DNA of 50,388 nt from Crocinitomicaceae bacterium (GTDB lineage Bacteria > Bacteroidota > Bacteroidia > Flavobacteriales_G > Salibacteraceae), in the NCBI GenBank assembly GCA_002713215.1, contig PAVO01000046.1:1-50388 (forward strand). Direction: 5' to 3'. The notes under the pieces were generated by a model, which had not been told where the DNA came from, did no database searches, and worked only from the letters and a program-made list of their open reading frames with translations. The position numbers and the translations under genes are program-made. Positions 1 to 50,388 of the stretch are shown here, in pieces. The number at the start of each line of letters is the position of its first letter. Position 1 is the stretch's first letter.

Positions 1-1
1 A

Positions 2-70
2 AACAGCCAGGATAAAGGCTTTGAGGTAGTATTAAATAACCTATTCAATGAAAATCTTGCCACAAACTAG
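2..70 (+). CDS. C-terminal end of an unidentified protein (partial)
   Basis: An open frame runs in from the left edge and stops at TAG 68-70, giving 22 residues ending FNENLATN. The codons are unremarkable for this genome and the next gene lies on the same strand. A short G-rich stem with a GAAA loop follows near 78-91. The piece is too short to assign a family, and it could be a chance open frame. Confidence 0.35.
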   Translation, partial: NSQDKGFEVVLNNLFNENLATN

Positions 71-200
71 GAAATTGCGGGGAAACCCTCATTTTACATG
101 TAAACTATATGTGGTACAGGCAATTGGCTTTAACTTGGCTTCAAATACGACGGAAACCGAAAAGTCAATCTTAGAGTAGGTAAATCTAATTTTAAACGAA

Positions 201-644
201 ATGAAAACGATTATTTATGCCATAGCCATTGTGCTATTACCCACCAGCTTGCTGGCTCAAACTGAAAACTGGGATGTTTATTTCAGCCCGGAAACAATCA
301 GTTGTCCGGTAGAAATTTATTTTAAACGGTCAGGCACTCCGGCTGAACGTATTACGTTAAACTCTTCACCGGTTTCTCCTCAAACAATTACATTGCCATC
401 CTGGATATCTGGTGTCGCCCAAATGGATAAAGTAAGTGCTAAAATTGGAAGTATTCAACAACTGCATGTACATGAGTTTGCAATTAGCTCAGTGGTAATA
501 TTTAAAATCAATCAATGTTGTGATTGTATTGCCTACGAGTTTGAAATTACTGTAAACTATACGCTTAAAATGATTACAATAACCACGGCTCCACCCAATG
601 GTTGGGCTTGTGATGGGCCTGAGTGTAATGGAGGTCAAGAATAA
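201..644 (+). CDS. Small secreted protein of unknown function
   Basis: 147 residues. It starts with a clear signal peptide: two charged residues, a hydrophobic stretch, and a likely signal peptidase I site after LLAQ near residue 20. The mature part is rich in Thr, Ser and Pro and has several cysteines, including a QCCDCI cluster near residue 106 and a CDGPEC motif at the C-terminus. These may form disulfides in the periplasm or outside the cell. I recognise no family. A strong bidirectional-looking terminator lies about 220 bases downstream, so the transcript may carry a long structured 3' tail. The ATG is the first one that gives an intact signal peptide. Confidence 0.6.
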   Translation: MKTIIYAIAIVLLPTSLLAQTENWDVYFSPETISCPVEIYFKRSGTPAERITLNSSPVSPQTITLPSWISGVAQMDKVSAKIGSIQQLHVHEFAISSVVIFKINQCCDCIAYEFEITVNYTLKMITITTAPPNGWACDGPECNGGQE

Positions 645-861
645 CAGATCAGTATAATTGGACTCCAAATGGATAAGCTACCGAAAATGGTAAATATGAT
701 ACCAGCTTTCGGTGCTGTGCTACCGAATTTAAATTGAGGTTTGCTGAAACAAGTAATTGGTAGGAACTTGGTTTTTTTATATGATAGATGCGATTCGTTC
801 CAATCTGGAATAAATCAATTTTCCAATCCCTGACCTCATTGAGTGGTCAGTCATTAAAACC

Positions 862-892
862 AAAAAGCCTGTGCGTTTGCGCAGGCTTTTTT
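862..892. terminator. Rho-independent terminator, possibly bidirectional
   Basis: The stem AAGCCTGTGC (865-874) and GCGCAGGCTT (879-888) pairs over 10 bp with one G-T pair and a GTTT loop. It is flanked by A-runs on the left and T-runs on the right, so it could work on either strand. On the plus strand it would end the 201-644 transcript. On the minus strand it lies just beyond the partial tRNA copy at 906-923. Confidence 0.7.
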
Positions 893-905
893 AGTTTTTG
901 AATTA

Positions 906-923
906 GTACCCAGGACTGGACTC
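906..923 (-). repeat. Near-copy of the tRNA-Leu 3' end
   Basis: GTACCCAGGACTGGACTC matches 1038-1055 (GTACCCGGGACTGGACTC) at 17 of 18 positions. The matching part of the tRNA is the 3' acceptor strand and part of the T arm. The rest of a tRNA is absent. This looks like an old attachment-site scar or a partial tRNA duplication. Confidence 0.6.
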
Positions 924-992
924 TCCTTGATAAACTCGAAGTAAACTTTGTAACTGCCGAAATGAAATGAAGGCATGTCTCGTCCAGCTACA

Positions 993-1031
993 TAAAAAAG
1001 AAAACTCCAATCCTTTTCAAGATTAGAGTTT
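993..1031 (-). terminator. Terminator of tRNA-Leu
   Basis: On the minus strand an 11-bp stem (1021-1031 with 1002-1012, one G-U pair, 8-base loop) is followed by a T-rich run. It begins 8 bases after the tRNA ends. Confidence 0.75.
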
Positions 1032-1038
1032 AATTGAG

Positions 1039-1123
1039 TACCCGGGACTGGACTCGAACCAGCACGCCCTAAACGGGCACCAGCCCCTCAAGCTGGCGTG
1101 TCTACCAATTCCACCACCCGGGT
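1039..1123 (-). tRNA. tRNA-Leu, anticodon GAG
   Basis: Read on the minus strand, the acceptor strands ACCCGGG and CCCGGGT pair over 7 bp, with discriminator A at 1039. The anticodon stem CCAGC/GCTGG encloses loop TTGAGGG, so the anticodon is GAG, which reads CUC and CUU leucine codons. The long variable arm (GCCCGTTTAGGGC) is typical of class II tRNA-Leu. The T loop TTCGAGT is intact. CCA is not encoded. It has its own promoter and terminator and overlaps no real gene. Confidence 0.95.
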
Positions 1124-1135
1124 AAATTGGAGGCG

Positions 1136-1143
1136 CAAAAGTA
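1136..1143 (-). promoter_or_regulatory. -7 promoter element for tRNA-Leu
   Basis: TACTTTTG on the minus strand matches the Bacteroidota TAnnTTTG element and ends 12 bases before the tRNA 5' end, a sensible distance for a short leader. Confidence 0.6.
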
Positions 1144-1194
1144 ATCCATTTCGTAAATTGATAATTAGTATTTTTCAGTTTCAATTTATACACT

Positions 1195-2067
1195 ATGACC
1201 AAGGATATAGAAGAAGTGATTGAGGGATTATCCGAAAAAGAAATTGATATACTAAAATCATACAAAGGACTTCGGCGCCTGCTAAGTGACAACGAACACA
1301 ATGTAAAGAAAGCACTTAATTTTTTAAAATACGAGCGAGAGTTAGAATTGCTACAGACGGAGTTGGTTCAGTTGCAGAATTCGATTCAAAAGGAGGGAAG
1401 AAGGGTGATCATCATTTTTGAAGGCCGTGATTCGGCTGGAAAAGGTGGGAGCATTAAACGATTTACGGAGCATCTAAGTCCAAGAGCCATGAATGTGGTT
1501 GCCTTAAGCAAACCATCGCAGCAGGAAGTGGGGCAGTGGTATTTTCAGCGATATACCAATCATTTACCCAATGCAGGTGAAATCGTTTTTTTTGACCGAA
1601 GTTGGTATAACCGGGCGGTGGTGGAACCGGTAATGGGGTTCTGCACCAATGATCAGTACAAGCGGTTTATTCGCCAGGTACCCGAGTTTGAGCACATGCT
1701 TTATGAAAGTGGAATAGAAATTATAAAATTCTGGTTTTCCATTTCGAAGAAGGAGCAGGGAAAGCGATTCGAATCGCGAAAAACGGACCCCCACAAGCAA
1801 TGGAAAATTTCGTCCGTTGACCAGAAGGCGCAGGAGATGTGGGATGAGTATACCAAGTATAAAAACCACATGTTTAGTCGTACTCATTCCGAATATTGTC
1901 CCTGGATTATTGTTAGAGCCGATAAAAAGAAAGTAGCTCGCCTAGAGAGTATCCGTTACGTATTGTCCCTGCAGGAGTATGAAAACAAGGGGCTTTCAGG
2001 AGTAAGCCTGGATTATGACCCCAATGTGGTAATGCGCTATTACCGCGAATTGGATTGGGAGGACTAA
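1195..2067 (+). CDS. ppk2: Polyphosphate kinase 2
   Basis: 290 residues. PPK2 enzymes transfer phosphate between polyphosphate and nucleotides in the cytoplasm, usually making NTP from NDP (or NDP from NMP) at the expense of polyP. After a roughly 60-residue helical lead-in, the P-loop GRDSAGKGG lies at residues 77-85. The Walker B motif FFDRSWYNR has its Asp at about residue 134, followed by VVEPVMGF. The lid element RKTDPHKQWK is intact. Length and motif order fit a one-domain PPK2. Which nucleotide it prefers cannot be told from sequence alone. It stands alone on the plus strand between tRNA-Leu and ispH. A phosphate porin and a Na/Pi transporter lie 1.3-2.7 kb downstream, which suggests a phosphate-handling neighbourhood, though they are not in one operon. 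Confidence 0.93.
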   Translation: MTKDIEEVIEGLSEKEIDILKSYKGLRRLLSDNEHNVKKALNFLKYERELELLQTELVQLQNSIQKEGRRVIIIFEGRDSAGKGGSIKRFTEHLSPRAMNVVALSKPSQQEVGQWYFQRYTNHLPNAGEIVFFDRSWYNRAVVEPVMGFCTNDQYKRFIRQVPEFEHMLYESGIEIIKFWFSISKKEQGKRFESRKTDPHKQWKISSVDQKAQEMWDEYTKYKNHMFSRTHSEYCPWIIVRADKKKVARLESIRYVLSLQEYENKGLSGVSLDYDPNVVMRYYRELDWED

Positions 2068-2115
2068 GGAGGGCATAAAAGGTCCTAAATCGATTTTTGG
2101 AATAGCCTCTATGGC

Positions 2116-2123
2116 TACTTTTG
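2116..2123 (+). promoter_or_regulatory. -7 promoter element for ispH
   Basis: TACTTTTG, with a TTG at 2097-2099 that fits a -33 element at an 16-base spacing. The G of the element is only 6 bases before the ispH ATG at 2130, so the mRNA may be leaderless or nearly so. Confidence 0.6.
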
Positions 2124-2129
2124 CAATCA

Positions 2130-3353
2130 ATGAAAAAATTTGATATTCCGTCGCTTTATCATTCCTCCTTTATTGGGAAAATAAAGGAGCTTAGAAAGGT
2201 AAGTGACCCCAGAAAGAAAAATTTTAAACCAACCTTGCTGGATTTTGGCCCGGTTCAGTTTTTAATTGCGCGCCATTTTGGATTCTGCTACGGTGTGGAA
2301 AATGCCATAGAGATAAGCTATAAAACAGTTGAAGAAAACCGTGGAAAGCGCGTTTTTCTATTGAGTCAAATGATTCATAACCCACTGGTTAATGCGAATT
2401 TACAGGAGAAGGGGATTAAATTTTTAATGAACACCAAAGGTGAGCAAATCATCCCCTGGGAAGAACTGACCTCGGATGATATTGTTCTTATTCCTGCTTT
2501 TGGAACTACCGTTCAAATTGAAAACAAGCTAAAAGAAATTGGTATCCAAATCGAGTTGTACGATACAACCTGCCCCTTCGTAAAGAAGGTGTGGAACATG
2601 AGTAAAAAGTTGGGAGATCAGGATTCAACCGTGATTGTTCATGGCAAGCACATACATGAAGAGACCCGAGCTACCTTTTCGCATTCCAGGGAAAATGCAC
2701 CTACAGTGGTGGTTAAGAATCTGAATGAGGCAAAGGCACTGGCAAAGTACGCGATAAGAGAAGGGGATGCCGAACAATTCTATTCGGAATTTGAAGGAAA
2801 GTATTCCAACGGTTTCAATCCTGAATTGCACTTTAACAAAGTTGGAGTGGTAAACCAAACCACCATGTTGGCCAGCGATACCCATGAAATTGCTGAGTAT
2901 TTTAAAAAGGTGATGGAACAAAAATTTGGGTCCGAAGACCTGAAAAATCACTTTGTGGATACCCGTGATACCTTGTGCTATGCAACCAACGACAACCAGG
3001 ATGCTACTTATGGTTTACTCGAGGAAGACGCCGATCTGGCCCTGGTGGTAGGTGGATACAACAGCTCAAATACGAGCCACCTCGTGGAGTTATGCGAACG
3101 CAAGTTTCCTACCTATTACATTTCTTCTGCCAATGAGATTAAGTCTGGTACAGAGATCAATCATTTCAATTTCCACAAAAAGGAAATGCGAAAAACAAAT
3201 GACTGGCTAGGTGATAAAAAGCCGGTAAAAATTGTTCTTACAAGCGGTGCGTCTTGTCCTGATTCTGCTGTTGATGAGGTGCTGGATAAGGTACTTGGTT
3301 ATTTTGAAAATGTTATTGAAAAAGAAACCGTATTAGAGTCTTTTTCCGGTTAG
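2130..3353 (+). CDS. ispH: 4-hydroxy-3-methylbut-2-enyl diphosphate reductase
   Basis: 407 residues. IspH makes IPP and DMAPP from HMBPP in the last step of the MEP isoprenoid pathway and uses a [4Fe-4S] cluster. The three expected cysteines are present: FGFCYGV (C53), TTCPFVKK (C148) and GASCPDS (C376). The motif KHIHEET carries the conserved His and Glu. At about 400 residues it is longer than the E. coli enzyme (about 316); the extra length sits mainly at the N-terminus and between the second and third cysteines, which is typical of Bacteroidota. I chose ATG 2130 rather than an in-frame TTG at 2121, because that TTG is part of the promoter element. Transcribed alone, convergent with the porin gene that ends 10 bases away. 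Confidence 0.95.
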   Translation: MKKFDIPSLYHSSFIGKIKELRKVSDPRKKNFKPTLLDFGPVQFLIARHFGFCYGVENAIEISYKTVEENRGKRVFLLSQMIHNPLVNANLQEKGIKFLMNTKGEQIIPWEELTSDDIVLIPAFGTTVQIENKLKEIGIQIELYDTTCPFVKKVWNMSKKLGDQDSTVIVHGKHIHEETRATFSHSRENAPTVVVKNLNEAKALAKYAIREGDAEQFYSEFEGKYSNGFNPELHFNKVGVVNQTTMLASDTHEIAEYFKKVMEQKFGSEDLKNHFVDTRDTLCYATNDNQDATYGLLEEDADLALVVGGYNSSNTSHLVELCERKFPTYYISSANEIKSGTEINHFNFHKKEMRKTNDWLGDKKPVKIVLTSGASCPDSAVDEVLDKVLGYFENVIEKETVLESFSG

Positions 3354-3363
3354 GTTAACCTTC

Positions 3364-4524
3364 TTAAATACCCAACTCAATGTGGAACCTCCAAATAAAT
3401 GAGTTTGCCTTGTTGCCGTAATAAGTATTGTAAGAAGCATCGGTTTGTACTTTAAGCTTATGCTTCACCAGGTACCTCGATACACCCAACGTGTACATGT
3501 TGTGCTCGGTCAATTGAGTTTCTGTATCAGGGGTAATGTTTGTAAATCGACCAACAACTCCCCAATGGCTTTTGGTAACGTAACCCATTTGCGCATTAAA
3601 TCCGTTTCCAACCACAAACGTGGCATCAGATGCTATGGAATTGTCTAGGGCCTTTTCTGCTTTTCCATAAGGATCTTTGGTATCCTTACGAATGAACTCA
3701 CTCATGATGGAGAATCCCTTATATTTCATTACCATGTCAAGCATTACACTGGCTAAACTTCTGTTATAACCAAGTACCGATCCCAGCTGTCCTCTCGATT
3801 GGGCGGCGTCTTCGTTATAATCGACTGTGGCACCAATGGCCAACTTTACGTTTGGTTCGTGGTAGAGATCCCCTTGAAAGTAATCGCCCTTCTTATGGAA
3901 TTTTCCAAAGGGTAAAAATTCAAGTCGACCAGTATAGTCATATCCTCCTGCATTATCGACGGAGTAGTTTCTCCCTTCTCCACCACTGATGGAAGCCATT
4001 TCTCGGATTACCGCATTACCAACATTAAACGAGTGGCGTACTTGTATACCAAAATCACGATCAATATTGTACCGGGAATTAACCAAACTTCGATCGACTA
4101 ATTCCAGTTTTTGTGAAGAGACCACTCGCTCTCGGTTGCCTGGTAATTTCGTTTGCCCAAACCAAATCCATAGGTTTCCTGTTGCATTGTATTTGACCAC
4201 CGCATCAAGAAGCAAGTTTCCAGCCTTCCTAACATCCAGGTTAGATTGTCCGAGTTCCATTTTATAAACCAATTTGGGACTCAACAACCAACCATCAAAT
4301 TTGAATCTAAACCTTCTTACCAAAGCTCTGCTTGTAACGGGTCCATCTTCAGGTGCAACAACCACCAACAGGTTTTGCATTCGCAGTCCAAATTTTACTT
4401 TGAACGAGCTGTCCTTAGCCATATAATTCAACCCCTTTGCGTACTTGACTTTGTCAAACTTTTGAGAAGCCGCAGTAAGGCTTATTAGGATTAAAGAAAC
4501 AATAAAAACAGACCGAGTTAACAT
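3364..4524 (-). CDS. Phosphate-selective porin O/P family outer-membrane protein
   Basis: 386 residues with a signal peptide (cleavage near TAASQ, residue 20). The family forms outer-membrane beta-barrels that, in the characterised OprO/OprP members, favour phosphate or polyphosphate. Alternating polar and aromatic strands run throughout. The early segment with FGLRMQNLL and RRFRFKFDGWL, then the WFGQTKLPGNRER motif near residue 125, is characteristic. The last residues (FIWRFHIELGI) look like a terminal beta-strand. It is divergent from a Na/Pi cotransporter 219 bases away, which supports a role in phosphate entry. The true substrate is an inference. A weak minus-strand element TACTTTCG at 4553-4560 may be its promoter. 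Confidence 0.85.
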   Translation of the reverse strand: MLTRSVFIVSLILISLTAASQKFDKVKYAKGLNYMAKDSSFKVKFGLRMQNLLVVVAPEDGPVTSRALVRRFRFKFDGWLLSPKLVYKMELGQSNLDVRKAGNLLLDAVVKYNATGNLWIWFGQTKLPGNRERVVSSQKLELVDRSLVNSRYNIDRDFGIQVRHSFNVGNAVIREMASISGGEGRNYSVDNAGGYDYTGRLEFLPFGKFHKKGDYFQGDLYHEPNVKLAIGATVDYNEDAAQSRGQLGSVLGYNRSLASVMLDMVMKYKGFSIMSEFIRKDTKDPYGKAEKALDNSIASDATFVVGNGFNAQMGYVTKSHWGVVGRFTNITPDTETQLTEHNMYTLGVSRYLVKHKLKVQTDASYNTYYGNKANSFIWRFHIELGI

Positions 4525-4720
4525 TGTAGAAATATTAAATTAAACTATGGCGCGAAAGTATCAAGTTGCTTCATTTGCAAGTAGTGAAATGATAACCTTT
4601 ACATAATGTTAATACTACTTTTTAGGATTGACGGGGACTTCAGAAGCATCGTAAATTACGTGTTAAAAAAACCTAACATTTAGTTAACATTGGGGTGGTG
4701 ATTTGCCCATTCTAAAGAAA

Positions 4721-4728
4721 TATTTTTG
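4721..4728 (+). promoter_or_regulatory. -7 promoter element for the Na/Pi cotransporter
   Basis: TATTTTTG, 15 bases before the ATG at 4744. An in-frame TTG at 4726 lies inside this element and is therefore unlikely to be the start. Confidence 0.55.
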
Positions 4729-4743
4729 CTCAAAATTTTACCC

Positions 4744-6486
4744 ATGGAGTTTGGTTTATTAGACATTATTAAGGTAATTGGATCACTCGGATTTTTCATC
4801 TACGGAATGAAAGTAATGAGTGAGGGAATTCAGAAGGCTGCTGGCGATCAGCTGAAACGAGTTCTGGGGACAATGACTAAAAATCAATACCTGGGTGTTA
4901 TATCAGGATTTCTTATCACTGCTGTAGTTCAATCTTCTTCGGCCACCACGGTAATGACAGTAAGTTTTGTGAATGCTGGACTGCTTTCATTGATTCAATC
5001 AGCAGGAATTATGATGGGGGCCAATATTGGTACAACCATCACTGCCTGGTTGGTTGCAAACCTGGGGTTCAAGGTTAAGGTGGTTGCCTTTGCACTTCCC
5101 ATTATTGCGGTTGCCCTTCCTATGCTATTTATCAGGAAAGGAAATTGGCGTTTCTGGGCTGAATTCCTTATTGGGTTTGCCTTGCTTTTTATGGGATTGG
5201 ATTTGCTCAAAGGGTCAGTACCGGATATTAAACACAATCCGGATATGCTGGAATTCCTCCAGGGATTTGCCAATTGGGGATACGCTTCCTACATCATATT
5301 CATTTTTATAGGTACCCTGCTTACCATAGTTGTGCAGTCGTCCAGTGCGTCCATGACCATAACGCTTGTATTGGTGGCGAAAGGATGGATTTCATTTGAT
5401 GTGGCAGCGGCAATGGTTCTGGGTGAAAATATTGGAACCACCATCACGGCTGAATTGGCTTCTATTGTGGGTAATGTACATGCTAAACGTTCCGCGCGTA
5501 TCCATTCTATGTTCAACATTATAGGTGTTGGCTGGATGTTACTTATCTTCCCCTTCTTCTTAGAATTTGTGTACTTCGTAGTTGAAAATTTTATGGGAAT
5601 GGCATCCCTGAAAACCATTGGGGAGGCGAGTGCGGCTCAGGGGTTGACTGAGGAAGCAATGAAAGACAGAAGTTTAGTCGTTACTTCAGGATTGGCAGCT
5701 TTCCATACCATGTTTAATTTTATAAATGTTGTATTACTTATTGGGTTTGCGCCGAAGCTGGCCAGTTTGGCAGTGAAAATGGTAAAACCAAAGGATGATG
5801 ATGACGAAAAATTCTCATTGGAATACATTGGTTCAGGTCTTATGGCATCTGTTGAGTTGTCCTTATTGGAAGCGAAAAAAGAGATTACCAATTTTGGAGG
5901 TGTTATTTCTAAAATGATGAAACAGCTGGAAGCCTTGATTCAGGAAAAAGATTCAGCTTTAATCAAAAAGAAACTCAAGAAGATTAAGAAATATGAAGAT
6001 ATCTGTGATCAACTGGAAATTGAGGTTGGTCAATACTTAATTAAACTTTCTGAGACGGAACTTTCTGAAAGGAGTTCAATCCGAATTCGATCTATGTTAA
6101 GCATAATCAATGACCTGGAAAGAACTGCCGATGTCATTTACCAGATGTCTCGAACCATAGAAAGAAAGGTGGAAGAGAAAATATGGTTTACACCTGGTCA
6201 ACGGGAAAGAATTGTAGTTCTTTTCGATAAGGTAAACGAGGCTATTGTCAACATGCAGGGAACCCTGGAAGGTAACTATGAAAGTGCCAATATAGACGAA
6301 TCAAAGAAGATTGAGAAGGAAATAAATGAACTGCGTTCCAAGTTTAGAAAACAGCATTTAAAAAGCATTGAGAAAGGAGATTACAACATTAAAGCAGGAC
6401 TTATATACGTAGATATTATTGCTTCGGCTGAGAAACTTGGAGATCACATTTATGATGTTTGTGAAGCTACTAAAGGTGACGTATAG
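4744..6486 (+). CDS. Na/Pi cotransporter family protein with PhoU-like tail
   Basis: 580 residues. Inner-membrane sodium-dependent phosphate transporter of the NptA/YjbB type. It carries two inverted-repeat signatures, QSSSATTVMTV near residue 63 and QSSSASMTITL near residue 197. About eight hydrophobic segments fill the first 340 residues. A cytoplasmic helical region of roughly residues 360-570 resembles PhoU and may sense phosphate or gate the transporter. Direction (uptake or export) is not settled by sequence. The porin on the other side of the shared 219-base intergenic region suggests the two together carry phosphate across both membranes. ATG 4744 is preferred to the TTG at 4726, which overlaps the promoter element. 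Confidence 0.92.
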   Translation: MEFGLLDIIKVIGSLGFFIYGMKVMSEGIQKAAGDQLKRVLGTMTKNQYLGVISGFLITAVVQSSSATTVMTVSFVNAGLLSLIQSAGIMMGANIGTTITAWLVANLGFKVKVVAFALPIIAVALPMLFIRKGNWRFWAEFLIGFALLFMGLDLLKGSVPDIKHNPDMLEFLQGFANWGYASYIIFIFIGTLLTIVVQSSSASMTITLVLVAKGWISFDVAAAMVLGENIGTTITAELASIVGNVHAKRSARIHSMFNIIGVGWMLLIFPFFLEFVYFVVENFMGMASLKTIGEASAAQGLTEEAMKDRSLVVTSGLAAFHTMFNFINVVLLIGFAPKLASLAVKMVKPKDDDDEKFSLEYIGSGLMASVELSLLEAKKEITNFGGVISKMMKQLEALIQEKDSALIKKKLKKIKKYEDICDQLEIEVGQYLIKLSETELSERSSIRIRSMLSIINDLERTADVIYQMSRTIERKVEEKIWFTPGQRERIVVLFDKVNEAIVNMQGTLEGNYESANIDESKKIEKEINELRSKFRKQHLKSIEKGDYNIKAGLIYVDIIASAEKLGDHIYDVCEATKGDV

Positions 6487-6583
6487 AACGTCATAAGCTT
6501 GATTTCTTTTTGGTTATTTTTTCCATACTTCTTATTGATTCGATCTAAAGCTATATCTTGCCAGCAATAGCAATAAGGCAACT

Positions 6584-8638
6584 TTGATTAGAACAACAAT
6601 TCACTTCATCCTAATTTTTATTCTTCTTGCGTCCCAGGCTTTTGGGCAGTTACATCCAGCTGTTAAAAAGGGTGCAGTTAGTAAATGGGTTGTTCCACAG
6701 GAATTTCTTGATACATTAACTCCAAGTGAGAATGATATTGGAGATCACCATTATTTGCTCTACGACCGGCAGGTAAATGTCGGTTTAGAAGAGAATTATG
6801 TACATATGGTTATACAGTTGCTCAACGAGAGTGGTGTACAAGACATGAGTAGCATAAATGTTAGTATTGACCCCAAGTATCAAAAACTAACGTTTCACGA
6901 AATCAACATCTATCGTGATGGTGAAAAGGTAGATAAGCTTGGAACGCATTTAATTCAGTCTTTTCAAAGAGAAACCAACCTGGACAGATACATTTATGAT
7001 GGTAGCATAACAGCATTTGTAAATCTTGAAGATGTTAGAACGGGAGATATTCTGGAATACAGTTATACAAGGAAAGGCCGGAACCCTATTTACGGAAATC
7101 TCATTGATTATTATTTCGATTTCGAGTTTGAAACACCCGTGCAGGACATTTACGCGAAGTTAGTGGTCCCCAAGAGTGAAAAGGTGTTCATGAAAGAAAA
7201 TAAGGAGGCTTACAAAAACGTAGAGAAGACCATCATAGGAAACAATAAGGTATACAAGTGGAGTTACTCCAACGTTAAACCTGTGTTCAGGGAAGGAAAT
7301 GTTCCCGATTGGTTCGAGCTCTACGGTGGGGTTCAAATAACCAATTCCAGTAGTTGGTCAGATATTGCTAAATGGGGAGTTGGCTTGTTTAAAATTGATG
7401 ACAGAGACAGGGAGAAAGTTCAGCGATTGGTAAAGTCAATGAAGAGTGGTAATGAAGAAGAGGATGCTCTGGCACTTATCCATTTTGTACAAAATGAAAT
7501 CAGGTATTTTGGCCTGGAAGAAGGGTTAAGTGGTTACAAACCCCATGCACCTTCTCAGGTTATTGAACAGCGCTATGGTGATTGTAAGGATAAATCACTG
7601 CTGCTGGCTTCAGCATTAAAGGAGATAGGTCTTGAAGCATATCCTATGTTGGTTCATTCGTCCAATGGACTGGCAATAGGAGATTATCTGCCTTCACCTT
7701 CATGTTTTAATCATTGCGTGGTGGCTTTAAAATTTAATGGGGACGATTATTATATCGATCCAACTTATAGCTCTCAAAAGGGAAGTTTGTCCGATTATTA
7801 TTTTCCAACTTACCATTACGGACTTATTCTTACCGAATTAACCGATTCACTAACTATTTTGCCAGATAGTTATGCAGGGTTTACCCAGGTCGAGGAGACA
7901 TTTATCAGCTATGGTCTTGAAGAACCGGTTGTATTTACAGTAAGAACAGAGTACTTAGGTAGGCGAGCAGATTACATTCGGGATTTTCTGAAAGGAACTA
8001 CGGTTAGTAAGCTTTCGAAGGATTATTTGGAGTATTACGCAACCATGTATCCATCCATTAAATTAACCGACAATGCATTCTGGATTGACAGTTCCGATGG
8101 CGGCCAAAATAAAATTGTTGTCAATGAATTTTATGAAGTACCGGAAATGTGGAACGTAGAAGATGACGATAGCAACGTTACTTCGCTTGAAACCTATCCC
8201 ATAATTTTAAGGGATGCCATTTCACTGGTCAAAACACCGGATAGGAAAATGCCGTATTTTATAAGTTATCCAAACAAATTAATTCACACTACCAGAATCA
8301 AATTTCATGAAGAGTGGTCTGTTTCCCCTTCTAATAATCAGATTGAAGAACCCGGTATTAGGTATAATAAAACGTTGGATTATAATAAAAAGACTTTTGA
8401 AGTTACAATTAGAGAGCTTTATGAGTCCACCAGGCATTTTATTAATGCTGAAGATTATAAAAAATACAGAAGTTCAGTGGAAACAATTCTGAACGAAACG
8501 GGTTTTTATGCTACTCTGACCAAAAATGAAGAGTTTGCCAAGGGAACCGGTAACTTAAATGATATTCTGATGATAGTGCTTAGCGTTGTAATAGGAATAT
8601 ACTCTTTACTGGTACTTTACAAGTATTTTTCCAATTAG
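6584..8638 (+). CDS. DUF3857 and transglutaminase-like domain protein
   Basis: 684 residues. A signal peptide (cleavage near QAFGQ) is followed by a beta-rich DUF3857 domain (about residues 40-240) and a transglutaminase-like core with a complete triad: Cys334 in RYGDCKDKS, His377 in FNHCVV and Asp392 in YIDPTY. A beta-rich C-terminal part ends in one membrane helix (about 660-680) with a short cytoplasmic tail. The active domain therefore faces the periplasm. Substrate unknown; family members are guessed to act as peptidases or cross-linkers. No ATG exists before the signal peptide, so the start is TTG 6584, with AAGG 5 bases upstream. The stop overlaps the stop of the convergent DUF4328 gene by 4 bases. 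Confidence 0.85.
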   Translation: MIRTTIHFILIFILLASQAFGQLHPAVKKGAVSKWVVPQEFLDTLTPSENDIGDHHYLLYDRQVNVGLEENYVHMVIQLLNESGVQDMSSINVSIDPKYQKLTFHEINIYRDGEKVDKLGTHLIQSFQRETNLDRYIYDGSITAFVNLEDVRTGDILEYSYTRKGRNPIYGNLIDYYFDFEFETPVQDIYAKLVVPKSEKVFMKENKEAYKNVEKTIIGNNKVYKWSYSNVKPVFREGNVPDWFELYGGVQITNSSSWSDIAKWGVGLFKIDDRDREKVQRLVKSMKSGNEEEDALALIHFVQNEIRYFGLEEGLSGYKPHAPSQVIEQRYGDCKDKSLLLASALKEIGLEAYPMLVHSSNGLAIGDYLPSPSCFNHCVVALKFNGDDYYIDPTYSSQKGSLSDYYFPTYHYGLILTELTDSLTILPDSYAGFTQVEETFISYGLEEPVVFTVRTEYLGRRADYIRDFLKGTTVSKLSKDYLEYYATMYPSIKLTDNAFWIDSSDGGQNKIVVNEFYEVPEMWNVEDDDSNVTSLETYPIILRDAISLVKTPDRKMPYFISYPNKLIHTTRIKFHEEWSVSPSNNQIEEPGIRYNKTLDYNKKTFEVTIRELYESTRHFINAEDYKKYRSSVETILNETGFYATLTKNEEFAKGTGNLNDILMIVLSVVIGIYSLLVLYKYFSN

Positions 8639-9489
8639 TCCGTTATTCCATCTGTTTTCGAATCCAGAACCTGTTTTTCTAATTCCAGAAGTTTTTCTTC
8701 TTTCACCGAATAGGTTCCGATTATCATAATCGCAGTAATCGCCAATGGAATTCCAATGGTAGAGGATACTATATCAGCGATGGTGCTGTTTTTATAATCA
8801 AGTATAGTCTCACCTTTCCACGATGTTCTAAAAACATATTGGCCCAGAACACTGACAATGATCCACAAGGTCCACCAAATATTGAGAATGGTAATGTTTC
8901 GATTATCCTTATATGCTGGTTCAATTCGTTGGATAAGCTCGGAGCTTTTGGTCCAAATTTCTTTCATAATTTGGTAGGGGCGAAACCAGGAAATAATAGG
9001 TACAAACCAGGCACCAGCAGCCCAACCTTCGGACAACGTTGTATGCGATCTTAAGGCTAAATTGAAATAAGCCCGTCTAAACCACATTATAAAAGTTATG
9101 GAAGATATAATATATACGGCACTATAAACCAGGCTAATTATTTGCTCCCTGATGTCATTGGAATTAATGGCCTCATCGGTCACAAACATACCTTCTTCAA
9201 TGGCTAAAAGCAGGTTGTATTGCATAACGGACGAGACAATGGAAACAATTTCCAGTATCAGTACAAGCCAAATTATTTTTTGAGCTAGATCAGCTCTTTT
9301 TTTATTGGGCCTTATAGAATCATTAATAACAAATTGTTCTTCTACCAAATCCTCAACCATGTCAAAGGAGGGGCACTTTCCTTCAAAGTCTGCTAACTTT
9401 CCGGTTAACCCACAGAGCAGCCCTTGCTTGAGATCCATTTTCTGATGGTTGCATTTTTTGCAGAAAATGAGGTGTTGTTCTCTGGTCAT
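8635..9489 (-). CDS. DUF4328 membrane protein with N-terminal Cys motif
   Basis: 284 residues. Residues 10-40 hold four cysteines (CKKC, then C and C after 13 and 13 residues), looking like a small zinc ribbon. Then come about six membrane helices with the DUF4328 hallmark GWAAGAWFVPIISWFRPYQI, preceded by RRAYFNLALRSH. A short acidic or charged tail follows. Function is unknown for the family. The cytoplasmic ribbon could mediate protein contact. No operon partner: convergent with the transglutaminase gene and 79 bases from the acyltransferase. Confidence 0.8.
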   Translation of the reverse strand: MTREQHLIFCKKCNHQKMDLKQGLLCGLTGKLADFEGKCPSFDMVEDLVEEQFVINDSIRPNKKRADLAQKIIWLVLILEIVSIVSSVMQYNLLLAIEEGMFVTDEAINSNDIREQIISLVYSAVYIISSITFIMWFRRAYFNLALRSHTTLSEGWAAGAWFVPIISWFRPYQIMKEIWTKSSELIQRIEPAYKDNRNITILNIWWTLWIIVSVLGQYVFRTSWKGETILDYKNSTIADIVSSTIGIPLAITAIMIIGTYSVKEEKLLELEKQVLDSKTDGITD

Positions 9490-9568
9490 AACTTGTATTT
9501 ATTAGAATACAATAATAGGTATTGCACCAGTCTAATCATGTAGTCGTAATTTACATGAATGGGACCGT

Positions 9569-10726
9569 TTAAGAAACATCAGTATTAGATCTGACAATTT
9601 GAAAAGTTGATTTCAATTTCAGGAATCTTATTTCAAAATAATGATAGCTTACATAGCTTAAAGTAAGTGTGAGAACAAAGATTACTGCAGAAGCAATTAC
9701 GGAGTTATAGATGTTATTCTGGTGGTCGAAATGTATTGTTCTACAGAATAGATCAACCATTTTTAATGTAATGGGATGAAGCAGATAAATCCCATAGGTC
9801 ATTTTTCCCCACCGATTCCCAAAACCAAAATTTGACAGATTAAGAATAGACCGCCCCTTTGCTAGTGCCTGAGAAACAATGATTAAAGCAAATAGAGTAC
9901 TGGTTATAATTCTTCCAAGGCTTAAATCGTAATCACCAAGTATAAATTCAGTACCTGACATCAGAACAAAAAAAGTGAGACCGAAAAGTAATAAATGGCT
10001 TAGGGTATTTGACTTTTCAAATAGCCGGCGAAGCAATACCATTTTTTTAACACCCCATGCGAACAAGCCACCAATAACCAGGTCCACTAACACCGAAAAG
10101 GTGTGCAGGTAATTCACCAATACATCTTGTGCATTTTCGAGTCGAAACCAAATGGAGAATGCCAGCAACAGCAGCATTAGATAAACCCATAGCCTCTTGG
10201 GTAATAAAAAGATAATGGGCCAAATAAAGTAGAACTGTTCCTCAATGGATACCGACCAGTTGATGTTTTGAAACATACCATCAACGCCTTTTCCTGCTTG
10301 ATAGATAGTAAGAACATCAAAATTGCTTAGAAAGGTCAGGTGGTATAGAATATTGGAACCAAGAGGAGAATTTATTCCAACCAGGGATTTAATTCCCGCA
10401 TAAATCACAAACCAGAAGAAAATCACTGCAAAATAGAGTGGCCAAATACGCAGGAACCTTCTTATGTAGAACTTTCCCAGGTTTAGCCTTCCTTTTATCT
10501 CTATTTCTGTAATTATGAGGTAAGTGATTAAAAACCCACTTAATACGAAAAAGATAGAAACTCCGGTTCCACCATTTGAAATCAGGTATAAAAAACGGTT
10601 TAGAAACGGACTTTCAATGTTGAGCAAATTGAAAGATTTAGACAATACATGCTGATTAAAAACCAACATGGCAGCAATAAACCGAATGCTGTCTAAATTC
10701 TTAAAATACAGTGATTTATTCGCCAT
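9569..10726 (-). CDS. Acyltransferase family 3 (OafA/YrhL type) membrane protein
   Basis: 385 residues with about ten hydrophobic helices. The family moves acyl groups, often acetyl, onto sugars of LPS, exopolysaccharide or peptidoglycan at the inner membrane. Typical features are LDSIRFIAAMLVFNQH near the N-terminus (catalytic His of helix 1), GVSIFFVLSGFLIT in helix 2, and RRFLRIWPLYF. It lacks the C-terminal SGNH domain found in some relatives. The acceptor cannot be predicted. It is divergent from the desaturase gene; the 220-base gap between them contains only the desaturase promoter that I can identify. Confidence 0.9.
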   Translation of the reverse strand: MANKSLYFKNLDSIRFIAAMLVFNQHVLSKSFNLLNIESPFLNRFLYLISNGGTGVSIFFVLSGFLITYLIITEIEIKGRLNLGKFYIRRFLRIWPLYFAVIFFWFVIYAGIKSLVGINSPLGSNILYHLTFLSNFDVLTIYQAGKGVDGMFQNINWSVSIEEQFYFIWPIIFLLPKRLWVYLMLLLLAFSIWFRLENAQDVLVNYLHTFSVLVDLVIGGLFAWGVKKMVLLRRLFEKSNTLSHLLLFGLTFFVLMSGTEFILGDYDLSLGRIITSTLFALIIVSQALAKGRSILNLSNFGFGNRWGKMTYGIYLLHPITLKMVDLFCRTIHFDHQNNIYNSVIASAVIFVLTLTLSYVSYHYFEIRFLKLKSTFQIVRSNTDVS

Positions 10727-10922
10727 TTAACTGCTGCTAGTCAATGAATTATACTGACATGGATTGTTCATATGCATGAAATACTTTACGAAACTAATGA
10801 ATCGAACGAGTCCGTAATGGTTGATATGAGCGCTTTGAAGGATAAATCGAAGATAGACTACCGGTTCATTATATGATTGTTATTAAATATTTTAAGAATC
10901 TTTAGACCGAAGCTTTGCTGCC

Positions 10923-10930
10923 TACCTTTG
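10923..10930 (+). promoter_or_regulatory. -7 promoter element for the desaturase
   Basis: TACCTTTG matches TAnnTTTG, 20 bases before ATG 10951. It argues against an in-frame TTG at 10915 upstream of it. Confidence 0.6.
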
Positions 10931-10950
10931 CGGTTAACTTAAAAGACACT

Positions 10951-12045
10951 ATGAGTGTACCTACTGTTAAGTTTAATTTGAAGGACCGGCCGGAATTTCA
11001 AAAAGAACTTCGAAAAAACGTAAACCAATACTTTAAAGACAACAACATTTCCAAGTATGCCAACAACAGCATGAGGTTAAAATCTGCTTTTATGCTGTTG
11101 ATATATACATTACCCTTAATCCTTATGCTAACTGGAGTTGTATCAGGTTTATGGCCTGTGATGGCTATGTGGGCTATAATGGGATTTGGAATTGCTGGAA
11201 TTGGTCTGGCTATAATGCACGATGCAAACCATGGTGCCTATTCTAGTAATCAGAAGGTAAACGATATTATGGGGTTTGTGCTGAATTACATTGGCGGTTA
11301 TCCTGCAAATTGGAGAATTCAACACAACGTTTTACATCATTCTTTTACAAACATTGAAGGTTTTGATGAAGACATTGAAAAAGGAGGGTTGGTTCGGTTT
11401 TCGCCCACTCAGAAATTGAGATTCGGCCACAGATTCCAGATACTTTATGCACCTTTCCTATACGGGATTTTAACCATTTACTGGGTGCTGATTAAAGATA
11501 TTGAGCAGTTGGTACGGTATAATAAAATGGACCTGTTAAAAGGGCAGAAACTAACCTTAAATAAGGCAATGTTAGAAATTATATTTCACAAAACATGGTA
11601 TCTTCTTCTGTTCTTCGTGCTTCCAGTGTTGGTTGTTGATTTGCCTTGGTATCAAATTCTTTATGGTTTTTTGTTAATGCACTTTATAAGTGGAATCATT
11701 TTAGCGCTAATTTTTCAAACCGCTCATGTCATTGAAGAAACGGAGTTCTTCGTGCCTGATAAGAACGGTAGCGTTGAGAATAACTTTGTTATTCATCAGT
11801 TAAGAACTACTGCAAATTACGCCAATGGAGGCACATGGTTTTCATGGTTTATTGGAGGACTTAATTATCAAATTGAACATCATTTATTCCCTACAATTTG
11901 CCACGTTCATTATCGTGCTATTTCAAAAATTGTCCAGGAAACTGCTCAGACTTATGGGCTTCCCTATCATCAACACAGAACCTTTCTAGGCGCTCTAAAA
12001 AGTCATTTTACTTTGTTGCACAAGTTGGGCACAGGAAAGATCTAA
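10951..12045 (+). CDS. Membrane fatty acid desaturase
   Basis: 364 residues. It introduces a double bond into acyl chains of membrane lipid or acyl-CoA, using a di-iron centre at the membrane face. All three histidine boxes are present: HDANH at residues 90-94, HNVLHH near 125-130, and QIEHH at 307-311. The Q in the third box is the form seen in front-end-type or acyl-CoA desaturases rather than in the delta-9 type, so regiospecificity could be delta-5 or delta-6; this is inference. There are four to six membrane helices. No cytochrome b5 or ferredoxin domain is fused, so an external electron donor is needed. It has its own promoter, and a MITE-like repeat begins 29 bases after its stop. Confidence 0.92.
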   Translation: MSVPTVKFNLKDRPEFQKELRKNVNQYFKDNNISKYANNSMRLKSAFMLLIYTLPLILMLTGVVSGLWPVMAMWAIMGFGIAGIGLAIMHDANHGAYSSNQKVNDIMGFVLNYIGGYPANWRIQHNVLHHSFTNIEGFDEDIEKGGLVRFSPTQKLRFGHRFQILYAPFLYGILTIYWVLIKDIEQLVRYNKMDLLKGQKLTLNKAMLEIIFHKTWYLLLFFVLPVLVVDLPWYQILYGFLLMHFISGIILALIFQTAHVIEETEFFVPDKNGSVENNFVIHQLRTTANYANGGTWFSWFIGGLNYQIEHHLFPTICHVHYRAISKIVQETAQTYGLPYHQHRTFLGALKSHFTLLHKLGTGKI

Positions 12046-12074
12046 TTGTTCTGTTAAAATTCAAATAACTGGCA

Positions 12075-12359
12075 ATAATGTGGGAATCACTTTTTTCACG
12101 AACAGAACGCGCTCAAACCTAAAACGAAATCCCAAGATTTTTGCAGAGGCAATGGAAGCACACCGGAATTGCGTCTTCCGTAGGAAGAAGAAGCATAAAG
12201 GTGAATGCTGGAATGTTAGCGGAGCTAGACTCCTTAAAAATCTTAAAAAGCATTTTTGATTTCTTTTGGTGCTTTGGCCAAAAGAAATTGCCCAGCCGGC
12301 ATGAGGCTTCTGAATAGAAGGATTAGGTTTTGAGAGTAATAATAGTTATCCCACATTAT
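12075..12359. repeat. MITE-like element with 11-bp terminal inverted repeats
   Basis: The 385-base gap after the desaturase has no plausible gene. It contains a segment bounded by ATAATGTGGGA (12075-12085) and its exact inverse TCCCACATTAT (12349-12359). Inside are a perfect 10-bp palindrome TTTCTTTTGG/CCAAAAGAAA at 12260-12287 and a smaller one TCTTCC/GGAAGA at 12174-12188. The sequence just past the right end, ATTATCCTTAAAC (12355-12367), recurs at 39315-39327. No transposase is present, and I see no clear target-site duplication. Confidence 0.5.
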
Positions 12360-12373
12360 CCTTAAACTGTACG

Positions 12374-12407
12374 AAAAAAAAAGCCGAAATGCTAGCATTT
12401 CGGCTTT
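12374..12407 (-). terminator. Terminator of the alpha-oxoamine synthase gene
   Basis: A perfect palindrome, AAAGCCGAAATGC (12380-12392) and GCATTTCGGCTTT (12395-12407), is followed on the minus strand by a run of T. It lies 24 bases after the stop at 12431. Confidence 0.85.
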
Positions 12408-12430
12408 AAGTTATAGAAGTAATTCTCTAA

Positions 12431-13690
12431 TTATTTTTTTTCACCAACATGAGCCCAGTCGTAAGCGTCTTTACGGAACTCATTGTTTGCTAACTTCTCC
12501 TTAACCTTTTTAAAGATATCAATCGTGAGATCTACATCTTCTAACGAGTGAGAAGCAGTTGGGATAATTCGAATAAGAATCATATCCTTCGGAACAACAG
12601 GATAAACTACTACTGAAGTAAACAAGTTGTATTCTTCCCGGATATAGAAAGTCATGTTGGTAGCTTCAGCAACTCCTCCGGTCATAATTATTGGAGTAAC
12701 ACATGAGTTTGTAACACCCAGGTTAAACCCACTTGATTTTAAGCCACCTTGTAAAGCATTTACAATTTTCCAAAGATTTTCTTTGTGCTCCGGCTCGTCC
12801 CTAAGCATTTCCAGACGCTTCTGGTTACCCAATACCAAAGGCATTGGCATACTCTTAGCAAATATCTGAGATCGTGTATTGTATCTTAAGTAATCAATTA
12901 CATTCTCGGTAGAAGAAATGAACCCTCCAATGGAAGCAAATGATTTGGCAAAGGTTCCAAAATAGATATCAATACCATCCTGAACTCCTTGTTCTTCACC
13001 TGTACCAGCTCCTGTTTTTCCCAGGGTTCCAATACCGTGTGCATCATCAACAAACAACCTAAAATCATAGTTCTTTTTAAGATCCACAATTTCCTTAAGC
13101 CTTCCTTGCGCACCAGACATTCCAAATACTCCTTCGGTAATTACCAGGATTCCTCCTCCAGAATTCTGGGTAAGTTTTACAGCGCGATCCAATTGCTGAC
13201 GCAATTTTTCAATATCGTTATGGGCATACACAAAACGTTTGCCCTGGTGCATTCTTACACCATCGATAATGCAGGCATGTGATTCGGAATCGTAAACAAT
13301 TACATCATTTCTATCAACCAATGCATCAATGGCAGAGGCCATTCCCATGTAGCCGTAATTGACTAACATGGTATCTTCCTTTCCTACAAAATTAGAAAGG
13401 TCTTCTTCCAGTTTTTCATGGTGAATAGTATTACCCGACATCATTCGGGCTCCCATTGGGGTTCCCAAACCATATTCCTTAGCCGCGTCGGCATCAACCT
13501 TTCTTACTTCAGGATGATTAGCAAGACCTAAATAATTGTTCAAGCTCCATGTAAGCACCTCTCTTCCTCGAAATTGCATTCTTGGTCCAATAGGTCCTTC
13601 CAGTTTTGGAAATGTAAAATATCCATGTGCCGTTGAAGAATAGATCCCCAATGGTCCTCGTCTTTCACTAATTTTCTCAAATATATCCAC
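12431..13690 (-). CDS. PLP-dependent alpha-oxoamine synthase (SPT/cysteate acyltransferase type)
   Basis: 419 residues. The family condenses an amino acid with an acyl thioester while releasing CO2. Members include serine palmitoyltransferase, cysteate acyltransferase (capnine and sulfonolipids), glycine C-acetyltransferase and BioF. The fold-type I signature is complete: SLNNYLGLANHP, DSESHACIIDG, VDDAHGIGTLG, and the PLP lysine K249 in FGTFAKSFAS. The N-terminal ~45 residues (GPLGIYSSTAHGYFTF) resemble the Bacteroidota lipid enzymes rather than BioF or KBL. There are no biotin or threonine-degradation genes nearby, so I favour lipid synthesis. Serine versus cysteate cannot be decided. The start is GTG 13690, supported by a promoter element 25 bases upstream. 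Monocistronic, with a perfect terminator. Confidence 0.82.
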   Translation of the reverse strand: MDIFEKISERRGPLGIYSSTAHGYFTFPKLEGPIGPRMQFRGREVLTWSLNNYLGLANHPEVRKVDADAAKEYGLGTPMGARMMSGNTIHHEKLEEDLSNFVGKEDTMLVNYGYMGMASAIDALVDRNDVIVYDSESHACIIDGVRMHQGKRFVYAHNDIEKLRQQLDRAVKLTQNSGGGILVITEGVFGMSGAQGRLKEIVDLKKNYDFRLFVDDAHGIGTLGKTGAGTGEEQGVQDGIDIYFGTFAKSFASIGGFISSTENVIDYLRYNTRSQIFAKSMPMPLVLGNQKRLEMLRDEPEHKENLWKIVNALQGGLKSSGFNLGVTNSCVTPIIMTGGVAEATNMTFYIREEYNLFTSVVVYPVVPKDMILIRIIPTASHSLEDVDLTIDIFKKVKEKLANNEFRKDAYDWAHVGEKK

Positions 13691-13715
13691 TGCTTAACTT
13701 TTCGAAATTATGCTG

Positions 13716-13723
13716 CAAAACTA
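13716..13723 (-). promoter_or_regulatory. -7 promoter element for the alpha-oxoamine synthase
   Basis: TAGTTTTG on the minus strand, 25 bases before the GTG start at 13690. Confidence 0.55.
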
Positions 13724-13782
13724 TAATAAAATGGTACGGTAGCAGTTAACATACCTTATAGAAAAACAGATGTTGAAAAAGC

Positions 13783-13790
13783 TATATTTG
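13783..13790 (+). promoter_or_regulatory. -7 promoter element of the bamD-rpoZ-coaBC-porD-recN operon
   Basis: TATATTTG lies 11 bases before ATG 13802, leaving a very short 5' leader. Confidence 0.6.
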
Positions 13791-13801
13791 CAGCCGTGAA
13801 A

Positions 13802-14605
13802 ATGAGGGTATATCTTCTGATTATAGTAGCTGTTACGGCAATATTTTCGTCGTGCAAATACAATCGACTTTTAAAGAGTAACGATTTAACCAAAAAGTAC
13901 GAGGCCGCTAACCGATATTTTGAAAAGGGGAAGTATTACAAGGCTATGCCTATCCTGGAAGAATTAATCCCAGTATATCGGGGAACCGAGAAGGCAGAAC
14001 GCCTTTATTACATATATGCCTACTCCGATTACTACATGAAGGATTATATCCTGGCCGCTCACCGGTTCAATTCGTTTGTAAAAACATTCCCGTTTAGCAG
14101 GTATACTGAAGAATGTCAGTTTATGGGTGCAGTGTGTCACCATAAACTTTCTCCAAAGCATAGCCTGGACCAAACCGATACATACAAGGCCATTCAGCAA
14201 TTTGAACTCTTTATTCACCAATTTCCTGAAAGCAAGTTCGTAGACTCCAGCCATGTACTGCTTGATGATATGAGGTTGAAACTGGAGGAGAAATCGTTTC
14301 AGATTAGCAGGCAGTATTTTAGGACCAGAAAGTATAAAGCAGCTATTGTTTCCCTTGAGAATACATTACAAAGATTTCCCGACACCAAACACAGGGAAGA
14401 TATTTACCTGTTAATGGTTAAATCGAACTACTATTGGGCAAAAAATAGTATTGATTCAAAAAAACAGGAACGATATTCGAATACTAAGAAAGCATATACT
14501 AAATTTGCAAATTCTTTTCCGGAGAGCAAGAGCATGAAAGAAGCTCTAATGATATTGGAGAAGACGAATGAAAATCTTAAGGAGATAGAGAGCAAAAGCA
14601 TTTAA
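13802..14605 (+). CDS. bamD: Outer membrane assembly lipoprotein BamD
   Basis: 267 residues. BamD is an inner-leaflet lipoprotein of the outer membrane and works with BamA to insert beta-barrel proteins. A type II signal peptide ends in IFSSC (lipobox Cys near residue 18), followed by TPR-like helical pairs from about residue 35 to 250. These include NRYFEKGKYYKAMPILEEL, the pattern typical of BamD repeat 1, and FNSFVKTFP in repeat 2. An in-frame GTG two codons upstream (13796) is possible, but ATG is preferred. First gene of a tight operon; rpoZ begins one base after its stop. Confidence 0.9.
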   Translation: MRVYLLIIVAVTAIFSSCKYNRLLKSNDLTKKYEAANRYFEKGKYYKAMPILEELIPVYRGTEKAERLYYIYAYSDYYMKDYILAAHRFNSFVKTFPFSRYTEECQFMGAVCHHKLSPKHSLDQTDTYKAIQQFELFIHQFPESKFVDSSHVLLDDMRLKLEEKSFQISRQYFRTRKYKAAIVSLENTLQRFPDTKHREDIYLLMVKSNYYWAKNSIDSKKQERYSNTKKAYTKFANSFPESKSMKEALMILEKTNENLKEIESKSI

Positions 14606-14606
14606 T

Positions 14607-14939
14607 ATGGATTACAAGAAAACAAACGCCGCCACAACAACAATTACCCGTGACGTAGAGACTTTTAAAGAGAAAGTAGGTAATGTTTATGGAGCATTGG
14701 TAATTCTGTCGAAACGTTCGAATCAGATAAATCAAGAGATCAAAGAGGAGCTTACAGCTAAGTTGGAAGAGTTTGCTACTACTCACGATAATTTGGAAGA
14801 AATTTTTGAAAACAGAGAGCAGATAGAGATCTCTAAGTACTACGAAAGACTTCCTAAACCTGCCAATATTGCAATTCAGGAGCTACTTGACGACAAAGTT
14901 TACTTCAGAAAACCTGAAGAGGAAAACAAATTAATCTAA
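14607..14939 (+). CDS. rpoZ: RNA polymerase omega subunit (Bacteroidota type)
   Basis: 110 residues. Omega binds the beta' subunit and helps RNA polymerase assemble. The sequence fits the Bacteroidota omega/Rpb6-like form. It has a conserved core VYGALVILSKRSNQIN near residues 28-43, corresponding to the NxYexvvivakRArqI pattern, then an acidic helical tail. It is longer than E. coli omega (about 90). Its place between bamD and coaBC is the usual one in this phylum and strengthens the call. It is translationally close to both neighbours (1 and 13 bases). Confidence 0.8.
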   Translation: MDYKKTNAATTTITRDVETFKEKVGNVYGALVILSKRSNQINQEIKEELTAKLEEFATTHDNLEEIFENREQIEISKYYERLPKPANIAIQELLDDKVYFRKPEEENKLI

Positions 14940-14952
14940 GATAAGATTGCCT

Positions 14953-16152
14953 ATGCTTCAAGGCAAAAAAATTCTGCTCGGAATTACAGGAAGCATAGCA
15001 GCTTATAAGTCAGCATTTTTAGTTCGATTACTGGTTACGAGTGGAGCAGAGGTACGTGTAATAGTTACTGCTGCTGCCAAAGATTTTGTAACCCCAGTTA
15101 CGCTAAGTACACTTTCCGGAAATCCGATTATTTCTGATTTTTACGAAGATAAGGAGCTCGGTACCTGGGAAAATCACGTCGATTTAGGCCTTTGGGCCGA
15201 CATGATGGTAATTGCTCCGGCATCGGCTAATACCATTGCCAAAATGACCGGTGGGGTAGCAGATAATATGTTACTTACCACCTACCTTTCTGCCCGATGT
15301 CCAGTTATGATATGTCCTGCAATGGACCTGGATATGTATAAACACGAGAGTGTAGGGAGTAATTTGAAGGAATTGCAAAATAGAGGCAATATTATTATTG
15401 AACCAACTCATGGAGAACTAGCCAGTGGATTGGTTGGGCAAGGGAGAATGGAAGAGCCTGAAATTATAGTAAGTCAAATCGCAGATTACTTCGCCAAAGA
15501 GTTTGACTTCAATGGAAAGAAAATCTTAATTACGGCCGGTCCTACCTACGAGAAGATTGATCCGGTTCGTTTCATTGGAAATCATTCCAGTGGAAAAATG
15601 GGTTTTGCTATTGCCGAAGAAGCTGCGGAAAGAGGAGCTCGTGTAACGCTGGTTTCAGGACCTGTAAGTCTAAGTTTAAAAAACGACTCCATTACCAGAA
15701 TTGATGTGGTTTCTGCCAGGGAAATGTACGAAGCGGTTCTCAATGAATTTGATGCTTGTGACGTTGCAATATTGGCTGCGGCCGTAGCAGATTATCGTCC
15801 AAAAGAGGTGGCGGATAGTAAAATCAAGAAAAAGGATTCCTCGCTGAACCTGAATTTAGAACCTACCGATGATATTCTTGCAACCCTGGGGAAGAAAAAA
15901 ACAACCCAGGTATTGGTGGGTTTTGCTTTGGAAACCAATAACGAAAGGGAAAATGCAAAGAAAAAGCTGGTCAACAAGAATTTAGATTTTATTGTTCTCA
16001 ATTCGCTTCAAGATAAGGGAGCCGGCTTTGCGGTTGATACAAATAAAATTACTATTCTTGATAGAGGTAATAATGGTGTAGAATTTGAGTTAAAGAGCAA
16101 GGAAAAAGTTGCTACAGACATCATTGATTATTTAAAACCGCTATTGGGATGA
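14953..16152 (+). CDS. coaBC: Bifunctional phosphopantothenoylcysteine synthetase/decarboxylase
   Basis: 399 residues. It performs two consecutive steps of coenzyme A synthesis. The N-terminal half (about 1-180) is the FMN-dependent decarboxylase: GITGSIAAYKSAFLV at the start, the catalytic His in WENHVDL, and the flavin-site stretch APASANTIAKMTGGVADN. The substrate-clamp motif PAMDLDMYKH is present. The C-terminal half (about 190-399) is the CTP-dependent synthetase, with ITAGPTYEKIDPVRFI and SSGKMG, AAAVADYRP and KKKDSSL. ATG 14953 is chosen over TTG 14947. The last codons overlap the porD start by 4 bases (ATGA), implying translational coupling. Confidence 0.95.
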   Translation: MLQGKKILLGITGSIAAYKSAFLVRLLVTSGAEVRVIVTAAAKDFVTPVTLSTLSGNPIISDFYEDKELGTWENHVDLGLWADMMVIAPASANTIAKMTGGVADNMLLTTYLSARCPVMICPAMDLDMYKHESVGSNLKELQNRGNIIIEPTHGELASGLVGQGRMEEPEIIVSQIADYFAKEFDFNGKKILITAGPTYEKIDPVRFIGNHSSGKMGFAIAEEAAERGARVTLVSGPVSLSLKNDSITRIDVVSAREMYEAVLNEFDACDVAILAAAVADYRPKEVADSKIKKKDSSLNLNLEPTDDILATLGKKKTTQVLVGFALETNNERENAKKKLVNKNLDFIVLNSLQDKGAGFAVDTNKITILDRGNNGVEFELKSKEKVATDIIDYLKPLLG

Positions 16153-17036
16153 GATATTTGCTATCAGTACTTTTTATTTCTGTTTTCTTATTGCCTTCCT
16201 TCAGCCAGGAATTAAATTGTGACGTAGTTATTAATTCTGAACAATTAGAAAATACCGACCGTACTATTTTCAACGATATGAAAACCGCCATTTTCGAATT
16301 TCTTAATACGCGGCGATGGACGAGTTCAAAGTATAAACCACACGAACGAATTGAATGCAGTATGCTCATCAACCTAACCTCTGCCAACGGAAACACCTAC
16401 CAGGGGAGTATTCAAATACAGTCGAGACGTCCCGTATATGGTACATCCTACTATACAACCGTGTGGAGTTTTAAGGATCAGGATGTTACTTTTACTTATG
16501 ATCGAAATTCCATATTGGAATACAATGAGAACACCTTTATTTCGAATCTAACCACATTATTGGCCTATTATACCTACATGATTATTGGATATGATTCGGA
16601 AACTTTTGCTTTAAACGGGGGAACCCCCTACTTCACCAAAGCGCAAAATTTAACTTCAATGGCTCAAAGTTCGGGCTATACGGGTTGGTCCAGTACTGAA
16701 AAACGAAACCGTTATTGGTTGGTCGAGAATCATTTGAGCCCCCGATTTGTGGGATTGAGAAAATGTTTTTACGAGTACCATCGAAAAGGGTTGGACCAGA
16801 TGGGAGAAAGTATAGAAGATGGTAGGGGTAACCTGGCTACCGGACTAGGCCACTTAAATGAAGTTCATACCAACTACCCGGGTAGTTTTAATATGCGGGT
16901 GTTTTTTGATGCCAAGGCAGGCGAGGTGATCAAGATTTTTAAAGAAGCCAATCGGGAAGAAAAAGAAGAGGTGTTAAACCTTCTCAATAAAGTTGACCCT
17001 GCTAATACGCTGAAGTACCAGGAGATAATGCAATAG
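16149..17036 (+). CDS. porD: DUF4835 protein, type IX secretion component PorD
   Basis: 295 residues with a signal peptide (cleavage after PSFSQ, near residue 19). This is the DUF4835 family, now commonly named PorD because a member is needed for type IX secretion. The start of the mature protein, ELNCDVVINSEQL, then RIFNDMKTAIFEFLNTRRWT (here with T for the first residue), and later NLTTLLAYYTYMIIGYDSETF are characteristic. It is probably periplasmic or associated with the outer membrane; its exact role in the apparatus is unclear. The operon with bamD is meaningful, because T9SS needs outer-membrane barrels to assemble. Several T9SS cargo genes lie elsewhere in this window. Confidence 0.85.
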   Translation: MRYLLSVLFISVFLLPSFSQELNCDVVINSEQLENTDRTIFNDMKTAIFEFLNTRRWTSSKYKPHERIECSMLINLTSANGNTYQGSIQIQSRRPVYGTSYYTTVWSFKDQDVTFTYDRNSILEYNENTFISNLTTLLAYYTYMIIGYDSETFALNGGTPYFTKAQNLTSMAQSSGYTGWSSTEKRNRYWLVENHLSPRFVGLRKCFYEYHRKGLDQMGESIEDGRGNLATGLGHLNEVHTNYPGSFNMRVFFDAKAGEVIKIFKEANREEKEEVLNLLNKVDPANTLKYQEIMQ

Positions 17037-17046
17037 CTTCGTTCTT

Positions 17047-18702
17047 GTGCTTAAGAAACTGTATATATCCAATTTTGCTTTAATAGAAGAACTAGAGTTT
17101 AAACCCAGTTCAGGGTTTACAGTTATTACCGGAGAAACGGGTGCTGGAAAATCGATCGTACTGGGAGGGTTAGGTCTTATTCTGGGAAGAAGGGCGGAAG
17201 GAACCGATTTGTTCGACCCAACAAAAAAATGCGTTATTGAGGGTGTTTTTTCAAGTCAATCCCATTTGGCAAATCAGTTTTTAAAAGAGGAAGACTTTGA
17301 TCGCTTTGATGAAATTATTATTCGAAGAGAAATTGTTCCCAGTGGTAAATCCAGAAGTTTTATAAATGATACCCCTGCCAGTTTAGTGCAACTTAAGAGG
17401 CTGGGAGAGTATCTTATTGATGTTCATACCCAACACGGACATTTGTTGCTCAAAAACCACGAGTATGTGTTGAGTTTGGTCGATTCATTTGCTGGCTTGG
17501 GGACCAAGGTGAAAGAATTCGGCATTCTCTTTAACGAGTTGAAAGGCTGCAATAAAAGAGTAGCGAAACTGGAAGAGGAGCAGGCTCAGGGACTGCTCGA
17601 TCAGAACTACTTTGAATTTTTAAGGGCTGAAATACAGGAAGTAAATCCGCTTGAGGGAGAATTGGAGAAAATGGAGGAAGAATTAGGTACGCTGCAACAT
17701 GCCGAAGAAATTCAATCCAATATGTCTAACTCCATAAATGCATTGGAAGATGAAGGTGGTCAGGTAATTAGCAACTTGATAAAGGTTGAAAATCTCCTTT
17801 CTCAACTTAAGGGTTACTCCGGTAATATTGATTCGGTTTTGGAACGGCTTCAGGCAAGCAGAATAGAAATTGAAGACATTCGGTCCGAAATGGAAATGTT
17901 GCAATCCAATATTGAATACAATCCGGGGCAAATTGAGATGTATACCGAAAGGGTAAATGCAATTAATAACTTGCTGCATAAACATCATTTGAGTTCGGAA
18001 ACCGAATTGCTGCGAAAACTGGAAGAGTTACAGGAGAAATTAAACAACGTGAACGACCTGGGAACTCAAATTGAAAATCTAAAAACAGAAGCGGAAAAAA
18101 GATCGGTTGAGTTGAATAAATTGGGAGCTCAAATTTCGAAAGAAAGAAAGAACTCAGTTAAGAAATTAGAGCCGAAATTATTGTCGTTGTTGGTTGGTTT
18201 GGGAATTAAAAATGCACAGTTGCAATTTGAATTTACCGACCTGGATGCTCCGGTAGAATTGGGGTTCGATAAAGTTGAATTGATGTTTAGCGCTAACGAA
18301 GGAAAAGCTGTAAGAGAAGTTACTAAAGTGGCCTCTGGTGGGGAGCTTTCCAGAATTATGCTTTCCGTCAAATCAATATTGGCTCAAAAGGCGGATCTGC
18401 CTAGTATTGTGTTTGATGAAATTGATTCCGGAGTAAGTGGAGAAGTGGCCAACCAAATGGGAAACATTATGAAGGAAATGTCGCAAAATCTTCAGGTAAC
18501 AAGCATTACCCATTTGCCTCAAATTGCTGCGAAAGGAGATGAGCATTATTCCGTAATTAAACAAAGCGATCTGGGTAAAACAAGAACCTCAATCCATAAA
18601 ATAGGTGGTGAAGATCGAATACTGGAGCTTGCGAAAATGTTGAGTGGGGAACAAGTTAGCAACGTAGCAAAAGAAAACGCACGCGACTTACTGAATAATT
18701 AG
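17047..18702 (+). CDS. recN: DNA repair protein RecN
   Basis: 551 residues. SMC-like ATPase that gathers broken DNA ends for recombinational repair. The Walker A motif GETGAGKS is at about residues 30-37, after the typical LYISNFALIEELEF start. A long coiled coil spans about 160-380. The C-terminal half carries the ABC signature ASGGELSRIMLS and Walker B IVFDEIDSGVSGE, then SITHLPQIAA. The start is GTG 17047, 10 bases after porD ends. Last gene of the operon; I see no obvious terminator in the 96 bases before fabI. Confidence 0.95.
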   Translation: MLKKLYISNFALIEELEFKPSSGFTVITGETGAGKSIVLGGLGLILGRRAEGTDLFDPTKKCVIEGVFSSQSHLANQFLKEEDFDRFDEIIIRREIVPSGKSRSFINDTPASLVQLKRLGEYLIDVHTQHGHLLLKNHEYVLSLVDSFAGLGTKVKEFGILFNELKGCNKRVAKLEEEQAQGLLDQNYFEFLRAEIQEVNPLEGELEKMEEELGTLQHAEEIQSNMSNSINALEDEGGQVISNLIKVENLLSQLKGYSGNIDSVLERLQASRIEIEDIRSEMEMLQSNIEYNPGQIEMYTERVNAINNLLHKHHLSSETELLRKLEELQEKLNNVNDLGTQIENLKTEAEKRSVELNKLGAQISKERKNSVKKLEPKLLSLLVGLGIKNAQLQFEFTDLDAPVELGFDKVELMFSANEGKAVREVTKVASGGELSRIMLSVKSILAQKADLPSIVFDEIDSGVSGEVANQMGNIMKEMSQNLQVTSITHLPQIAAKGDEHYSVIKQSDLGKTRTSIHKIGGEDRILELAKMLSGEQVSNVAKENARDLLNN

Positions 18703-18768
18703 GTTCCTTGCCTGGCGCAGTTTATCGAGGAATTTAAACTCAAATGATGCTTCGTTTAGGTATATTTC

Positions 18769-18776
18769 TAACTTTG
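18769..18776 (+). promoter_or_regulatory. -7 promoter element for fabI
   Basis: TAACTTTG, 22 bases before the fabI ATG at 18799. Confidence 0.6.
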
Positions 18777-18798
18777 ACCCCCTAATTAGAAAAACAAA

Positions 18799-19599
18799 AT
18801 GGCTAAGAATATTTTAGAGGGAAAAAGGGGGATTGTTTTTGGAGCGCTGGATGAGCATTCTATAGCTTGGAAGGTTGCTGAAATGGCTAAGGAAGAAGGT
18901 GCGAAGTTCACCTTAACCAATGCGCCCATTGCGATGAGAATGGGTAAAATAAATGACCTTGCCGCTAGTTGTAATGCTGAAATAATTCCAGCCGATGCTA
19001 CCTCTATGGAAGATTTGGAAAACCTAATATCCAAATCAGTGGAAATTCTTGGCGGACCTTTGGATTTTATTCTTCACAGCATTGGTATGTCGCCAAATGT
19101 TAGAAAGCAGAGACCTTATACCGATTTAAACTACGATTATTTTCAAAAAACGCTGGATGTTTCAGCACTTAGCTTACACAAGGTTATGCAAACTGCTTTT
19201 AAACTGGATGCCATTAATGATTGGGGAAGTGTTGTAGCGTTAACCTATATTGCTGGACAGCGAACCTTTCCGGATTATAGCGATATGGCTGAGGCCAAAG
19301 CTACCCTGGAGTCAATAGCCAGGAGTTTTGGATATCATTATGGTAATAAGAGGAACGTGAGGGTTAATACGATTTCTCAATCTCCTACGGCAACTACTGC
19401 TGGAACTGGTGTTAAAGGGTTTGGTGATTTCATTTCGTTTGCTGATAAAATGTCACCATTGGGTAATGCAAGTGCAGAAGATTGTGCAAGTTATTGCATT
19501 GCCATGTTTTCCGATTATACCCGCTATGTTACCATGCAAAACTTATATCACGATGGAGGATTTTCAATGATGGGAGTTTCCGGTGATGCCTTGAAATAG
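18799..19599 (+). CDS. fabI: Enoyl-ACP reductase
   Basis: 266 residues. NADH-dependent reduction of enoyl-ACP, the last step of each fatty acid elongation cycle. It belongs to the divergent short-chain dehydrogenase type: the nucleotide-binding turn GIVFGALDEHSIAW at the N-terminus, HSIGMSP near residue 93, Tyr150 (LTYIAG), and the catalytic pair Tyr160 and Lys167 (spacing Y-x6-K) in PDYSDMAEAKA. Length and motifs match the family. It has its own promoter and a terminator just after the stop, so it is a single-gene unit. Known target class of triclosan; nothing unusual is visible at the active site. Confidence 0.95.
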   Translation: MAKNILEGKRGIVFGALDEHSIAWKVAEMAKEEGAKFTLTNAPIAMRMGKINDLAASCNAEIIPADATSMEDLENLISKSVEILGGPLDFILHSIGMSPNVRKQRPYTDLNYDYFQKTLDVSALSLHKVMQTAFKLDAINDWGSVVALTYIAGQRTFPDYSDMAEAKATLESIARSFGYHYGNKRNVRVNTISQSPTATTAGTGVKGFGDFISFADKMSPLGNASAEDCASYCIAMFSDYTRYVTMQNLYHDGGFSMMGVSGDALK

Positions 19600-19618
19600 A
19601 ATATTTTTTTAGAAATCA

Positions 19619-19650
19619 GAAAAGGTCATTAAATGCTAATGGCCTTTTTT
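19619..19650 (+). terminator. Terminator of fabI
   Basis: AAAGGTCATTA (19621-19631) pairs with TAATGGCCTTT (19637-19647), one G-T pair, and is followed by T-rich DNA. It lies only 11 bases before the next start codon. Confidence 0.8.
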
Positions 19651-19660
19651 GTGTCTAATA

Positions 19661-20461
19661 ATGAGCGATAAAAACTCTTCTTTCTACTTGATTAAAGAAT
19701 ACGTGAAGTATTACTTCAAATCGAATAATGCTCATGGCGTGCACTCTCCATTTGTTTTCAAGCTTTACAATGACGTTGTAAAAGACCGTACGCCATTTTA
19801 TTGCTTTGAAGCCATTGAATTGTTGAGGAAGGAGCTGGAACTGAATTATGAGAAAATTACGGTAGAAGATTATGGAGCAGGCTCCAGAAAACCGACCGGG
19901 CAAACAAAAACGATTTCCGAAATAGCCCGTTCCAGCTTAACCAGACCAAAGTATGCTCAGTTGCTCTTCCGGCTAATTAACTGGAGTGGAAGTAGGAATT
20001 TGCTTGAACTGGGAACTTCGCTGGGAATTACAACTTCCTACCTCGCAAGTGTTAACCCAAATTCGAAGGTTTTTAGTTTTGAAGGTGATTGGGCAATTGC
20101 TCAAACGGCACGAAATAATTTTGATAAGCTCGGTTTAAAGAACATCAATCTTCAAACCGGTCCTTTTGAAGAGGCTTTATCTCCTTGGTTGGCATCCATT
20201 GATTTTAAACTTGACTTTGTATTTCTCGATGGGAACCATCGATACAATTCCACCTTAGAATATTTCGATAGAATTTTACCTCACCTTCACGAAAAGTCCA
20301 TTGTTGTGTTGGACGATATCCGATGGTCTAATGGAATGGAAAAAGTCTGGAATGAACTTAGGAATAGAAAAGAAATAAGTGTGTCCATTGACTTGTTTCA
20401 AATGGGAGTCCTATTTTTTAAACAAGATCAGGAAAAACAAAATTTTCTGATTAGATACTAA
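19661..20461 (+). CDS. Class I SAM-dependent methyltransferase
   Basis: 266 residues. The central Rossmann part has motif I, LLELGTSLGITTSYLAS (about residues 113-129), then an acidic end of strand 2 (FSFEGD), and DFVFLDGNHRY with VVLDDIRWSNGM typical of O-methyltransferase-like enzymes. An N-terminal helical extension of about 80 residues includes AHGVHSPFVF, a pattern I associate with a Bacteroidota-specific methyltransferase group. Substrate unknown. ATG 19661 is chosen over an in-frame TTG at 19649 that lies in the fabI terminator. The gene is convergent with the T9SS type B gene, whose stop is 20 bases away. Confidence 0.8.
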   Translation: MSDKNSSFYLIKEYVKYYFKSNNAHGVHSPFVFKLYNDVVKDRTPFYCFEAIELLRKELELNYEKITVEDYGAGSRKPTGQTKTISEIARSSLTRPKYAQLLFRLINWSGSRNLLELGTSLGITTSYLASVNPNSKVFSFEGDWAIAQTARNNFDKLGLKNINLQTGPFEEALSPWLASIDFKLDFVFLDGNHRYNSTLEYFDRILPHLHEKSIVVLDDIRWSNGMEKVWNELRNRKEISVSIDLFQMGVLFFKQDQEKQNFLIRY

Positions 20462-20480
20462 GGGCAGGAAAGAGGCGAGC

Positions 20481-21758
20481 TTACCTAAGAATGTTGATTC
20501 CAGCAATTCTGGACTCATGAATACCCTCTAAGTTCAGGTACTCGAACTTTACCACGTATTGTCCTGCAGGGGCAAGAGTTCCATCCATAATGGTGCCGTC
20601 CCAACTGGTTGATCCGCCAGCACATTCGTAGACTTCGTGTCCCCAACGATCAAAAACAATAAACTTAATATTGTGAATGTAATTTGATTGAAACTCAAAA
20701 TGATCGTTTAAACCATCGCCATTAGGTGTGAAACAGTTAGGGAAGATAATCAGTTTGTCTTGAGGTATAACAGGTTGCACGGGAGGAAGTGCTGTAATGG
20801 TTGAATATTTCATTTTATTACTACAACCAATAGAGGTAGTTCTTTCCAATGTAATTTCATAGTCACCTTCCTCTTCAATTAAGATAGAAGCGTGCTTATC
20901 TTCTGAAAATGGCTCTCCGTTAATATACCATTGATTGGTTGCATTCCCCTTGCTCTCATTAACCAAGTCCAAGGTAAATGGAACATTTTCATTTAGTTTA
21001 CTTGGGATAAAAGAGGCCTCAACTTCTTGTACCTTTATTTCTTTGACGTCCTTTGAAATTCCACATTCATTAATAACGGTTAGTTCAACTTCCTGGCTGG
21101 ATGATACTGTAATATCCTTTTTATCATCTCCTGTAGACCAGGTAAAGCGATCAGGATTACCAAAGGCAGATAAATGAACTTCATCACCTTCACAAATTTC
21201 GAGTGGTTCAAACGTCGATATAACTGCTAATGGTTTGCTAACAGCCTTCACATAGATATTTCCCTTAACAAATTTGCAATCACCCGTAGCTTCAACCCGA
21301 TATACACCTGGCTTGGTAACCCAAATTCCCTGGCTCGAAGTACCAGTATTCCATACTGGATATGAATAAGCGGGAGGTAAAACCAAATGTGCACTATCCC
21401 CACTGCAGATATAAGTTTCACCCAAAATATCAACTCTTCCTTCTTCGATTTTAACAGTAATGTACGCCGTATCCGCTTTGTGGGTGTATAAATTTACTCG
21501 AATAACCGAATATTCTGTTGTTTTTCGGATATGGGTTGAAACCGTTTTTAAGGTATTGTTAGCAAAAGCCGATCTTGGAAACCAAACATATTCGTAGCGC
21601 CCCTTTCCACTGGCCGTCAACGTTATGTCAGTCCCGGCACACGCACCGTTTGCAGGGCCAATTATTTTAAAAGTTTCTGTCGTTACAGAACCTGCTTGTA
21701 CCTTTAAATTAAAGAGTGCAATTATTATTGCTGCTATATATATTACCCGTTTAGCCAT
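20481..21758 (-). CDS. Secreted protein with T9SS type B sorting domain
   Basis: 425 residues. A signal peptide (about 1-22) is followed by three to four short Ig/PKD-like beta domains, with repeated CxGDxxxL patterns (CSGDSAHLVLP, CEGDEVHLSAF). The last ~95 residues are the type B sorting domain (CHU C-terminal, TIGR04131): IIFPNCFTPNGDGLNDHFE, then FDRWGHEVYEC, SWDGT and APAGQYVVKFEY. The protein should cross the outer membrane through type IX secretion and remain on or near the surface, as adhesins or gliding proteins of this class do. It is short for this class. The ligand is unknown. Confidence 0.88.
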   Translation of the reverse strand: MAKRVIYIAAIIIALFNLKVQAGSVTTETFKIIGPANGACAGTDITLTASGKGRYEYVWFPRSAFANNTLKTVSTHIRKTTEYSVIRVNLYTHKADTAYITVKIEEGRVDILGETYICSGDSAHLVLPPAYSYPVWNTGTSSQGIWVTKPGVYRVEATGDCKFVKGNIYVKAVSKPLAVISTFEPLEICEGDEVHLSAFGNPDRFTWSTGDDKKDITVSSSQEVELTVINECGISKDVKEIKVQEVEASFIPSKLNENVPFTLDLVNESKGNATNQWYINGEPFSEDKHASILIEEEGDYEITLERTTSIGCSNKMKYSTITALPPVQPVIPQDKLIIFPNCFTPNGDGLNDHFEFQSNYIHNIKFIVFDRWGHEVYECAGGSTSWDGTIMDGTLAPAGQYVVKFEYLNLEGIHESRIAGINILR

Positions 21759-21901
21759 AGTGCTGAAAGCTGAGTAAAATTAAGAAAAAAAAAAGATTCA
21801 GCATATGGGCTTATTAATCATGAGTCATTGTTTACAAATTGAGAGTGAAAGTTTGTCCGCTAAACAAACAATTGTTACGTGATATTTTAACCTGATTGAA
21901 C

Positions 21902-21909
21902 TACTTTTG
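21902..21909 (+). promoter_or_regulatory. -7 promoter element for sucC
   Basis: TACTTTTG, 33 bases before the ATG at 21943. Confidence 0.6.
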
Positions 21910-21942
21910 ACCGCCAAATATTGAGACTATAAAATTTCAAAA

Positions 21943-23133
21943 ATGAACATTCACGAACATCAAGGAAAAGAAATATTAAGCGGTTACGGAGTCGAAATCC
22001 AACGAGGATATGTTGCTAACACTCCTGAAGAAGCAGTAGAAGTTGCTAAAAAGCTTAGTGAGGATACCGGAACCGGTTGGTGGGTTGTAAAAGCTCAAAT
22101 TCATGCAGGTGGACGTGGAAAAGGTGGAGGAGTAAAACTTGCCAAATCATTGGACGATGTGAAGCAGTTGGCTTCTGAAATCATTGGAATGACCCTGGTT
22201 ACCCATCAAACGGGCCCTGAGGGAAAGAAGGTAAATAAGATTCTTATCGCGGAGGATGTGTATTATCCCGGAGAAAGTGAGACCGAAGAATACTACATGT
22301 CTGTTTTATTGAATCGAGAAACCGGGAGAAATACCATAATGTATTCACCCGATGGTGGAGTAGATATTGAAACCGTAGCGGAAAAAACTCCGGAAAGAAT
22401 TTTTAAGGAAGAAATTGACCCCAGGGTCGGTCTTCAAGGATTTCAAATGCGCCGAATTGCATTTAACCTTGGATTGAGTGGAATGGCCTTTAAGCAAATG
22501 ACCAAGTTTGTAAACAGCCTGTATAACGCATACCTGGGTTGCGATGCTTCCATGTTCGAGATTAATCCCGTACTTAAAACATCAGACAATAAAATTATTG
22601 CTGTTGATGCCAAGGTTAACTTGGAAGATAACGCTTTGTACCGTCACAAAGACTATTTGGCCATGCGTGATTTAAACGAGGAAGATCCAACGGAAGTTGA
22701 AGCCAGCGAAGCAGGTTTAAGTTTTGTAAAGCTTGATGGAAATGTGGGTTGTATGGTTAACGGTGCTGGCCTGGCCATGGCTACCATGGACATTATTAAA
22801 CTTTCCGGTGGTAACCCGGCTAACTTCCTTGATGTTGGAGGAACAGCAGACGCTGAAAGAGTAGAAAAGGCTTTTAGAATGATTTTAAAAGACCCCAACG
22901 TAAAAGCCATTTTGGTTAACATTTTTGGCGGTATTGTTCGTTGTGACCGCGTTGCACAAGGTGTGGTAGATGCATACAACAACATGGGAAATATAGAAGT
23001 TCCAATTATCGTTCGCCTTCAGGGAACAAATGCAGAAGAGGCTAAAGTAATAATTGATGAAAGCGGGTTAAAAGTCGAATCTGCCATTGTATTGCAGGAA
23101 GCTGCCGATAAGGTAAAAGCTGTGCTGGCTTAA
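21943..23133 (+). CDS. sucC: Succinyl-CoA synthetase beta subunit
   Basis: 396 residues. Beta subunit of the TCA-cycle enzyme that links succinyl-CoA and succinate with ATP or GTP formation. The family start [12 protein letters not shown] is intact. The ATP-grasp region holds [20 protein letters not shown]. The C-terminal CoA-ligase domain has [18 protein letters not shown] and LDVGGTA, then [11 protein letters not shown]. The alpha subunit gene sucD is not adjacent, so it must be elsewhere; separation of sucC and sucD occurs in this phylum. Single-gene unit with its own promoter and terminator. Confidence 0.96.
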
Positions 23134-23154
23134 ATCGAAATATATTTGTATTCG

Positions 23155-23190
23155 AAAGCCTCGTTTATTGATTTAAACGGGGCTTTTTAT
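23155..23190 (+). terminator. Terminator of sucC
   Basis: AAAGCCTCGTTTA (23155-23167) and TAAACGGGGCTTT (23174-23186), one G-T pair, then T's. It overlaps the stop codon of the convergent glycosyltransferase gene. Confidence 0.85.
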
Positions 23191-24191
23191 TTAAAGAAAA
23201 ACCTTGGAAAAGCTTCCTTTTCGTTCTTTTTAAGAACATTTATTCTCCAGTTCGATTTTAAGAACCCCCAACCATAACTAAAGAATTGGATAAATGCCGC
23301 CCGAACAGCTCCAAGGGCAATTCCCATGCTTTTTGTTTTTACTAAGGCATCAAAAAAGAGTAAGAGTACGTACAGTACATTAAGCAGAGCCAATTCTGGA
23401 AAAAGGATCAAAGACCCAATTAACCAACCCGTAAACCCAATGGAGAATACCGTGGGAAACCAATAGGTTATTTTGCCCGTACCCGGGTGCCATTTGTTTA
23501 GGATGACGCGAACCACTCCAAACTTATATACCTGGGTAGAGAATTTTTTGAAATCAATTCTCCGCTTGTGGTAAACATGCGCCTTTTCAATCAAAGAAGT
23601 TTTAAAACCAGCCTCCCAAATTCTAAAGGTGAGATCAGGGTCTTCACCGGGGTGAATTTTACCGTAACCACCTACCATTTCAAATACTTTTCTTGAAACT
23701 CCCATGTTAAAACTTCGGGGTTGAAATTTCCCCAGTTTTTCACTTCCCCCTCGTATTCCCCCCGTAGTAAAGAAGGAAGTCATGGCATAGTTGATCGACT
23801 TTTGAGTATTGCTAAATGATTCGTGTGCCGCATCGGGTCCGCCAAAACAATCTACGTAATTCGATTGTAAGAATTTGTCTACCTCAGCCATATACTCTTC
23901 AGGAATCAGGCAATCAGAATCGAAAATGATAAAGTAATCACCACTGGCTTTTTCCATGCCAAAATTCCTGCTGGGGCCAGGTCCCGAGTTGGGCTTAAAG
24001 ATGTAATTGAGATCAAGCTGATTTTCATACTCCTTGCAGACATGTTCACATTTCTCCGTCGAGCCATCTTCAATAACCAGCACTTCAAACTCTTTTTTGG
24101 TCTGAAGTACCAGGGTTGAAAGCAATTCTTTAATCTCATCGGATCTGTTGTATACCGGAATAATTAATGAATATTTAATCTCTCTATTCAT
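23187..24191 (-). CDS. Family 2 glycosyltransferase
   Basis: 334 residues. GT-A fold inverting transferase: YSLIIPVYNRSDEI at the start, VLVIEDGSTE, GPGPSRNFGMEKASGDY, and the metal-binding FDSDC (DxD type) near residue 97. A second acidic motif, HPGEDPDLTFR, supplies the likely catalytic base. One or two hydrophobic helices at about 255-300 suggest membrane attachment. Acceptor unknown; a role in surface polysaccharide or protein glycosylation is likely. ATG 24191 is chosen because the longer open frame upstream runs through a transcription terminator at 24234-24261. Confidence 0.88.
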   Translation of the reverse strand: MNREIKYSLIIPVYNRSDEIKELLSTLVLQTKKEFEVLVIEDGSTEKCEHVCKEYENQLDLNYIFKPNSGPGPSRNFGMEKASGDYFIIFDSDCLIPEEYMAEVDKFLQSNYVDCFGGPDAAHESFSNTQKSINYAMTSFFTTGGIRGGSEKLGKFQPRSFNMGVSRKVFEMVGGYGKIHPGEDPDLTFRIWEAGFKTSLIEKAHVYHKRRIDFKKFSTQVYKFGVVRVILNKWHPGTGKITYWFPTVFSIGFTGWLIGSLILFPELALLNVLYVLLLFFDALVKTKSMGIALGAVRAAFIQFFSYGWGFLKSNWRINVLKKNEKEAFPRFFFK

Positions 24192-24233
24192 GGAAGGCAA
24201 AGAAATGATTTTATCCAGCAAATAAAGTACAGA

Positions 24234-24261
24234 AACAAAAAAAGGGGCAATAGCCCCTTTC
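24234..24261 (-). terminator. Terminator of the 771-residue T9SS gene
   Basis: Perfect 8-bp stem AAAGGGGC (24241-24248) and GCCCCTTT (24253-24260), with a T-run following on the minus strand. It lies 21 bases past the stop at 24282. Confidence 0.85.
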
Positions 24262-24281
24262 TCTTTAAGCAAAACTGCCTT

Positions 24282-26597
24282 TTACTTATTTATCAATACT
24301 TTAAATAACTTGCTGTTTTCTCCAATTCCAACTTGGAAAAAATATACTCCGTTTGGAAGATCAGATATTCCAATGGTATTTTCACCCATTAAATAAGGAA
24401 TAACATCAGAACGGTAGGTTCTGCCTACACCGTCAGTAATGCTGAAGTTAACGTTTTCATATTCTACAGAAGAAGTGATGGTAACATAGTCGCTGCTAAA
24501 TTTCCCTACAAGGCTGGGATACAGTTTAATGTTTTCCAACTCCTCCATGGCGATCAAATCTTCATCATCTTCTAAATCAGAAAAATCATCATCGTATTCT
24601 ATTACTCCATTTTCATCAGCAATGTCACTGGACCTGCTGCCTCCGGGGCCTGGACGTGGTCTTCCACCTTGACTTGGGTTTGAGCAATCTATTTTTCTCG
24701 TATTTGCTTCTGCATAACATCCTGAAAAATAGGCCAGGTCATTCAGTCTAACTTTGGTATCGCCAATCAGAGTTGAAGTTGCGTCATTTGCATTCATTTC
24801 ATACAAGTTAGAGTGAACGCCAACTCCTTTTTCCTTAATGATATTTGAAACCACCAAATCACCCGAAGAATTGAAATCCATTCCGGAAATTAAAGATATT
24901 CCGTGTTTGCCTACCGAGGTTACTCTGTACGTGCTTTGATTAACAGTGTACAAGTGTGTTTTGGTTAGAAGGTAGAGACTTCCATTAGGAGAAAAGGCGA
25001 TATCTCCACGCGACTTTCCTTTCTTGTTGGCAAATCCCTTCATTTTACCAAGAAAGCTGGCCTTACCAGTTGTTGTATTAATGGTATACAATTTAGCTCC
25101 TCTTGAGGCATATAACTCACCAGTTGAATTAAAGTCCAATCGGTACACGTTGTTACAGAACCCGGTTTTGCCAACCGTTTCATAGTAGCCACTGGCAAGG
25201 TCATACATAACCAAATTATATGGGTGTTTGTTTTGGATGTAATACAACAACGAACTATTGGGTTTAGCAGCAAGGGCAGCAGATTTATGCTCTATTTCAG
25301 AAGATTCAATATGTGCATTGCTTTCATTCAAATAATATATTCGGGTGTTCTTTTTGGACTTTCCACCTTTAATTCCAAACAGGTAATCACCGGATTCGCA
25401 TTCCCGATCCAAGTACATATTGACATCTCCACGACCTCCTGCAAAATTCGACTTGGTTTTACCGACCGTATAGGTAAACCATCCACCAACTCCAAAAACC
25501 TTTACGTTTTGGGCTGTTGCATTTTGCCCGAACTGTACGCCAAGCGATAAATCAGCAGGTTGATGAGAAAGGTACAGTACCGTTCCTTTATAATCTTCTA
25601 ATCCTCTTAATGTATTTGGTTTAGTATCATCAAATAAATAGTAGGTCCAGCTTACATGTTTGCCATCAGCAACTTCATAGGTGTCATAGAAATCATTGTT
25701 GGGGTTAGAACTCCATTGCTGCCAGTTCTTAGCATCTTTTAGATAGATGTTGAGTTCAAATTTTTTGTCTAAATCCGGGTACCAGTCAACCCCGTTAGCA
25801 TTGTTAGATATAAGGTAAACCTCTCCGTATAAATGTGCGCTTCCATCGTGATAGGTAGATAGGTGCCCTCCTTTTGAACCGAAGATATACCGTAAAACAC
25901 CCAGGCTATCATCATTTATATAAAGTGCATGTGTATAAGGTTTAACATCCAAGTGATCGAAGCGGAAAGCCTTGTAGTAGTCTTTAACTTCTTGATTGGG
26001 GCAGATAGCCGTACAAAATCCACCTTTCGTTGAGAAAACGGTTCCAACATCATCAGCCCCTGAAGCTGAAAATTGTCCACCTAAACCATTGATGCTATTA
26101 ACTCCATTTGCACCATGTCCGATTTGGAATCCGCAGCTGGAAGAACCACTTATTATTAATACAACACCTCCACATTTACCGGATATATCAACCATTTTGT
26201 TGCTTTTGCTATCATCAACATCATAATAGGTCCATGCTTTGTGCTGGCCGGCAGTAATTTTTGAAGGATCACAAAAAGAGCCATTGTTTGCTGAATGTGA
26301 AATCCAATCTCTTTTGCCTTTAAGGTTAATGGTGATGCTCCACATTTCCTGAGCATCGTTCAGGTTAAGTAAGGTTCCGGTAATTATTGCCGTTCCATTG
26401 CTAAAGTCTTCAAATGTTCCGGTTTCATTTATAAAAACGTATTTCTGCATAGCATTTGATTGCCAACTTGGTTTTAGCCATATTGCAAGACCATTATCCG
26501 GATTATGATAGTCATATTTGGTAATGGTTGAAGTTGCTGCGAACAAACTACATGAGGCAGTAACAAGCATTGTAATGAGTAAAGAAAAAGATTTCAT
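24282..26597 (-). CDS. Large T9SS type A protein with a duplicated unknown domain
   Basis: 771 residues with a signal peptide. Residues about 30-195 and 220-390 are two copies of one beta-rich domain. Each holds a W (about 20 residues of spacing), then a GxHxxWTYYxxDDxKxN motif, then VLxxS and a closing QxGxxA...N...GxGGxF pattern. Residues about 400-640 look like a beta-propeller with repeated LY.iN...g...lG segments. A Gly/Pro-rich and very acidic linker (SDLEDDEDL) leads to a type A sorting domain (NIKLYPSLVGK ... GVYFFQVGIG ... VLINK), so it is exported by type IX secretion. Function unknown; a lectin-like or binding role is only a guess. Monocistronic. Confidence 0.82.
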   Translation of the reverse strand: MKSFSLLITMLVTASCSLFAATSTITKYDYHNPDNGLAIWLKPSWQSNAMQKYVFINETGTFEDFSNGTAIITGTLLNLNDAQEMWSITINLKGKRDWISHSANNGSFCDPSKITAGQHKAWTYYDVDDSKSNKMVDISGKCGGVVLIISGSSSCGFQIGHGANGVNSINGLGGQFSASGADDVGTVFSTKGGFCTAICPNQEVKDYYKAFRFDHLDVKPYTHALYINDDSLGVLRYIFGSKGGHLSTYHDGSAHLYGEVYLISNNANGVDWYPDLDKKFELNIYLKDAKNWQQWSSNPNNDFYDTYEVADGKHVSWTYYLFDDTKPNTLRGLEDYKGTVLYLSHQPADLSLGVQFGQNATAQNVKVFGVGGWFTYTVGKTKSNFAGGRGDVNMYLDRECESGDYLFGIKGGKSKKNTRIYYLNESNAHIESSEIEHKSAALAAKPNSSLLYYIQNKHPYNLVMYDLASGYYETVGKTGFCNNVYRLDFNSTGELYASRGAKLYTINTTTGKASFLGKMKGFANKKGKSRGDIAFSPNGSLYLLTKTHLYTVNQSTYRVTSVGKHGISLISGMDFNSSGDLVVSNIIKEKGVGVHSNLYEMNANDATSTLIGDTKVRLNDLAYFSGCYAEANTRKIDCSNPSQGGRPRPGPGGSRSSDIADENGVIEYDDDFSDLEDDEDLIAMEELENIKLYPSLVGKFSSDYVTITSSVEYENVNFSITDGVGRTYRSDVIPYLMGENTIGISDLPNGVYFFQVGIGENSKLFKVLINK

Positions 26598-26707
26598 TTC
26601 TGTCTAATTTAACTGGTAAAAATACAGGTGCAAATTAGTTTAAAGGAATTTCTTAGAGGCTGTAGATCATCGATTTAATGGTTTAATTACCTAACGTAAA
26701 ATGAGCT

Positions 26708-26715
26708 TAATTTTG
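26708..26715 (+). promoter_or_regulatory. -7 promoter element for cinA
   Basis: TAATTTTG, 17 bases before ATG 26733. Confidence 0.55.
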
Positions 26716-26732
26716 AACTTTATAGATGAGTC

Positions 26733-27980
26733 ATGAAAGTTGAAATAATAACCATAGGAGACGAAATATTAATCGGTCAGATTGTAGATACCAACTCGGC
26801 TTGGATGGCTAGCCAATTACACGAAATTGGAATTGAGGTTGCACAGGTTTCTAGTATTAGTGACAATAAAAAGCACATTCTCGATGCATTGGGTCAGGCC
26901 CTGGAGAGGGCCGATGTTGTATTGATAACCGGCGGGTTAGGTCCTACAAAGGACGATATTACTAAATTGACCCTAGCCGAGTATTTTGAAGATGAACTGG
27001 AATTTAGGCCGGAAGTATTTGAGCATGTCAAAGGGTTGTTCGATTCACTAAATATTCCCATGCCCGAAGTTAACCGAGAGCAGGCTATGCTTCCTTCAAA
27101 GGCAAAACATTTGATGAATGAGAAAGGAACAGCACCGGGAATGTGGTTTGAAGATAAAGGTAAAATTGTGGTTTCCATGCCTGGAGTTCCCTTTGAAATG
27201 AAGTACTTAATGACAGAGGAGATTCTTCCTCGTTTATCCGAAAAGACTGACTCAACTGAATTGGTTTACAAAACTATTCTTACCCAGGGAATAGGGGAAT
27301 CCGGTTTGATGGAGCATATAGGTGGTTGGGAGGATGACTTACTAAACTCAGGATTAGGCCTAGCCTGGCTGCCTTCGATGGGAAGGGTGAAGTTACGGGT
27401 AAGTGGAAAAGGAGACAACCGGATTGAACTGGAAACCAAAATTCAGAAACAGGTTGATCTTCTAAAATCAATAATTCCACAGTATTTTGTAGGTGAAGAT
27501 GTCGATGAGATTGAAATTGCCGTAGCCAACTTATTGATTGAAAAAGGATGGACAGTTAGTACCGCAGAAAGTTGCACCGGAGGATACGTTGCACATCGAC
27601 TAACCAGCATTTCGGGGAGCAGTGCGTACTTTGAAGGATCGGTGGTTTCCTATTCCAATAGAATTAAGGAAACAGTCCTGGGTGTCAGTTGGGAAAGCTT
27701 AAAAAAACATGGCGCTGTTTCGAAACAGGTGGTAGAAGAAATGGTTGAAGGCGTTAAGCAGAAGTTCGACACTGATTGTTCAATTGCAACATCCGGTATT
27801 GCTGGGCCAACCGGTGGAACAAAGGAAAAACCCGTTGGAACGGTTTGGATTGCTGTTTCTACTCCATCAGGTACAATTTCCCAGTGTTTTCGCTTTGGAA
27901 AAGACCGCGATAAAAACATTGTAAGATCTGCGCAAACGGGCCTTAGAATGTTGCAAAAAGAAATATTAAAACATTCTTGA
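26733..27980 (+). CDS. cinA: CinA family protein with nicotinamide-nucleotide amidase domain
   Basis: 415 residues. The N-terminal domain (about 1-170) is the MoCF/COG1058 fold with IITIGDEILIGQIVDTN and TGGLGPTKDD, linked in some members to NAD-derivative pyrophosphatase activity. The C-terminal domain (about 255-415) is the PncC-type amidase that turns NMN into NaMN: AESCTGGYVAHRLTSI, GSVVSYSN and SGIAGPTGG. Together they recycle pyridine nucleotides. Despite the name, a role in competence is not implied. rpmB follows 53 bases later with its own promoter, a common order in Bacteroidota. Confidence 0.93.
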   Translation: MKVEIITIGDEILIGQIVDTNSAWMASQLHEIGIEVAQVSSISDNKKHILDALGQALERADVVLITGGLGPTKDDITKLTLAEYFEDELEFRPEVFEHVKGLFDSLNIPMPEVNREQAMLPSKAKHLMNEKGTAPGMWFEDKGKIVVSMPGVPFEMKYLMTEEILPRLSEKTDSTELVYKTILTQGIGESGLMEHIGGWEDDLLNSGLGLAWLPSMGRVKLRVSGKGDNRIELETKIQKQVDLLKSIIPQYFVGEDVDEIEIAVANLLIEKGWTVSTAESCTGGYVAHRLTSISGSSAYFEGSVVSYSNRIKETVLGVSWESLKKHGAVSKQVVEEMVEGVKQKFDTDCSIATSGIAGPTGGTKEKPVGTVWIAVSTPSGTISQCFRFGKDRDKNIVRSAQTGLRMLQKEILKHS

Positions 27981-28000
27981 TTTTGTAGTAGGAATAGCAG

Positions 28001-28008
28001 TATATTTG
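28001..28008 (+). promoter_or_regulatory. -7 promoter element for rpmB
   Basis: TATATTTG, with TTG at 27977-27979 (inside the cinA stop region) as a possible -33 element at a 21-base spacing. The leader is about 20 bases. Confidence 0.6.
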
Positions 28009-28033
28009 CCGGCTGAAAATTAAGAGTACAATT

Positions 28034-28273
28034 ATGGCTAATGTTTGTCAAATCACAGGAAAGAAAGCAATGAGTGGAAACAATGTTTCTCATGCTATGA
28101 ACAAGACTAAAAGAAAGTTTAAGCCAAATTTACAGGTGAAGAAGTTTTATATTCCTTCTGAAGATAAATGGATTACCTTAAAAGTATCTGCTTCAGGAAT
28201 TCGAAATATCAATCGATTGGGAATTGAAACTGCTTTAAAACAAGCTACAGAAAAAGGGTTTTACAAAGCGTAA
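28034..28273 (+). CDS. rpmB: 50S ribosomal protein L28
   Basis: 79 residues, the usual length. It begins [18 protein letters not shown] and continues [12 protein letters not shown], the standard L28 N-terminal RNA-binding pattern, then [14 protein letters not shown]. Only one cysteine remains of the CxxC pair, so this is the zinc-free form. It is followed by a strong terminator, and the gene is not followed by rpmG (L33) and DUF4295 as is usual in related genomes, so this is a synteny break. Confidence 0.96.
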
Positions 28274-28295
28274 ACCACCTTATTGAATATAATTG

Positions 28296-28339
28296 AACCC
28301 CTTACGTTTTAGTGCTGCTAAAAAGTAAGGGGTTTTTTG
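28296..28339 (+). terminator. Terminator of rpmB
   Basis: The outer stem AACCCCTTAC (28296-28305) and GTAAGGGGTT (28325-28334) continues, after a G-A mismatch, into TTTTAG/CTAAAA. A T-run follows. Confidence 0.9.
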
Positions 28340-28427
28340 TTGCCCAATATTTAGAAGCCGACTTCAACAAATCTACCGGTCAATACGAATAATTCTCATC
28401 TTTGGCTGGTAATCTTCAACTTGGAAA

Positions 28428-29498
28428 TTGAGCAGGAATTTCAGAATAATTGTATTTGTTGTAGTGCTTTTTCAAAGCATATGTTATTCTGGTAAAACAC
28501 AAGTTCTCGATTCGGTAGACGCCGTAGTTGATCGCTTTAGTCATTACCTGCTCTATCGGGACCAGGACACCAATTACATTGCAAATTTTGGTAACGAATT
28601 TGCATTGAAATTGGTTACCATGAATAAGTACAATTACTTTGCTCTATTCGATACCCGGAAATCCAATTCCATTATTTATCAACCGGCACGTGATTTATAC
28701 TTAGGTATTGGGTTTGCCTATAAGTGGCTGGCATTAGATCTTACCTTGGGTGTGGGGTTATCAGGAACAAAGGAATTTGACGAGCAACAGTCATTTGACT
28801 TTCAGGGTAGGGTATATAGTAGCAAACATTATTTTGCCGGAACATTACAATATTATCGCGGGTACAAATTGAATAGATCTTATCAGTTTGATCCAGCAGC
28901 ACCGGTTATTTTAGATTCCGGAGAAACCGGGCTTAGAAAGGACATCAGAACAAACAACATTGAATTGCAGTACCTATATGCCCTGAACTATACCCGATTT
29001 TCTTTAAAAGCTCCGTTTGTCTTAAATGAAGTCCAAAAGAAAAGTGCAGGAAGTTTTATTGCCGGGGGAGCATTTTCTTCCTTTACAATGAACGGGGATT
29101 CATCAATTATTCCCGTTCGGGCAGAGGGTTTGTTTAACACCGAAGCACAACTCAACAATCTGAACATATTGAGTTTAGGAATAAACTTTGGATACATGCA
29201 TACCTTTGTTATAGGGAAGAATTTTTTTGTTACGGCTAGCTTAATTCCGGGTATTCATTATTATTCAGGAGATTATTCAAGTCCTAATATAAAATCATTG
29301 AACTCAAGCGTTAATCTGAAGCTTATTTCCATGAATGCATTCGGCTACAATGGTAGAAGGATTTTTGCCGGATTTAATATTTCGTACAATGGCTTTTTAG
29401 CTAAAATTATAGATGGATTATACCCGCAAATTGGTCACGGTAAACTAAGCTTATTTGTGGGCTACCGCTTTAAAAGTAAAAAGGATAGAAATGGTTAA
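28428..29498 (+). CDS. DUF4421 outer-membrane-barrel-like protein
   Basis: 356 residues. A signal peptide ends near YSGKTQ (residue 25). The mature protein follows the DUF4421 pattern: VVDRFSHYLLYRDQDTNYI near the start, then many alternating beta-strands (YLGIGFAYKWLALDLTLGVG, LSLFVGYRFKSKKD at the end). It probably sits in the outer membrane as a barrel. Function unknown in the family. No ATG is available before the signal peptide, and a stop lies 18 bases upstream, so TTG 28428 is the start. The last 8 bases overlap the next gene, suggesting coupled translation. Confidence 0.78.
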   Translation: MSRNFRIIVFVVVLFQSICYSGKTQVLDSVDAVVDRFSHYLLYRDQDTNYIANFGNEFALKLVTMNKYNYFALFDTRKSNSIIYQPARDLYLGIGFAYKWLALDLTLGVGLSGTKEFDEQQSFDFQGRVYSSKHYFAGTLQYYRGYKLNRSYQFDPAAPVILDSGETGLRKDIRTNNIELQYLYALNYTRFSLKAPFVLNEVQKKSAGSFIAGGAFSSFTMNGDSSIIPVRAEGLFNTEAQLNNLNILSLGINFGYMHTFVIGKNFFVTASLIPGIHYYSGDYSSPNIKSLNSSVNLKLISMNAFGYNGRRIFAGFNISYNGFLAKIIDGLYPQIGHGKLSLFVGYRFKSKKDRNG

Positions 29499-30648
29499 TA
29501 GAATGAATTTAAATCAATGGAAGTTAATCGCAGTATTGGCAACCATCCTACTGGTTTCCTGTTCAACCACAGAAGAGGCGCCCTCATTTAGAGAATGGTA
29601 CAGTAAAAATAAAGGTGCCAAAGCAGGCGAGTACGATTCGTCAAAGTTGAGAACCAAAGTCGTTACTTCAGAGAACTATCGCATTGATAAAATTTACCGG
29701 TCCATGATGGGGCCTACTTCAGAAGAAGAATTTCAATTGGCCGATTCTGGAGATTTGGTTTGGTTGGTTGGTTATGACGTACGGGTATTGGATTCTGCCG
29801 GCACCGAACTTTCACCGGAATTTATGTGCCACAATAACCTAAACCTTTCTGTTGAACGTAACTTCCCTTGGGAACCTGGTGTATTTGCTTATACCAACAG
29901 AATTTTTACCCTCACTCAAGGTTATACTCAGCTCCAGTTGCCCCAGGGCTTTGGAATTCCATTTCCAGCCAATCAGAAGTTTAAGGCCATTTTTCAGGCG
30001 TTGAATCATAACAATCCCACACTGGATACATCGCTTTATCATGAGGTGACCCTGAAATATTATTTGGATTCTGAAATCGAGTTCCCCATGCAAGCATTGT
30101 CGCAAAACACGGTATGGTTGGTAAAGCAATACGACGGACCTTATGGTGTGTATGGAGAAAAGCCGGAAAAAGAACTGAAAGAAGAGGAAGGTCAAAAATT
30201 CAATTATCACGAGGCCCAGCAACCCAGTTGCGGAGTGGATATGTTGGCCAACAACCCGCTGGCCGATTTGGATCTTTATTACGATCAATACGGCAGAAAA
30301 TTTACCGGACACTGGAAGATATCTCCGGGAACGGAAATGCTTCGCTTTGAAGCTACCAAAATGCTTAACCTCTCCGAAGATAAAATGCTGTATTATGCCA
30401 CAGCACACGTACATCCTTATTGCGAATACCTTGAGCTATATGATATCACCGATAGCCGAACCGTGTTTCGCACCGAAATGAAAAGCATTCCCGATAAAAT
30501 AGGATTGGAATACATAACCGATTTTACATCTGAAGAAGGCTTATTATTGAGTAAAGACCACCGTTATGAATTGGTTAGTTCCTACAACAATGTGGGAGAC
30601 GATACGCTTTCGGCCATGTCGGTTCTCTACCTCTACCTGAATCAATAG
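29491..30648 (+). CDS. Lipoprotein with a PHM-like (copper monooxygenase) fold pattern
   Basis: 385 residues. A lipoprotein signal peptide ends LLVSC (Cys near residue 27). Two beta-rich domains follow. Positions that match peptidylglycine hydroxylating monooxygenase are His114 (MCHNNLNLS), His173 (ALNHNNP, after a LPQGFGIPF motif like the PHM region before its H172), the pair His306-x-His308 (AHVHPY), and Met376 (SAMSVLYLY). The spacing 308 to 376 (68) is close to the 70 between PHM H244 and M314. The first His of the PHM HHM motif is Cys here. So the second copper site looks complete and the first altered; this is inference from pattern, not a recognised family hit. The start could also be ATG 29503. 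It overlaps the DUF4421 gene by 8 bases. Confidence 0.6.
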   Translation: MVNRMNLNQWKLIAVLATILLVSCSTTEEAPSFREWYSKNKGAKAGEYDSSKLRTKVVTSENYRIDKIYRSMMGPTSEEEFQLADSGDLVWLVGYDVRVLDSAGTELSPEFMCHNNLNLSVERNFPWEPGVFAYTNRIFTLTQGYTQLQLPQGFGIPFPANQKFKAIFQALNHNNPTLDTSLYHEVTLKYYLDSEIEFPMQALSQNTVWLVKQYDGPYGVYGEKPEKELKEEEGQKFNYHEAQQPSCGVDMLANNPLADLDLYYDQYGRKFTGHWKISPGTEMLRFEATKMLNLSEDKMLYYATAHVHPYCEYLELYDITDSRTVFRTEMKSIPDKIGLEYITDFTSEEGLLLSKDHRYELVSSYNNVGDDTLSAMSVLYLYLNQ

Positions 30649-30730
30649 ATTGGTGGATTGAATCAGCCGATTTACCAAATGAAATTCACTTTTTAACGAT
30701 TGTTGTTACTTCTGCTAAGCCCGATAACCA

Positions 30731-32197
30731 ATGAAAACTAAATTTGTTTTTATGAGTTCTAAGATGTTATTCGGAGTCCTGATTTTTATTCAAAGTATTG
30801 GACTTAGCGGTCAATCAATCGATGTTTATTTTCAGGATATCCAATGGGCTCATTATAACGCTAACATCAACATTTTTCTATCCGATGGAATAGGAAGCGC
30901 AATTAAAGGAGGAATTGATCCGGGTTATGTAGATAGTAAAATTGGAATCTCCGATTATGCTTTTCATAACATAAACGGAATGCTGATAGAAGCCATTAGT
31001 GTGGTCGATTTTAACCGGGCGGCCAATGAAAACCACTATGTATTGAAGTTTGCCAACGGACAATCCGCAACCTTTCCGGAAGTAATTATGTATTTAGCCG
31101 ATAACTACGCCAACTATTTTTCGGGACCTGATCTTACCCGACCATTTTTGCCTGAAGAGATGGTGAAAATTAAAGACTCCTGCAAATTGAAAGAGTCTAA
31201 ACGGGTGGTTTTACAGGAATACTGGTATTACGACATTCGGGACAACAAAATGAAACCCTACATACGGGGAATGGGAATAATTGACAATGTAGAAAAATCG
31301 AATACTCCAGTTGTTTGGGTCGATATGCGCTACTTCGAAGCCAATGTATTGAAAAGAATTAATGTAACGGAAGAAAACGGTGAATCACAGAACCTCATTG
31401 AATACATGATTAACCGACCATTTGTGATGGAGGATATTAAATGGGGCTACTCGCGCTATTTTGACCAAACCCAATATGACGCATATAACAATGAAGTTGA
31501 CGTGTACTTTGATTTATTGAGCCTCAATAATCAATTTGTATTGGAGCATGCCAGCATTAAGGTTAAAAAGGGAAAACCGTTGAAAACTAAAGAACTTAAG
31601 GGCTTGCTTGTCGATGGAGAACTTAGTGGGAAGTGGACACTTAATTACTCGAATGGAAAACCACGCGCTGAATTTCTCTTTGAAAATGGTATTGCTCAGG
31701 GAGAGTATAAGCTCTATACCATAAGTGGGGAGCTTAAGGAGAAAGGAAAACTAAGCAAAGGCAAAAAAGATGGAGAAATAACAGCTTACTTCCCTGGTGG
31801 ATCGAAAAAATCCGTAAAGCGTTATAAGAATGGTGTTTTAAACGGTAAGCAAGAGTTGTATTATACCAATGGTTCAGTTCACTCTAAATTCTCTTATCTA
31901 AACGGGTTTGTTGAAGGGGCGTTTGTTTCCTACAATCCCGACGGAAGTTCGAAATTAAAGGGAACTTTTAAAAAAGGGGTTATCGTTGAAGACTGGTATT
32001 ACAACATTGAAATTGATGATCTTATGTGTGGTTACTTAAATGATGAACTTCCACATCTTGGTGAGGTTGAAGGTATCGAATCCAATTGTATGGAAGATTG
32101 TACAGCCACTTTCCATTACAGGTTCAATGCAAAAGAAGACATCAATTGTTTCAATGGTATTTGCATAATACCAGAAAGAATGGGGAACATCAAATAG
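30731..32197 (+). CDS. Secreted protein with MORN-type repeats
   Basis: 488 residues. A signal peptide (cleavage near LSGQ, residue 28) is followed by about 260 residues of unrecognised sequence. Residues about 290-425 hold five to six MORN_2 (YwqK-like) repeats. Each is about 23 residues with a G-(E/K)-x-x-x-Y core, e.g. GKWTLNYSNGKPRAEFLF and GKQELYYTNGSVHSKF. The tail contains six cysteines, including CMEDC. Such repeats form beta-hairpin ladders; the protein may act at the cell surface or in the periplasm. Function unknown. It is 82 bases after the PHM-like gene, with a poor TACTTCTG promoter-like element between. Confidence 0.7.
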   Translation: MKTKFVFMSSKMLFGVLIFIQSIGLSGQSIDVYFQDIQWAHYNANINIFLSDGIGSAIKGGIDPGYVDSKIGISDYAFHNINGMLIEAISVVDFNRAANENHYVLKFANGQSATFPEVIMYLADNYANYFSGPDLTRPFLPEEMVKIKDSCKLKESKRVVLQEYWYYDIRDNKMKPYIRGMGIIDNVEKSNTPVVWVDMRYFEANVLKRINVTEENGESQNLIEYMINRPFVMEDIKWGYSRYFDQTQYDAYNNEVDVYFDLLSLNNQFVLEHASIKVKKGKPLKTKELKGLLVDGELSGKWTLNYSNGKPRAEFLFENGIAQGEYKLYTISGELKEKGKLSKGKKDGEITAYFPGGSKKSVKRYKNGVLNGKQELYYTNGSVHSKFSYLNGFVEGAFVSYNPDGSSKLKGTFKKGVIVEDWYYNIEIDDLMCGYLNDELPHLGEVEGIESNCMEDCTATFHYRFNAKEDINCFNGICIIPERMGNIK

Positions 32198-32234
32198 GTA
32201 CGTAAACCAAACCAACCAATCGAAACTAAATCGG

Positions 32235-32990
32235 TCAGAATTCTTCGTTAACCCCTAATCCAAACAGGGCGAAATCGTATTTTGAAGGATCATTAGGGTC
32301 GAACATTCGCAAAACCGACATAATCTCTTCCAGCGCTCTCCAGTCGTTTTGTTTGCGATTTAGAATTCCAAGCTTTCGTGCCATATTACCTGTATGGATA
32401 TCCAGGGGGATCATGAGTTTGGAAGGCGGCAATGCTTCCCAGATTCCAAAATCGACACCGCAGGTGTCTTTTCTATTCATCCAACGTAAGAACATATTCA
32501 ACCGCTTGGCCGCAGAACCTTTGGCGGGAGAGCTGATGTGCTTCTCCGATCTAATTTCATGTGGAGTTAACATCATCATGGCCCTAAACTGATTGATAGC
32601 CTCAAATGCACTTTCACAATTCGAGAATGACTTTTCCAGCCCACCTTTGAGATAGATATTTCGAAGCCCCAATACAAAGAATTGAAGATCTGTTCCGTTA
32701 AAGGTCCGATGTTTGAAATTTTCGAGTGTTTGAAGCTCATTTTTGCTGGCATTCATAACGAAATGAAAAGGTTCGTTTTCCATAAGATCCACCATCCGTT
32801 TAGCATTAGAAATAATGGTTTTTCGCTGACCCCAGGCAATTGAAGCAGCCAGTAAACCACTGATTTCTATATCCTCTTTTTTTGAAAACCCATGTGGAAT
32901 TTGAATGGGATCATCCGCAATAAAATCCGGGTGATTGAATTGCTCACTTTTAGCATCCAGAAAATCCTTCAATTCATCCCTCGACAACAT
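32235..32990 (-). CDS. TIGR02757 (DUF2400) family protein
   Basis: 251 residues, the normal family length. It starts LKDFLDAKSEQFNHPDFIADDPIQIPHGF, and IEISGLLAASIAWGQR and LQFFVLGLRNIYLK are conserved. Near the end PLDIHTGNMARKLGILNRKQNDW resembles the helix-hairpin-helix DNA glycosylase/endonuclease III region, and the family is thought to be related to those enzymes. Its role is unknown. It is the last gene of the mutL-lolD operon, 10 bases after lolD ends, which fits a DNA-linked job but does not prove it. Confidence 0.85.
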   Translation of the reverse strand: MLSRDELKDFLDAKSEQFNHPDFIADDPIQIPHGFSKKEDIEISGLLAASIAWGQRKTIISNAKRMVDLMENEPFHFVMNASKNELQTLENFKHRTFNGTDLQFFVLGLRNIYLKGGLEKSFSNCESAFEAINQFRAMMMLTPHEIRSEKHISSPAKGSAAKRLNMFLRWMNRKDTCGVDFGIWEALPPSKLMIPLDIHTGNMARKLGILNRKQNDWRALEEIMSVLRMFDPNDPSKYDFALFGLGVNEEF

Positions 32991-33000
32991 GTGAATCGGT

Positions 33001-33654
33001 TTAGTTTTTTACAACACCATCTTCAATGGTTAGCTTTCGATCTGCCATTTCAGCCAATTCCTGGTTGTGGGTCACAATCACGAAAGTCTGATTGAACTGG
33101 TCCCTCAAATCGAAGAAAAGGCGATGAAGTTCCTTGCTGTTTTTTGAATCCAAATTTCCCGATGGCTCATCAGCGTATAGTACCGATGGTTGGTTAATGA
33201 GTGCACGGGCAACTGCGACGCGCTGTTGTTCTCCGCCAGAGAGTTCCGCCGGTTTGTGTTGTGCCCGGTCTTTCATACCCAAAAAATCGAGGTACTCCAT
33301 GGCGCTGGCTTCTGCCTGTTTTTTGTTTACTCCTTTTATAAACGCTGGAATACAAACATTTTCCATAGCGGAGAATTCAGGAAGAAGTTGATGGAATTGA
33401 AAAACGAATCCAATTTCATTATTCCTAAACCTGGAAAGCGCCTTCGACTTCAATCGGGTAACATCAATGTCATTGATGATCAAATTACCCTGATCAGGAC
33501 GATCCAGCGTACCTAAAATCTGAAGCAGAGTGGTTTTTCCAGCACCTGACGCTCCAACGATTGATACAATCTCCCCTTTATTGATAGAAAGATCAATTCC
33601 TTTCAATACCTGAAGTTGACCGTATGACTTGGTAATATTAGACGCTTGAATCAT
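33001..33654 (-). CDS. lolD: LolD-type ABC transporter ATPase
   Basis: 217 residues. ATPase of the LolCDE/MacB type, which extracts lipoproteins from the inner membrane or drives related envelope transport. The Walker A motif is GASGAGKTT at residues 34-42, the Q-loop is [10 protein letters not shown], the signature is [15 protein letters not shown], Walker B is [12 protein letters not shown], and the H-loop is IVTHNQ. ATG 33654 is chosen over TTG 33666 because it lies 2 bases after the upstream gene's stop. The membrane partners (LolC/LolE) are not in this operon. Confidence 0.9.
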
Positions 33655-33655
33655 A

Positions 33656-34741
33656 CTATTGCTCAAAAGTAAAATAAGCCACCAAAGGATAGTGGTCCGA
33701 CAGGTCTTCTTTTACAACATTGAAGTAGGTATTGTCTATTTCGGGGCTGTGTAGAATGTAATCGATTCTTAAAAGAGGAAACATACCATTGTAGGTGCTT
33801 CCAATTCCTCTTCCTTTGGCTTCGAATGCATCGGTTAAATTACCCCGAATAAGATCGTATGAATAGGACAACGGAGTATCGTTAAAGTCACCGCAAACGA
33901 TTACCGGAAAGGGACAATCTTCAATGTGTTGCCTTATAATCTTAGCTTGTTCCTCTCTTTTAATAAAGGCGGACTTAAATCGACTGACAATGTTTTTGGC
34001 ACCGTCAATTTTTTCTTCGTTTGAGGCGTCAAGCGATTGGAGAAACTCATAGTCCTTTCTTCTAAAATGAAGGCTTTGTAAGTGCATGTTATACACCCGA
34101 ACAATCTTTCCGTTGAAGTCAATGTCCGTAAATATGCACATGTTGGTTCCTTCGCGTTCAAAGGGAACAATCCCTTTTTCAATTATCGGGTACTGGCTCA
34201 GGGTGGCAATACCAAACGAATTCTCTCGGAATTGGGCCAGGTATTCCACGTGCCGGTACCTTGTACCCGTAATTCGTTTAATGGAATCATAGGGTGCAAA
34301 TCCCTTTCTTTTCGTATCGAAAAACTCCTGAAAGCAATAAACGTCAAACAGTTCCTGATCCAGAAACTCAAATATTTTCTTACTGTCCTCCGTTTGAAAT
34401 ACCGGACCATTGAGCCCAAGTGCTCTTAAATTGTGAGACATGATCTTTATAGACTCAATGGGAGGGTAGGGGTCCTGTTTTTTGAACCGAATGAATTTTC
34501 CATAGTGGAAGTAACCAACACCAATAATGACAACAGAAAAAAGCAATTGTTTTTTAAGTCGAATTAGCCAATAGAGAACAAACAATGCGTTAACAACAAG
34601 CAGGAATGGATATCCCAAACCAAAAAAAGATACAAACCAGAATTGCGTTGGACTGGCGTAAGGAGAGATATAGGCAATTAATAAAGAAAGTCCTGCGAGA
34701 ACATTTACACCAAAAAGTAATTTGTCAATTAACTTCCTCAC
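33656..34741 (-). CDS. Membrane-anchored endonuclease/exonuclease/phosphatase family protein
   Basis: 361 residues. Three hydrophobic helices occupy about residues 5-90, followed by an EEP (DNase I-like) domain with its full catalytic set: SHNLRAL, CFQEF (metal Glu), [28 protein letters not shown] and [11 protein letters not shown]. Substrate could be nucleic acid or a phospho-compound such as an inositol phosphate. The anchored form suggests action at the membrane; which side the domain faces is not clear. The start is GTG 34741 in a GTGA overlap with the upstream rhomboid stop. It belongs to the mutL operon. Confidence 0.85.
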
Positions 34742-35610
34742 TTTTTGTTGCTTGCTCTAAACAAAAACTCCTTTTCTTCTGTGGTAAGTGCATCGTATCC
34801 CGATTCGGAAATTTTGTCTAAAATGGAATCGATTCTTTGCTGATCGGTGGCACTCACCGATTGATTTTTAGAAGTTGAAGTTCTGCCGGGTCGTTTAGGT
34901 TTCTTAACCACCTTGAGTTTTTGTTTGGAAGCAAAAAGCCCCATAAACCAATCTACAATACCGTAAAATGCACTGCTCCAGTCGTTACCCGATCGCAACT
35001 GCCGAATAAAAACATACCCCAGAGCTGCACCACCCAAATGGGCCAGCTTACCTCCCATATTAATCGAGAAATCAATGATAGAAGTAAGGATTAGAATTCC
35101 CAATCCAACGTACTTCATTCGTACCCGCCCAATAAGAAACAGCATGACCTCGTAATCGGGCAGTAAGGTGGCAACAGCAATTACAACTGCCATTACACCC
35201 GCAGAGGCACCAATAAGGCCAGAGCCCATGGCAACATCTCCGGTCAAGGCCATGAAGTTATAGGCTACAAGGTAGGCGATACCTCCCGCTATTCCTCCAA
35301 AAAAGTAAATGGATACAACTCGTCTTTTTCCCAGGTATTCCAGCAAAATTCTTCCCATCCAATACAACCACAGCATATTGAATAATATGTGAAGAAATCC
35401 ACCATGCATAAACATATAGGTAACCAGGGTCCACGGTTTCACAATAAACTCCATAGCGCTTCCCGGCAATCCCAGCCATTCAAAGAAGGGGATAAATCGA
35501 CCAAATAGGTTGTCTACGATAAAAACAATTACATTGATGAGAATAAGCTTGGAAAGAGGGTTATCTCCCTTCAAAATTCGCTTTAGGTCTTCTACAATAA
35601 AATTGCTCAT
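34738..35610 (-). CDS. Rhomboid family intramembrane serine protease (second of a pair)
   Basis: 290 residues. Rhomboids cleave membrane proteins within the bilayer using a Ser-His dyad. The catalytic Ser is in GASAGVM (about residue 135) and the His in KLAHLGG (about 190). The structural motif MFMHGGFLHILFNMLWLYWMG in the L1 loop and helix 2 is intact. There are about six membrane helices. A basic C-terminal cytoplasmic tail of about 80 residues (KKPKRPGRTSTSKNQ) ends in a short helical motif, probably for regulation or partner binding. It begins 4 bases after the first rhomboid stops. Confidence 0.92.
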   Translation of the reverse strand: MSNFIVEDLKRILKGDNPLSKLILINVIVFIVDNLFGRFIPFFEWLGLPGSAMEFIVKPWTLVTYMFMHGGFLHILFNMLWLYWMGRILLEYLGKRRVVSIYFFGGIAGGIAYLVAYNFMALTGDVAMGSGLIGASAGVMAVVIAVATLLPDYEVMLFLIGRVRMKYVGLGILILTSIIDFSINMGGKLAHLGGAALGYVFIRQLRSGNDWSSAFYGIVDWFMGLFASKQKLKVVKKPKRPGRTSTSKNQSVSATDQQRIDSILDKISESGYDALTTEEKEFLFRASNKK

Positions 35611-35614
35611 CTAG

Positions 35615-36436
35615 TTATCTGATTTGAGAGTTTGCTCTCCAATATCGAATCAATAAATATCCAAACAACATTCCGCCCAAATGTGCAAAATGTGCCACAT
35701 TGTCATTGGGATTGTTTTGCAGGCCGCTAATTAACTCAACTGCACCGTACCCCGCGACAAAATATTTGGCCTTAATGGGTACGGGTATAAACATCAGGTA
35801 GAGTGATGTTTCCGGAAACAACATTCCGAATGCGAGTAGAATACCAAATAAGGATCCGGATGCCCCCACCACATTGGGCATGTTTTTATAATAATTGGCC
35901 AGGTCTTGTATAAAAAAGGTACCGGATTGAAGACTAGGACTATTGTAAAACGCATTGTATTGATCCACCAACGTAACGCTGGTTCGTGCAATGTTTTTTA
36001 TGTCCTCTTGTTCCATAAATGCATATACAGCGTCTAAACTGTTGGCCTTTAGTGCAACGTCAACGGTGTTGAGGATGGGCATCATTTCAACGTAAACAAT
36101 GCTGTAGTGCAAAACGGAAGCACCGATTCCCGTTAGCAAGTAATAAACCAAAAAACGCTTGGGGCCCCAGTAATTTTCAATGGCACTTCCAAACATCCAA
36201 ACGGCAAACATGTTAAAAAAGAGGTGAGAAATTCCTCCATGCATAAACATGTAGGTTATGATTTGGTATGGTTTAAAAAGTTCTGAACCAGGGTAATGTA
36301 AGCCCAATAACTTGTATAAATCTATTCCGGAACTACTAAGGGACATGGTAGCCAGAAACACAATCCCATTGATGATTAACAGGTTTTTTACAACAGGCGG
36401 AAGTATGGAAAATCCTTGAGGTCTGTAGTGGCTCAT
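35615..36436 (-). CDS. Rhomboid family intramembrane serine protease (first of a pair)
   Basis: 273 residues. The catalytic Ser is in GASGSLFG and the His in FAHLGGMLFG. The MFMHGGISHLFFNMFAVWMFG motif matches the sister gene. It differs from its neighbour by an insertion of about 80 residues between helix 3 and the active-site helix, containing LDAVYAFMEQEDIKN and a stretch leading to NVVGASG. The insertion probably lies on the periplasmic side and may restrict substrate. The start overlaps the mutL stop by one base (TAATG), so translation is coupled. Confidence 0.92.
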   Translation of the reverse strand: MSHYRPQGFSILPPVVKNLLIINGIVFLATMSLSSSGIDLYKLLGLHYPGSELFKPYQIITYMFMHGGISHLFFNMFAVWMFGSAIENYWGPKRFLVYYLLTGIGASVLHYSIVYVEMMPILNTVDVALKANSLDAVYAFMEQEDIKNIARTSVTLVDQYNAFYNSPSLQSGTFFIQDLANYYKNMPNVVGASGSLFGILLAFGMLFPETSLYLMFIPVPIKAKYFVAGYGAVELISGLQNNPNDNVAHFAHLGGMLFGYLLIRYWRANSQIR

Positions 36437-38310
36437 TAATTAAACTTATTATTTAGTTCGTCAAGCGAAAGGGTTGAAATAATGGGTTTTCCACCTACCG
36501 TAGTTTGTGGGTTCTCGCAGGCAAATAATTCATCAATAAGTGCAGAACACTCAACATTGGATAGCACCCGATTCATTGATTTACTCTCTTTTTGCGCCAG
36601 TGAAAAAGCAATGTTTACGTGTGATTTAAGCTCCAATTGCTGTTCATTTTCTTTGTAAGTAGCAAGTAGTTCATCAAACAATTCTTTGCAATTTTCCTGG
36701 GCTGCTTCTGCCGGAAGTCCCCTGACAATAAAACTGTTTTTTCCAAATTCCTCGAATTCAAAGCCCAACAAATGGAGTTCAGGAGACAAGTCCTGTAGCA
36801 TGGCACCATCCGAAGCATTAAACTCCAGGGTTACCGGAAAAAGACTCTTTTGACTCTTTCCCTGGTTAAGCGCCAGGGCTTTTAGGTTCCTTTCGTAAAG
36901 CACTCTTTCGTGGGCTCTGCGCTGGTCAATAACCATTAGTCCCGATTTTATCGGACTTAGAATATATTTACCATGAATTTGAAAAACACGGTTTTGGTGT
37001 GGATCAATTTCAGTGCTATCTGTATTTAGTGTACTGCTTTCAAGGTGGTTTTCCTGTTGCACAAACTCCTTGTCAATGGAGCTGAAATTCATTTGTTGTT
37101 GATTCAGAAGCGGATCTTTTTGAATCATGCTCCCCCAATTGGCAATTTCAGTTTTATTGGGTTTGCCCGGTGCTCCACTTAATTTACCTAAGCTCGATCC
37201 CGATTCTTTTTCAAAGGGATTAAAACTTGGGTCTACGGAAATGCTTGGTGCAACTATGTCCCGGTTTTTTGGCATTTCATCAAAGGCGGTTTCTCTGTTA
37301 AAATCTAGCGAAGGGGCAATGTTATGTTCACCTAAAGCCTTTCGAACCGAACTTCTAATTATGGCATAGATCGATTTTTCATCTTCAAATTTCACTTCCG
37401 TCTTGGTTGGATGAATGTTGACATCAATGCTTTCCGGATCACATTCCAGGTGAATAAAATAACTTGGATGATACCCGGTTTGAACAAGCTCGTCGTATGC
37501 GGCCAGGATGCCATGATGCAGGTAGTTGCTTTTTATAAATCGCCCGTTAACAAACAGAAATTGGCCATCCCTTTTCTTCTTTGCAAATTCGGGTTTACCT
37601 ATAAACCCAGCCAATTTAACCAGGCTCGTTTCTTCATTAATAGGAACCAGACGGTCGTTGTAGTTTTTTCCAAAAACGCCTACTATTCGCTGCCTTAGCG
37701 TTCCAGGTTCAAGGTGAAAAAGTTTAATATCGTCCAGGTAGAAAAGAAACTTAATTTGAGGATAGATGATTGAAATTCGCTCAAATTGATCAATGATGTG
37801 GCGTTTTTCTACGGCATTTGACTTTAAAAACTTTCGCCTGGCAGGGAGGTTGAAAAAGAGATTTTTAACCGAAACTGAACTCCCATTTTCACAAGTACAG
37901 GGTTCTTGTTTTTTGGTTTCTGAGCCTTCAACCTGGATAAGGGTACCTAATTCATCTTCAGCTCGTTTCGTTTTTAATTCGCATTGCGCTACGGCAACTA
38001 TCGACGCCAGGGCTTCTCCTCTAAACCCCATGGTTTTAATCTGAAACAGGTCTTCCGCATTTCTGATTTTAGAAGTGGCGTGCCTTTCCAGGCTAAGCCG
38101 GGCGTCTGTGGGGGACATACCCTTACCGTTGTCGATCACCTGAATGAGCGTTCGTCCGGCTTCTTTTACAATGAGTTTAATTTTGGTAGCGCCAGCGTCA
38201 AGGGCATTTTCCATCAGTTCTTTTACCACCGAGGATGGACGCTGAACAACTTCACCTGCTGCAATTTGATTGGCAACATTATCGGGCAATAATTGAATTA
38301 CATCACCCAT
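36436..38310 (-). CDS. mutL: DNA mismatch repair protein MutL
   Basis: 624 residues. MutL links MutS mismatch recognition to strand removal. The GHKL ATPase domain is complete: NQIAAGEVVQRPSSVVKELMENALDAG, DNGKGM, RHATSKI and GFRGEALASI. A variable linker spans about residues 340-430. In the C-terminal domain the endonuclease motif DQHAxxExxxxE reads DQRRAHERVLYE (Asp462), so the metal-binding His is Arg. The CPHGRP motif near the end reads CENPQTTVGGKP. It may therefore lack or have altered nuclease activity, although the form appears typical of the phylum. Second gene of its operon, 3 bases after a small membrane protein. Confidence 0.94.
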   Translation of the reverse strand: MGDVIQLLPDNVANQIAAGEVVQRPSSVVKELMENALDAGATKIKLIVKEAGRTLIQVIDNGKGMSPTDARLSLERHATSKIRNAEDLFQIKTMGFRGEALASIVAVAQCELKTKRAEDELGTLIQVEGSETKKQEPCTCENGSSVSVKNLFFNLPARRKFLKSNAVEKRHIIDQFERISIIYPQIKFLFYLDDIKLFHLEPGTLRQRIVGVFGKNYNDRLVPINEETSLVKLAGFIGKPEFAKKKRDGQFLFVNGRFIKSNYLHHGILAAYDELVQTGYHPSYFIHLECDPESIDVNIHPTKTEVKFEDEKSIYAIIRSSVRKALGEHNIAPSLDFNRETAFDEMPKNRDIVAPSISVDPSFNPFEKESGSSLGKLSGAPGKPNKTEIANWGSMIQKDPLLNQQQMNFSSIDKEFVQQENHLESSTLNTDSTEIDPHQNRVFQIHGKYILSPIKSGLMVIDQRRAHERVLYERNLKALALNQGKSQKSLFPVTLEFNASDGAMLQDLSPELHLLGFEFEEFGKNSFIVRGLPAEAAQENCKELFDELLATYKENEQQLELKSHVNIAFSLAQKESKSMNRVLSNVECSALIDELFACENPQTTVGGKPIISTLSLDELNNKFN

Positions 38311-38313
38311 GAA

Positions 38314-38619
38314 TTACACGTAGAGGTAATAGTAAAAGAATAAAAAGAGAATAGCCGCTATAAAGGCTACCCGCATGTTGCTTCTATTGAATTGTGTTTT
38401 TCGGGTAGAGCCCATTTTCCATTGCTGGGCCATTTTATATCTTGTTAATTCAGAGTCATAATCGCTTCTTAACTTAGCAGATTCTTCTTCCTTCATTTCT
38501 GCTTTTATTATGGCAATTCGATTCTCCAATTCCTCCTTTTGAGCATCGTAATAGCGAGGCTTAAAATTGAAACGTTTGTTTCGTGGTAGCTTAATAAATG
38601 AAGGTGTTCTAAATCCCAT
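38314..38619 (-). CDS. Small basic membrane protein, first gene of the mutL operon
   Basis: 101 residues. The N-terminal half is basic (FIKLPRNKRFNFKPRYYD), then a charged helix of about 30 residues that could form a coiled coil (KEELENRIAIIKAEMKEEE), then one membrane helix at the C-terminus (VAFIAAILFLFFYYYLYV). This layout suits a tail-anchored cytoplasmic protein. Proteins with the same kFnfkPRYYd motif occur ahead of mutL in relatives. Function unknown. ATG 38619 is chosen over TTG 38625. The promoter element lies 16 bases upstream. Confidence 0.75.
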   Translation of the reverse strand: MGFRTPSFIKLPRNKRFNFKPRYYDAQKEELENRIAIIKAEMKEEESAKLRSDYDSELTRYKMAQQWKMGSTRKTQFNRSNMRVAFIAAILFLFFYYYLYV

Positions 38620-38634
38620 AATCAATAGCGTTTA

Positions 38635-38642
38635 CAAAGGTA
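38635..38642 (-). promoter_or_regulatory. -7 promoter element of the mutL operon
   Basis: TACCTTTG on the minus strand, 15 bases before the small membrane protein's ATG. Confidence 0.6.
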
Positions 38643-39353
38643 ACAAGCTTTAGCAAAAATGCTTCCAAGTTTTCGCTGGCCATCCAACATTTCACGGTTT
38701 TTAGGAATTATAAGTAACCAAATGAGGTTACATAACAATCATAAAGTTGACATAAACCAGCTCACCTCAACATAGGTTGCTCACATTTTTTAGATTTCCA
38801 GTAGGAAGCATTGAGACTGTTCGATTTTTAAAATGAAAATTCCTGCCACGCAGTAGGTGCTTAGTGAGTAAGGAAGTTGAGGGCTTCGCCCGAAAATCAC
38901 CTGTCCGAACTTAGCAACTACAATAGCAAGGGGTTTGAGTTTTAATATCGTGGCTTTTTGTTGCTTTTGTGCCATACAAAAGCAAAGCCTCCACGGCTTG
39001 AGTGGCGAATTCTTACAGGAAGTATAACATATTGTAATTACGAATTCTAAAAATATTTCCACTTTCTTTTGTCTTGATACAAAAGAAAGTTCGCAAAGAA
39101 AAGATCAAGACTTCTTGAATTTTCTTGAAATTCTACTTCTCCATTCTCTGCGCAAGTAAACTCGTCGTTCCTCCTCAGACATACTTGCTTGGCCTCCGGC
39201 CGAAAGGTTCATTGAATTTCTGGCGAAAATTCAAAAGGTCGAATCTAAACCGAAGAAATGCGACGCGCAGAAGAAAGAACATGTAGGTTTTAGTAGAAAG
39301 AAAAGGCCACCAATATTATCCTTAAACAAAGTGATTTTTAAATAAAATAGTAT
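38643..39353. other. Gene-free stretch between the mutL operon and pdxH
   Basis: About 700 bases with no convincing gene; a 90-codon minus-strand open frame (38790-39062) has no start region or family likeness. The left part holds a 6-bp palindrome GTAACC/GGTTAC at 38714-38731, upstream of the mutL operon promoter. The right part (38941-39327) is packed with inverted repeats and is described separately. Confidence 0.6.
38941..39327. repeat. Palindrome-rich repeat related to the 12 kb element
   Basis: It contains perfect inverted repeats: TTGCTTTTGT/ACAAAAGCAA (38961-38985), ACTTTCTTTTGT/ACAAAAGAAAGT (39061-39090), GAATTT/AAATTC (39117-39133) and TTGAATTT/AAATTCAA (39212-39234). The TTTCTTTTG/CAAAAGAAA core also forms the 12260-12287 hairpin. 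The right end ATTATCCTTAAAC (39315-39327) equals 12355-12367. These shared parts suggest two diverged copies of one repeat family. Boundaries on the left are uncertain. Confidence 0.45.
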
Positions 39354-39392
39354 CGAAGGGTGACCTTCGTATTTTTAAACCAACTAATTTCG
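39354..39392 (+). promoter_or_regulatory. Putative pdxH promoter with an upstream palindrome
   Basis: CGAAGG (39354-39359) and CCTTCG (39364-39369) enclose a GTGA loop. A -7-like element TAATTTCG (39385-39392) follows, just before ATG 39397. The palindrome falls about where a -33 element should be, so it could be an operator; no regulator is known. Confidence 0.35.
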
Positions 39393-39396
39393 CAGC

Positions 39397-40059
39397 ATGG
39401 GTATAGTCAGCAACTATGTAAACGAAGTTCGACACGAGTTTCTGTCGCAGGAACTGAGTAAAAAATCAGTCGATCCAAATCCGGTTAAGCAGCTCGAAAA
39501 ATGGATTGAAGAAGCGGTGGACTCCCAGGTACTGGAACCCAACGCTATGATCGTGTCCACGGTAGATGATAAACTTCAAATCCCCTCATCCCGCGTGGTT
39601 TATTTGCGTGGAATTGAAAACAATAACCTTCGTTTCTATACCAATTATCACAGTAGAAAAGGAGCAGAAATAGAGGAGGCAACTTCTTCAAACATCTCTG
39701 TTTTGTTTTTCTATGCTGAACTGGAACGGCAGGTTAGGGTAGAAGGAACCATTTCAAGATTGTCGGAAGAAGAATCGGATGCCTACTTCAATTCGAGACC
39801 CATTGAGAGCAAGCTAGGGGCCTGGGCCTCAGAACAAAGTCAGGAAATAGAATCGAGACAGGTATTGATCGACCGTTTGGAGATGTACAAGCAGAAGTTT
39901 GGAGATGAAGTCCCCAGACCTCCACACTGGGGAGGTTATGAAATTAAACCGGGCAATTTTGAGTTTTGGCAGGGAAGACCTGCGAGATTGCATGATAGGA
40001 TTGTTTACACCAAAGTGGAACCCGATAATTCGTGGGAGATCAAACGCATTGCCCCTTAA
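39397..40059 (+). CDS. pdxH: Pyridoxamine 5'-phosphate oxidase
   Basis: 220 residues, the usual length. It oxidises PNP or PMP to pyridoxal phosphate with FMN. Conserved parts are PSSRVVYLRG, FYTNYHSRKGAE (FMN and substrate contacts), RQVRVEGTISRL, SRPIESKLGAWASEQSQ, HWGGYEIKPGNFEFWQGRPARLHDR (written here in two joined blocks), and the RIAP C-terminus. It is followed by a glycosyltransferase whose ATG overlaps the pdxH stop (TAATG), so the pair is translationally coupled, although the products seem unrelated. PLP is needed by the alpha-oxoamine synthase at 12.4 kb. Confidence 0.96.
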   Translation: MGIVSNYVNEVRHEFLSQELSKKSVDPNPVKQLEKWIEEAVDSQVLEPNAMIVSTVDDKLQIPSSRVVYLRGIENNNLRFYTNYHSRKGAEIEEATSSNISVLFFYAELERQVRVEGTISRLSEEESDAYFNSRPIESKLGAWASEQSQEIESRQVLIDRLEMYKQKFGDEVPRPPHWGGYEIKPGNFEFWQGRPARLHDRIVYTKVEPDNSWEIKRIAP

Positions 40060-41315
40060 TGAATCCTTACCTGAGTAATTATCGCTTTGGCGGGCGATTG
40101 TTCAACATTCAACCCAGGGAAAATACCCAACTTATTGTTGTAATTCCCTGCTTTAACGAGCCAGACCTAATTCCTTCTTTATCAGCATTATTGAAATGTG
40201 AAATTCCTTCTGAAATATCAGTTGAGGTAATCGTAATCATTAATGCTGGAACCCACCATTCCCAGGACATTAAGGCATTGAGTGAAGGTACTTATCAAAA
40301 GGCAGTTACCTGGGCAGAAGAGAACAATTCACAGGAGCTTCGATTTCTGATTTACCAAAACAATGAATTACCCAAAAAACACGCAGGGGTAGGGTTGGCC
40401 AGAAAGATTGGAATGGATGAGGCGGTGGATCGTTTTTCTCAAATCGATCAGGAAGAGGGAGTTATCGTTTGTTTTGATGCTGATTCACAATGCGATTCCA
40501 ATTACCTAAAGGCCATTTATACTGAGTTTAAGAATAAACCTAAAGCTCCCGGTGCTTCCATTTACTTCGAGCATCCGTTGTCGGGCAATGAGCACGATCA
40601 GCAGGTATATGATGGAATTGTGTGGTATGAGTTGTTTTTGAGGTACTATCACCAGGCATTAAAATTTACCGGACATCCACAGGCGTTTCATACGGTTGGA
40701 TCTAGTATGGCGGTAAAGGCCTGGGCCTACCAAAAGCAAAGTGGAATGAACAAAAGAAAAGCCGGTGAGGACTTCTACTTCCTGCAAAAGATTATTCAAC
40801 TTGGGGGATTTATAGAAATAAATTCAACTCGCGTAATTCCTTCTCCGCGCACCAGCGACCGCGTACCATTTGGAACAGGTCGGTCCATGCTGGAATACCT
40901 TGGTGGTGAAAGGTTGGATGTTTCCTATAGCTTCAGGTCATTTCGCGATGTAAAGCTCTTTGTTGAATTGGTAGAGATGGAATATGAAGGCCAAAAAAGG
41001 TTTGGGACCGAATTTAAATCCAGGCTTCCGGAAAGTATTTGTTCATTTCTTGAACTCAATGACTTTGATGACCGAATAAATGATATGCTTCTATATGGAA
41101 CAAGTGTCGAAACTTTCTCAAAGCGTTTTTTTAATTGGTTTAATGCATTTCGTATTTTAAAATTCATTCACCTTTGTAGGGATGAATATTACCAAAACGA
41201 TTCATTACTTGAATCATGTTCAACCTTTTTAAAAGAGATAGATTTTCAAGGAATGTTGCCAGCTGATGTTCAAATGATGTTGAAGGTTTTTCGACAGATA
41301 GATCGTAAACCCTGA
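40059..41315 (+). CDS. Family 2 glycosyltransferase-like protein
   Basis: 418 residues. GT-A-like N-terminal domain: QLIVVIPCFNEPDLIPSLSAL near residue 28, then the DxD type motif VCFDADSQCDS near residue 147. A long helical C-terminal region (about 260-418) with no membrane helix follows. The middle holds HTVGSSMAVKAWAYQKQSGMNKRKAGEDFYFL, where GEDF supplies a probable catalytic acid or base (quoted in segments: HTVGSSMAV, KRKAGEDFYFL). Probably soluble, donor and acceptor unknown. Start ATG 40059 lies in a TAATG overlap with pdxH. Confidence 0.8.
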   Translation: MNPYLSNYRFGGRLFNIQPRENTQLIVVIPCFNEPDLIPSLSALLKCEIPSEISVEVIVIINAGTHHSQDIKALSEGTYQKAVTWAEENNSQELRFLIYQNNELPKKHAGVGLARKIGMDEAVDRFSQIDQEEGVIVCFDADSQCDSNYLKAIYTEFKNKPKAPGASIYFEHPLSGNEHDQQVYDGIVWYELFLRYYHQALKFTGHPQAFHTVGSSMAVKAWAYQKQSGMNKRKAGEDFYFLQKIIQLGGFIEINSTRVIPSPRTSDRVPFGTGRSMLEYLGGERLDVSYSFRSFRDVKLFVELVEMEYEGQKRFGTEFKSRLPESICSFLELNDFDDRINDMLLYGTSVETFSKRFFNWFNAFRILKFIHLCRDEYYQNDSLLESCSTFLKEIDFQGMLPADVQMMLKVFRQIDRKP

Positions 41316-41328
41316 TTGAAACTACTCA

Positions 41329-41754
41329 TCAATCATTGCATTGCCAATTCCAATTATAGAGGCATTCGTATAGAAATTCTAAAATTTTTACCCAGTTATT
41401 CTCTTCTTGGTATTTATTCTCTTCTTGATAGTTGTAATGACCAGAAATTGGTTCATCTTCGTTATACCAATGTTCCTTCCTTCGGGCCTTATAAATAAGC
41501 TCTCCAGATTCAGAGAACACCAATAATACTATATGGAATTTTTTCTGAACTTCAACCGTATAGGTAATGTCTCCACTTTTGGTCAAGATAGTTTCTATTT
41601 TTTGTATTGAACGACTATCTGCCTCTTGTTGGATGCTAGATTGAACTAATTCAGGCAGATATTTAAACTGATTATTGCCGGAATTCTGTGCGGCGATGCT
41701 ACCAATTGTTAAAATTAGGATTGCCAAGATAAAAAATGAAGATTTAACTTTCAT
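41329..41754 (-). CDS. Small secreted protein, PepSY-like
   Basis: 141 residues. Signal peptide cleaved near SIAAQ (residue 22). Residues about 30-95 (YLPELVQSSIQQEAD, IQKIETILTKSGDITYTVEV, FSESGELIYKARR) follow the helix-strand order of PepSY-like domains of Bacteroidota, which are periplasmic. The C-terminal 45 residues are acidic and aromatic with a tandem YQEEN repeat, and end with two cysteines. Function unknown; an inhibitor or binding role is possible by family. It is convergent with the glycosyltransferase. Confidence 0.65.
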   Translation of the reverse strand: MKVKSSFFILAILILTIGSIAAQNSGNNQFKYLPELVQSSIQQEADSRSIQKIETILTKSGDITYTVEVQKKFHIVLLVFSESGELIYKARRKEHWYNEDEPISGHYNYQEENKYQEENNWVKILEFLYECLYNWNWQCND

Positions 41755-41845
41755 TAATTAGGCGCAATAATGGTGCCTAGATATAAGAGGTGTTTGAGTA
41801 CGGCTTGGTTTGCGGATTATCTAATTTAATAAAGTAAAGGCCAAA

Positions 41846-41871
41846 ACGAAAAAACGGCCCAAAGGCCGTTT
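41846..41871 (-). terminator. Terminator of the THX-like gene
   Basis: Perfect 8-bp stem AAACGGCC (41852-41859) and GGCCGTTT (41864-41871), with a T-run on the minus strand, 25 bases after the stop at 41897. Confidence 0.85.
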
Positions 41872-41896
41872 CAACATTTTATATTTCTGTACGGTT

Positions 41897-42217
41897 CTAT
41901 TTTTTAGCAGCAGCTTTTTTCGGCGTGTCGCCAGTAGCTTTACCGCGTTCGCCTGCCGGCTTTTGCGGTTGCGAAGCAGAGGCGCTAGTAGCTGTTTTTT
42001 TTGCTGGGGCTTTTTTCTTGGTGTCACTTGCAGCTGGTTTTTTCGTTGCTTCTTTTTTAGGAGCCGCAGCTTTTGCCTTTTTCTTTTCAGCTGCTGCTTT
42101 TTTAACCAAATTAGCTAGTGTTTCGGCGTTTTTCTTTTTGCTGGTTCGTTGTCTTGTTTTTCCGTATGTACCTTTAAACCGTTTTCCTTTTCCTGTCTTT
42201 TTATCTCCTTTACCCAT
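41897..42217 (-). CDS. Ribosomal protein THX domain with a histone H1-like Lys/Ala tail
   Basis: 106 residues. Residues 1-22 (MGKGDKKTGKGKRFKGTYGK plus TR) match the small 30S protein THX, which in other bacteria is usually about 25-50 residues long in total and sits in the head of the small subunit. Residues about 27-106 are a low-complexity tail of Lys and Ala with KKxAA-type repeats (AAPKKEATKKPAA, KKKAPAKKTATSAS), as in histone H1-like proteins. The tail may bind rRNA or DNA. The gene has its own terminator, lies beside HU, and its local DNA is richer in G+C because of the Ala and Lys codons. The promoter is likely TATTTTCG at 42257-42264. The role of the tail is inference. Confidence 0.75.
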   Translation of the reverse strand: MGKGDKKTGKGKRFKGTYGKTRQRTSKKKNAETLANLVKKAAAEKKKAKAAAPKKEATKKPAASDTKKKAPAKKTATSASASQPQKPAGERGKATGDTPKKAAAKK

Positions 42218-42291
42218 AGTTCAAAATTCAATTTTGATTAAACTTATTTTGAATTCCGAAAATAACTAAAATGAGCAGATGGAGTATAGGC

Positions 42292-42328
42292 AAAAAAAAA
42301 CCCTTTCAACTTTGACAGTTAAAAGGGC
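42292..42328 (-). terminator. Terminator of the HU gene
   Basis: CCCTTT-C-AACT (42301-42311) pairs with AGTT-A-AAAGGG (42317-42327), with one internal mismatch and a run of T on the minus strand. Confidence 0.8.
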
Positions 42329-42349
42329 TCAAATTTCTTTATTTAAAGT

Positions 42350-42622
42350 CTAGTTTACAGAACCAGAAAGTTCAGCACCTGCTTTAAATTTCACAACGTT
42401 CTTAGCTGCAATTTGGATTTCTTTACCAGTTTGTGGATTTCTACCAGTTCTAGCAGATCTTTTAGAAATGGAGAAAGATCCAAATCCAACTAATGCTACT
42501 CTGTCTCCTTTTTTAAGAGCTCCAGAAGTGGCTCCGATAAAAGAATCTAATGCTCTTTTTGCATCAGCTTTAGAGATACCTGCTCCATCAGCCATTGCTT
42601 CTACTAATTCAGACTTGTTCAT
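42350..42622 (-). CDS. HU family DNA-binding protein
   Basis: 90 residues, the exact HU length. It has [23 protein letters not shown] at the start (quoted as [13 protein letters not shown] and [11 protein letters not shown]), and the DNA-binding arm [24 protein letters not shown] with the intercalating Pro (RNPQTG). It bends and packages DNA in the nucleoid. It is separately transcribed, with one of the best promoters of the window and a 20-base-spaced direct repeat further upstream. Confidence 0.96.
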
Positions 42623-42666
42623 CTTGAAATTCGTTTTTTTAGTTAATAATTAAATAATTCGTGACC

Positions 42667-42696
42667 CAAATGTAGATGAAAATCAAGCCCTGTCAA
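42667..42696 (-). promoter_or_regulatory. Promoter of the HU gene
   Basis: On the minus strand TTG (42694-42696), a 19-base spacer, and TACATTTG (42667-42674). Both elements and spacing agree with the Bacteroidota consensus. The leader is about 40 bases. Confidence 0.7.
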
Positions 42697-42721
42697 GGCC
42701 TGTAGTCCAAATCAGGGCATT

Positions 42722-42752
42722 TTGTTAATAAAAGTGGTCGATTGTTAATAAA
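42722..42752. repeat. Direct repeat upstream of HU
   Basis: TTGTTAATAAA occurs at 42722-42732 and 42742-42752, exactly 20 bases apart (two helical turns), 25-55 bases upstream of the HU -33 element. It may be an operator or an AT-rich activating element. Confidence 0.5.
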
Positions 42753-42856
42753 TACGCCTGAAAAGCAAGCCAATTGGGCGTTTGAGCGTAAATAAGCGCC
42801 AATTTTGAATCTTTTTTAGCTGGCGAAACTCAAAATTAGGGTCAATTCTTAACGTT

Positions 42857-43264
42857 TTATTCCTGAATATCGACCCAAATGCGGTCGGTTCCGACAAATT
42901 CGGGAGCCTGAACGGATAAAACTTTGCTCCTTTTTCCCGTTTTGTGTTTGTAGGAGTGGATCACTCCCTCAGGTATCATTACAAAATCGCCAACTTTTAA
43001 TTCCATTTTTTTCTTCCCCATATAAAAGGTACCTCCACCTTCAAGCAGGTAGATACACTCGGTATGGGTTTTATGGTAGTGTGGCTTAACCGTATCCGAC
43101 ACCCATATAATAAAGGACGATTGATTTTTGTCTGAATTTAATTTTTCGACGGTTACATTTTCCTTAAACTCCTTGGGAGTAAACGAGTCAATGTTTGTTC
43201 TTTCCTGTGCTCCGGCATTTAAAGCGAACCATGCAATTAACGCAAGTGTATAAATGACCTTCAT
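42857..43264 (-). CDS. Secreted cupin-domain protein
   Basis: 135 residues with a signal peptide (cleavage near NAGAQ, residue 19). A single cupin barrel with motif 1 HYHKTHTECIYLLEGGGTFYMG (metal-binding HxH and E; here given as HYHKTHTECIYLLEG) and motif 2 PEGVIHSYKH. Such small periplasmic cupins are poorly characterised. The metal site looks complete. It follows fmt by 2 bases and so belongs to the MATE-fmt operon. Confidence 0.8.
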   Translation of the reverse strand: MKVIYTLALIAWFALNAGAQERTNIDSFTPKEFKENVTVEKLNSDKNQSSFIIWVSDTVKPHYHKTHTECIYLLEGGGTFYMGKKKMELKVGDFVMIPEGVIHSYKHKTGKRSKVLSVQAPEFVGTDRIWVDIQE

Positions 43265-43266
43265 AA

Positions 43267-44211
43267 TTAATGTGTATTAACGATTTCAATTTTTTCTGAA
43301 ACGCCTCTCAAAAAGTCTTCGGTTTTCATTCTTCGTTTGCCTTCCAACTGAAGCTCTTCGATCCATAGAATTCCATCGGTGGATTGAATCCCGATAACTT
43401 TTTCTTTCATTTCTACTGTTCCGGGGCTAGCATTGCCCAAAGGCTCCCAGGTAGTAGAATAGATTTTAAGCCCCAGTTCTTTATCACCGAGCCTGATTCG
43501 TGTAGATGCAGCCGGGTAGGGATTCAGGCCTCTAACCTTGTTGTGGATATTTTGGATGGAGGTGTCCCAATTGATTCGACAATCCGGTTTGAAAATTTTT
43601 GGTGCTGGCTTAAGTATTTCATCGCCGAAATCTTCCTGAGGAGTTCCTTCGATATTTCCTGCTTCAATCTGATCCATGGTTTCTACCACCAGTTTGGCAC
43701 CAACGGCCAGGAGTTTGTCGTGAAGCGTTCCTACATTGTCATCCTCTTCAATTCCTACCTCTTGCTGCATTAGTATATTGCCGGTATCAATTTCGTGCTT
43801 TAAAAAGAAGGTAGTAACGCCCGTTTTCTTTTCCCCGTTAATAATTGCCCAATTGATTGGTGCGGCACCTCGGTATTGTGGTAATAAACTCGCATGTAAA
43901 TTAAAGGTACCCAGGGGTGGCATATCCCAAACGGAAATGGGAAGCATGCGAAAGGCAACTACAATTTGAATTTCGGCCTGATAAGATCGGAGTTCGTCCT
44001 GAAAAGCCGGATCTTTTAAGTTGGTGGGCTGAAGTACCGGCAAATTGTGCTCCAGGGCAAATTTTTTAACAGCCGATTGCTGCAATTTCTTACCCCGGCC
44101 TGAGGGTTTGTCGGGCATGGTTACTACGGCCACCACATTCTTTTTTGCTTCTAAGAGTGCGGCCAGTGTTCCAACTGCAAAATCCGGTGTTCCTAAAAAT
44201 ACTATTCTCAT
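43267..44211 (-). CDS. fmt: Methionyl-tRNA formyltransferase
   Basis: 314 residues. It formylates the initiator Met-tRNA before translation starts. It begins MRIVFLGTPDFAVGTL, and the catalytic region FNLHASLLPQYRGAAPINWAI and GVTTFFLKHEIDTGNIL carries the expected Asn, His and Asp. The C-terminal domain (about 205-314) has the OB-like tRNA contact region. ATG 44211 overlaps the MATE stop by one base (TAATG), whereas a longer open frame upstream would run into the MATE gene. Third gene from the end of its operon. Confidence 0.95.
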   Translation of the reverse strand: MRIVFLGTPDFAVGTLAALLEAKKNVVAVVTMPDKPSGRGKKLQQSAVKKFALEHNLPVLQPTNLKDPAFQDELRSYQAEIQIVVAFRMLPISVWDMPPLGTFNLHASLLPQYRGAAPINWAIINGEKKTGVTTFFLKHEIDTGNILMQQEVGIEEDDNVGTLHDKLLAVGAKLVVETMDQIEAGNIEGTPQEDFGDEILKPAPKIFKPDCRINWDTSIQNIHNKVRGLNPYPAASTRIRLGDKELGLKIYSTTWEPLGNASPGTVEMKEKVIGIQSTDGILWIEELQLEGKRRMKTEDFLRGVSEKIEIVNTH

Positions 44212-45569
44212 TACAGTTTTGTCTCTTTCCAGTTCCCCCACCACAAGTAGGGATATACTATCAATAAGAAAACGCCAAAGTAGATAAATTCACTCATCCA
44301 AACCAAATAGAGTTCTACTTCCGGCAGATTAGCCAAATACCAGGCGCTGTATAAATAAACAGCAACCGTTATTATTTCAATTCCCAAACCAACCAGGGTT
44401 TTTCCGGCCCCTGAAATAACCCGGAACCCAATAATAACAGAGGTGAAAATGAAGAGTGCCGTAAATACAACCCGCATACTTGGAAGCCCTAGTTCAATGA
44501 TTTCCGGGTCACTCGTAAACGGTAAAAAGAGATGTTCGCCAAAGAGGTAGAGAACCGGTTGCAGAATAAAGCAATAGATAATGCCAATGATGTTCATGTT
44601 TTTGATGAGCGTAAAAACGGCCTGGGGCTTTTTTCGACCCAGCAGGTTTCCCGTCAGGCTATTGGTTGTATCCCCTAGTCCAAATACCGGAATAATTAAT
44701 ACCATATAAATGCTGCGAATGATGTGCGATGCGGCCAACTCCTTTTCGCCCAGGTGTTCAATAATGGTAAAGAATGAAAACCAGGCTGCTAATGACACAA
44801 AGTTTTGAACCATAACCGGGCTGCTGAGTTTAAGGATGTTTTTATATGCCTTTAACCGAAGTCCCTGCCAATTGAATAACCGGTATTTAGAATGATTAAA
44901 AACGTAAATGGTAAATAGCAAGTAAATTAATGTGCCCAGTAATTCGGAAAGGTTAGAGGCATAAGCCGCACCACTAACTCCAAAAGCAGGAATTCCAAAT
45001 CCGCCAAAAATGAGCAGGTAGTCCAGTGCTATGTTAACTCCTGCAACCACCGGAGTTATAAACCCAATGATTTTGGTTTGAGTAACCCCAACGTAAAAGG
45101 CCACAAATACCACATTTATAGAATTAAAAACGATTCCCCAGGAACGGGCATGCAGGTATTCATGTATTACTCCCCGAATGGATGGATTTTGAACAATGCT
45201 TCCTGAAAAATGGGGTAGGGCGAAGAAGAGAAACAGAATAACAATGACACTCCAGAATACCATAAAGATCCACGAGTGCTGAACAATGGAACCAATTGCG
45301 GTGTAGTTTCTTTCTCCGTTCCGGCGTGACAGAATAATTTGGGCTCCCGTACTAAATCCCATTCCTATAACCAACAGCACGGTTAGTAATAATAGGGCAT
45401 TTCCGGCTCCTCCCAATTCCGTTGGTCCCAATTGACTCAAAAACAAGGTATCCGTTAAGTTGACCAGCGACGTAGACAGACCACTAATCATAAGTGGAAC
45501 AGCAATTCTTAGGATGTTACGAAAGGTGGTGTCCTTTTCAGAATTATTCACTGTCTTGCCCATTTTCAT
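44211..45569 (-). CDS. MATE family efflux transporter
   Basis: 452 residues with about 12 membrane helices in two bundles. MATE proteins export drugs or metabolites with Na+ or H+. N-half features: IAVPLMISGLSTSLVNLTDTLFL, GPTELGGAGNA; C-half repeats the pattern near HIIRSIYMVLIIPVFGLGDTTNSLTGNLLGR (shown in pieces: LGDTTNSLTGNLLG). The substrate is not predictable. Start may be ATG 45569 or 45563; either overlaps the end of the upstream OM-barrel gene by 20-26 bases, so the two are translated in a coupled way. Confidence 0.9.
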   Translation of the reverse strand: MKMGKTVNNSEKDTTFRNILRIAVPLMISGLSTSLVNLTDTLFLSQLGPTELGGAGNALLLLTVLLVIGMGFSTGAQIILSRRNGERNYTAIGSIVQHSWIFMVFWSVIVILFLFFALPHFSGSIVQNPSIRGVIHEYLHARSWGIVFNSINVVFVAFYVGVTQTKIIGFITPVVAGVNIALDYLLIFGGFGIPAFGVSGAAYASNLSELLGTLIYLLFTIYVFNHSKYRLFNWQGLRLKAYKNILKLSSPVMVQNFVSLAAWFSFFTIIEHLGEKELAASHIIRSIYMVLIIPVFGLGDTTNSLTGNLLGRKKPQAVFTLIKNMNIIGIIYCFILQPVLYLFGEHLFLPFTSDPEIIELGLPSMRVVFTALFIFTSVIIGFRVISGAGKTLVGLGIEIITVAVYLYSAWYLANLPEVELYLVWMSEFIYFGVFLLIVYPYLWWGNWKETKL

Positions 45570-46302
45570 ACCTAAATTGAAAGGCTACAGAAAGCTGAGC
45601 AAATACATTTCGAACTGGATAATTGATGGGTTTGTAGTCATCTTTGAAAATGGATGCAAACCCATAACTCATTCTAAAATCAACCAACAGGGGTTTATAC
45701 TGGTAGTGAAAACCCAGGGCAGCACCGTAGTCGTGCTGTTTCATTTTAGAATCCAATTGCTTTTCGTCAATCGTTTTGGTGGTTGCCGCACCCACGTATC
45801 CGTCGTAGTAGGCCACGCTGGAACTTTTGTTTAATGCAGCATAGTAAGGACCCGCAAAAAGATACCATTTAGGACTGAACGAGTATCGAACAAAAATGGG
45901 AATTTCGAAATACCAGTTGTCAAATTTTCCCCAGGTTGGCCCGTTAAAAACCGTTTCTACCGTAGCACAACGACGGGTACCGTTAGGCAGGTCCAGGCAT
46001 TGTTCGTCTACGTAATAAAGATCCGTTGCCCTGGCACTGTATTCCAGGGCCTTTCGGTTGTAGTTTCCCTCCACCCACAAAGACCACTTGGGATTAAAAT
46101 GATATAGGAAAAAAACACCAATGTTAGGGCCGATTAATGGGCTACCACTGGTGCTATCAATGGATGCATTCTTTCCATGGGGAACAGGAGCGCCAAACAT
46201 AAACCCGACCTTGGGCCCAAAGCTTAACTTCTTTTCCTGTGCAACACTGGAAAAACCCATAAATAGAAGTAACGCTGCTATAAGGAATCCCGCTTGCCTC
46301 AA
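45544..46302 (-). CDS. Outer membrane beta-barrel protein (PorT-like)
   Basis: 252 residues. A signal peptide (cleavage near SSVAQ, residue 21) is followed by about eight beta-strands alternating polar and aromatic residues, e.g. WSLWVEGNYNRKALEY and WYFEIPIFVRYSF, ending in FAQLSVAFQFRYE. It fits the outer-membrane beta-barrel superfamily seen near PorT-type proteins. Cys residues in a long loop (EQCLDLPNGTRRCA) could form a disulfide. The start is TTG 46302 in a TTGA overlap with the upstream gene's stop. Function unknown. Confidence 0.78.
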   Translation of the reverse strand: MRQAGFLIAALLLFMGFSSVAQEKKLSFGPKVGFMFGAPVPHGKNASIDSTSGSPLIGPNIGVFFLYHFNPKWSLWVEGNYNRKALEYSARATDLYYVDEQCLDLPNGTRRCATVETVFNGPTWGKFDNWYFEIPIFVRYSFSPKWYLFAGPYYAALNKSSSVAYYDGYVGAATTKTIDEKQLDSKMKQHDYGAALGFHYQYKPLLVDFRMSYGFASIFKDDYKPINYPVRNVFAQLSVAFQFRYENGQDSE

Positions 46303-47252
46303 TTCTTTAAGAATTTACCCTCGGTGAGTACCTGGTTCTGATCCTTTAATTGGTAGGTATAGTAGCCGTTGGTCAATTCCTGAATGTTGTAGGAATTGAA
46401 TTCCTTTTCAATGTGTTCCTGCTTTACCACTTGTCCTTGTGAGTTGTAAATGCTCAACACGGTATTATCAGTAAAAGCCTTGTCAATCGTAAAGTTAATC
46501 ACATCGCTGGTAGGGTTTGGGTAGACCCAGAAATGAGCACTTTCCTTTTCCGTATTGTTTACTGAAGTCTCACCCGGGTAGAGAAGGAGAATTCGGTCGA
46601 CATACAGTTCGGTTCCATCACCACCATTAAAGTTGAGTCCGTCTGCACTGGCCGAAAACACGATAACTGCAGAATCGGGATCGTTGTTGTTGCGGTAAGT
46701 TACCGGTATATCAAACTTGGTATAGCTGGTAACCGTGGCCTTGCTCATAGCTGGAGTAAAAGCCGCCATACCTACTGTATCCCTTTTTCCACCAATGGAT
46801 TTAAAAAACATAGCGTAAACCTGGCAGTAGTCGTTATCTACCGGAATGTACTTGTAAAAACCAACAAATCGCTCCGGCCTTCCGGTCCAGGGTTGGCCCA
46901 AATGAACTGCCTTACTGGGGTCAGTTCCACCCTTATAGGTTCCAGACATTAAACTCCCTGAGGCGATACCAAAAACAAATTTCGTGGAGCGCATCAGGCA
47001 GGCGTATTTGCCTTCGTAGGCATCGGTAGTTTTCATTACCGTTGGTGTAAACTTTATGGTATGTGTTCCGGGATTGGAGGTTGTGAAAAAGTGATCCGGA
47101 GCTGGCTCTTCGTATTCAGGAAAAGTGATTCCCCCCAAGGTTTTCTCATTGGTTTTATCCCAATGATCGAAGAGGTGGTTTGGAAATCGTTGTTGGGCCA
47201 TTAGCGAAGTAGCCAATAAAAGAACGAGAACCAATGGAGTAAATCTTTTCAT
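46299..47252 (-). CDS. PCMD-domain protein with T9SS type A sorting domain
   Basis: 317 residues. Signal peptide (cleavage after SLMAQ, near residue 20), then a PCMD-like beta-sandwich (putative carbohydrate metabolism domain; about residues 30-235): GQPWTGRPERFVGFYKYIPV and a closing GGDGTELYVDRILLLY are typical. The last ~75 residues are the type A sorting domain: FWVYPNPTSDVINF, LSIYNSQGQVV, YNIQELTNGYYTYQL, and the end KFLKN. It is secreted by type IX secretion and may bind or process glycans. First gene of the operon running to fmt and the cupin gene. Confidence 0.82.
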   Translation of the reverse strand: MKRFTPLVLVLLLATSLMAQQRFPNHLFDHWDKTNEKTLGGITFPEYEEPAPDHFFTTSNPGTHTIKFTPTVMKTTDAYEGKYACLMRSTKFVFGIASGSLMSGTYKGGTDPSKAVHLGQPWTGRPERFVGFYKYIPVDNDYCQVYAMFFKSIGGKRDTVGMAAFTPAMSKATVTSYTKFDIPVTYRNNNDPDSAVIVFSASADGLNFNGGDGTELYVDRILLLYPGETSVNNTEKESAHFWVYPNPTSDVINFTIDKAFTDNTVLSIYNSQGQVVKQEHIEKEFNSYNIQELTNGYYTYQLKDQNQVLTEGKFLKN

Positions 47253-47273
47253 GTTGTGGATTTTAAGTTCACA

Positions 47274-47281
47274 CAAATTTA
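47274..47281 (-). promoter_or_regulatory. -7 promoter element of the PCMD-MATE-fmt operon
   Basis: TAAATTTG on the minus strand, 21 bases before ATG 47252. Confidence 0.55.
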
Positions 47282-47341
47282 ATTATGTGGGTAAATGAAA
47301 AAGGGGAGGGAGAGCTTTTTTATTAATAACTCATTTCCAAT

Positions 47342-47374
47342 AAAAAACCCCTAATCTTAAATAAAATTAGGGGT
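47342..47374 (-). terminator. Terminator of the SBBP-repeat T9SS gene
   Basis: Perfect 9-bp stem ACCCCTAAT (47347-47355) and ATTAGGGGT (47366-47374), with a T-run on the minus strand, 36 bases past the stop at 47410. Confidence 0.85.
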
Positions 47375-47409
47375 ATATTTTGTCAGCCCACTTAGCATTG
47401 CCTTATTTC

Positions 47410-50067
47410 CTATTCTTTAACAAACTTAAATGTAGCCACCTTGTCTCCTTGTTGCAAGCGTAACACATAGGTACCAACGCTTAACGAGCTAACGATGATC
47501 GCATTTTGCTCTGGCGAAATTTTACCCGATTGTAATTTCCTTCCGCTTATATCCATAAGTTGATAATTCGCTTTTCCTTCCAGATCAATATGTAGCAATG
47601 AACTGGCTGGGTTAGGGTAGGCTTTAAGGTTCCAGTTTTTAGCTACCACTTCTTTAATTTGTATTGAAGTTAAGTTAGCTGCAAAACGAGCAATATAACC
47701 TGCTACACTGCTTCCTGCATTATTCCGTTGAAAATGGCTGTTCAGATCAGGCAATCGTCTCAACGGAATGTCATTTTTGCTTAATGTGGCGCCACCAACA
47801 TAAACCCGATCCTTTTTTACATCGTAACTTATGCTTTGGTTGTAATGTACGTCTGATCCACCGTAGGGTGTACACCATTTTAGGTTGTGCTGCATATCGA
47901 AAGCTGCAATAACACTTTGAGATGTACCCTTAAACACTACACCAGAACCGTTTTCCTGAAGCCATAAATCTCCGCTGTTGTCACAAATAACCAATTCGTT
48001 GGAATTAGCCGCAGGCGGATTACAATAATTAGCAGCACTTTGTGCTGTTTGGCACTCGGTATTAAAAGTGAGGTAGAGAAAATTATTCGACAAAGCCAGA
48101 GCCGGTGAAGTAGACTCGTTAAAATCGCAACCGATAAAACTCGACCAACTAATGGTGCTTTTGTTGTCCAATTGCAGCACCTGGAGCTGATTTGTGCCGC
48201 TGGATATGGTGCTACCCGGTGACCAGCTAAAGCCAGAACTACTGGATGCGTTGTGGAAGGTGGCATGCCAGGTGGTGCTTCCCGCCATATATATTCGATT
48301 ATTATTCTTATCAGCTACCAGTGCCAGCTTTACCCCATCGTTTTCTGTACTACCCAAATAGCTCGACCAGGTGAGTTCGCGGTTTGCTCCCAATGAAAGC
48401 ACAAAATAATCGTCGAGCCCACCCCTGAAAGTAGAAGAAAACAGGGTTCCCGAAGGGTTACAAATGGGCATGTTACCGGTAGCAGGTGCGGTGCAGGTAT
48501 TGGTGCTGTTTTGCGATTGGGTTACACCTCCTACTACAATGTCGCCGTTGCCATCGTAGCTAACTGCAGTAAAATAATCGAACTTGTCTCCACCAAAGCG
48601 GGTAGAGTATACTACCGGATAGGGCGTGGCACTCATAGTTGTATTAAACTCCCCGATAAAACCATCGGCTACTCCACCTCCAAAGTTGGATTGCGTATAG
48701 GAACTGCTGTTGATAGTGGTAGTAGGAAAAGAAGTGGACGTACCGTTGGTGCTGGAACTGGTATTGCCCACCACACAAATTCGATTGCTCCCATTGTAGG
48801 CTATGGCCCGAATGTAATCGTCGCTTTCGCCGCCATAAAAATGAGGAATACCAATGGCCTGGCCTGTGGCGTTTAGCCCCAATACCATTCCCGTAGTACC
48901 ACCGGGATTAAAATAGAGGTTTTGACCATAAATGTAATTGCTGGTGGTGGTGCCTGCCCAGTACGAATTGCCGGTTGGGGTGGCTACGCCACAGGTAAAT
49001 ACCTCATCGCCCAGGTTACCAAAATAAGTTCCGAAAGACTTAACTCCGTTGGGGTTAAACTTTACGGCATAGGCATCAAAACCTCCTTTGTATACGGAAC
49101 GACCTTGTAATAGAGGAAATTTTATGGTGTTGGTTTTTCCGGCGTAGTAGCTATAACCCAGTTCGTCGTTAAAAACCTGGTAGGCCTCGTCGGAACTTCC
49201 TCCGGTTACAAAACTGCTCCATTCCAGGTGGTTGGCATTGCCTCCGGGCTGCGGGGCAGCAGGGAGTAGGGGATGCCCGATTTGAATTACCAGTGTCTGG
49301 CTGGTGTTGTAGCTTCCGGTCGTAAGGCTTACGGTACCGTCCTGGTTTTCGAGGTAGCCGGGCGTCCAGCTGCTTATGGGAACCACCTGGTTTTGGGCAT
49401 TGAGCTGGTAGGCCAGGGCATTTTCCAGCGCCACCTGCAAACTCCCCATAAACAAATCGACCTGGGTACTACTTACCTGTTGCAGGTCTTGTCCTTCAAA
49501 CAGCATACGAATGTCATCGGGATCCGCCCCTGGTTCTATTACAAAATAGAATTTAAAGCCCGAAGCATTGCTGTAAACGTGGTAGTCGATATCGGTATAT
49601 ACATCTTCGTAAACCAATCGTTTATAGCTTTTCACATCCGTAACTCCGTTGGGACAAACCGGTAAATAGAAGTTATATACGCCTTCTGCTTCTTCCTCCC
49701 CAACGGGGTCGGCAGCAACAGGAGTAATGTTTCCCTCTACATTATTAACCAGGGTCATGTCCTGCCTGAATATGGAATCGGTAGTAATGGTATCGTTGGG
49801 AATAGTGTCGAATTCTATGCTTACAAAGGAGAAGCGCCCGTCTACAGAGGCATAGCCTTGCAGGTTGCCCTGGATAAACCCGTATTTTACATCGGGTACG
49901 GAATTGTCGTCCTCGTCAGAAAATTGTCCGTCATTTTTTAGAAAGGCAATGTGGCTATTGGGTTCTTCGCCCTTGCCATCGGGTAGGGGTTGAACCTGTG
50001 CCAGGCCCAAAAAGGGCAACAGGCACAGCAGTATTATTGGAGTGCGTGTATGTTTTATGTAGTGCAT
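47410..50067 (-). CDS. Large T9SS type A protein with DUF7948-like and seven propeller repeats
   Basis: 885 residues. Signal peptide, then an N-terminal domain of the DUF7948 kind (about 30-280: HIAFLKNDGQF, VYNFYLPVCPNGVTDVKSY, YTDIDYHVYSNASGFKFYF). From about 290 to 770 there are seven SBBP-like repeats with a W/F-SS(F/Y)-x-G-G motif and acidic GGxxxD turns: WSSFVTGGSSDEA, FGTYFGNLGDEV, FYGGESDDYI, RFGGDKFDYF, YLGSTENDG, FIGCDFNEST and YGGSDVHYN. This fits a seven-bladed propeller. A type A sorting domain ends the protein (LKAYPNPASSLLHID ... TFKFVKE). ATG 50067 is chosen; a longer frame has no signal peptide at its start. Surface function unknown. Confidence 0.85.
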   Translation of the reverse strand: MHYIKHTRTPIILLCLLPFLGLAQVQPLPDGKGEEPNSHIAFLKNDGQFSDEDDNSVPDVKYGFIQGNLQGYASVDGRFSFVSIEFDTIPNDTITTDSIFRQDMTLVNNVEGNITPVAADPVGEEEAEGVYNFYLPVCPNGVTDVKSYKRLVYEDVYTDIDYHVYSNASGFKFYFVIEPGADPDDIRMLFEGQDLQQVSSTQVDLFMGSLQVALENALAYQLNAQNQVVPISSWTPGYLENQDGTVSLTTGSYNTSQTLVIQIGHPLLPAAPQPGGNANHLEWSSFVTGGSSDEAYQVFNDELGYSYYAGKTNTIKFPLLQGRSVYKGGFDAYAVKFNPNGVKSFGTYFGNLGDEVFTCGVATPTGNSYWAGTTTSNYIYGQNLYFNPGGTTGMVLGLNATGQAIGIPHFYGGESDDYIRAIAYNGSNRICVVGNTSSSTNGTSTSFPTTTINSSSYTQSNFGGGVADGFIGEFNTTMSATPYPVVYSTRFGGDKFDYFTAVSYDGNGDIVVGGVTQSQNSTNTCTAPATGNMPICNPSGTLFSSTFRGGLDDYFVLSLGANRELTWSSYLGSTENDGVKLALVADKNNNRIYMAGSTTWHATFHNASSSSGFSWSPGSTISSGTNQLQVLQLDNKSTISWSSFIGCDFNESTSPALALSNNFLYLTFNTECQTAQSAANYCNPPAANSNELVICDNSGDLWLQENGSGVVFKGTSQSVIAAFDMQHNLKWCTPYGGSDVHYNQSISYDVKKDRVYVGGATLSKNDIPLRRLPDLNSHFQRNNAGSSVAGYIARFAANLTSIQIKEVVAKNWNLKAYPNPASSLLHIDLEGKANYQLMDISGRKLQSGKISPEQNAIIVSSLSVGTYVLRLQQGDKVATFKFVKE

Positions 50068-50153
50068 GCTAATTGTATTTAATTGTTTGAGTAAAACTCC
50101 CTGGAATGGAGGAGCATTATTTATTTCTTTTTTTGGTTTGCCGGTAAACAGGC

Positions 50154-50161
50154 TACTTTTG
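50154..50161 (+). promoter_or_regulatory. Orphan plus-strand promoter
   Basis: TACTTTTG preceded by TTTTG at 50131-50135, an 18-base spacer. No plus-strand gene follows before the terminator at 50241-50280. Confidence 0.5.
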
Positions 50162-50166
50162 CAAAG

Positions 50167-50280
50167 CAAAAAAGTCATGTAGGGTGTAAGGCGAAAAGCC
50201 TTATGCTTCCGGTTTTAGAGAATCTCATGTTTTTTTGTTCAGGGCCTTTCCGGTGGCAGCCGGAAGGGCCTTATTTTTTC
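50167..50280 (+). ncRNA. Candidate small RNA or attenuator leader
   Basis: About 114 bases between the promoter at 50154-50161 and a terminator. A hairpin TAAGGC/GCCTTA with a GAAAA loop is at 50187-50203. CTTCCGG (50206-50212) is perfectly complementary to CCGGAAG (50260-50266), part of the terminator's 3' arm, so a competing fold is possible. No start codon with a ribosome site and long frame is visible. The start coordinate is an estimate. Confidence 0.35.
50241..50280 (+). terminator. Plus-strand terminator without an upstream gene
   Basis: AGGGCCTTTCCGG (50241-50253) pairs with CCGGAAGGGCCTT (50260-50272), two G-T pairs, 6-base loop TGGCAG, then TATTTTTT. The minus-strand side lacks a T-run, so it acts on the plus strand. 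Confidence 0.7.
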
Positions 50281-50361
50281 TATTTCCTACCTGTCACTCC
50301 TTTAGACTTGCAAAGGAAGTTATTGATATCTTGAAATTATAATTAAAAAGGAAAAGGTACA

Positions 50362-50388
50362 CTACCAGGTCACTCCAAGCTTCAAAGC
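50362..50388 (-). CDS. Possible C-terminal end of a minus-strand protein (partial)
   Basis: The minus strand is open from the right edge to TAG at 50362-50364 and reads ALKLGVTW. Such an ending, alternating and with a final aromatic residue, is common in outer-membrane beta-barrels. Eight residues are too few to be sure. The rest of 50068-50361 holds the promoter and terminator above and otherwise nothing that I recognise. Confidence 0.25.
   Translation of the reverse strand, partial: ALKLGVTW

Follow-up and report, generated by a model that had tools for sequence, protein, structure and literature searches.

A bTHX gene of a Crocinitomicaceae genome with a lineage-typical Lys/Ala-rich tail, part of which is encoded by a dispersed DNA repeat

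The bTHX locus and its HU neighbour

Within the analyzed stretch of 50,388 nucleotides (contig PAVO01000046.1 of a Crocinitomicaceae bacterium, hereafter the window), an open reading frame (ORF) with an ATG start and a TAG stop codon was observed on the minus strand at positions 41897–42217, encoding a protein of 106 amino acids. Residues 1–24 (42146–42217, minus strand) matched the NCBIfam model ribo_THX (TIGR04560), a 26-residue N-terminal profile, with 34.1 bits and hence above its curated cut-off of 26, and a profile search of the whole genome returned the same span as the only THX match. The corresponding Pfam model Thx (PF17070) aligned to residues 1–27 with 22.2 bits, which is below its own cut-off of 29.7. 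The remaining residues 27–106 (41900–42139, minus strand) constitute a basic low-complexity tail rich in Lys, Ala and Pro, in which the 80 residues following residue 26 comprise 31% Lys plus Arg and 28% Ala and carry a net charge of +19. The original prediction of a THX signature followed by about 80 Lys/Ala-rich residues was thus borne out. Its description of the tail as Lys/Ala repeats was correct regarding composition, but no tandem array was listed by Tandem Repeats Finder within 41000–43000, and residues 78–101, a stretch containing Ser, Gln, Pro and Gly, are encoded by a dispersed DNA repeat (41916–41988, minus strand).

A made-up Lys/Ala tail query yielded no match in the source genome. 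Histone H1-like Lys/Ala-repeat proteins are characterized by a polybasic Lys/Ala/Pro composition, and the THX tail resembles them in this respect; no match to an H1-like family was obtained in Pfam or NCBIfam up to an E value of 1, such profiles serving low-complexity tails poorly. A single-sequence AlphaFold model of the THX protein (mean pLDDT 67.5) features residues 26–50 as its sole helix and coil for the remainder, and the tail is probably disordered. The helical segment corresponds to window positions 42068–42142 (minus strand), and a short T/S-x-E-like stretch was noticed there in several relatives (e.g., G007, G009, G011, G017, G022 and G025).

As had been noted from the sequence, an HU gene adjoins the THX gene: an HU family DNA-binding protein is encoded at 42350–42622 (minus strand; PF00216, 112.4 bits). 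A consensus scan placed terminator-like hairpins 3' of HU (42298–42330, minus strand) and 3' of THX (41851–41872, minus strand). In the stretches fetched around THX genes of other genomes, an HU-like signature was found at 23 of 28 loci of the same family (own locus included), 0 of 5 at order level, 14 of 58 at class level and 0 of 20 at phylum level, the absences not being firm because the fetched stretches differ in length. HU also adjoins short THX genes (35–37 amino acids) in the class-level genomes G094, G166 and G201, and HU adjacency is therefore no marker of tail function. The HU–THX arrangement is a conserved neighbourhood that is uninformative about the tail.

C-terminal tails in THX proteins of related genomes

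For comparison, TIGR04560 was searched in 80 genomes including the source genome (62 over the cut-off) and in 296 genomes of the phylum (55 over the cut-off), and the genes were extracted with a script; two loci (G303 and G083) fell outside the reading pattern used and were left out of the length table. Complete THX proteins of the own family (27 in total) ranged from 38 to 130 amino acids, and 25 of them were at least 65 amino acids long. The order-level set comprised five complete proteins of 53–74 amino acids, the class-level set 58 of 34–167 amino acids and the phylum-level set 20 of 31–145 amino acids. Since 28 of the 58 class-level and 16 of the 20 phylum-level proteins do not exceed 45 amino acids, the tail is not universal. 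All 25 family proteins of at least 50 amino acids carry a net-positive tail. Furthermore, among the best 80 of 211 matches of a genome-contig scan, THX lengths of 31–236 amino acids were recorded (at least 50 in 60 of the 80), and Lys/Ala/Pro-rich tails were seen not only in Flavobacteriales but in Lysobacter, Luteimonas and Stenotrophomonas as well.

The search for such tails in related genomes, which had been suggested as a check, thus revealed that they are common within the family and present in other phyla. The statement that THX proteins are normally tiny fails for the source lineage, and the fusion regarded as unusual represents the rule there. Based on these results, the gene is assigned to bTHX, a ribosomal protein that is here extended at its C-terminus by a Lys/Ala-rich tail typical of the lineage.

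Six family genomes (G006, G010, G013, G018, G020 and G030) gave no THX match with TIGR04560, perhaps as a result of gene loss, divergence or genome incompleteness. In G368, each end of contig C1 carries a THX gene; the two genes are closely similar, with diverging tails (145 versus 117 amino acids), and perhaps represent unmerged assembly ends. Sequence relatives in the PDB are Thermus Thx (23–27 amino acids) and chloroplast or mitochondrial forms (plant organellar bTHX/bS31). In contrast to these, the window protein possesses an 80-residue Lys/Ala tail, and no tailed bacterial THX was among the PDB matches listed. A literature search retrieved nothing joining bTHX, ribosomal protein and Bacteroidetes.

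A dispersed repeat read in one frame

Comparison of the THX protein with its own genome showed that tail residues 78–101 have counterparts in two ORFs of contig C14, encoding Rho and a gyrase/topoisomerase IV subunit A; the latter is a fragment scoring below the full-length cut-off of its model. At the DNA level, five full copies of a 73-bp element were found, residing in the THX, Rho and gyrase-A-like genes and twice on contig C29 outside evident genes. Their E values range from 2e-36 to 1e-16, with the THX gene itself ranking first and the two C14 and two C29 copies spanning 4e-26 to 1e-16. The THX copy matches either C14 copy at 68 of 73 bases, and the element encodes nearly a third of the THX tail. 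Its GC content of 0.60 compares with 0.39 for the rest of the THX gene and 0.40 for the window. Four of its six frames are open, so that a shared frame is not forced by stop codons alone. At one of the C29 copies, another frame stays open for 485 codons; this copy was counted as outside a gene because the first Met follows downstream of it. Among 35 genomes of the family, the long form was detected in the own genome and, as one weak match, in G007 (E 0.09). It did not fold better than shuffled sequences (z 0.28). Among the 20 of 24 direct repeat families and the 15 inverted pairs listed by a repeat search of the window, the element did not appear. A candidate second, degenerate copy in the THX tail was rejected, as its score of 18 of 26 was exceeded by the top one among 62 other THX genes, with 19.

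More common is the short form of the repeat, which measures about 36 bp and lacks the middle section. A pattern derived from known copies and allowing up to three mismatches located 15 sites in the own genome, the reversed pattern serving as control locating none. Thirteen of these sites lie in ORFs, and all 13 are read in the frame that yields Ser-Ala-Ser-Ala (SASA). Single copies occur in a DUF1456 protein, bS16, a DUF349 protein, SucB, TopB, bS1 and a DUF5606/DUF6852 protein, and two copies each in bL17 and in two proteins called SPOR-type, for one of which Pfam supports SPOR, with no such support found for the other. The other two sites form a tandem pair on contig C28 just after a stop codon. 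Beyond the 15 sites, another copy was found in bL21 and a second one in bS1. In total, 14 genes contain the repeat, namely eleven with the short form together with the THX, gyrase-A-like and Rho genes; five of them encode ribosomal proteins (THX, S1, S16, L17 and L21). The copies in all 14 genes are read in one frame as S-A-S-A-K/E-A-T-G-D-T-Q-K (SASAKATGDTQK) and are situated in linkers and tails of the host proteins.

The 15-site pattern fixes a spacer of three bases, and copies outside genes are consequently under-sampled by it. A second scan with spacers of one to five bases covered 1.57 Mb (31% of the genome), comprising contigs C14, C24 (less its last 899 bases), C29 and C55, chosen for known copies, C7 and C19, chosen for length, and the window. 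It returned ten sites, with none in the reversed control: eight in ORFs with a three-base spacer and two on C19 outside evident genes with a two-base spacer.

Some side observations concern similar sequences. The proteins bL21, bS16, bL17 and bS1 of the own genome possess long low-complexity extensions. The exact 15-mer CTCCGCTGAAGCTAC of the short form occurs at seven more sites (C53, two on C39, C29, C24, C17 and C14), two of which, read with their surroundings, look like another palindrome outside genes. At G628:C39:124543-124572, a long open frame reading GSTFAKASVDKG contains repeated palindromes whose arm differs (GGTGGACAAG), and bS1 of the own genome contains a similar palindrome (SASAKASADK).

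Copies within genes differ in length from most of those outside. Three bases separate GCT and GGCGACAC in all 22 ORF copies counted, among them degenerate ones and one from a repetitive open frame of G628. The spacer comprises two bases in 10 of 12 copies outside evident genes, the C28 pair being the exception, and in two further copies on C19; some of the copies counted as outside genes lie in SASA-frame stop-free runs of up to 91 codons, so that gene status is a matter of judgement. Fisher's test of the spacer split used 22:0 versus 2:10, an earlier version having used hand counts (17 and 10), and the two later two-base copies entered neither test. Two G628 variants ending GGACAAG/GGACAAAG (spacers of three and five bases) and one chance SucB match were excluded from the count. 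The extra base of the ORF copies relative to most copies outside genes suggests a derived, coding-compatible subfamily.

Moreover, at one stem position, T is accompanied by A and C by G (11:0 versus 3:6 in own copies, Fisher p = 0.002; 11:0 versus 4:16 in all tabulated copies, p = 1.6e-5); neither these p values nor that of the spacer test are strict, because the copies are related. The table was entered by hand, and both bS1 copies as well as the second one of gyrase A were omitted because the site was unreadable; the THX copy (T with C) is outside the two-by-two test and off the pattern. The association links a synonymous site to a Gln/Arg site, as a palindrome would, and it may reflect two lineages of copies. 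Folding of short-form copies gave z values of −0.1 to −2.8; a stem was predicted in several of them, with weak to modest hairpin energies.

Regarding its distribution, the stretch is present in 1 of 191 THX proteins from two overlapping sets, namely that of the window alone. For TopB, none of ten relatives contains the motif, and eight of the ten are shorter by 8–10 residues at the respective loop; in G014 and G020, the loop is long and of a different sequence. The SucB and DUF1456 sites are too variable in relatives to prove empty sites (for SucB, 12 relatives were tried, of which four fitted the pattern and were aligned with the own protein). The short form was found in 7 of 395 genomes of the class, own genome included, and in G021 it lies in the Rho linker in the same frame as the own copies. 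Related copies outside evident genes occur on C29 and C19 of the own genome as well as in G002, G389, G422 and G007. Searches of viral contigs with two exact repeat patterns and of plasmids with a composite repeat peptide gave no match, and a literature search for the peptides AKATGDT, AKATADK, AKASADK and AEATGDT found none. A full-length REP-type tyrosine transposase gene is present on contig C5 (G000:C5:143267-143500; NF047646, 100.4 bits, cut-off 80). The repeat core is absent from its 3.2-kb locus and other palindromes adjoin it; transposase and palindromes probably represent a separate REP family. Short fragments of such transposase genes occur on C7 and C30. With the C5 locus scanned, no transposase could be tied to the repeat, and no target-site duplication was defined for it.

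Origin and significance of the repeat-encoded stretch

The THX protein very probably combines a tail typical of its lineage with a stretch, residues 78–101, that stems from a short mobile-type, partly palindromic, REP/RPE-like DNA repeat inserted in frame. The complete ORF and the prevalence of tails speak for the former, and the DNA-level repeat, its shared frame, its absence from the relatives examined and the extra length of TopB, all directly observed, for the latter. Copies would have arrived by transposition or copy-paste of DNA, and only those inserted in tolerant segments and in the SASA frame would have survived. The insert may be near-neutral; the tail as a whole would be translated in full and, being polybasic, could contact rRNA loosely.

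A different reading, close to the function originally envisaged, takes the whole tail including the insert as a selected H1-like polycation tethering 30S assembly to rRNA or the nucleoid. The positive tails of all family proteins of at least 50 amino acids, conserved in composition, and the HU neighbour at most family loci would fit such a role, yet tail sequence and length vary widely within the family, nearly half of the class-level proteins (28 of 58) do not exceed 45 amino acids, HU adjoins short THX genes too, and the 24-residue insert is confined to a single THX protein of 191. We consider the tether unlikely. An artefact, i.e., misassembly, binning contamination or an untranslated tail, is very improbable: the assembly consists of 56 contigs with an estimated contamination of 4.39%, but copies are spread over many contigs, within conserved genes and with the reading frame kept, and the best matches of the TopB, SucB and DUF1456 hosts come from the family of the source genome.

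The stretch might also have spread as coding sequence between tail-coding genes, by gene conversion, template switching or small duplications, with no mobile palindrome involved. Most sampled copies indeed lie in ORFs in one frame, and the three-base spacer is lacking in most copies outside genes. Against this stand the related copies outside evident genes in five genomes, the little other DNA similarity around the copies among the tail hosts and the stem association, which make this route rather doubtful, and insertion of a mobile-type repeat is preferred.

In a review (PMC10969869), Rickettsia palindromic elements are described as short palindromic repeats of about 150 bp forming in-frame fusions to unrelated genes; such fusions are presented as unusually frequent in Rickettsia, and similar protein evolution elsewhere is posed as a question. 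Compared by these descriptions, the window repeat likewise occurs in frame in unrelated genes; unlike those elements, it measures 36–73 bp, resides in a Flavobacteriales-type genome, and is hosted by ribosomal, transcription and topology proteins, in whose tails and linkers it lies. GTAG/CGTC REPs are described as palindromes of 20–40 bp that are predominantly extragenic, with some intragenic members suggested to lie in flexible linkers, and CGTC repeats are reported in Bacteroidetes (PMC3733652). The window repeat resembles them as a short, putatively palindromic repeat with intragenic members in linkers, but neither consensus end carries a CGTC or GTAG tag (GTAG being internal only, as judged by eye on both strands), and most of its sampled copies lie in ORFs. 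Dispersed copies conserved at the DNA level, as expected of REP/RPE-type elements, were found. By analogy, the family may work like Rickettsia palindromic elements or intragenic REPs, without the tags of the latter.

We tentatively propose, as a possibility that may well prove wrong, that this Bacteroidota lineage hosts a coding-adapted REP subfamily in which one extra base relative to copies outside genes would have created the benign peptide S-A-S-A-K-A-T-G-D-T-Q-K. The subfamily would then have spread between genes, mostly reaching disordered segments (tails and linkers) of proteins of the ribosome, of transcription and of DNA topology; it would represent selfish DNA surviving by coding for harmless disorder. 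For the bTHX tail, the results provide a warning that a conspicuous low-complexity tail can derive in part from a repeat, this part not being a dedicated functional domain. A family in a Flavobacteriales-type genome that is present in 14 genes, always read in the same frame, and whose copies in ORFs differ by one base from most copies outside them, makes the question of palindrome-driven protein evolution outside Rickettsia testable.
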